Source of the DNA: Chitinophagaceae bacterium | GTDB taxonomy: Bacteria; Bacteroidota; Bacteroidia; Chitinophagales; REEL01 | NCBI GenBank assembly: GCA_007695095.1 | Contig: REEL01000059.1 | Location: forward strand, 1-34,614 | Direction: 5' to 3' | Length of the DNA stretch: 34,614 nucleotides | Shown here: piece after piece, positions 1-34,614 of the stretch | How the letters are laid out: the number at the start of each line of letters is the position of its first letter | Numbering within the stretch: position 1 is the first letter of the stretch | The notes under the pieces: model-generated | The model's database searches: none | Told to the model about the DNA's origin: nothing | The model's input: the letters and a program-made list of their open reading frames with translations, nothing else | Translations under genes and position numbers: made by a program

Positions 1-84
1 AGTCTTTCTTCAGGGCAGTATTACTTTCAGATAAGGCATTTGAATGAAAACTATACGATTAAGTTTCAAGTTTCTTCGAAGTAA
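1..84 (+). CDS. C-terminal end of a T9SS-exported protein (partial)
   Basis: An open frame enters from the left edge in frame 1 and gives 27 residues before a TAA stop at 82-84. The peptide starts SLSSGQYYFQIR and ends TIKFQVSSK. It fits the end of a type A T9SS C-terminal sorting domain, which usually reads L-x-x-G-x-Y-x-x-x-I/V, then a short turn, then a K-x-hydrophobic strand and a final lysine. In Bacteroidota this domain directs secreted proteins through the type IX system to the cell surface. Nothing can be said about the function of the missing N-terminal part. The frame could be chance because only 27 codons are visible, but the match in order and spacing, and the terminator just downstream, argue for a real gene end. 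Confidence 0.65.
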   Translation, partial: SLSSGQYYFQIRHLNENYTIKFQVSSK

Positions 85-119
85 CACTTTGTAGATAGAA
101 ATTGAATTTATCTTATACT

Positions 120-161
120 AAAAAGCAGAAACTATTATACAACTAATAGTTTCTGCTTTTT
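120..161. terminator. Bidirectional intrinsic terminator between convergent genes
   Basis: There is a perfect 18-bp inverted repeat: arms 120-137 and 144-161 with a 6-base loop. The arm core is AGCAGAAACTATTA. It is flanked by A-runs on the left and T-runs on the right, so it can end transcripts from either side. It lies between the plus-strand gene that stops at 84 and the minus-strand operon that ends at 258, where a shared terminator is expected. Confidence 0.85.
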
Positions 162-257
162 TCTTTACTAAGAATTGAATATAACTTTACCTCAACAAGA
201 TAAACACCGGCATTTATCTGTTAAGGAAGGCTATTGGGTGTTTTACTTTGGTCTCTT

Positions 258-1793
258 TTATCCCAATAAACTTTGCAATTTCATTGCAACACCTAAGTCC
301 CCGTCTACTTTAAACTTTCCGGACATAAATGCCCCCATAGGATTTAAGTCACCGCTAAGAATTGCCTCAAAGTCTTCCTGAGTGATTTTAATTGTACAAT
401 CAGCCTCTTTATTCTCAGTAGTAACCAGATTTTCTCCTTCGGTTCCGTCAATGTGAATTTGCTTATCTCCGAAATCGAATTTAAGGGTATTCTCTAGTGC
501 GTTTGCACTTTTTGCTCTGGTTGAAATCGCCTCTAAAATTTTGTCAAATGCCATACTTGTTTGTTTTTGATTATTAGAATTATGTAAATTAGTTTCTTCC
601 GTTTTACTTTTTTTATATTTTATCGAAAGCCCGCTGTCTTTATATTGCTTTTCATCAATTATCATCTTTGCCAGTATTTCTCTCATAATCTCTGAAGAAC
701 CTCCACCAATGGTTAAAATTCTGCTGTCACGGTACATTCTGGCCATTTTATATTCTTCCATATAGCCGTATCCTCCTAAAAATTGCAAACATTCATAAGC
801 AACTTTGTTTGATAATTCAGTACACAATAGTTTTGATATAGAACTTTCTTTAACGGCATATTTACCGTCATTAAACATCCGGCAACAATGATAATTATAA
901 AATTTCAAACTTTCGACTTCTGCTACCAACTGAACTAAATTATGGCGCAAAACCTGAAAGCGATTTATTTTTCTGCCGAAAGCCTCTCTTTCATTCATAT
1001 ATTTCATCGAGTATTCAATAGATGCCTCACTTGCTGCAATAGCACCCACGGAACCCATAAGCCTTTCTAATTGCAAACCTCCCATAAGATAGACGAAGCC
1101 CTGCCCTTCTTCTCCAATTAAATTTTCAGCCGGAACTTTTACATTATCAAACCATAACTCAGCTGTATCTGATGCATGCCAACCGAGTTTTTTTAATTTT
1201 TTCGCAGAAACTCCTTCTGCTTCCCGGTCAATCACTATTAAACTAAACCCGTTAAAGCCTGCTTCTGTATCAGTTTTTACTACCGTGACTATGTAATCTC
1301 CATAAACACCATTGGTAATAAAGGTTTTTTGGCCGTTTACTATATAGAAATCTCCCTCTTTCTTAGCTGTTGTTCTAATGTTTGCTACATCAGAACCGGC
1401 GATTGGCTCTGTGATACCAATAGCAGAAACCATTTCACCGGCAATGGTAGGTTTTAGATATTTTTCTTTTAAAAAATCAGACCCGTGTTTAAAAATATAG
1501 GGCGCACTCATAAACTGAATTACGGTTGCGGCGGCAGCAAAACCTCCCGAAAAAAGCTTTGAAACTTCTTCACAAAATACGACCGAGTAAAAAAAGTCAA
1601 CATCACTTCCTCCCAATTCTTCCGGAAAATTCAGGCCCATATAACCCATCTCCCCAAATTTTTTCCAAATTGATTTAGGAATACGTTCATTAGCTTCCCA
1701 CTCATCTATATGCGGTTCTACTTCTTTTTTTAAAAAATCTTTTAGCCCCTGCCTGAACATTTCGTGTTCTTCTGAAAAATAATACGCGCTCAT
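258..1793 (-). CDS. Acyl-CoA dehydrogenase fused to a C-terminal SCP2 lipid-binding domain
   Basis: A 511-residue two-domain protein. Residues 1 to about 385 are a complete FAD-dependent acyl-CoA dehydrogenase, which forms the alpha,beta double bond of an acyl-CoA: ITEPIAGSD near 127, GQKTFITNG near 154 and FLGGYGY near 338. At the position of the MCAD catalytic glutamate there is glycine (about 364, in IGGGSSEIM). A glutamate sits in QLER (Glu243), as in long-chain and isovaleryl-CoA dehydrogenases, so I infer that Glu243 is the base. A polar linker (about 390-413) leads to residues 414-511, an SCP2-type sterol/lipid carrier fold with GDLNPMGAFMSGKFKVDGD near its end. Standard acyl-CoA dehydrogenases are about 380 residues and lack this tail. 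The gene is last in the operon, 3 bases after the ligase. Met414 could be an internal start giving free SCP2. Confidence 0.9.
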   Translation of the reverse strand: MSAYYFSEEHEMFRQGLKDFLKKEVEPHIDEWEANERIPKSIWKKFGEMGYMGLNFPEELGGSDVDFFYSVVFCEEVSKLFSGGFAAAATVIQFMSAPYIFKHGSDFLKEKYLKPTIAGEMVSAIGITEPIAGSDVANIRTTAKKEGDFYIVNGQKTFITNGVYGDYIVTVVKTDTEAGFNGFSLIVIDREAEGVSAKKLKKLGWHASDTAELWFDNVKVPAENLIGEEGQGFVYLMGGLQLERLMGSVGAIAASEASIEYSMKYMNEREAFGRKINRFQVLRHNLVQLVAEVESLKFYNYHCCRMFNDGKYAVKESSISKLLCTELSNKVAYECLQFLGGYGYMEEYKMARMYRDSRILTIGGGSSEIMREILAKMIIDEKQYKDSGLSIKYKKSKTEETNLHNSNNQKQTSMAFDKILEAISTRAKSANALENTLKFDFGDKQIHIDGTEGENLVTTENKEADCTIKITQEDFEAILSGDLNPMGAFMSGKFKVDGDLGVAMKLQSLLG

Positions 1794-1796
1794 AGT

Positions 1797-3473
1797 TTAT
1801 TTTTTATAAAAAATTATTCTTTTATCTGCTTTATCCCAGCTCTCAAAATTATCTTGATAATGCTTATTGATAGCATTCCTCTTGATTTTCATAGTTGGTG
1901 TCAGCAATCCATTATCAACAGACCACTCATCATCTAAAACAATCATTTTACTAATATGCAGATACTTAGGATTTTTTTCATTTATGGTGTCGATGGTTTT
2001 ATTTAGATTTTCTTCCAGTTGTTCCTGATCTACTTCTTTCCCCATTTCTGAAAGCAGGACTAAAGCTAAAGGCTGATCAAGCCCTAAACCGGAAACGCAA
2101 ATCTGTTCAATGTATGTATTTTCCGCTAATGCCCATTCCAAAGGACCGGGAGTTACAAATTTCCCTTTTGAGGTTTTAAAAGTGTCACTTACTCTGCCTG
2201 TTAATTTCACATATCCATCTGCAGTTACCTCACCCTGATCGCCGGTTTTTAGCCAGCCGGCAACTAAGGTGTTAGCTGTATTTTCTTCATCTTTATAGTA
2301 ACCGGTCATCAGCCAGGGAGCTTTCATCAAAATCTGCCCGTCTTCATCGGTTTTAATATCTACTCCCGTCAAAGCTTTACCCACATAATCTGCTTTATCT
2401 ATTCCTCTCGGCATTGCACAGCAGCCACCGGCATTTTCTGTCATTCCGTAAATCTCTCTGAGATCAACCCCAATTTTTTTATACCAGTTTTTTAAAGATT
2501 GCGGTGTCGGAGCCGCTCCGGTAAGTATCACATGAGCTCTGCTTAATCCGAATTTCTGTCGCAACTTCTTTTTTAAAATTGAATTTACTATCGGTATTTT
2601 CATGAGTAAATCAAACTTCTTTTCTCCTAATTTTTCTAATACCGCCAGTTGAAATTTGGTGTAAATTCTCGGAACAGACATAAAACTCGTAGGCTGAACA
2701 GATTCAAGATTAGCTGCAAAACTTTCCAGTGACTCTGCAAAGGAAATCACGCCTCCCGTCAATAAGCACGCAATTTCTACTATCATGCGCTCGGCAATAT
2801 GATTTAGGGGCAAATAAGAAAAGAAAATATGCTCCTCACCTTTAAAAATGCCAATGCTGTGATTTTTTAACTCCATATCCATCAAAGCTGCCGGAGATTT
2901 ATAGTTCAACATTACTCCTTTTGGAGAACCGGTTGTCCCGCTTGTAAACAGAATCGTCCATAAGTCATCTATTTCCGGTTTGTGAATCTCCGCTGGGGAA
3001 TTATTTTCAGTTACAAGCTGATCCCAATCAAAACCTATTTCAACTTTGGCATTCCCCTCATAATGCGGAAAACAGATAACGGTGATATTTGCAGGAACTT
3101 CGTCTTTCAATTGTTCCCAAACCGGGGCATCTAATTTTCCGATAAACAAAACGCTTGCTTCACTTCGGTTGATGAGTTCTCTGAATTCTTCTTTTGATAA
3201 ATTTGGGAAAAATGGAGTTGAAACATAGCCCCCCATACTAATTGCAAGGTCAGCTAAAATCCAATGCATACAGTTTTTAGACAAAACAGCTATTTTACTG
3301 CCTTTTTCAATATTCTTAGACTGTAAAGAGGCGGTGATAGCTGAGGCCTGATCGAATGCTTCCTTCCAGCTCGTTTCTTTCCAGCTATCTCCAAAAGGTT
3401 GTCTTAAAAATATTTTATCCGGTGTTTTTTCCACCCAATTAAGAAAAAATTGAACATGATTCTCGTAACTCAT
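1797..3473 (-). CDS. Long-chain acyl-CoA synthetase (AMP-forming ligase)
   Basis: A 558-residue adenylate-forming enzyme that activates a free carboxylic acid to its CoA thioester with ATP. The phosphate-binding motif TSGTTGSPKG is at about 177-186 and YGMTE at 342-346. The hinge region GWLKTGDQGEVTADGYVKLTGR is near 406, and the C-terminal lysine motif LTPTMKIKR is near 524. The insert pattern and the NGLLTPTMKIKRN ending match the long-chain (FAA1/FadD15-like) branch rather than acetyl-CoA synthetase. There is no signal peptide or clear membrane helix, so it is probably cytosolic or peripheral. It lies between the SDR (9 bases upstream) and the ACAD-SCP2 gene (3 bases downstream), which fits a role in priming the operon's substrate. 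Chain length and branching preference cannot be read from the sequence. Confidence 0.9.
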   Translation of the reverse strand: MSYENHVQFFLNWVEKTPDKIFLRQPFGDSWKETSWKEAFDQASAITASLQSKNIEKGSKIAVLSKNCMHWILADLAISMGGYVSTPFFPNLSKEEFRELINRSEASVLFIGKLDAPVWEQLKDEVPANITVICFPHYEGNAKVEIGFDWDQLVTENNSPAEIHKPEIDDLWTILFTSGTTGSPKGVMLNYKSPAALMDMELKNHSIGIFKGEEHIFFSYLPLNHIAERMIVEIACLLTGGVISFAESLESFAANLESVQPTSFMSVPRIYTKFQLAVLEKLGEKKFDLLMKIPIVNSILKKKLRQKFGLSRAHVILTGAAPTPQSLKNWYKKIGVDLREIYGMTENAGGCCAMPRGIDKADYVGKALTGVDIKTDEDGQILMKAPWLMTGYYKDEENTANTLVAGWLKTGDQGEVTADGYVKLTGRVSDTFKTSKGKFVTPGPLEWALAENTYIEQICVSGLGLDQPLALVLLSEMGKEVDQEQLEENLNKTIDTINEKNPKYLHISKMIVLDDEWSVDNGLLTPTMKIKRNAINKHYQDNFESWDKADKRIIFYKK

Positions 3474-3482
3474 ATTATTAAT

Positions 3483-4253
3483 TCAAGGTTTAAATAAATC
3501 CCCCCATAGTCTTTGCCCTCCGTCAATGTAAATAGTTTCTCCTGTAATATATGCTGCTAATGGAGTACATAAATATACTGATAACGAAGCTACTTCTTCA
3601 ACTTTACCCAGTCGTTTTAAAGGAATAGTCTCAGACAAACCTTCCAGTAATTGTTTAGGATAATTTTGCAGACCGGTAGATTCAATTATCCCCGGAGCAA
3701 TCGCGTTTAATGTGATATTGTATTTACTCCATTCAACAGCAAGTGTTTTTGTCAAATTATCAACTCCTGCCCTGGCCGCACCCGTATGTGCCATTCCGGC
3801 AAAACCTCTGTATATATTTGCAATTATGTTAATGACCCTCCCTTCTTTTTGTGGTATAAAAAAGGTGTTTGCCAATATTTGAGTCATGTAAAAAGTCCCG
3901 TTCAAATTATTATTTACTACTGCATTCCAGCCTTTAATAGAAATATCTTTTGCTAAAGAAGGGAATTGACCACCTGCATTATTTACTAAAATATCGAGCT
4001 TTTTTTCCTTTGCTTTTATATCATTCGCCAGCGTTTCAATCTGTTCAGGTTGACGGATATCACATAACAGATACCGGCATTTTCCTTTTTTGGAGAGCGT
4101 TTCCTCCGCTTTTTGCAATTTTTCTTCCTTTCTGCCACTGATAATTACTTCAGCACCGGCTTCTATTAATGATTCTGCTATCGAAAAACCTATTCCGCTA
4201 CCTCCACCTGAAATCAATGCAACTTTACCTTTTAAAATATCTTTTTTAAACAT
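3483..4253 (-). CDS. SDR oxidoreductase, PECR/AtuG-like (atypical active site)
   Basis: A 256-residue Rossmann-fold reductase. The cofactor motif SGGGSGIGFSIAESL starts at about 15 and NNAGG is at 91-95. The C-terminal part, ITGETIYIDGGQRLW, is standard for the family. The usual YxxxK catalytic pair is absent: the aligned segment reads HTGAARAGVDNLTK, giving Thr157 and Arg161. From memory of the family, HSGAARAGV is the signature of peroxisomal trans-2-enoyl-CoA reductase (PECR) and its bacterial relatives, including the citronellol-pathway protein AtuG. I therefore infer action on an enoyl- or ketoacyl-CoA rather than on a simple alcohol. It is encoded 4 bases after the BKACE gene and 9 before the ligase, inside the catabolic operon. 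Direction and cofactor (NADH or NADPH) are not decided. Confidence 0.85.
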   Translation of the reverse strand: MFKKDILKGKVALISGGGSGIGFSIAESLIEAGAEVIISGRKEEKLQKAEETLSKKGKCRYLLCDIRQPEQIETLANDIKAKEKKLDILVNNAGGQFPSLAKDISIKGWNAVVNNNLNGTFYMTQILANTFFIPQKEGRVINIIANIYRGFAGMAHTGAARAGVDNLTKTLAVEWSKYNITLNAIAPGIIESTGLQNYPKQLLEGLSETIPLKRLGKVEEVASLSVYLCTPLAAYITGETIYIDGGQRLWGDLFKP

Positions 4254-4257
4254 GGAC

Positions 4258-5112
4258 TCAGGATTTACTAATATTTAATAATTTTCTGGTTTCCTCAATA
4301 GTTGCCGGTTCACGTCCTAACATTCGAACCAAACCGGCAGCAGATTCAACTAACTTTCCGTTTGAGGTTGCCATTTCTCCGGAAGGTAAGTAAAAATTAT
4401 CCTCCAAACCTACTCTGATATGGCCGTCAATAGTGATAGCTGCAGCTATTAATTGCCACTGTTTTCTGCCGATTCCAATTACCTGCCAATGAGCCCCTTC
4501 CGGTACACTTGCTGCCTGATGCAATAGGTTTTGAGTTGATATAGGCATTCCCCCTAAAACGCCCATCACAAAACTAAAAACATAAGGCTTGGGTATCAAT
4601 TCCATGTCAATCAGCGGGGCAGAATTATGAATATGCCCGTTATCAAAGACTTCCATTTCAGGAATGGTGCCAACAGATTTCATTTTTTCAAGAAAAAAAC
4701 GAATATCACTAAAGGAATTTTGAAATACAAAATCGTGATAAAAAGACTTTTGCTTTTTGGAATAAATAGCATAATTCATAGACCCCATATTCAGGGCTGC
4801 CATTTCCGGCTTTAAAGCCAATACGTGTTGAATACGCTCCTCTTTTGAAATTCCAATTGCTCCCGTTGAATAGTTAATAATCACTTCCGGACACCTTTTT
4901 CGAACCTCCTCCCCAATTTTTCTATATGTTTCAACATCATAAGCCGGCATACCATTGTCTTGTCTGGCATGTATATGCAAAATGCTGGCACCGGCATCTA
5001 CCGCTCTTTTACCTTCTTCTGCAATTTCTTCCGGAGTGTACGGAATATAAGGACATTGACTGCGATTGGCCAATACTCCGGTTAAAGCTGCTGTAATTAC
5101 TATTTTTTTCAT
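4258..5112 (-). CDS. Beta-keto acid cleavage enzyme (BKACE, DUF849 family)
   Basis: A 284-residue TIM-barrel enzyme of the family founded by 3-keto-5-aminohexanoate cleavage enzyme (Kce). It condenses a beta-keto acid with acetyl-CoA and splits the product into acetoacetate and a new CoA ester. The metal-site pair is visible as HIHAR, with His46 and His48 at the same numbers as in Kce. Also visible are NYSTG (Ser82), MEVFD (Glu154) and RVGLEDN with Arg233, Glu237 and Asp238, the other expected zinc and catalytic residues. The start overlaps the stop of the carboxylase alpha gene by 4 bases (ATGA), indicating translational coupling. The family covers many keto acids and the substrate here is unknown. 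Its company (carboxylase, ACAD, ligase) differs from lysine fermentation or carnitine clusters. Confidence 0.9.
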   Translation of the reverse strand: MKKIVITAALTGVLANRSQCPYIPYTPEEIAEEGKRAVDAGASILHIHARQDNGMPAYDVETYRKIGEEVRKRCPEVIINYSTGAIGISKEERIQHVLALKPEMAALNMGSMNYAIYSKKQKSFYHDFVFQNSFSDIRFFLEKMKSVGTIPEMEVFDNGHIHNSAPLIDMELIPKPYVFSFVMGVLGGMPISTQNLLHQAASVPEGAHWQVIGIGRKQWQLIAAAITIDGHIRVGLEDNFYLPSGEMATSNGKLVESAAGLVRMLGREPATIEETRKLLNISKS

Positions 5113-7085
5113 TTTTCAGTTTTATTTAAAGGGGTTATTCGTAGCATTTCCTTTCCGGCATCTACCTGTTCGCCGGGTTTTACGTTTACCTCATCAACAA
5201 TGCCATCTATATGCGCATAAAGGTTTTGTTCCATTTTCATTGAACTGAAAATGAGTAAAAGTTGTCCTTTTTTTATTTTTTCTCCTTTGGAAACATTCAC
5301 TTTGACTACTGTCGCCGGCATCCCGGCAGTGTAAGCGCCCTCCGATTCAGATTTTTGAACATCGGGAAAGCGCTCTCCTTTTATCACACAAATTTGTGGA
5401 AATTCTGCAAAGTGCAGAAAAAATTCATCTTTTTCTTCAACCAAAGTGTATGAATAAGCGATACCGTCAACTATGACTTTAGAGGAACTTTTAGATAATT
5501 CCGCCTGATAACAATCCTTTCCGATTCCTATCTCATATAAATCTTTCTTTTTGATGCTGACAGAATGTTCTTCTCCATCAATCGTAAATTGGAATGATGT
5601 TGGCTTATAAAAGTTGTTTCTCCAGGAAAACGGCAATTCTTTAAGTAGCTGCCTTTTGCGGAGCGTTTCTTCAGCTGATTTCAATGAAACGGTAATTAAA
5701 GCCAAAGCGGTAGTTTCTTTAGATGCTTTTACTTTTTCCTTTATGTCATAACTATCCAAAAACTTAGTATTATACTCCCCGGCCTGAAATTGCGAATCTT
5801 CAAGTAATTTTATCAATAAAAGCTGATTCGTTTTTATTCCCAAACATTTGGTTTGTTTTAGGCTGTAAATCATGGTGTTTATAGCTTCCATTCGGGTATT
5901 ACCTTTTGCTATTATTTTGCACAAAAGCGGATCGTAGAAAGGAGAAATTTGCTCCCCGGATTTCACCCCTGCATCATAGCGAATATTTTCATTTTCCGCC
6001 TGTGTCCAAAGTGAAATTTTACCCGGTGACGGCATGAAATTATTTAAAGGGTCTTCCGCATAAATACGGCATTCAATTGCATAGCCTTTTTGCTGCAATT
6101 CTTCTTGCTTTACTTTAATTTCATCGCCCTGGGCAATCCGAATTTGCCATTCAATCAAATCAATATCTGTTATAGCTTCTGTCACCGGATGTTCGACCTG
6201 AAGACGGGTATTTACTTCTAAAAAATAAAACTCTCCCTGACTGTAAACAAACTCTACCGTTCCGGCATTATCGTATTTCAAAGCCTTGGCCAGTTTCAAT
6301 GCCGCTGAACACATTTTCTCCCGAACAGTCTCATCTAATACCGGGGAAGGGCTTTCTTCTATTATCTTCTGATACCTCCTTTGTATGGTACACTCTCTTT
6401 CAAACAGATGAATAATATTTCCGTGTTTATCACCAAGAATCTGAATTTCTATATGCCGGGCATCTTCGATGTACTTTTCAATGATTAAGGTATCATTTCC
6501 AAATGCACTTTTTGATTCACTTTTTGCCTGCAATAAATTATCTTCCAGCTGATGCTTATCTCTGACTATGCGCATACCTTTCCCGCCTCCACCTGCTGAA
6601 GCTTTAATTAATAGGGGAAATCCGATTTTCAATGCTTCCTCCACCAGTGTTTTTATGTCTTGATTTTTTCCGTTATATCCGGGAATTACAGGCACTTTTT
6701 CTCTTTCAGCTATTTCCTTGGCTAATTTTTTAGATCCCATTTTCTCGATAGAGTTGGTATTTGGGCCTATAAAAATAAAACCGGCATCTTCTGTTTTTTT
6801 AGCAAATTCAGCATTTTCAGATAAAAAACCATAACCGGGATGAATGGCATCTGCCTTCGTTTTTCGAGCAGCTGCAATGATTTTATCCATATCTAAATAG
6901 GATTTTGATGCTTCACTTTCTCCTAAATAGACCGCCAAATCAGCTTTTTCAACATGCAATGCATCTCTGTCAGCATCAGAAAAAACGGCTACAGTCTCTA
7001 TCCCCATTTTTTGACAGCTTTTAAAAATGCGACAGGCTATTTCTCCTCTGTTGGCTACTAAAATTCGGCTTATTTTTTTTGTCAT
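5109..7085 (-). CDS. Acyl-CoA carboxylase alpha subunit (biotin carboxylase + BCCP)
   Basis: A 658-residue protein, the usual length for the methylcrotonyl/geranyl/propionyl-CoA carboxylase alpha subunit. It carboxylates biotin with bicarbonate and ATP and carries it to the beta subunit. The N-terminal domain (RILVANRGEIACRIF) is followed by the ATP-grasp glycine-rich loop near 164 (ASAGGGGKGMRIV) and EVNTRLQVEHPVTE near 293. The C-terminal biotinyl domain has SSMKMEQN with biotinyl Lys617; the commoner form is AMKM, so the alanine is replaced by serine. The protein appears intact. It starts 16 bases after the beta gene and overlaps BKACE by 4 bases. Which acyl-CoA is used is decided mainly by the beta subunit; the methylcrotonyl/geranyl type is favoured. 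Confidence 0.93.
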   Translation of the reverse strand: MTKKISRILVANRGEIACRIFKSCQKMGIETVAVFSDADRDALHVEKADLAVYLGESEASKSYLDMDKIIAAARKTKADAIHPGYGFLSENAEFAKKTEDAGFIFIGPNTNSIEKMGSKKLAKEIAEREKVPVIPGYNGKNQDIKTLVEEALKIGFPLLIKASAGGGGKGMRIVRDKHQLEDNLLQAKSESKSAFGNDTLIIEKYIEDARHIEIQILGDKHGNIIHLFERECTIQRRYQKIIEESPSPVLDETVREKMCSAALKLAKALKYDNAGTVEFVYSQGEFYFLEVNTRLQVEHPVTEAITDIDLIEWQIRIAQGDEIKVKQEELQQKGYAIECRIYAEDPLNNFMPSPGKISLWTQAENENIRYDAGVKSGEQISPFYDPLLCKIIAKGNTRMEAINTMIYSLKQTKCLGIKTNQLLLIKLLEDSQFQAGEYNTKFLDSYDIKEKVKASKETTALALITVSLKSAEETLRKRQLLKELPFSWRNNFYKPTSFQFTIDGEEHSVSIKKKDLYEIGIGKDCYQAELSKSSSKVIVDGIAYSYTLVEEKDEFFLHFAEFPQICVIKGERFPDVQKSESEGAYTAGMPATVVKVNVSKGEKIKKGQLLLIFSSMKMEQNLYAHIDGIVDEVNVKPGEQVDAGKEMLRITPLNKTEK

Positions 7086-7101
7086 AGTTCAGTTGGCTGA
7101 T

Positions 7102-8700
7102 TTACATTCTAAAAACACCATATTTATTATCACTGCTTATCTTTTTATTATTTACTACTGCCAGACAAAACCCCAAATAATTTCGGGTTTCTGAGGGTTC
7201 AATTATTCCGTCATCCCACAATTGAGATGAGGCATACCAAGCATCAGACTGTTTATCCACTTCACTCATCAGATGTTTTCGCAATACAGATGCTTGTTTT
7301 TCATCAAACTCCAAACCGGCCCGCTCAGCGGCTTGCTTTTGAATAATTTCCATTACTCCGGTCAGCTGTTCCGAGCCCATTACGGCTATTTTTGAGTTGG
7401 GATATGAAAACAAAAACCCGGGTTGATAAGCTCTTCCGGACATTGCATAATTACCGGCACCAAAGGAAGCTCCCATGATAATGGTGATAGCCGGGACTTC
7501 GCTATTCGACACAGCATTTATTAGTTTGGCGCCATTTTTAATAATTCCTCCCTCTTCATAATTTTTTCCGACCATAAAACCGGTGATATTCTGAAGAAAA
7601 ATTATAGGGTTATTATTTCTGTTACATAGCTGTATAAAATGTGCTCCTTTATTGGCTGCTTCAGAAAACAAAACACCGTTATTAGCTATTATTCCCACTT
7701 TATATCCATGAATTTCGCCCCAACCACAAACGAGAGTGGGTCCATAATCTGCTTTAAACTCAGAAAATGCTGAATTATCGAGTGTTCTGGCTAAAACCTC
7801 CCGCATGTCAAAGGACTTTTTTATATCTTCCGAAACAATACCATTAATTTCACGGCTATCATACAAAGGCGGTAAGGGATTCACTTCCGGAGCTACGTTC
7901 GTATTCGGTGGTTTTAAAAATTCTATAATTTCTCTGGCAATTCTGATAGCATCCCTTTCATTTTCTGCCAGATAATCACTCACTCCGGATTTTGTGCTAT
8001 GCATAAGTCCACCACCTAAAGATTCGTCATCTACCACTTCATTCGTCGCCATTTTTACCAAAGGGGGACCTGCCAAAAAAACTTTTGCCTTATCTTTTAC
8101 CATAATGGTGTAATCACTCATGCCAGGCACATAGGCACCACCGGCGGTACTGCTTCCAAAAACAATGGATATGCTTGGAATACCTGCTTTTGAACGCCTG
8201 CTTATGTCCCTGAAAATTGCCCCGCCATAGTTGAAAATCTTTGCCTGTTCCTGCAAATCTGCACCGGCTGACTCAACCAGATTAATCACCGGCAACTCAT
8301 TTTCAAAAGCAATTTCACCAAGACGCAAACTTTTGTTTAAAGTGGCTAAATTTATAGCTCCGCCCTTATTTGTTCCAACATTGGAAATAATCATACAAAG
8401 TCGGTTGTGAATCAAACCAATGCCTCCAACCGTAGTATTTCCACCGTCATTAGTGCTTTCTTTTATCCCGGCAAAAGGCAGCAACTCCATAAAAGGAGAG
8501 CCTTCGTCCAGACATAAATCTATTCTGTCTCTAGCTAATAACTTTTCTGCTTTAACCGCTTTTTCTAAATGCCTCTCTTTCCCCTGAAATAAAGATTTCT
8601 CCTTAAAGTCATTTAACCTTTCCACTAATGAATTCATCTTTTCCTTATTGGAAAGATACTCAGCACTATTTGTATTTATCTTAGTTTTCAGAGTTTTCAT
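7102..8700 (-). CDS. Acyl-CoA carboxylase beta subunit (methylcrotonyl/geranyl-CoA type)
   Basis: A 532-residue carboxyltransferase that moves CO2 from biotin to an acyl-CoA. Both crotonase-like halves are present. The N-half has GSSTAGGAYVPGMSD and the C-half has NITGFMVGKNYE followed by GASFGAGNYAMSGRAY, forming the oxyanion loops. The NITGFMVG...GGIIKNGAK wording and the length match methylcrotonyl-CoA and geranyl-CoA carboxylase beta subunits better than propionyl-CoA carboxylase. These enzymes carboxylate the gamma carbon of a beta-methyl enoyl-CoA. The start codon overlaps the TetR stop by 4 bases. The neighbouring alpha subunit completes the enzyme. No glutaconyl-CoA hydratase or HMG-CoA lyase lies nearby, so this is not a complete leucine (liu) cluster. 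Confidence 0.93.
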   Translation of the reverse strand: MKTLKTKINTNSAEYLSNKEKMNSLVERLNDFKEKSLFQGKERHLEKAVKAEKLLARDRIDLCLDEGSPFMELLPFAGIKESTNDGGNTTVGGIGLIHNRLCMIISNVGTNKGGAINLATLNKSLRLGEIAFENELPVINLVESAGADLQEQAKIFNYGGAIFRDISRRSKAGIPSISIVFGSSTAGGAYVPGMSDYTIMVKDKAKVFLAGPPLVKMATNEVVDDESLGGGLMHSTKSGVSDYLAENERDAIRIAREIIEFLKPPNTNVAPEVNPLPPLYDSREINGIVSEDIKKSFDMREVLARTLDNSAFSEFKADYGPTLVCGWGEIHGYKVGIIANNGVLFSEAANKGAHFIQLCNRNNNPIIFLQNITGFMVGKNYEEGGIIKNGAKLINAVSNSEVPAITIIMGASFGAGNYAMSGRAYQPGFLFSYPNSKIAVMGSEQLTGVMEIIQKQAAERAGLEFDEKQASVLRKHLMSEVDKQSDAWYASSQLWDDGIIEPSETRNYLGFCLAVVNNKKISSDNKYGVFRM

Positions 8701-9323
8701 TGAATTAGTTTAATAGTTTTCAGGTTCAATGGAATTTTTTCTTTACCCTTTGACGTCAGGTATGGCAAAATCAGTTGCCACATAGTTTCAACGGCCTCCT
8801 CGGGTTTTATCGTTTTCTTTCCTCTTATAGAACCTGCCTGTATCCAAAATTGTAAAGTAAACCAAACCATCTCTGATAATTTTTTATATAGATTTTTATT
8901 GGTTGTTTCTATCAGGTGACCGGTATATGCAGCATGATTCAAGAGCATGTTTACATACTGTATATGTCTTTCAATATATTGCCTGTGCAGCTTTCCGAGC
9001 TTTGAGTTCTCGCGGATAATATCCAGCGTATCAAGATAAAAAAAACGATATCTGATTGAAAGCCTCACTATTGCCAATGCCTGCAAGTTAATGTTTTCAA
9101 AAGAAGGATGCTGTTCTACCGCATTGAGCAATTCGTTTCGTTCTTTTTCCATCTTTTCAAATATCGCATCAATTATATAATTTTTGTTTTTATAATGATA
9201 AGATAGATTTCCACTGCTAATCCCAATATAATCAGCTATGTCTCTTAAACTCACAGCAGAAATACCTTTTTGATTAAAAAGCAAAACAGAAGCATCAATT
9301 ATTCTTTCTTTGGTATTTTTCAT
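8697..9323 (-). CDS. TetR-family transcriptional regulator of the acyl-CoA operon
   Basis: A 208-residue protein with the TetR helix-turn-helix at residues 4-50 (TKERIIDASVLLFNQKG, then SLRDIADYIGISSGNLSYHY). The remaining helical region is the variable ligand-binding and dimer domain. Members of this family near fatty-acid and branched-chain degradation genes commonly sense the acyl-CoA substrate and repress the genes without it. This is the first gene of the operon and overlaps the carboxylase beta gene by 4 bases. Two palindromes of matching design lie between its start codon and the upstream GMC gene, so autoregulation is likely. The effector cannot be told from sequence. Confidence 0.92.
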   Translation of the reverse strand: MKNTKERIIDASVLLFNQKGISAVSLRDIADYIGISSGNLSYHYKNKNYIIDAIFEKMEKERNELLNAVEQHPSFENINLQALAIVRLSIRYRFFYLDTLDIIRENSKLGKLHRQYIERHIQYVNMLLNHAAYTGHLIETTNKNLYKKLSEMVWFTLQFWIQAGSIRGKKTIKPEEAVETMWQLILPYLTSKGKEKIPLNLKTIKLIQ

Positions 9324-9325
9324 TT

Positions 9326-9341
9326 TAGAGCATTCGCTCTA
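9326..9341. promoter_or_regulatory. Operator O1, palindrome for the TetR regulator
   Basis: The sequence TAGAGCATTCGCTCTA has perfect 6-base arms (TAGAGC/GCTCTA) around ATTC. It lies 2 bases upstream of the regulator start codon, probably over the transcription start and leader, where bound protein would block both polymerase and ribosome. It shares design and length with the second palindrome, whose start is 22 bases away, about two helical turns. Assignment to the adjacent regulator is an inference from position and symmetry. Confidence 0.75.
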
Positions 9342-9373
9342 CAATATTAGAACATTTGTTCTAAATAAACAAA
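9342..9373 (-). promoter_or_regulatory. Putative Bacteroidota promoter of the TetR-led operon
   Basis: On the minus strand there is TTTG (complement of 9370-9373), then 20 bases, then TAATATTG (complement of 9342-9349), one mismatch from the Bacteroidota -7 consensus TAnnTTTG. The spacing fits this sigma factor's usual range. The start would fall inside operator O1, only about 10-15 bases before the ATG, giving a very short leader. It is the only promoter-like sequence I could see for the seven genes. Confidence 0.5.
9348..9363. promoter_or_regulatory. Operator O2, second palindrome for the TetR regulator
   Basis: The sequence TAGAACATTTGTTCTA has perfect 6-base arms (TAGAAC/GTTCTA) around ATTT. 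Compared with O1 it differs at one position in each arm and at the last spacer base, giving a shared consensus TAGARC-ATTY-GYTCTA. It lies between the putative -33 and -7 elements of the minus-strand promoter, a classic place for repression. Confidence 0.75.
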
Positions 9374-9385
9374 TAAATTATATTT

Positions 9386-10936
9386 TTAAACATTCTTTGG
9401 AGGAATCAGCGACATTGCGTATTCGCTTAAGGCGGTAATAGTAAGGCTGGGATTTACTCCCAGGTTGCATGGAATAATTGAGCCGTCTAAAACATACATA
9501 TTTTTATAGTTAAAGACTTCGAATTTATTATTGACAACTCCTTCCAAAGCGCTTTCTCCCATTGGACATCCGCCCATTATGTGGGCAGTTGTAGAGGTAT
9601 TTAAAACTATTTCATTCAATGCATTAGCCGGAACACCATTTGCTTTGCGGGCATAATTATACATGACCTCCTGACCTTTTGGAATATATGCCGGTACTTT
9701 GTGTTTGCCTTTATTTTTCATGTGCATCCCTTTAAAGTTACTGTAGATCATCTTCATAGAATTTTCGCTTGATTGCATGACCAGTAAAATAATGGTTTTC
9801 CCGGCCCAGTTTCTCCCAAACAAAGCTTTTAGAAAAGTAAAAGGATGGGTGATAATGTTAAACATCATCTTAATCGTCCGCACAAGCGAATTTCCGGGAC
9901 CTGCTGCCAAAGTAGATAAAAGCTTCATGGCTCCGGAGCCATCCGGAAATTTCACTACTTCCACATGGGTATCGTCGTCGGCATTAAAAACACTTGAAAT
10001 AGCGATTCCGTGGTTTACCTTTTCGGGTATATTCGTCACTCCGCAAATACTCTCTGAATTTGTAAGCAGGTTTTCTCCTAATTTTTCGGATATATCGGGT
10101 AATGTTTTAAACTTTTGTTTTTGTTTAAAAAGCAATTTCAAAGTTCCTAAAACTCCTGCGCTAACAATCAAGCCTTTAGATTTAAAAATCTTTGTTTTTG
10201 AGAAAAAGGAAGTACTGCTTTTTGTATGAATAACATACTCATTGTTTAAAAACTCAATTTTAACAACTTCTGTTTCCGCAAAAATTTGAGCTCCATTTTT
10301 TTGTGCAAAGAAAAGGTAGTTTTTATCGAGGGTATTTTTTGCATTATACCGGCAACCCACCATACAGGCTGCGCATTCTTTGCAAGGGGATCTCAGTGGA
10401 CCTTCCCCGCCGAAATAAGGATCTTTTTCCTCCTTATCATCAGAAAAGTAAACCCCTACATCCACACTTTTGAAAGTTTCTTCCCTACCCATATCAACGG
10501 CAACTTCCCTTAGAAGCTCATCTGCTTTATAAAAACGGGGATTTTGAGTTGCTCCCAACATAAACTTCGCCTTTTCATAAAAGGGAGGTAAAATTTCCTG
10601 CCAATCATTAAGGTGTTTCCACTTTGGGTTTTTATAGAAATTATTTTCCGGCTGCATTAAAGTGTTGGCATACACAAGACTTCCTCCGCCCACCCCGACG
10701 CCACTTAAAATAAAAGCCTCTTTAAACAAAGAAAGTTTTTGAAAGCCAAAAAAACGAATACGCGGAAACCAAAAATACTTCGGCAAATTCCAATTGGACT
10801 TAGGAAAGTCTTCACTTTTAAAAGCTTTCCCTTTTTCCAAAACAGCAACCGAATATCCTTTTTCTGACAATCGCATAGCAGAAACACTCCCGCCAAAACC
10901 GGAACCAATAATTATATAATCGTAAACCTTTGACAT
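9386..10936 (-). CDS. GMC-family FAD oxidoreductase, cholesterol-oxidase-like
   Basis: A 516-residue flavoprotein. The N-terminal ADP-binding motif YIIIGSGFGGSVSA is at about 7-20 and the second FAD contact GVGVGGGSLVYANTL is near 79. The C-terminal part holds TAHIMGGCPMG with the expected catalytic histidine, then YVLDGSIIPCNLGVNPSLTITA. This branch oxidises alcohols such as sterols or long-chain alcohols. A cysteine cluster at residues 185-195 (CKECAACMVGC, Cx2Cx2Cx3C) resembles an iron-sulfur ligand set and recurs in this subfamily. There is no obvious signal peptide. The gene lies directly upstream of, and parallel to, the operon, ending 62 bases before the regulator start. It may feed an alcohol into the pathway, but it lies outside the operators and has its own upstream region. 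Confidence 0.85.
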   Translation of the reverse strand: MSKVYDYIIIGSGFGGSVSAMRLSEKGYSVAVLEKGKAFKSEDFPKSNWNLPKYFWFPRIRFFGFQKLSLFKEAFILSGVGVGGGSLVYANTLMQPENNFYKNPKWKHLNDWQEILPPFYEKAKFMLGATQNPRFYKADELLREVAVDMGREETFKSVDVGVYFSDDKEEKDPYFGGEGPLRSPCKECAACMVGCRYNAKNTLDKNYLFFAQKNGAQIFAETEVVKIEFLNNEYVIHTKSSTSFFSKTKIFKSKGLIVSAGVLGTLKLLFKQKQKFKTLPDISEKLGENLLTNSESICGVTNIPEKVNHGIAISSVFNADDDTHVEVVKFPDGSGAMKLLSTLAAGPGNSLVRTIKMMFNIITHPFTFLKALFGRNWAGKTIILLVMQSSENSMKMIYSNFKGMHMKNKGKHKVPAYIPKGQEVMYNYARKANGVPANALNEIVLNTSTTAHIMGGCPMGESALEGVVNNKFEVFNYKNMYVLDGSIIPCNLGVNPSLTITALSEYAMSLIPPKNV

Positions 10937-11242
10937 TTTTTAAGTTATAGAAAAGACAAAATATAAAAAAATTGGTTAATGGACATAAAAGGGTAAATAT
11001 CCACTAAATTTAAACAAAAAGGTTTAGCATTTAAAAATATCCTGTAACAAGCAAATTCAAAATATTAAATACTTTTAAGATGATTTGTGAGAAAAAACTA
11101 TGTTTGATGTGTAATAATTCTGAACAAAGGATAGAAAAGTTTTAGAAGTTCATTGGATTTGCTGATTTTTGGTAGGGAAATAAATGAGTGGCAACCAAGC
11201 CAAACTGCTACACTAATAGACAAACGACAATGAAAAATAGCA
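10937..11242. other. Intergenic region between divergent genes
   Basis: This AT-rich spacer separates the minus-strand GMC gene from the plus-strand ankyrin-like gene and must hold both promoters. On the minus strand near 10955, TATATTTTG is close to a -7 element but has one base too many. The last 50 bases become less AT-rich (GGCAACCAAGCC, then CACTAATAGACAAACGACA). An ATG at 11230 opens a frame of only 10 codons that overlaps the main start out of frame. I see no hairpin terminator or RNA gene. Confidence 0.5.
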
Positions 11243-11989
11243 ATGAAAAGTCAGTTGAATGACATACCAGCAGAAACTGAAAACAAGAAATTGGAAGAGC
11301 TATTTCTTGCCGTTTACTTCAACGACTTAGAAAAAGTTATTGAGTTTAAAAATCAATATCCCGAACAATATGCTCAAAAGGAAAAATTTCAAATTGATGA
11401 AAATACCACTTTTGACTTAACAAACTTGACCTTTTTCAACCAGACAATATGGTTTGACGGAGATTGGATTGACGATATAAAGCCATTAGTTGAAAAGCAC
11501 AGACAGAGGACAGAAAATATGTTAGACTTTTGGCGTGCTGAATTAGGACGCCAAGAAATTTATAGACAAATTGAGTATAATTACTATTGCGATTTTTTTT
11601 ATTGCTATGACCTAAACGATCCGGAAAATAATGAAGTAGTAATATTAGACCCAATAACATATTTCACAGAAAGAGGGTTTCGAGAAATTGACTTAAGACT
11701 ATATAAAAGTGTTGAATGTTTTGATTTTGTTGAAGTAGAGAAATTATTAAAACAAGGTGCAAAAACAAACATTCATTTTTATGAAGACGGAGACAGCAGT
11801 GTTATTTCACTTATTTCCGGTGAAGTTTCATTTTTAGCGAGTTGCCAAGTTATTCCTGAATTTAAAATATTTGAAACAAAGGGTTACAATCAAAATTTTG
11901 ACATAGCACAAATGTTTGGTGACATACTCGGTTTGGCTGCATACGAAGAAATGTATCACTTACTGAACAAGTATGGCAAAGAGGAATGA
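11243..11989 (+). CDS. Hypothetical protein with ankyrin-like segments
   Basis: A 248-residue soluble protein I do not recognise as a named family. Two segments look like ankyrin helices: LEELFLAVYFNDLEKVIEFKNQYPE near 17 and LYKSVECFDFVEVEKLLKQGAKTN near 152. The middle is rich in aromatic and acidic residues (WFDGDWIDDIKPLVEKHRQR, YNYYCDFFYCYDLNDPE). There is no signal peptide or membrane helix. It stands alone, pointing away from its neighbours, between two long spacers of different character from the rest of the window. It could be an accessory gene acquired as a single cassette, perhaps an immunity or protein-interaction protein. That is only a guess. Confidence 0.65.
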   Translation: MKSQLNDIPAETENKKLEELFLAVYFNDLEKVIEFKNQYPEQYAQKEKFQIDENTTFDLTNLTFFNQTIWFDGDWIDDIKPLVEKHRQRTENMLDFWRAELGRQEIYRQIEYNYYCDFFYCYDLNDPENNEVVILDPITYFTERGFREIDLRLYKSVECFDFVEVEKLLKQGAKTNIHFYEDGDSSVISLISGEVSFLASCQVIPEFKIFETKGYNQNFDIAQMFGDILGLAAYEEMYHLLNKYGKEE

Positions 11990-12240
11990 AATGTTTGCTG
12001 CCTATAACATACAAGGCTATATATCAAACTAGGAAAAGTGCAAGCCTAAAGGTTTCTGTTTTTTTGTTGCATTTGTCATTAAAGAACAACTTATAACCTT
12101 GAAGCCAGCACGGCATTTAGCCCGAAAACGTTGATGGTAACCTTATGAACACGCTACAAAATGTGTAAATATCCCCAAAAACTCTACAGTTTATAATTAG
12201 ACAAAAATGTTTAATTTTAAACCTTCATTTAACTTGTCGT
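11990..12240. other. Spacer with possible cassette-end sequence
   Basis: This spacer lies between two convergently oriented genes. It begins with GCTGCCTATAACATACAAGG, then has a weak hairpin (AAGCC, TAAA, GGTTT at 12042-12055 with a G-T pair) followed by a T-run that may end the upstream gene. Around 12100-12165 it has short GC-richer words (CCAGCACGGC, TAGCCCGAAAACG). No open frame of note is present. The texture resembles degenerate repeats around cassette-like genes in Bacteroidota, but I cannot prove a repeat from one copy. Confidence 0.35.
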
Positions 12241-12618
12241 TTACCACCTTGTAACAAAAACTGCCTTTTTTGCAAGTTTTCTAGAAATGCCTTTGGTAAA
12301 CGTTCCTTTGATTAATGCATGAGCCGGGTTGTCTCTTAATGGGGCATGCACATTTTCAAGGTTTAATGAATGTGTAAAAGATGCAGTAAGCCCATATAGC
12401 TTGTAAACTTTGTAGTCTATAGCAGCTTTTTCATAGGTTGTTAATCTTTTGATGTCAACTGAAAGACCGTCTTCGTCTTTACTAATCGAAAAATTTGAGG
12501 ATGAGGGTGTGCCATCAGGCTTAATTATAAAGTCCGGAGGAGCATGAATAATCCTTCTTAAAAGCAGGTCATTATCTTTTATTTTTTCAATTTTATTGCT
12601 TTGAAATTTAGACATCAA
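12241..12618 (-). CDS. Hypothetical protein, third gene of the TIGR04255-like triad
   Basis: A 125-residue protein of unknown function with no signal peptide or membrane helix. The most structured part is the C-terminal half: LNLENVHAPLRDNPAHALIKGTF followed by the basic SRKLAKKAV. The spacing of Asp, Asn, Pro and His in RDNPAHALI looks conserved-like, but I cannot tie it to a known active site. The N-terminal half is charged and polar. Translation starts inside the end of the preceding gene (11-base overlap), so the two are probably translated together. A second Met is at codon 2, so the start could be 3 bases later. Confidence 0.7.
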   Translation of the reverse strand: MMSKFQSNKIEKIKDNDLLLRRIIHAPPDFIIKPDGTPSSSNFSISKDEDGLSVDIKRLTTYEKAAIDYKVYKLYGLTASFTHSLNLENVHAPLRDNPAHALIKGTFTKGISRKLAKKAVFVTRW

Positions 12619-13075
12619 AATAGTTAATTAAATCTGCTAATCCGGATTCAAGGTTTGTTTCTTTTACAACTTCATCCTCTATATCAAAAAGCAGGAGTTC
12701 AGTAGTACCATCAGGATTAAAGTACAATTCAGCAGCTTTCTCTCCTTGTTTAAACTCAATCATGATTTCTCCGTTTACACCGGGAGCAATGAAGTATAAA
12801 GGAAGAGAAAGGCGATCATATTCAATTAGAAAATTCTTAGAAGCAGATATAGATTCTTTTGCAGGGGATTTAGCCCCATAACTGTTCCAGTTATCATTTA
12901 AGTTTGAAATGTCGGTCAATTTATGCAACATACTTAAAACCTTTTTAGACAAAGGCCAATTTTCCGGAAACACAGTGCTATTTGAAAAAACATTTAAAGT
13001 TTTCTCACTTACTATCCGGATAGAATTTTGGGAAGGCCCATAAATTTCTGCCGGTTTATTTACTAAAGCTTTCAT
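12608..13075 (-). CDS. Hypothetical protein with NWNSYGA motif, second gene of the triad
   Basis: I chose the ATG at 13075, giving 155 residues and a 20-base overlap with the upstream gene. An earlier in-frame ATG at 13123 would add 16 residues and lengthen the overlap to 68 bases, which is less usual. Features are LTDISNLNDNWNSYGAKSP (starting about residue 51), then a helix, YFIAPGVNGEIMIEFKQGEK and ELYFNPDGTTELLLFD, which read as an alpha/beta fold ending in beta strands. There is no transmembrane segment. The LNDNWNSYGA phrase recurs, from memory, in small proteins of accessory regions, but I cannot name a function. It overlaps both neighbours, so all three genes form one unit. Confidence 0.72.
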   Translation of the reverse strand: MKALVNKPAEIYGPSQNSIRIVSEKTLNVFSNSTVFPENWPLSKKVLSMLHKLTDISNLNDNWNSYGAKSPAKESISASKNFLIEYDRLSLPLYFIAPGVNGEIMIEFKQGEKAAELYFNPDGTTELLLFDIEDEVVKETNLESGLADLINYFDV

Positions 13076-13805
13076 AAAAATCTTTTTTACATATTCTTTT
13101 AAATATATCAGACGTGCATTCATGTGCTGAATTCAGCCAATGTAATAATGCTTTTTCATCCATATTGTTTTTTACCTTTACGGAAGTTTGCCAGGTTAGA
13201 ATGTCTTCATTTTTGTTATTTTTTCCATTTGAAATAGTTAAATTCAACAAACCTTTTTCTTTCAAATCAAATGACTGGTCGAAATTTAGTTTTACAAGTT
13301 CTCCCATTGAATCAAAATGATTTTCAAAACTAAAATTCAAATGCTTTAGAATAAAATCTCTCCAGTTAGTAAACCCATAATCTTTAACTCTTACAACATC
13401 AATATAACGTAAAGATGCAGAAATAAAGTTTATTTCCTGATATGCATCTGAAAGCTTGCGAAGATTTGTTTTAACAAGAGGGTAATACTTTTTCTCCCAT
13501 TCATAATCTTTATCCGTATCATTCACTGCAAAAATACCCGGTCCAATTTGTAATACCGGCCATTGGTTTTTGCCTTTCCAAAACTGATACATAGTCTGAT
13601 ATGGCAAAAACTGATGAGGTAAATCTTTTGGATAGAGTTGCACAACTTCAGGAAAATCTTCTTTTATCTTTTCTTGAAATTTGCCTAATGCAAAAGAGAA
13701 TCTCGAATCCAATACTTTTCCGCCATCAGCACTAGGGTCTAACTCCCAAAAGGCTTCAAAAATCACTTCATGTAAAGGAGCATTGGGTAATTTTTTTACT
13801 GCCAT
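13056..13805 (-). CDS. TIGR04255-like protein, first gene of the triad
   Basis: A 249-residue soluble protein. The N-terminus, KLPNAPLHEVIFEAFWELDP, has the 'aPl-E-V-i-E' opening of the sporadically distributed TIGR04255 family. Further family-like features are the aromatic QFLPYQTMYQFW region near 66, VLQIGPGIFAVND near 85, and the strand SLRYIDVVRV near 131. The function of this family is not established to my knowledge. It leads a three-gene unit with overlapping downstream genes. A TAAATTTG element, an exact match to the -7 consensus, lies at 13810-13817 on the minus strand, 4 bases before the ATG, so the message may be nearly leaderless. Confidence 0.75.
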   Translation of the reverse strand: MAVKKLPNAPLHEVIFEAFWELDPSADGGKVLDSRFSFALGKFQEKIKEDFPEVVQLYPKDLPHQFLPYQTMYQFWKGKNQWPVLQIGPGIFAVNDTDKDYEWEKKYYPLVKTNLRKLSDAYQEINFISASLRYIDVVRVKDYGFTNWRDFILKHLNFSFENHFDSMGELVKLNFDQSFDLKEKGLLNLTISNGKNNKNEDILTWQTSVKVKNNMDEKALLHWLNSAHECTSDIFKRICKKDFYESFSK

Positions 13806-14213
13806 ATCACAAATTTACATTTTTTTAAATAATAGATGCATGTAGATTTCTTTTTCCCGCAAAGGAAGTGTGTTAATAACGCAGCTTCAGGAATGATAGT
13901 TGTTTACTTTAAACTACACTTTCAATCTACTTCAGCCTGAACAATATTTATTTATACAAAAACAGTAATAAACAGGCCAGGTTGTTTGAATAGTGTATTT
14001 ATTGCCGGATAATTATTCATTTCATTTCTTATTTTTCCTTTCCGGTTCTGGTTTTAAATACTTGCCATGTCAAAACCAACAACCTATTGTCAATAAAGGC
14101 AGTATGAACAAATGGAAAACATATAGTTTTGAAACTTTTGATCAAATTTAAGAAATTCACCATTCCCCCATTTCTTAAAGAACTTGTATATTCGTAAAAC
14201 TAAACGAAGATTA
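13806..14213. other. Intergenic region between divergent genes
   Basis: About 400 bases separate the minus-strand triad from the plus-strand SDR gene, so both promoters should be here. Besides the -7-like element next to the triad, there is a loose inverted pair TGGTTTT ... AAAACCA around 14050-14080 with a long loop. I see no convincing open frame, RNA gene or terminator. The frame of the SDR can be extended back to a TTG at 14184, which I did not use. Confidence 0.4.
13810..13817 (-). promoter_or_regulatory. Putative -7 element of the triad promoter
   Basis: On the minus strand the bases read TAAATTTG, an exact TAnnTTTG match, ending 4 bases before the TIGR04255-like start codon. I see no good TTTG at the -33 distance, so this may be chance in AT-rich DNA. 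If real, the transcript starts at or next to the ATG. Confidence 0.35.
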
Positions 14214-15008
14214 ATGATAATAAAATTAAAAGGAAAATTTGCTTTGGTGGGTGGAGGAAGCAAAGGGATTGGACTTGCAACTGCACAAGCTTTAGCTGAG
14301 GCCGGAGCATCGGTCACTATTTTAGCGAGAAATTCAGATGATTTAGAAATTGCCTGCAAAAATCTACCGAAAGTTCATGACGGGCAAACACATTTTTGGA
14401 TAAGTGCTGACAGTTCTGCACCGGACACTTTCATTGAAAAGGTGAAAAACTTTTCGGCAGAGAAAAAAATACATTTTGATATTTTAGTCAATAACACGGG
14501 AGGCCCTCCCGGTGGTCCGATAACTGATGCTTCTGCGGAAAGTTTTTTAGAGGCCTACAACAATCATTTAATCTGTAATCATTTACTCGTACAAACTTAT
14601 CTGGAGGGCATGAAAAAAGCCGCTTACGGACGGATAATTAATATTATTTCTACTTCTGTTAAACAACCTTTGCCAAACTTAGGAGTTTCAAATACTACTC
14701 GTGCAGCAGTTGCAGCCTGGGCAAAAACGCTCGCCAACGAAACCGCTATGCACGGAATTACTGTGAATAATGTTTTGCCGGGAGCTACAGAAACCGACAG
14801 GCTGACTTCAATTATCCTGAATAAATCAAAAAAAGAAAACAAAACGACCGTACAAGTTGCCGAAGCAATGAAATCCGGCATTCCGATGAAAAGATTTGGA
14901 AAAGCTCAGGAAGTTGCTTCACTGGTTTGCTTTCTGGCATCACAACAGGCATCTTACATTACCGGTACAACAACCCCGGTTGATGGAGGCAGAACGAGTT
15001 GTTTTTAA
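14214..15008 (+). CDS. Atypical SDR oxidoreductase
   Basis: I chose the ATG at 14214, giving 264 residues; it puts the cofactor motif VGGGSKGIGLATA at residue 12, as usual for the family. NNTGG is at 93-97 and the C-terminal ASYITGTTTPVDGG is intact. The catalytic YxxxK is missing: the aligned segment reads SNTTRAAVAAWAKTLA, with Ser159 and Arg163. Members with 'SNxxRAAV..WAKTLA' are often labelled FabG-like, but they lack the normal proton donor and their reaction is uncertain. The next gene, a 2-aminomuconate-deaminase-like RidA, starts 14 bases later. In several Bacteroidota this pair sits in kynurenine/3-hydroxyanthranilate clusters (from memory). None of the other genes of that pathway are in the window. 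Confidence 0.85.
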   Translation: MIIKLKGKFALVGGGSKGIGLATAQALAEAGASVTILARNSDDLEIACKNLPKVHDGQTHFWISADSSAPDTFIEKVKNFSAEKKIHFDILVNNTGGPPGGPITDASAESFLEAYNNHLICNHLLVQTYLEGMKKAAYGRIINIISTSVKQPLPNLGVSNTTRAAVAAWAKTLANETAMHGITVNNVLPGATETDRLTSIILNKSKKENKTTVQVAEAMKSGIPMKRFGKAQEVASLVCFLASQQASYITGTTTPVDGGRTSCF

Positions 15009-15022
15009 TAAAAAATAAAATT

Positions 15023-15445
15023 ATGTCAAAAAAATACACGACTGAAAAAGCGCCCAAAGCAGTTGGTTTATATCCTCACGCAAGACAGGTTGGAGATTTT
15101 CTGTTTTTAAGCGGGATTGGTCCCAGAGAAGCAGGAACAAATAATATTCCCGGGCTGGAATTGGATGAATCGGGTAATATTATCAAATATGATATTGAAG
15201 CAGAATGCCACTCCGTTTTTAAAAATATTAAAACCATATTGGAGGAATCCGGAGCTGACTGGAATAGTTTAGTTGACGTTACTGTTTTTCTTACTAATAT
15301 GAAAGACGACTTTAAAACTTTTAATAAAGTCTATGCAGAATATTTCAAAGATAATCAGCCATGCAGGACAACTGTTGAAGTGAACGCTTTACCGACTCCA
15401 ATCGCTATAGAACTGAAATGTATAGCTTATCTGGGAAAAAAGTGA
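15023..15445 (+). CDS. RidA-family protein, 2-aminomuconate deaminase-like
   Basis: With the start at 15023 (MSKKYTTEKAP), the protein has 140 residues. An upstream ATG at 14999 would overlap the SDR gene and adds only an unlikely 8-residue tail. RidA/YjgF proteins hydrolyse reactive enamine/imine intermediates. Visible family features are YPHARQVGDFLFLSGIGPRE near 15 and the C-terminal CRTTVEVNALP, whose arginine is the usual carboxylate-binding residue. The longer insert around PGLELDESGNIIKYDIEAEC resembles 2-aminomuconate deaminase rather than housekeeping RidA. Pairing with the SDR supports tryptophan/kynurenine catabolism; generic imine deaminase activity remains possible. Confidence 0.85.
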   Translation: MSKKYTTEKAPKAVGLYPHARQVGDFLFLSGIGPREAGTNNIPGLELDESGNIIKYDIEAECHSVFKNIKTILEESGADWNSLVDVTVFLTNMKDDFKTFNKVYAEYFKDNQPCRTTVEVNALPTPIAIELKCIAYLGKK

Positions 15446-15529
15446 TTTTTAACCTTCATTGATTATTTCTTTATTTTCACTTTAGTGACGAGATTGTTAA
15501 CAATATTTTAACTTAGAGAAAAAGTTAAC

Positions 15530-16705
15530 ATGCGCATACTCGTTTATTTATTCATTCCTTTTCTTTTAATACTGACATCTTGTAAAAAAGATCAACAAAA
15601 AAGAGAGCTTACTATTGATGTTGAACAGAAATCTATAAATGAGTTTCAGATAATCGGAAGTCACAACAGTTATCGAAAAATGACCTATGAGCCATTATTT
15701 GATTTTGTAATGAGCATACAAGAACTATTGCCGGATCAGTTTAATCCTGAGCAATGGGATTATTTTCACTATCCCCTCCAAAAGCAATTGCAAAGTTTTG
15801 GCATCCGGAATTTTGAACTGGATATTTTCAATGACCCTCAGGGCGGAAATTTTTACTACAGAAGAGGACTGAGTTTTGTAAATGAAGACGAAGCTTCCGG
15901 TATAGACGAGCTGCTCAATCCCGGCTTTAAAATTCTACATCTGCCCGACTTCGATTATGAAACCCATAATTACACATTTAAATCCGCTTTAACAGAAATT
16001 AGAGACTGGTCTACATCGAATCCAAATCACTTTCCGATAATCATCATGGTTGAAGCTAAAAACTCCGGCATTTCTGATTACTCTCCATTAGTAGGTATGA
16101 CTGAAGTTATTCCCTATGATGCTACGTCACCGGAACTTTTAGATGCAGAAGTTAAAGAAGTTTTTGGAGAAAATTTGAATGGAATAATCACTCCGGATAA
16201 ATTCAGGGGAGACTATGCAAGCATTAATGAAGCTTTAAAGGAAAGGGGCTGGCCTAAACTTGCAGATGCAAGAGGTAAAATTTTGTTTGTGATTCAGGGA
16301 AGCAGTCTTAAAAGCTTTTATTTACAGGGTCGGCCAAATCTAGAAGACAGGGCCATGTTTATTTTTGGAGAACCCGGACAAGCACATACAGCCATGGTCA
16401 TAAGGAACAATCCGGTTTCATCTTATGAAGAAATCAAAGAATTGGTTAAAAAGGGCTACATTGTAAGAACCAGAGCCGATGCCAATACTGATGAGGCGCG
16501 AAGTGGCGACACTCATAGACGCGACATTGCCTTTGCGAGCGGAGCTCAAATAATTTCAACAGATTACTATAGAGCTGACCCGAGATCCGACACCAGTGAA
16601 AACTGGTCAAACTATGAAGTGTCATTTGATAATGAAGCAGTTGGGCGTTGGAATCCGATGTTTAGCCAAAAAGAGAATACCGACTTTCTCTATATTTATA
16701 AGTAG
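15530..16705 (+). CDS. Lipoprotein with PI-PLC-like phosphodiesterase domain (Ca2+-dependent type)
   Basis: A 391-residue protein. The first 18 residues are a lipoprotein signal ending in LTSC (lipidated Cys18), followed by KKDQ. From residue 40 the chain reads FQIIGSHNSYRK, carrying the catalytic His45 and Asn46 of the PI-PLC X-domain. FELDIF near 95 holds Glu96 and Asp98, likely calcium ligands, and ILHLPDFDY near 135 holds the second histidine (His137). TRADANTDEAR near 320 is also typical of the secreted 'PLC1-like' branch. The expected reaction is cleavage of a phosphodiester, probably a glycerophospho- or inositol-phospholipid head group, outside the cytoplasm. The gene stands alone. 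It may supply phosphate or lipid, but the substrate is not determined. Confidence 0.85.
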   Translation: MRILVYLFIPFLLILTSCKKDQQKRELTIDVEQKSINEFQIIGSHNSYRKMTYEPLFDFVMSIQELLPDQFNPEQWDYFHYPLQKQLQSFGIRNFELDIFNDPQGGNFYYRRGLSFVNEDEASGIDELLNPGFKILHLPDFDYETHNYTFKSALTEIRDWSTSNPNHFPIIIMVEAKNSGISDYSPLVGMTEVIPYDATSPELLDAEVKEVFGENLNGIITPDKFRGDYASINEALKERGWPKLADARGKILFVIQGSSLKSFYLQGRPNLEDRAMFIFGEPGQAHTAMVIRNNPVSSYEEIKELVKKGYIVRTRADANTDEARSGDTHRRDIAFASGAQIISTDYYRADPRSDTSENWSNYEVSFDNEAVGRWNPMFSQKENTDFLYIYK

Positions 16706-16712
16706 TATTCGA

Positions 16713-17297
16713 TTAGCTGTTTTTTAAAATGTGGTTTTCTACTATTTCAGGATAGTATAGATGTTCAGCACTTTTAACCTTGCTGCTCAAGGAATCTACC
16801 GTTTCATCCTTTTCAATTTTTATCTTTTTTTGAAATAAAATTCTGCCCGTATCATATTCTTCATCTACAAGATGGATACTAATTCCGGTTTCTATTTCCA
16901 AATTTTCCAAAACTGCTTTGTGAACATGATTTCCATACATGCCTTTGCCTCCGTATGCCGGTAATAATGACGGGTGTATATTTATGATTTTTTTTCGGAA
17001 TCGATTTATCACATTAAGCGGAATTTTTAACATAAAGCCTGCTAATACTATCCAATCTGTATTATACCTGGCTAAAGTCTCTGTTAACTTATCCTGCTCT
17101 ATGTCTTTCTTATTGATAATTTCAAAAGGTATACCGGCTGCTTCTGCTTTCCTAATCACATTCGCTCCTGAATTATTACAAATAAGCAGGTTAATTATAA
17201 TTTTCGGATGATTAGAAAAGTATTTAAACAAAACATTTGCATTAGTACCTTCACCGGATGCAAAAATTGTTATTTTTTGCTTCTTAATTGTTATCAT
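16713..17297 (-). CDS. purN: Phosphoribosylglycinamide formyltransferase (GART 1)
   Basis: A 194-residue enzyme of de novo purine synthesis; it transfers a formyl group from 10-formyl-tetrahydrofolate to GAR. The opening ITIFASGEGTNANVLFKYF holds the phosphate-binding glycine loop. NIHPSLLPAYGGKGMYG gives Asn106 and His108, the numbers known for E. coli PurN, and VDEEYDTG near 144 supplies the catalytic aspartate. Family length is about 190-215. The start overlaps the stop of the upstream lipoprotein gene by 4 bases, so the two are transcribed and probably translated together, although they are functionally unrelated. The 3' end lies 7 bases from the stop of the convergent PI-PLC gene, with no separate terminator visible. 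Confidence 0.95.
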   Translation of the reverse strand: MITIKKQKITIFASGEGTNANVLFKYFSNHPKIIINLLICNNSGANVIRKAEAAGIPFEIINKKDIEQDKLTETLARYNTDWIVLAGFMLKIPLNVINRFRKKIINIHPSLLPAYGGKGMYGNHVHKAVLENLEIETGISIHLVDEEYDTGRILFQKKIKIEKDETVDSLSSKVKSAEHLYYPEIVENHILKNS

Positions 17298-18787
17298 AAT
17301 TCAAACTCGTCAAGCAGCAATTTTTCAAATAAATCTACTGCGTTATTATTTCCATTTAGCCTGTGCAACTCAATCGTAGAAATGATAAAATTAGTTTTTC
17401 CCTGACTGTTAGTTCTTTTGCCAATAATAGTTGAATTACCTGTCCATGGAGAAAAGGTAAAAGTCGGATTATGCCTTGCACTTATATTTGCCGAATAAAT
17501 AGGACTCGCATTTAAAATAAGATTTATAGGCCTGACAACTGACAAAAAGCTGGTTGACTGCAAAGGCGGATATCCTGAAATAATCGGATTAAAGGTGGTC
17601 GTATCAGTTATTGTAAGGGTAGTGTCTGACCCGGGAATAACTAATGACTGTATAGGCGTAAAATCTAAAAATTGAGATTGCTCATCAAAGAGGCTTGAAA
17701 AATATAAAATAAGCATCAACTTACCACCTGATTCAAAAAAGGGGTTCGTTGTTCTTTGTGCCAGGGATAAAGAGTTTTGTGCATTATCACCAAACCAGAT
17801 AATCGTCTCAAAAAAGTCAAAAACCATTGCCTGAGTAGGATTGTCTGATGAAAGTTGAGTGAACGCTCCGGCTGACTGTTCAAATAAATGCAAAGTATCA
17901 AAAACATTAATTCCGTTAGCTGTTAAATTGTTTGCATAAAAAGATTCTACCGTTGGATTTTGATTTCCGTATGCATTTACCAATAACACAGAACTGTTTA
18001 CTCTTTTGATAAACACAGAATCAGAATATACAAAAGAAGACTTAGCCAAAGACTGATCTACAGAGCGAATAATCAATTGATTATAATCATCTAAAATCAT
18101 TCCCTCTATGTTAGCATTTTCAGCGTTTAGGCTGTTATTCAAAAACACCTGCGCTTCTGAAATTGACTGGTCGGGGCTGGTTGCTCTAAAAATTGCTCCG
18201 GACGTCGTTGCCGGCACTATAAAAGGATCGTTCAGTGTATCATTCCAGTAGACTTCTATTTCAAGAAGGTTTTCTTTTCCGTCGGGGTCATCAGCTTCCC
18301 AGAAAAAGCGAACAGCCGGAAAAGTCTTGACAGGTCTGTTAACTGCCGGCTGAAACTGAATTACCGGAGGTGAATTTTTAACCGGATAAACAACGGATGC
18401 AGGACTGGGATCCCGGGCACCTTCATTATCTACCGCCCTCACGCTAAACCTGAAATCTATAGTATCATTCCCCGGAGGTGGTGCCAAAATAAAAACACTA
18501 TCTCTTTTTTCTGTAAAGCTCCAGTCGGTAGCAGGCGTCACCACATCATCAAAAGTAAATTCATAACCGACCACATAACCATCCGGATCGTCACCCCACC
18601 ATCTGATGTGCACTTCTGAGGTCAGGCGTTCATCACCCAACCTGATAATGGTGTCAACCACCGTAAATGTGTTCGGAGGAAGATTTTCATCTTCATCACC
18701 ATCAAATGAGGTTTTGCAACTTTGAGTAATACCGCTCAAAAGGATAATTAAAACCCCTAATAAAATCAGATTAATATTTTTATTCAT
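17294..18787 (-). CDS. Multidomain lipoprotein, probably surface-exposed
   Basis: A 497-residue protein of no recognised enzyme family. The signal ends in ITQSC (lipidated Cys24). The acidic run DGDEDE follows five residues later, which resembles the lipoprotein surface-export signal of Bacteroidota. From about 30 to 270 there are two fibronectin/Ig-like beta domains, each with a WxDDPDG phrase (IRWWGDDPDG near 62, FFWEADDPDG near 162). From about 270 the chain changes to VLLVNAYGNQNPTVESFYANNL, then ETIIWFGDN and GGKLMLILYFS, suggesting a Rossmann or glutamine-amidotransferase-like alpha/beta domain. purN follows with a 4-base overlap. Role unknown. Confidence 0.8.
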   Translation of the reverse strand: MNKNINLILLGVLIILLSGITQSCKTSFDGDEDENLPPNTFTVVDTIIRLGDERLTSEVHIRWWGDDPDGYVVGYEFTFDDVVTPATDWSFTEKRDSVFILAPPPGNDTIDFRFSVRAVDNEGARDPSPASVVYPVKNSPPVIQFQPAVNRPVKTFPAVRFFWEADDPDGKENLLEIEVYWNDTLNDPFIVPATTSGAIFRATSPDQSISEAQVFLNNSLNAENANIEGMILDDYNQLIIRSVDQSLAKSSFVYSDSVFIKRVNSSVLLVNAYGNQNPTVESFYANNLTANGINVFDTLHLFEQSAGAFTQLSSDNPTQAMVFDFFETIIWFGDNAQNSLSLAQRTTNPFFESGGKLMLILYFSSLFDEQSQFLDFTPIQSLVIPGSDTTLTITDTTTFNPIISGYPPLQSTSFLSVVRPINLILNASPIYSANISARHNPTFTFSPWTGNSTIIGKRTNSQGKTNFIISTIELHRLNGNNNAVDLFEKLLLDEFEL

Positions 18788-18795
18788 TCCGGTTG

Positions 18796-18803
18796 CAAAG
18801 CTA
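18796..18803 (-). promoter_or_regulatory. Putative -7 element for the lipoprotein-purN operon
   Basis: On the minus strand the bases read TAGCTTTG, an exact match to TAnnTTTG, 8 bases before the lipoprotein start codon. A TTG-containing word lies upstream, but at 17 rather than 20 bases. The leader would be only a few bases long. Confidence 0.35.
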
Positions 18804-19078
18804 ATAATTAGTATCTATAACAATGTTTAGTAATTGTTAAATTCACGATAAAAATACAAAACAATTTTCCAAAAAAATCATCCAGGAGAATCCAAAAGGG
18901 CAGATTTTCAACTTTTCAATATTCTTCTGATTATGAAAATAGTATTATTGTAAAAACATTTTTGGAGAGTAGCGCTTAATTTAGCTTAAAAATTATTTTT
19001 TCTCTGTCTTTAAAATTATTTTTGCGCCTTGAAAATCTTTTTTAAAAGACTTAATATTTTAAGCTTTAAAAAATAGCT

Positions 19079-19086
19079 TATATTTG
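19079..19086 (+). promoter_or_regulatory. Putative -7 element of dnaN
   Basis: TATATTTG matches the Bacteroidota -7 consensus exactly and lies 51 bases before the dnaN start codon. No clear TTTG is present at the -33 distance. The leader would be about 45 bases, longer than for other genes here. Confidence 0.45.
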
Positions 19087-19137
19087 AGTCTTAGTAATTT
19101 AAAACTGACTTCTTTTTAACTAAAAAAATACATACAA

Positions 19138-20256
19138 ATGAATTTTGTAGCATCCAGTAACTCCTTGTTAAAACAATTGCAATCAATCAATGGTGTTGTT
19201 GCTTCTAATAATTTACTTCCCATACTTGAAGATTTTTTATTTAATTTACAGGACGGGAAACTCCATTTAACAGCAACAGATATAGATACCAGCATGTCAA
19301 CAGAAATAAATGTTGAATCAAAAAGTAACGGTAAAATTGCTATACCTGCAAAGATGTTACTCGAAATTTTGAAGTCATTACCCGAACAACCCGTTAACTT
19401 TAATATAGATGAAGAGAGCTTTTCTGTCGAACTGAAATCTGAATACGGAAAATATAAATTAGCCGGAGAAAATGGAGATGACTTTCCTAAAATACCGGTT
19501 GAGGATGATGTTAAAGAAATTGAAATCTCTGCAGAGACTCTATTCAGAGGATTAACTAGCACTCAGTTAGCTGTCAGCGACGATGAATTAAGGCCTGCAA
19601 TGACAGGAATTTTGTTTCAGATTGATGAAAACGGCCTCACAATGGTAAGTACTGATGCTCATAAATTAGTTCGTTTTAGAAAAACTGATATAAAAACAGA
19701 TAAGCCTGCTCAATTTATTTTACCTAAAAAAGCGGCTCAACTACTTAGAAACAACCTTACCGGAGAAGACAGTGTTGTAAGGGTAGCTTTCAACAATAAA
19801 CATGCTTTTTTTACTTTCAAAAGTATGCAAATTATTTGCCGCTTAATCGATGCAAAATTTCCGGATTACAATAGTGTTATACCGGTTGAAAATCCTTTTA
19901 AAATGCTGATTGAGAAAAAAGACTTAACCGGGTCATTAAAAAGGGTAATGATATTTTCCAATAAAAGTACAAATCAGGTTTCTCTGAAAATTTCCGGCAA
20001 CAACTTGAAAATTTCCGGACAAGATATTGAGTTTTACAATGAAGCTCAGGAATCTTTAACTTGTAATTACGAAGGGGAAGATATTGAAATTGGTTTTAAT
20101 GCAAAATTCCTTTCCGAAATGCTGGGAGTATTAGAAACTGATCAGGTTTCATTTAATTTATCTGCTCCAAACAGGGCGGCCTTACTTTTCCCTGACAAGC
20201 AACAGGAAAATGAAGATATTCTTATGCTTATCATGCCTTTAATGATTCGCTCTTAA
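19138..20256 (+). CDS. dnaN: DNA polymerase III sliding clamp (beta subunit)
   Basis: A 372-residue, three-domain clamp that tethers DNA polymerase III to DNA as a ring dimer. The opening MNFVASSNSLLKQLQSINGVV and the phrase TATDIDTSMS near 42 fit domain 1. LRPAMTGILFQ near 156 and STDAHKLVRFR near 171 fit domain 2. The C-terminus, ILMLIMPLMIRS, matches the conserved clamp ending that forms the partner-binding groove. The length is normal (366-375). It is not next to dnaA, recF or gyrB in this window, so it is unlinked from the classic replication cluster, as is common in Bacteroidota. Confidence 0.97.
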   Translation: MNFVASSNSLLKQLQSINGVVASNNLLPILEDFLFNLQDGKLHLTATDIDTSMSTEINVESKSNGKIAIPAKMLLEILKSLPEQPVNFNIDEESFSVELKSEYGKYKLAGENGDDFPKIPVEDDVKEIEISAETLFRGLTSTQLAVSDDELRPAMTGILFQIDENGLTMVSTDAHKLVRFRKTDIKTDKPAQFILPKKAAQLLRNNLTGEDSVVRVAFNNKHAFFTFKSMQIICRLIDAKFPDYNSVIPVENPFKMLIEKKDLTGSLKRVMIFSNKSTNQVSLKISGNNLKISGQDIEFYNEAQESLTCNYEGEDIEIGFNAKFLSEMLGVLETDQVSFNLSAPNRAALLFPDKQQENEDILMLIMPLMIRS

Positions 20257-20368
20257 GAAGTCCAAAACATTTCTTTCACATTGCACTTTTATAACATTCT
20301 GTAACTCAGGCATGGCAAGCAACTGAATGCAAACTGCTAAATAATTATTATTTCCATCAAATTATTAT

Positions 20369-20376
20369 TATTTTTG
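20369..20376 (+). promoter_or_regulatory. Putative -7 element of the SlyD-like gene
   Basis: TATTTTTG matches TAnnTTTG exactly, 21 bases before the start codon at 20398. The run is AT-rich and no good -33 TTTG is present, so confidence is moderate. Confidence 0.4.
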
Positions 20377-20397
20377 TGATAAAACAAATATATAGTT

Positions 20398-20850
20398 ATG
20401 ACAGTCGAAAAAAACAAAGTTGTTGCATTAACCTACGAATTAAGTGTAAGTGATGCTGAAGAAACCCCGCAGATGGTTGAAAAAGTTGAAGAAGATAATC
20501 CTTTTAAATTTACTGTTGGCGAAGGCAATGTTTTGGAATCTTTTGAAAACAATCTAATGGGAAAAACCCCCGGAGATGAGTTTAAATTTACAATAGAGTC
20601 CACAGAAGGATATGGAAATTATGATCCGCAAGCAGTTGCAAAAGTGCCTTTGGAAGTATTTTCTGTAGAAGGTGTTGACAAGAATGAATTATTAAAGGAA
20701 GGCAATGTGGTTCCTATGCAGGATAATCAAGGAAATCGTTTGCAAGGAAGAGTAATGGATGTAGGAAACGAAGACGTTACTATGGACTTTAACCATCCTT
20801 TAGCCGGTAAAAACCTGCATTTTAAAGGAACTATCGTTGGAGTAGAATAA
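20398..20850 (+). CDS. FKBP-type peptidyl-prolyl isomerase, SlyD-like
   Basis: A 150-residue cytosolic prolyl isomerase and chaperone of the SlyD type. The FKBP strands flank an inserted flap: KVVALTYELSVSDAEE at the start, FKFTVGEGNVLESFENNLMGKTPGDEF near 36, and a final FNHPLAGKNLHFKGTIVGVE. The phrase NHPLAGK is characteristic of SlyD/FkpA-related proteins. The histidine-rich metal-binding tail of E. coli SlyD is absent, as in many Bacteroidota forms. It stops 5 bases from the convergent murF-alr gene. Confidence 0.93.
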   Translation: MTVEKNKVVALTYELSVSDAEETPQMVEKVEEDNPFKFTVGEGNVLESFENNLMGKTPGDEFKFTIESTEGYGNYDPQAVAKVPLEVFSVEGVDKNELLKEGNVVPMQDNQGNRLQGRVMDVGNEDVTMDFNHPLAGKNLHFKGTIVGVE

Positions 20851-20862
20851 GCGAATTATTCT
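20844..20862. terminator. Weak hairpin between convergent genes
   Basis: A 7-bp AT-rich stem (AGAATAA / TTATTCT) with the loop GCGAA covers the stops of the SlyD-like and murF-alr genes. It is followed by a T-run on the plus strand. Its position is right for a shared terminator, but the stem is weak. Confidence 0.35.
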
Positions 20863-23384
20863 TTTAAATATACCCTTTTTATCCTTGGAGATAAAGAAGT
20901 TAATACTTCATAAGGTATAGTATGATTTTGGGAAGCCATCTTTAAGATGGCTTCTCTATTTTCAAAAACAATCACTTCGTCACCAACTTCCACATCTTCA
21001 ACATTTGTAACATCTACCATTGCCATGTCCATACAAATGTTACCAATAGTTGGACAAAACTGATTTTTGATTAAAACCTGCCAGTTGCCATTCCCCAATA
21101 ATCGGTTAAATCCATCGGCATAACCAATTGCGATAGTCGCTATTTTACTGTCTTTTCTCAAATAATTCTCCCCTGTGTAACCAATTGAACTATCTTTTTT
21201 TAAGTTTTTGACCTGCAAAACGGAAGTTTTTAAAGCATGTACATTTTTTAAGTTTTTGTAGTGTAATTCATTGCTGTCAAAACCATATAACCCAATTCCT
21301 AAGCGAACCATATCATAGGCCTTTTCAGGATAAAAAGATATACCCGAAGAGTTTAAAATGTGCATTAAAAACGGGTGTGGATAGGTTTTTCGGATATCTG
21401 CACACGCATTCTCAAAAACACTTAATTGTGTCCTTGTAAATTCTTTTTTTTCCGGATTGTCAGCTGCCGAGAGATGGCTAAAAACCGATTGAATTTTCAA
21501 AAGCTTTTTTTTCTGAATTCTTTTGCTCAATTTTTCTGTTTCCTCAGGCATAAAACCAAGCCGGTGCATTCCGGTATCAATTTTTATATGCACAGGGTAT
21601 GGAAGTGGAATATCTTCGTATACCAGCATATCTTCCAATTTTTTTTCAAATTCATTGAGAACTTCAAAGCTATACAATTCAGGTTCCAGGCGATAAGCAA
21701 TGACACTTTCCAAAGCATCATAATCCGGGCTCATAACCATTATCGGCAGTTTTATGTTTTGTTTTTTTAAATTTATCCCCTCATCTGTATATGCTACAGC
21801 GAGATAGTGAATTCCCTGCCACTCTAAAAATGAAGAAATCTCTTCTGCTCCACTTCCATATCCCAATGCCTTAACCATCACCATTAATTTTGTATCAGCA
21901 GGAACCAGCGTTTGAAAATAATTCAGGTTATGAGCCAAATTATCCAGATTTATTTCTAATCTGGTCCGGTGTACTTGTTTTTGGAAAAAAGAAGTGATTT
22001 TTTCAAATTGATATTTGCGGGCTCCTTTTATCAAGACACAGCTATCATTTATTGCATTTGCTTCTGCCGATTGCAAAAAACTTTGTACCTCTTGAAAAAC
22101 ACTTACTTTAAATGGGTACTTTTCGGTATGTTTTTTTAAAAATGTACTCCATTTATCGCCTATTGCAATAAACTTATCAATCTCCTTAGCTTCTAAAACC
22201 CTCAGTATTTCTTTATAAACTATCTCCGGTTTTTGACTGTCCTCTGTCAGGTCAGATAGTATCAGAGTGTGTAACTGTTTTTGACGTTGACTTTTAGCAT
22301 AATCCAGTGCTATCAGCAAAGCCGTTAAATCATTATTGTAACTGTCATCTATCAAAACATTATTGTTCTTGCCCTCCCTAATTTCCAGACGCATTTTTAA
22401 CTGCGGTAAGGCTGAAAAAAGCTCTTTTAACTTTTTTTCATTCCACAAACCGAGTGTATAGCACACATATAATGTATGTATTGCATTTTCAGCTGAGGCT
22501 GCATCACAAAACGGAATTACGACCTCAATTTTATCATCATGGGCCGCAGCAGAAATTTTTAATTGATTATTGGGTATTTTTTTAATCTCAGCAAAATATG
22601 CTCCTTTTCTCTGCATAGACCAATCAATAACGCTTCCTCTAAAATTCTTTAGAAAAGGAGTTTCTTCAATTACAGCATAATCACTACAATAAATAAATGT
22701 CTCTGATCCTTTAAAAAGCTGCATTTTTTCGGCAGCTTTTTCCTTTAATGATTTAAAGCCGCTATCATGGGCACTTCCAATATTTGTCAAAACACCAATC
22801 TTGGGTTTTAGAATATTTTCAAGCTTTTCCATCTCGCCTGTTTGAGATATTCCGGCTTCAAAAATCCCCAAATTATGTGTATTGTTTGTCTTTAAAACAG
22901 ACAGAGGAACTCCGGTTTGAGAATTGTAGCTTGCCGGACTGCGACTGATTGTATAAAAAGAAGATAAAATAAAGTTCAGCCATTCCTTTACTATCGTTTT
23001 TCCATTGCTTCCGGTTATGGCGATTACCGGAAAATTAAACTGTTGTCTATAGTGAGCCGCTATTTTTTGAAGAGAATCAATAATATTTTCAGAACTAAGA
23101 AAAACAGCATCGGGATATTCATTTACATCAACTTTTTTCTCAGTAAAAAAAGCTCTTACTCCTTTTTCATACAAAGACTGAATATATCTGTGTCCGTCCT
23201 GTCGTTTCCCTTTCCATGCAAAAAATAGAGTGTTTTCCGGATCTGTCAGTTGTCTGCTATCCGTTAAAAAGCTTTGAATCACCCTATTATGACTGTAACC
23301 AAAGGTTTTAGCATTAGTAATCTCTGCAATTTCTTTTATCGTAAAATTCTCCAATATTTTTTCATTAGTAATCAAGAAATCCAA
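20856..23384 (-). CDS. murF-alr: Bifunctional UDP-MurNAc-tripeptide--D-Ala-D-Ala ligase / alanine racemase
   Basis: An 842-residue fusion linking two steps of peptidoglycan precursor synthesis. The MurF half (1 to about 460) has the Mur-ligase P-loop ITGSNGKT at 123-130, IFEAGISQTGEM near 174 and LIDDSYNNDLTAL near 344. The Alr half (about 475-842) begins RLEINLDNLAHNL. It has the PLP lysine at 505 in VMVKALGYGSG (more usually VKANAYGHG), GTGMHRLGF-like wording (KIDTGMHRLGF) near 606, IGYADGFNRL near 760 and GNICMDMAMVDVT near 783. The fusion is well known in Bacteroidota and supplies D-Ala to MurF. The start lies 20 bases inside the Rieske gene's end, so the two are coupled. Both active sites look intact. 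Confidence 0.95.
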   Translation of the reverse strand: MDFLITNEKILENFTIKEIAEITNAKTFGYSHNRVIQSFLTDSRQLTDPENTLFFAWKGKRQDGHRYIQSLYEKGVRAFFTEKKVDVNEYPDAVFLSSENIIDSLQKIAAHYRQQFNFPVIAITGSNGKTIVKEWLNFILSSFYTISRSPASYNSQTGVPLSVLKTNNTHNLGIFEAGISQTGEMEKLENILKPKIGVLTNIGSAHDSGFKSLKEKAAEKMQLFKGSETFIYCSDYAVIEETPFLKNFRGSVIDWSMQRKGAYFAEIKKIPNNQLKISAAAHDDKIEVVIPFCDAASAENAIHTLYVCYTLGLWNEKKLKELFSALPQLKMRLEIREGKNNNVLIDDSYNNDLTALLIALDYAKSQRQKQLHTLILSDLTEDSQKPEIVYKEILRVLEAKEIDKFIAIGDKWSTFLKKHTEKYPFKVSVFQEVQSFLQSAEANAINDSCVLIKGARKYQFEKITSFFQKQVHRTRLEINLDNLAHNLNYFQTLVPADTKLMVMVKALGYGSGAEEISSFLEWQGIHYLAVAYTDEGINLKKQNIKLPIMVMSPDYDALESVIAYRLEPELYSFEVLNEFEKKLEDMLVYEDIPLPYPVHIKIDTGMHRLGFMPEETEKLSKRIQKKKLLKIQSVFSHLSAADNPEKKEFTRTQLSVFENACADIRKTYPHPFLMHILNSSGISFYPEKAYDMVRLGIGLYGFDSNELHYKNLKNVHALKTSVLQVKNLKKDSSIGYTGENYLRKDSKIATIAIGYADGFNRLLGNGNWQVLIKNQFCPTIGNICMDMAMVDVTNVEDVEVGDEVIVFENREAILKMASQNHTIPYEVLTSLSPRIKRVYLKE

Positions 23385-23694
23385 CCTGCAAACTTTCTCC
23401 TAACTGCCTCACCGGATACTTCTTTAATCTATAAAAGCTATCACCTGAACATAGGCTTGTTTTTACATTAAACTTATAAGAATGCAATGGGCAAACTAAA
23501 AATCCGGAAGAAGTACAGAATCCTTTATCAAAAGGCCCTCCGGCATGCGGACATTTATTATCTACTGCAAAAAATTCCCCTTTCATTTTGCCAATGCAAA
23601 GTTCTTTTCCATGAATATAAACTTTTTTTAGTTCAAATTCTTTCAATTGAGATATAGAAGGATCCTTTATATCGTTCCAAACTACATTTTTCAT
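23365..23694 (-). CDS. Rieske [2Fe-2S] ferredoxin-like protein
   Basis: A small 109-residue Rieske protein of the NirD/ferredoxin type. The cluster ligands are complete: CPH at 48-50 and CPLH at 68-71, 17 residues apart, giving Cys48, His50, Cys68 and His71. There is no membrane anchor or Tat signal, so it is a soluble electron carrier rather than a cytochrome bc subunit. Its partner is unknown; no oxygenase lies next to it. Its 3' end overlaps murF-alr by 20 bases, suggesting one transcript, which is an odd partnership. It is divergent from dsbD across a 133-base spacer. Confidence 0.92.
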   Translation of the reverse strand: MKNVVWNDIKDPSISQLKEFELKKVYIHGKELCIGKMKGEFFAVDNKCPHAGGPFDKGFCTSSGFLVCPLHSYKFNVKTSLCSGDSFYRLKKYPVRQLGESLQVGFLDY

Positions 23695-23805
23695 AGGGTG
23701 TTGGGGTTATTTGTAAACAAATTTGAGGGTTTTTGCATTAATTTCTAAATTTTTGCGTTTAGAAAAATGCTACAGATATTAAACGTGTAATCTCTTAAGT
23801 TTACA

Positions 23806-23813
23806 TAAATTTG
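23806..23813 (+). promoter_or_regulatory. Putative -7 element of dsbD
   Basis: TAAATTTG matches TAnnTTTG exactly and ends 14 bases before the dsbD start at 23828, giving a very short leader. The -33 region lacks a clear TTTG. Confidence 0.4.
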
Positions 23814-23827
23814 AGAAAAATAAATAA

Positions 23828-26221
23828 ATGATGGTGAATTTTTTACGGAAAAAGGCAACCCTATTGCTTTTTTTAAGTTTTTTCATTTCCACTTCGGTTT
23901 TTTCACAAATTTTAGAACCGGTAAAATGGAGCTTTAGCTATGAAAAAACCGGAGAAAATACCTATGACTTAATTTTTACTGCAAATATTGATGAGGGTTG
24001 GTATGTCTACTCTCAGTTTGTTGATGATAATGGTCCAATTCCCACTACTTTTGAATTTGATGAAAGCTCAGCCTTTAAACTGATTGGAAATACCAAGGAA
24101 AGCGGAGAAATTATCGAAGATGGTTACGACCATTTTTTTGATATGGATTTGAAAAAAATTGGCAAAAAAGGCGTTTTTACACAAAGTATAGAGTCTACCG
24201 AAAAAAACTTTACCGTTAACGGCTATCTGGAATTCATGACCTGTGATGACGAGAGGTGCTTGCCTCCTGACATGGTTGACTTTGAGTTTAACGTTAAAGC
24301 TGCTTCCGAAACTTCCGATATATCTCTGTCTGGGGCTCCTTCCGAACAGAGTAGCGGGCTGTTAGAGCCTGTTAAGTGGAATTATAAAATCGTTGAAGAG
24401 GATGGAGACCTCTTTGTTGTTTTTGAAGCACTGATTGATGAGGGATGGTATGTATACTCAGGCAATGTGCCTGAGGGAGGACCGATTCCAACAACTTTTG
24501 AATTTGAAGAAGATGGGGAATTTTCATTAATAGGCGATATAGAAGAATGGGGAGAAAAAACGGAAGAAGGTCTCGACCAGTTCTTCGATATGGAACTTAC
24601 AAAGTATGCTGTGAGAGCAGTCTTCAGACAACAAATAGATGCTGAAAATAAAGACATTCCTGTCCGTGGTTTTCTTGAGTTTATGACTTGTGATGATACA
24701 CGCTGTTTGCCGCCTGACTTTATTGAATTTGCAATTAACACCGATGACGACAGTCCAATTCAAACAGACAGATATGGACTAACAGCAGTACAAACACCTG
24801 TTGAAGAAAACAGATCAATGTGGGGTATTTTTATAGCCGGATTTATTGGTGGACTAATTGCCCTTTTGACTCCTTGTGTTTTCCCGATGATTCCATTGAC
24901 GGTTAGCTTTTTCACGAAAAGCAGTACTACAAAAAGAAAAGGGGTTGCTAATGCTTCTCTTTATGCCGTATTCATCATAGTGATTTATGTTGTATTGGGA
25001 TATTTGGTAACGGTAATTTTAGGAGCAGATGCACTGAATAGAATGGCAACAAGTGCCTTTTTTAACATGCTTTTCTTTGCTGTCTTTGTCATTTTTGCAA
25101 TTTCCTTTTTTGGATATTTTGAAATATCCCTTCCCACTTCGTTAGTTAATAAAGTAGACAGTGCCTCAGATGTAGGAGGAATCGTAGGTAACTTCTTCAT
25201 GGCATTTACCCTGGTTTTAGTGAGCTTTTCCTGTACAGGACCAATCGTGGGAACATTACTTGTTCAGGCTGCTGTTGGTGGCAATGTGTTGGGCCCGGTT
25301 GTGGGAATGGCAGGCTTTGCCGTCGCGTTGGCACTTCCTTTCGGACTTTTTGCGGCATTTCCGGGTTGGTTAAACAGTTTACCGAAATCCGGAGGTTGGT
25401 TAAATACCATTAAAGTATCTTTAGGATTTTTAGAGCTGGCCTTAGCCCTTAAATTTTTATCAAACGTAGATTTAGTCTATAATTTTGGCTTGATAAAAAG
25501 AGAAACCTTTATCGCAATCTGGATTATCATTTTTCTTGCCTGGGCGATTTACTTACTAGGGAAAATAAAATTTCCGGGTGACAGCCCTAATGTAAAAATC
25601 TCAAAAACCCGATGGGCCTTTGTCATTTTAATTTTTGCTTTTATTGCTTATTTAATTCCTGGATTCAGAGGTGCTCCCTTATCATTATTAAGCGGTTTTC
25701 CTCCGCCAACTTTCTATTCAATCTTTGAAACAGAGAATAATTGTCCGCATGGGATACCTTGTTTTCATGAATTAGAGGAAGGCTTTGACTATGCTAAAAA
25801 AGTTAATAAACCCATATTGCTGGACTTTACCGGGTGGGCCTGTATAAATTGTAGAAAAATGGAGGAAAATGTATGGATAGAGCCGGAAATTTTACCTGTT
25901 CTAAAAGAAAAATACATACTTCTCTCGCTCTACGTGGACGACCGAACAATGCTTCCAGAGGATGAGCAATTTGTGTCTGATTGTACCGGTCGAAGAGTCC
26001 GTACTATTGGAAATAAGTGGAGCGATTTTCAAGCTTGTGTATATAACATGAACTCTCAACCCTATTATGTACTTTTAAATCATGATGGAAATCCATTAAA
26101 TGATCCGCGGGGATATACACCTAACAAGAATGAGTTTTTAAACTTCCTGAATGAAGGTCTGGATGAGTTTGAAAGATTACAAGCCCTAACTTCCGGAGAG
26201 CTGGGAAAACGAGAAAACTAA
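23828..26221 (+). CDS. dsbD: Thiol:disulfide interchange protein DsbD with duplicated N-terminal domain
   Basis: A 797-residue protein that carries electrons from cytoplasmic thioredoxin across the inner membrane to periplasmic reductases. Order: signal peptide (about 1-27); two tandem DsbD-alpha-like domains (about 30-155 and 182-305); eight or so membrane helices (about 333-610) with the redox cysteines in LTPC (Cys350) and SFSC (Cys469); and a C-terminal thioredoxin domain with WACINC (Cys672, Cys675). Both alpha domains keep the phrase EFMTCDD-x-RCLPPD with a cysteine pair, and share EPVKW, DEGWYVYS and GPIPTTFEF, so this is a clear internal duplication. Typical DsbD has one such domain and is about 570-690 residues. 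The stop overlaps the tyrS stop by 4 bases. Confidence 0.93.
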   Translation: MMVNFLRKKATLLLFLSFFISTSVFSQILEPVKWSFSYEKTGENTYDLIFTANIDEGWYVYSQFVDDNGPIPTTFEFDESSAFKLIGNTKESGEIIEDGYDHFFDMDLKKIGKKGVFTQSIESTEKNFTVNGYLEFMTCDDERCLPPDMVDFEFNVKAASETSDISLSGAPSEQSSGLLEPVKWNYKIVEEDGDLFVVFEALIDEGWYVYSGNVPEGGPIPTTFEFEEDGEFSLIGDIEEWGEKTEEGLDQFFDMELTKYAVRAVFRQQIDAENKDIPVRGFLEFMTCDDTRCLPPDFIEFAINTDDDSPIQTDRYGLTAVQTPVEENRSMWGIFIAGFIGGLIALLTPCVFPMIPLTVSFFTKSSTTKRKGVANASLYAVFIIVIYVVLGYLVTVILGADALNRMATSAFFNMLFFAVFVIFAISFFGYFEISLPTSLVNKVDSASDVGGIVGNFFMAFTLVLVSFSCTGPIVGTLLVQAAVGGNVLGPVVGMAGFAVALALPFGLFAAFPGWLNSLPKSGGWLNTIKVSLGFLELALALKFLSNVDLVYNFGLIKRETFIAIWIIIFLAWAIYLLGKIKFPGDSPNVKISKTRWAFVILIFAFIAYLIPGFRGAPLSLLSGFPPPTFYSIFETENNCPHGIPCFHELEEGFDYAKKVNKPILLDFTGWACINCRKMEENVWIEPEILPVLKEKYILLSLYVDDRTMLPEDEQFVSDCTGRRVRTIGNKWSDFQACVYNMNSQPYYVLLNHDGNPLNDPRGYTPNKNEFLNFLNEGLDEFERLQALTSGELGKREN

Positions 26222-27501
26222 GCTTTTACAATCAGGTTAAAATTCTTTTTTCCTTTTTGAATCAACAGATATTTATCGTTAATAAAAGAATCGCTATTTA
26301 TTTTTTTCTCAGCACTCTGTTGTTTTTCCTTATTTATTGATAGAGCGTTGTTTTTTATATCTCTTTTTAGTGACCCTTTAGAGTCATATATATTGGTATG
26401 TTCAACAAGCAGACTTCCAATATCAACACCTTCTCCGGAAAACAAATCTTCAGAAATAATACTTTTAGGCACACCTTCAAAAACATCTAAAAAAGTCTGT
26501 TCCGGAATATCACTTAAGGCATGGCTTGTTGATTTTCCAAATAAAATTTCTGATGCGTTTACAGCATTATTATAATCTTCAGCAGAATGAACAAAAGTTG
26601 TAATTTCCTTTGCCAGTTCTTTTTGCAGACTTCTTAAATGAGGAGCTTCCTGATGAGTGGAAATAAGACTTTCAATCTTTTCCTTATCATAGAAAGTGAA
26701 TATTTTTATCATCTTTTCTGCATCCTCATCAGACAGGTTCAGCCAGAATTGATAAAATTTATATGGAGAGGTAAGTTTTGGTGAAAGAAACAGATTTCCT
26801 TCTTCAGATTTACCGAATTTTGATCCATCCGTTTTTGTAACTAACGGACTTGTGAGTCCAAAGGCTTGCTTGCCGGACATCCTTCGAATCAGTTCTATAC
26901 CTGAAGTAATGTTACCCCATTGGTCTGACCCCCCCATTTGGAAAAAGCAATTTTTGGTTTCGGCTAAATGATAAAAATCATACGCCTGAAGCAATTGATA
27001 AGAGAACTCAGTATAGGAAATGCCTGTTTCAAGTCTGCTTTTAACGGAATCTTTGGCACTCATATAATTGACGGTTAAATGCTTACCCACATCACGCAAA
27101 AAACGAAGTATATTAATGTTTTTATACCAATCGTAATTGTTTACTAATGTCGCTTTCCCTGCACCTTCTCCAAACTCAAGAAACTTATTCATTTGGGCTT
27201 TAAATTGCTCGACATTATTGAACAAATCCTCTTCAGAAAGCAAATTTCTTTCTGCGGACTTCCCGGAGGGGTCTCCTATCATGCCTGTTGCACCACCTAA
27301 TAAAACAATCGGCTTAAAACCGTGATTTAAAAAATGCTTTAATAAAATTATTTGTACTAAATTACCTATCCCCAGAGAAGATGCCGTCGGGTCAAAGCCA
27401 ATGTAAACGGACGCTCCGGGGTTATTTTTTAAATATTCAGTAGTACCTTTTATCTTATCATTGAAAAGTCCTCTCCATTTGAGTTCTTCAATTATATTCA
27501 T
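26218..27501 (-). CDS. tyrS: Tyrosyl-tRNA synthetase with variant HIGH motif
   Basis: A 427-residue class I synthetase that charges tRNA-Tyr. Visible features are YIGFDPTASSL near 33, GGATGMIGDPSGKSAER near 69, FQMGGSDQWGNITSGIELIRR near 187 and the KMSKS-loop equivalent KFGKS at 228-232. A short S4-like RNA-binding domain ends the protein. The HIGH signature, usually SLHIGH/N/S, reads SLGIGN: residue 44 is Gly (GGG codon) where histidine normally contacts the ATP phosphates. The other sequence looks functional and of normal length. It is divergent from the DUF479-like gene with a 69-base spacer. Confidence 0.95.
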   Translation of the reverse strand: MNIIEELKWRGLFNDKIKGTTEYLKNNPGASVYIGFDPTASSLGIGNLVQIILLKHFLNHGFKPIVLLGGATGMIGDPSGKSAERNLLSEEDLFNNVEQFKAQMNKFLEFGEGAGKATLVNNYDWYKNINILRFLRDVGKHLTVNYMSAKDSVKSRLETGISYTEFSYQLLQAYDFYHLAETKNCFFQMGGSDQWGNITSGIELIRRMSGKQAFGLTSPLVTKTDGSKFGKSEEGNLFLSPKLTSPYKFYQFWLNLSDEDAEKMIKIFTFYDKEKIESLISTHQEAPHLRSLQKELAKEITTFVHSAEDYNNAVNASEILFGKSTSHALSDIPEQTFLDVFEGVPKSIISEDLFSGEGVDIGSLLVEHTNIYDSKGSLKRDIKNNALSINKEKQQSAEKKINSDSFINDKYLLIQKGKKNFNLIVKA

Positions 27502-27570
27502 TTTATTTTTTGAGGCAAAAATAAATATTATTTAACTTCTGTTGTTTAAAATAGAGAATAATCCTTAATC

Positions 27571-28206
27571 ATGAATTTTTTTACTCATTTCTACTTTGAA
27601 CAACCGGAACAGAATCCGGAATTCGTAGCCGGTCTGACAATTCCCGACTTGTTCAAAGAATATAGTGCCGCTTACAGAAAAATAGCTTTGGGCAATGCTG
27701 CTTACAGCAATGAGAAAGGATTAGTTTTTGCCGGAATTAAAGCACATATTGAGGCAGATAAATTTTTTCATAACAGTGACTTTTTTAAAGTTTGCAACGA
27801 GTATATAAAAATTAAATTATCTAAAATTGACCGTTTTGAAAGAAATTTTTTTCTATCTCATCTTTTTATCGAACTCATGCTTGACAGAGTATTAATAAAA
27901 CAAAATCCGGATTTAGCCGTATTGTATTACCGGATATTAAATTCTTTTGACTTTAAAATCTTCGAACAATTAATGAAAACTATAAATACAACTGTTAATC
28001 CGTCAGTATTATGGGAACGGTTCATACATTTTATAAACAGTAGATATTTACTGCATTATACAAACAATGAAAAATGGTTGTATGCGTTATCGAGGGTATA
28101 TTATAGGACTATTCGAAAACCACATCAAAAATCTTTCGATAAATTAGTGGATTTTATTCCTTCAGCTGAAATTTATATAGAAAAACGATTAAATTTACTC
28201 TTCTAA
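27571..28206 (+). CDS. DUF479/ACP-phosphodiesterase-like protein
   Basis: A 211-residue, mostly helical protein. The opening MNFFTHFYFEQPEQNPEFVAGLTIPDLFKEYS and the phrase GIKAHIEADKFFHNSDFF near 55 follow the layout of DUF479 proteins (E. coli AcpH: MNFLAHLHLA, GNLLGDF, GIxLHRxID). These hydrolyse the phosphopantetheine arm from acyl carrier protein. LSHLFIELMLDRVL near 91 supplies a second His/Asp group. Similarity is distant: the usual GD is PD, and HRxID is HIEAD. I am confident in the gene and less so in the enzyme activity. It is followed after 16 bases by the PorV-like gene, so the two may share a transcript. Confidence 0.75.
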   Translation: MNFFTHFYFEQPEQNPEFVAGLTIPDLFKEYSAAYRKIALGNAAYSNEKGLVFAGIKAHIEADKFFHNSDFFKVCNEYIKIKLSKIDRFERNFFLSHLFIELMLDRVLIKQNPDLAVLYYRILNSFDFKIFEQLMKTINTTVNPSVLWERFIHFINSRYLLHYTNNEKWLYALSRVYYRTIRKPHQKSFDKLVDFIPSAEIYIEKRLNLLF

Positions 28207-28222
28207 AAATAATACCTTTCAT

Positions 28223-29410
28223 ATGCCAATATTTCGTGGTCTTAAGTCATATGAAACCAGCTCAAATTGCTTGTTTCTCTTTCGGTTGAATGCTTTAAAA
28301 CACTACAGCACGGCGATGTGTTTTGTGGCCTTTTGCCTGTTTTTCTTTTTTAGTATTACTGTACAAGCACAAGAAGTCAGGAAATACAGTAATGAATTTA
28401 TGAATATTGGTATTGGTGCCCGTGCTTTAGCAATGTCAAATGCTCAGGTAGCCACCGTCAATGACGTAACTTCCGGGTTTTGGAATCCTGCCGGTATGAT
28501 TGGGATAAATCATGACGTTCAGTTTGGTGGAATGCATGCAGAATATTTTGCAGGAATAGCCAAATTTGATTATTTAGGAGTAGCTATCCCTATGGAAAAT
28601 GGAGAACGGTTTTTAGGAATTTCTGCTATTCGCTTTGGGGTTGATGACATACCAAATACTATGGAGCTTTATGCTCCTGACGGCACTATTAACTACGACA
28701 GAATAACCTCTTTTTCAGTTGCTGATTACGGCTTTTTAATTTCCTATGCACAAAAACTCAGGACTGAAGGATTGAATATAGGTGGAAGTGTTAAGATTAT
28801 TCACCGAACGGCCGGTAGTTTTGCAACCGCATGGGGCTTTGGGCTCGACTTTGGAATGCAATACAAAAGAAACAATCTGCATCTTGGATTAATGGCAAGA
28901 GATGTTACTACTACTTTTAATGCCTGGTCATTTACATTTACGGATAGAGAGAAAGAAGTTTTAGCCATCACCGGAAACGAAATTCCTTCAAATTCATTAG
29001 AGTTAACCGCCCCAAGACTTATTTTAGGTGGTGCTTATGACTTTGCAATTGGAGAAAACTTCAGGATTACACCGGAATTAAATGTTGATATTACTACTGA
29101 CGGAAAAAGAAATGTACCTGTAAAAACCAATTTTGCAAGCTTTGATCCACATCTTGGCTTAGAAGCAACTTATCAGGAAATAATTTTTTTAAGAGCAGGA
29201 GTTGGAAACATTCAACAAGCCACTGATAATAAAGGCGATAAAACTACCATGTTTCAACCAAATATTGGCATTGGTTTGCAGATTGGGTCGGTTGGAATTG
29301 ATTATGCTTTTACTGATATTGGGAATCAATCAGACGCTCTCTATTCACATGTTTTTTCACTTAAAGTGGGAATTAACAGAAGACCAACAGCAGATGACTC
29401 TTCATTCTAA
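28223..29410 (+). CDS. PorV/PorQ-family outer membrane beta-barrel protein
   Basis: A 395-residue protein. After a signal segment ending VQAQ, the mature part begins EVRKYSNEFMNIGIGARALAMSNAQVATVNDVTSGFWNPAGM, the hallmark opening of PorV/PorQ-type proteins of the type IX secretion machinery. Alternating strands follow through to SLKVGINRRP, as expected of an outer-membrane barrel. The first ATG (28223) gives a long 31-residue lead before the hydrophobic core. An in-frame ATG at 28316 (MCFVAFCLFFFFS) would give a normal-length signal and may be the true start. PorV acts as a shuttle carrying cargo to the PorU sortase. The next gene encodes a gingipain-fold PorU2-like protein, so this copy may be its dedicated partner. 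Confidence 0.88.
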   Translation: MPIFRGLKSYETSSNCLFLFRLNALKHYSTAMCFVAFCLFFFFSITVQAQEVRKYSNEFMNIGIGARALAMSNAQVATVNDVTSGFWNPAGMIGINHDVQFGGMHAEYFAGIAKFDYLGVAIPMENGERFLGISAIRFGVDDIPNTMELYAPDGTINYDRITSFSVADYGFLISYAQKLRTEGLNIGGSVKIIHRTAGSFATAWGFGLDFGMQYKRNNLHLGLMARDVTTTFNAWSFTFTDREKEVLAITGNEIPSNSLELTAPRLILGGAYDFAIGENFRITPELNVDITTDGKRNVPVKTNFASFDPHLGLEATYQEIIFLRAGVGNIQQATDNKGDKTTMFQPNIGIGLQIGSVGIDYAFTDIGNQSDALYSHVFSLKVGINRRPTADDSSF

Positions 29411-29453
29411 ACTTTTTGACTTAAAGTACGTATAGTTTTAACAAAACAATCAA

Positions 29454-32400
29454 ATGAGATTCTGTCCGGTAAACATTAAAACAATTAATCTTTTTTGTAA
29501 TTTAGATAATCATCAAATAAAATCTAGCTTGGACTTCTCTAAAGTATTAAGGTATTTTGTTTCATTAATGATTGTAAGTTTAGCTTTACAGCTTGCAAGC
29601 ATCAACCTTAGTGCACAAACTTTTTCAGGGAACGAGTGGATTGATTATTCAAAAAGACATTATAAAGTTAAAGTAGCGGAAAACGGAATTTACCGTATTC
29701 CTTACAGTGTATTAAATTCACTTCAGGGTTTAAACCTGAATCAAGTTGCCGGCGGTGATTTAATTTTTTTCAGAGATGGGAGTGTTATTCCTTACTATAC
29801 TTCAAACACAGGGATACTTGGTCCGGGTGATTACATTGAGTTTTACGGTGAAAAAAATGACGGACGTAATGAAGAGATTTTATATGAAGATTATAACCAC
29901 CAATTACACCCACATTTTAGTTTGTATAATGATACTGCCACTTATTATTTTAGACCTAAAACAGCTTCTGAAAGCAACCGTTTAATTACAACTGTTTCTA
30001 ACAACTTAACAAATCCTCCTGCTAAAGAAAACTATTTTTTACATTCCGCAAGAAACGTTTTAACTTCAGTACACAACAGAGGTAATTATTCTATTTTAGG
30101 AGGTCAAAGATTATACAAATCAACATTTAATAAAGGCGAAGGATTTGTTGGTCCGGAATTTAACAAATCAACCTATACGTCCAATTTATCAACTCCGGGA
30201 ATTTATAATCAGGGGCCTTCAGCCACAGTAAATATTGCTGCTGTTAGTACTTCAAACTCGGATCATAACTTCATTTTTCAATTCAATGGTATCACTTTGA
30301 AAGATGAACAATTTTTCGGTTACAGAATGCATAAAGACACCTTTACTGTACCAATATCCTCTTTGCAATCCACGAATACTTTTTCTTTTCTGGCAAATGG
30401 AAGCGGAAGTGTTGACAGAAACAACATTGCTTTGATGGAGATTACATACCCAAGAACCTTTAACTTCAATAATCAACAACAATTTAAATTCAATTTATCT
30501 GCTCAATCCGGAGAACGATTCATTGAAATTCTAAACTTTGATCACCAAAACTCTACACCTGTTTTATATGACCTGACAAATAACATTAGGTTAACGGGGC
30601 AAGCAGGGAGCTCAACACAACAGTTTAGATTACCTGCTCCTAACAATCCCAATCAAAGCAGAAGTTTAGTAATTAACAATCAGGCATCCGGAAGCATAAA
30701 AACGGTTACATCTATATCTCATATTGACTTTACAGACATTACAGCTACAAGCAATCAGGCAAATTATGTTATCATTAGTAACTCAGTTTTGTTTTCAGAC
30801 AACTCGGGTGTTAATCGAGTTGAAGAATACAGACAATACAGAAGCAGTATGACGGGAGGGGGTTACAATGCAAAAATTTATAACATAGATGAATTATATG
30901 ATCAATTTGCTTATGGTGTCAGAAAAAGCCCTTTGGCAATCAGAAACTTTATAAACTATGCCGCCTCAAACTGGGGTATACGCCCGCAGCACATATTACT
31001 CATTGGTAAAGGAAGAACATATAGCGGTTCAAGATTTAATTTCAATAATTTTCAGAACAATTTAATTCCGTCATTTGGAGAGCCGGCATCTGATGTTTTA
31101 CTAGCCGCTGCACCAAACACCTTTTTCCCAAGAGTACCAATTGGCCGTATCCCTGTTACCAATGGAGCTGATTTAAAAAACTATCTGGAAAAAGTTAAAC
31201 AGTTTGAACAACATCAGGCAGAAACCGGAGACCCACACCAAACCATAGATAATAAAGCCTGGATGAAACAGGCTCTTCACCTGGGAGGAGGAAATAACAA
31301 CCAGGAACAAAATTTATTTAGATTTTACCTGAATAATTATAAAGAAATACTTGAAGACACTCTATTTGGAGGAGCTGTAACTGAATATTTTAAAACCAGC
31401 TCTTCTCCGATTCAGATTGCCCAATCCCAGCAATTAAAAAACAGAATTGACAATGGAGTTTCTTTAATTACATTCTTCGGACATTCCAATCCCAACTCCT
31501 TTGACATTGCATTAGACGACCCTGAAAACTATACAAACTTTGGGAAATATCCAATTATTCTTTCCAATGGATGCTTTAGTGGCAATATTTTTGGTTCTTC
31601 CAAAGGTATAAGTGAACGTTTTACACTAACACCTGACAGAGGAGCTATTGCTTTTCTTTCTACTTTGGGACTTTCCGCCGCTTCTGGACTGAATGTTTAT
31701 TCTGAAAGATTTTATAAATTTTTTGCACAGGAAAGCTATGGAACCACTCTAGGGGAAGTTATAAGAAAAACCGTGCAGGAAGTTGACCAGTGTTGTTCAA
31801 ATAGTGTTTTTAATACGATGATTGCTCTTGAAATGACCTTAAATGGCGATCCTGCACTCAGAATAAACCCACACGCAAAACCTGATTATGTATTAGAGCC
31901 TCAAAATATTAGTTTTCAACCCAGCCAGGTTACTATAAATATGGATTCGTTTGATATTGAGATTATCGTTGCTAATATTGGAAGAGCTGTAAAAGACAGC
32001 ATTATCCTTCAGGCAAGTCGGGAATTTCCGGATGGCAGTTCCTTGCCTTATCGTAAAAAGATTAAAGCTCCTTATTTCATGGATACCGTTGTGTTAAGAA
32101 TTCCTATGGAATCTAATGCGGCAATGGGCGTGAATATATTTAGAATAAAAATTGATGCTGATGATGAAATAGATGAGCTTTCAGAAACAAACAATGAAAT
32201 CGTTTACAATCTCAATATTGTTTCCGATGATGTTCTTCCAGCTTATCCTTATGACTTTGCCATTGTGCCGTATCAGAATATAACCCTGAAAGCTTCAACA
32301 GCTAACCCTTTTGCTCCCGTCAGAGATTATATTATTGAAATAGATACAACTGAACTCTTTAACAGCCCATTAAAACAATCGACGACTATTAATCAAATGG

Positions 32401-34595
32401 GCGGTGTGTTAAAATGGACTCCAAATCTGGTATATGTAGATAGCACCGTTTACTATTGGAGAGTTGGCATTAAAGCTGCGCAAGGGCAGACTCAGGAGTT
32501 TAGATACAGTTCTTTTATATTTTTAGATAACAATTATCCCGGCTGGAATCAATCTCATTATTATCAATTTTTGAAAGATTCCTATTTTAATATGTATCTG
32601 GACAATGACCGAAAATTCAAATATGTAGATGACATAAAAGAAGTAAGAATTGTTACCGGGCATTGGCAGACTTCCGGCTTACACTGGGATAATATAGCTT
32701 ATTACCTCAATGGGGTAAGAATGCAATACTGGAATTGCGGGGGTGACGGATTTGGCAGCGGACTATCAATTGCCGTCTTTGACAGTGTCACCGGTGAGCC
32801 ATGGGTAAGTGAATACGACCCTGCCCTCATTGATTTAAGTCAGTCAATTCCATTGAACCCTGAGTGGGGGAACTTTCATTGCAAACCCAGAGATTTCTTT
32901 GCTTTTGACTTTAGATTTGATGATGCCGTATGGCGACAAAGAGTAATTGATTTTTTAAATGCTGTTCCTAACGGAAACTACGTAATGATACAAAGTATAA
33001 ACAATCCTGACTACAGTCAGTTTGGACCGGATTTATTACAAATTTTGACAGACTTAGGATCCAATGAAGCTGCAGTTTTACCAAACCTTCCAACATCAAA
33101 TGTACCATGGGTATTTTTTGGTCAAAAAGGAAATCCGGGAATTGCACAAGAACAAAGAGGACAGTCACCGGCAGATGTATTGGATATGACTGCAACATTT
33201 GAAGTTAACTGGTATGCCGGAAGAGTCACTTCTACAGTTGTTGGACCGGCATCTGAATGGCAGGGATTTTACTGGAATCATGCATCTCAAGGATTGGACT
33301 CAACCAGTGTTAAAATATTTGGAATTTCTCCTTCGGGAGCAGAAACGGTTATTTTCGATGAAATTACCGATAATTTTCAAAGCCTCAGTTCAATAGATGC
33401 AAATCAATATCCGAAAATCAGGTTGCAGATGTTTACTCAAGACGATAGTTTGCGGGAGCCATCACAACTGGATTACTGGAGAGTATTGTATGATAAATTA
33501 CCTGATGCAGCCATAAATCCTGCTGCTTACTTTGAATTTGTAGGAGATACCATAAACCTGGGAGAAGATCTTATACTTAAAGTTGCCGTAGAAAATTTGA
33601 CTAATATACCAATGGATAGTATGTTGATAAAATATACCGTAAACAATGCAATTAATCAAAGCAGTCAGTACCTTAAGAGAGAGCAACCCTTAGATGAATA
33701 CGAGAGCTTCACAGCATCATTTAATTTATCTACAAATAATAATAACTTCAAAGGCCTTAATTCGCTTTCAATAGAAATTAATCCAGATAACGATCAGCCT
33801 GAAATGTATCATTTTAATAATGTTGGGGTACTTCAATTCAGAGGAGTAGGTGATAATATGAATCCTCTGCTCGATGTCACTTTTGACGGAGTTCATATAA
33901 TGGACGGTGAAATGGTATCATCAGAACCGGAAATCAGAATTAAGCTTAAAGATGAAAATCCGTTTTTAATGCTGGACGACACCACCTTGTTTAATGTATT
34001 TATAGAGTATCCCAACGGGGAATTAAAAAGAATCAACTTTAATGAACCGGATGTCTCTTTTATACCGGCAAGTTCAGGCTCTCAAAACAATGAGGCAGAG
34101 GTTATACTAAGAAGAAAATTCCCGGATGATGGTATTTACAGACTTAAAGTACAAGCTCAGGATAGAAGTAATAATATATCAGGGTATTATGGTAATCCTG
34201 AAGACGGAATGGACTATAAGATTTCTTATGAGATCAGTAATAAATCAATGATTTCAAACATAGTGAACTATCCAAATCCATTTTCAACATCAACCCAATT
34301 TGTTTTTACATTAACAGGTAATAAAGTACCTGACTTTATGAAGATTCAAATAATGACAGTCACCGGTAAAATTGTAAGAGAAATAATGATGAATGAACTG
34401 GGTCCTATCAGAATAGGAAATAATCGCAGTGAATTCAGATGGGATGGGACCGATCAGTTTGGAGACCGTTTAGCAAATGGCTTATATTTATATAGAGTAG
34501 TTGCTACTATAGACGGTCAATCTATTGATAGATTAGAAACCTCTGCTGACAGATTTTTCCATAGTGGGTTCGGCAAAATGTATATAGCCAGATAA
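29454..34595 (+). CDS. Gingipain-fold (C25) protein with T9SS C-terminal domain, PorU2-like
   Basis: A 1713-residue exported protein. A signal segment ends near residue 55 (INLSAQ), after a long N-region. NEWIDYSKRHYKVKVAENGIYRI is typical of the PorU/PorU2 N-terminus. The C25 caspase-like domain spans about 475-810, with catalytic His677 in FFGHS and Cys707 in SNGCFSG. Long beta-rich, CARDB-like and Ig-like regions follow, with repeated NIV/NEIVYNL phrases. The end reads NYPNPF ... WDGTDQFGDRLANGLYLYRV ... GKMYIAR, a FlgD-like T9SS C-terminal domain. PorU is the sortase that cleaves cargo CTDs and attaches A-LPS. PorU2 is a large paralogue of unknown role, often next to a PorV-type gene, as here. 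The coding frame is complete within the window. Confidence 0.88.
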   Translation: MRFCPVNIKTINLFCNLDNHQIKSSLDFSKVLRYFVSLMIVSLALQLASINLSAQTFSGNEWIDYSKRHYKVKVAENGIYRIPYSVLNSLQGLNLNQVAGGDLIFFRDGSVIPYYTSNTGILGPGDYIEFYGEKNDGRNEEILYEDYNHQLHPHFSLYNDTATYYFRPKTASESNRLITTVSNNLTNPPAKENYFLHSARNVLTSVHNRGNYSILGGQRLYKSTFNKGEGFVGPEFNKSTYTSNLSTPGIYNQGPSATVNIAAVSTSNSDHNFIFQFNGITLKDEQFFGYRMHKDTFTVPISSLQSTNTFSFLANGSGSVDRNNIALMEITYPRTFNFNNQQQFKFNLSAQSGERFIEILNFDHQNSTPVLYDLTNNIRLTGQAGSSTQQFRLPAPNNPNQSRSLVINNQASGSIKTVTSISHIDFTDITATSNQANYVIISNSVLFSDNSGVNRVEEYRQYRSSMTGGGYNAKIYNIDELYDQFAYGVRKSPLAIRNFINYAASNWGIRPQHILLIGKGRTYSGSRFNFNNFQNNLIPSFGEPASDVLLAAAPNTFFPRVPIGRIPVTNGADLKNYLEKVKQFEQHQAETGDPHQTIDNKAWMKQALHLGGGNNNQEQNLFRFYLNNYKEILEDTLFGGAVTEYFKTSSSPIQIAQSQQLKNRIDNGVSLITFFGHSNPNSFDIALDDPENYTNFGKYPIILSNGCFSGNIFGSSKGISERFTLTPDRGAIAFLSTLGLSAASGLNVYSERFYKFFAQESYGTTLGEVIRKTVQEVDQCCSNSVFNTMIALEMTLNGDPALRINPHAKPDYVLEPQNISFQPSQVTINMDSFDIEIIVANIGRAVKDSIILQASREFPDGSSLPYRKKIKAPYFMDTVVLRIPMESNAAMGVNIFRIKIDADDEIDELSETNNEIVYNLNIVSDDVLPAYPYDFAIVPYQNITLKASTANPFAPVRDYIIEIDTTELFNSPLKQSTTINQMGGVLKWTPNLVYVDSTVYYWRVGIKAAQGQTQEFRYSSFIFLDNNYPGWNQSHYYQFLKDSYFNMYLDNDRKFKYVDDIKEVRIVTGHWQTSGLHWDNIAYYLNGVRMQYWNCGGDGFGSGLSIAVFDSVTGEPWVSEYDPALIDLSQSIPLNPEWGNFHCKPRDFFAFDFRFDDAVWRQRVIDFLNAVPNGNYVMIQSINNPDYSQFGPDLLQILTDLGSNEAAVLPNLPTSNVPWVFFGQKGNPGIAQEQRGQSPADVLDMTATFEVNWYAGRVTSTVVGPASEWQGFYWNHASQGLDSTSVKIFGISPSGAETVIFDEITDNFQSLSSIDANQYPKIRLQMFTQDDSLREPSQLDYWRVLYDKLPDAAINPAAYFEFVGDTINLGEDLILKVAVENLTNIPMDSMLIKYTVNNAINQSSQYLKREQPLDEYESFTASFNLSTNNNNFKGLNSLSIEINPDNDQPEMYHFNNVGVLQFRGVGDNMNPLLDVTFDGVHIMDGEMVSSEPEIRIKLKDENPFLMLDDTTLFNVFIEYPNGELKRINFNEPDVSFIPASSGSQNNEAEVILRRKFPDDGIYRLKVQAQDRSNNISGYYGNPEDGMDYKISYEISNKSMISNIVNYPNPFSTSTQFVFTLTGNKVPDFMKIQIMTVTGKIVREIMMNELGPIRIGNNRSEFRWDGTDQFGDRLANGLYLYRVVATIDGQSIDRLETSADRFFHSGFGKMYIAR

Positions 34596-34614
34596 ACTTT
34601 TTTTACACACAATT

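Follow-up and report, generated by a model that had tools for sequence, protein, structure and literature searches.

Three genes with overlapping ends

The stretch of DNA analyzed here, hereafter the window, comprises 34,614 nucleotides of a Chitinophagaceae contig (REEL01000059.1) and harbors three genes on the minus strand, in the order A, B, C, whose ends overlap one another (Table 1). The original prediction had described the first of them as TIGR04255-like, and it is a true member of this family, matching positions 1-251 of the 252 of the profile with 103.4 bits for a cut-off of 30 (1.7e-29). The motifs reported for the two other genes, LNDNWNSYGA in B and RDNPAHALIKG in C, are both present, as is the overlap of 20 bases between A and B. 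The overlap of 11 bases claimed between B and C is found when C starts at the alternative TTG codon at 12618, and shrinks to 8 bases with the ATG. The longest frame of B begins at 13123, and we retained the ATG at 13075 because a relative with 45% identity supports that start. As read from the sequence, the order and the overlaps of the genes would fit the adjacent, coupled genes of type II toxin-antitoxin systems.

The -7 promoter element of Bacteroidota has the consensus TAnnTTTG. A stretch weakly resembling it, TAAATTTG, starts 12 bases upstream of the start codon of A. If this is a genuine -7 element, then the mRNA of the unit would be nearly leaderless.

The flanking genes are ordinary ones (GMC oxidoreductase, SDR, RidA-like, and PI-PLC-like), and no defence-like gene adjoins the unit. 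Its G+C content is 0.332, compared with 0.38-0.41 for the oxidoreductase and SDR genes nearby. A search for insertion repeats around the unit gave only weak, chance-like repeats. The nearest neighbor, on the plus strand (11243-11989), encodes a protein of 248 aa, has a similarly low G+C content (0.323), and gave no match in Pfam, NCBIfam, or PADLOC.

Table 1. Features of the unit in the window (positions) and gene content of related loci (locus identifiers)
Feature	Position or loci	Strand	Basis or remark
Gene A, TIGR04255 family protein, 249 aa	13056..13805	-	NCBIfam match; AlphaFold model
Gene B, 155 aa from ATG	12608..13075	-	PDC-M32A C-terminal match; conserved with C
Gene C, 124 aa from ATG	12241..12615	-	PDC-M32B match; predicted ART fold (model); invariant R20/S52/H99
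A/B reading-frame overlap, 20 bases	13056..13075	-	Sequence; proposed translational coupling
B/C reading-frame overlap, 8 bases	12608..12615	-	Sequence; 11 bases with TTG start of C
TAAATTTG, resembles Bacteroidota -7 element TAnnTTTG	13810..13817	-	Motif only, weak
TIGR04255 as first partner of B-C	Window, L038, L044, L027, L102, L099, and others
DUF4209(RNRxAHG)-B-C	L028-L031, L039-L043		Hymenobacter plasmids and chromosomes
PemK/MazF third gene	L003, L004, L010, L011, L080		Antitoxin-like second genes
PIN/VapC third gene	L086, L089, L091, L095		Antitoxin-like second genes
Zeta toxin third gene	L053		Antitoxin-like second gene
HEPN third gene	L002, L054		Antitoxin-like second genes
(S/T)Q(T/A/D)CD-motif protein	L006, L008, L055, L073, L078, L079, L083, L085, L093, L094, L101
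HEAT-like second gene with third protein of ~170 aa	L007, L009, L014, L021, L052		Bacteroidota and a cyanobacterial plasmid

The same trio occurs in the same order in a Saprospiraceae MAG contig (SKYC01000260.1, locus L038), which was found by scanning a genome collection with C. The identity with the genes of the window is 49% for A, 45% for B, and 56-60% for C, and the ends of A and B overlap by 17 bases, the counterpart of the 20 bases in the window. The conservation of three open and coupled frames at this distance implies that the trio is not due to chance. Further relatives were found in Planctomycetota and in viral contigs. Nothing useful was obtained when A, B, and C were searched directly by sequence in Pfam, PHROGs, and PDB, a tblastn search of A from the window against plasmids gave no match, and several scans of viral contigs using single-protein or mixed alignments lacked either conserved stretches or confirmed matches.

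A conserved gene pair with changing first partners

Gene B is made of a variable N-terminal extension followed by a domain with the motif W-x-x-Y-G-A. In PADLOC, both proteins give weak matches, B to the C-terminal part of PDC-M32A (residues 257-355 of 375, E 3e-9) and C to PDC-M32B (PDLC04579; E 5.3e-5, 21.8 bits). Searching all the fetched loci with profiles of both genes, we found C beside every B (38 matches, or 33 distinct loci once duplicates were removed), with adjacency scored in 37 of the 38 and a start-codon miscall in the remaining one; since many of these loci served to build the profiles, the count should be read as a description of our sample, not as an independent estimate. The gene placed first is not constant. 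It encodes a TIGR04255 protein in the window and in several other loci, in Hymenobacter a DUF4209 protein that contains the motif RNRxAHG, and the N-terminal domain of PDC-M32A, fused to B, in yet others. The expectation that the genes would occur together in other genomes was thus upheld for B and C, whereas TIGR04255 swaps partners.

DUF4209 is a HEPN family (PMC3710099). It was discarded as the usual partner of B and C, because the DUF4209 loci retrieved from Bacteroidota lack the pair and the link is found in Hymenobacter only. Gene C is absent from the plasmid gene table of two of the Hymenobacter loci (L030 and L031), and the DUF4209 frame of another (L029) is split into two ORFs.

PDC-M32 is a candidate phage-defence system of PADLOC, listed in Sinorhizobium prophages (PMC12429752). 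One might take the unit for a plain member of it that differs by the gene split alone: both have the domain of B, which lies at the end of M32A, followed by C, which corresponds to M32B, and B and C match these parts. However, PDC-M32 has a single M32A protein of ~375 aa, of which B matches only the last ~100 residues. In the window, B is a separate gene and TIGR04255 replaces the N-terminal 250 residues, A giving no match to PDC-M32A at E up to 1. Elsewhere, DUF4209/HEPN proteins occupy the first place. We consider this explanation improbable. In a PDC-M32 locus (L036, 1994-3364), the next gene encodes a large protein whose GDPGSGKTT motif is P-loop-like and which, by eye, is STAND/NACHT-like.

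The AlphaFold model of C, built from 11 sequences, has a mean pLDDT of 87.1. Foldseek gave no significant match for it, and the top twelve were all Tpt1/KptA. With VIA, all 42 matches listed have an ADP-ribosyltransferase (ART) fold. Their Z values range from 8.3 to 5.5 for Tpt1/KptA, the best one aligning Tpt1 over 97 of the 124 residues of C, and are of 5.2 for VPA0770, 4.8 for DarT, and 4.2 for NarE, with weaker values for ParT (3.0) and PARPs (2.2-2.7). A profile-profile comparison of C with KptA lent no support (Prob 0.3-0.4), so that no homology to KptA was found by profile and the fold assignment is drawn from one model of 11 sequences with a best Z near 8. On this basis, C is likely to have an ADP-ribosyltransferase fold, the one of the RNA 2'-phosphotransferase Tpt1/KptA and of DarT, ParT, and NarE. 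It differs from Tpt1/KptA by the lack of sequence-profile similarity and of the RNA-binding lobe of Tpt1.

All of the 24 sequences of C that were compared, which come from three partner contexts, share R20 (in strand 1), S52, and H99, an invariance that was partly selected for, since some of the sequences were chosen by eye for the motif. Reading the order of the strands, rather than a residue-level superposition, would place the Arg and the Ser at the positions of the R-S-E pattern and the His near the usual Glu. There is no conserved Glu, and the third conserved residue is His99. C has an R-S-H pattern instead of the R-S-E, H-Y-E, or Tpt1 patterns of ART-fold proteins. While the original prediction had recognized no enzymatic motif in the unit, this needs to be amended in view of the predicted fold and of the three invariant residues. 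Catalysis by C is uncertain, and we rate it below the fold, because His99 seems to stand in place of the glutamate; its mechanism may be atypical in this respect.

TIGR04255 operons in other genomes

The family TIGR04255 is named for its sporadic distribution alone. Our sampling agrees with such a spread, which had been put forward for the first gene: the family is present in 24 of the 395 Bacteroidota genomes that were sampled and, for the phylum to which the Planctomycetota relative belongs, in 51 of 294, and among 40 close kin genomes a protein-level match to A was found in its own genome only. The family was not found by name in the full-text literature searched. Taking as coupled a gene whose ORF starts within -120 to +30 bases of the end of A, we found a coupled downstream gene in 56 of the 59 other loci, the commonest junction being a 4-base ATGA overlap, and a coupled upstream gene in just 11. 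A thus mostly stands at the head of a coupled operon, and the tight coupling initially noticed in the window is a frequent trait of these loci.

The third gene of these operons is often exchanged for a known toxin. Among 51 third-slot proteins, Pfam searches identified PemK/MazF (5), PIN/VapC (4), HEPN (2), and zeta toxin (1) families, i.e., known toxins in about a quarter of the loci. Three of the 51 match DUF7689, and many others have no recognized family. The second genes are small, and some carry HTH or Xre-like antitoxin domains, while others have, by eye, MazE- or VapB-like tails. The presence of PemK, PIN, HEPN, and zeta toxins in the third slot of other TIGR04255 operons gives strong positional support to the earlier suggestion that the unit is a toxin-antitoxin-like module.

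The settings of TIGR04255 loci include plasmids and viral contigs, and their neighbors include zeta toxin, abortive infection protein, and multiubiquitin/ThiF genes. In a Rhizobium plasmid (L057), the operon adjoins a multiubiquitin/ThiF/DUF6527 cluster, and in a Methylocystis plasmid (L055) it adjoins a gene of an abortive infection family. In a small sample of 12 loci, we found the defence genes PglZ, DrmB, DrmC, SIR2, Old, and AriA nearby, and 95 matched defence models compared with 45 in control regions, the latter being mostly promiscuous models, e.g., PD-T4-6 and ShosA. The mobile settings and the nearby defence genes favor defence over plain addiction, although the sample is small and not decisive. 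The mobile settings also bear on the possibility that the unit is an accessory housekeeping or metabolic complex, with neither toxin nor defence role, whose likeness to toxin operons would be one of position. The lack of the usual ART glutamate in C would be in line with such a complex, but the patchy spread, the plasmid and viral-contig settings, and the known toxins occupying the same slot argue against it, and we give it little credence.

Proposed mechanism and its alternatives

The AlphaFold model of A was built from five sequences (pLDDT 79.7, pTM 0.81) and suggests a duplicated strand-helix-strands-helix unit. Its conserved residues include P10, E13, Y101, R133-Y134, N/D136, and F235. 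Guanido kinases come first among its structural matches (Z 9.0), a resemblance that was not adopted given an identity of 4%; TBP and AdoMetDC match at Z near 6. One could thus imagine A as a nucleic-acid-binding subunit, either a repressor of the operon or a sensor of phage DNA or RNA with a duplicated TBP-like saddle. In the model, each half arranges its strands and helices in the order of the TBP repeat, alignments with TBP chains span 153-164 residues (Z about 6), and one strong viral Foldseek match carries the annotation of an early transcription factor large subunit-like protein. Still, chance arrangements can reach a Z of 6 and the guanido kinases have a higher score, so we hold this role of A to be quite unlikely.

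On balance, we lean towards the unit being a three-component toxin-antitoxin-like module, probably one of abortive infection. From their positions, we propose an antitoxin-like adaptor role for B and a toxin role for C. Who binds whom, the toxicity, the trigger, and the defence role are inferred as follows. C would be a compact ART-fold enzyme acting on NAD+ and some component of the cell, which the W-x-x-Y-G-A domain of B would bind and silence. The variable N-terminal extension of B would bind A, the shared controlling subunit that would keep B functional. Upon sensing a trigger, e.g., a phage product, A would let go, B would fail, and C would be released.

This logic in three parts has precedents. 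In TAC systems, one family of SecB-like chaperones serves the unrelated pairs HigBA, HicAB, and MqsRA (PMC5105189), and in CmdTAC an ADP-ribosyltransferase of mRNA becomes free once the chaperone has been detached by a capsid protein (PMC11618068). TIGR04255 resembles the former in being a single family of third components found with several unrelated toxin-antitoxin pairs, and differs in that no relationship to SecB was found and in the toxins, which here are PemK, PIN, HEPN, zeta, and ART-fold proteins. The unit shares with CmdTAC three genes, a (predicted) ART-fold effector, an antitoxin-like middle protein, and a third, controlling protein, but the latter is TIGR04255 instead of SecB-like, and C is small with a His near the usual Glu position. 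The modular idea is also similar in Panacea (PMC8832971), where the controlling family is a different one.

These precedents raise the possibility of a chaperone addiction, where A would be a dedicated chaperone needed for the folding or stability of B, and its titration by phage or stress would free C. The antitoxins of PIN toxins provide a comparison. Two solitary relatives of these toxins, located on cyanobacterial plasmids (L126 and L127), have antitoxins of 87 and 96 aa, whose N-terminus is DUF2281-like by eye. The VapB-like antitoxins next to TIGR04255 (L081, L086, L089, and L095) have the same toxin-binding tail and a different, hydrophobic N-terminal extension, as one might expect if A were a chaperone. 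The comparison covers the PIN type, since plasmids gave no PemK-type control antitoxins without TIGR04255. However, the hydrophobic segment was not found in B of the window, and a relationship between A and SecB gained no support by sequence: SecB (PF02556) matches none of 55 TIGR04255 proteins, and hhalign of A with three SecB sequences gave a Prob of 0.1. SecB is also absent from the structural matches listed, an absence that leaves room for a structural relationship. A dedicated chaperone therefore seems rather unlikely to us.

Extending the toxin-antitoxin-like reading beyond the window, we tentatively suggest, at somewhat less than even chances, that TIGR04255 is the common controller of an undescribed and widespread family of three-component toxin-antitoxin or abortive infection systems whose toxins can be exchanged (PemK, PIN, HEPN, zeta, and ART-fold ones, as well as several other types). 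C and PDC-M32B would then found a class of compact R-S-H effectors with an ART fold, and the B-C cassette would also be combined with sensor domains of the HEPN type and of other types. Both the controlling family and the effector C appear to be undescribed. If true, this would give a function to TIGR04255 and an explanation for the uncharacterized candidate PDC-M32, and would add a third-component protein, different from SecB and from Panacea, that serves as the constant part while many unrelated toxins replace one another.

Two other kinds of partners recur in TIGR04255 operons (Table 1). An unassigned protein with the conserved motif (S/T)Q(T/A/D)CD is frequent, often behind an HTH protein, and is possibly a further family of effectors or sensors. 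A pair of likewise unassigned partners associates a HEAT-like second gene with a third protein of ~170 aa (LARKITRAKW...SFWRC).
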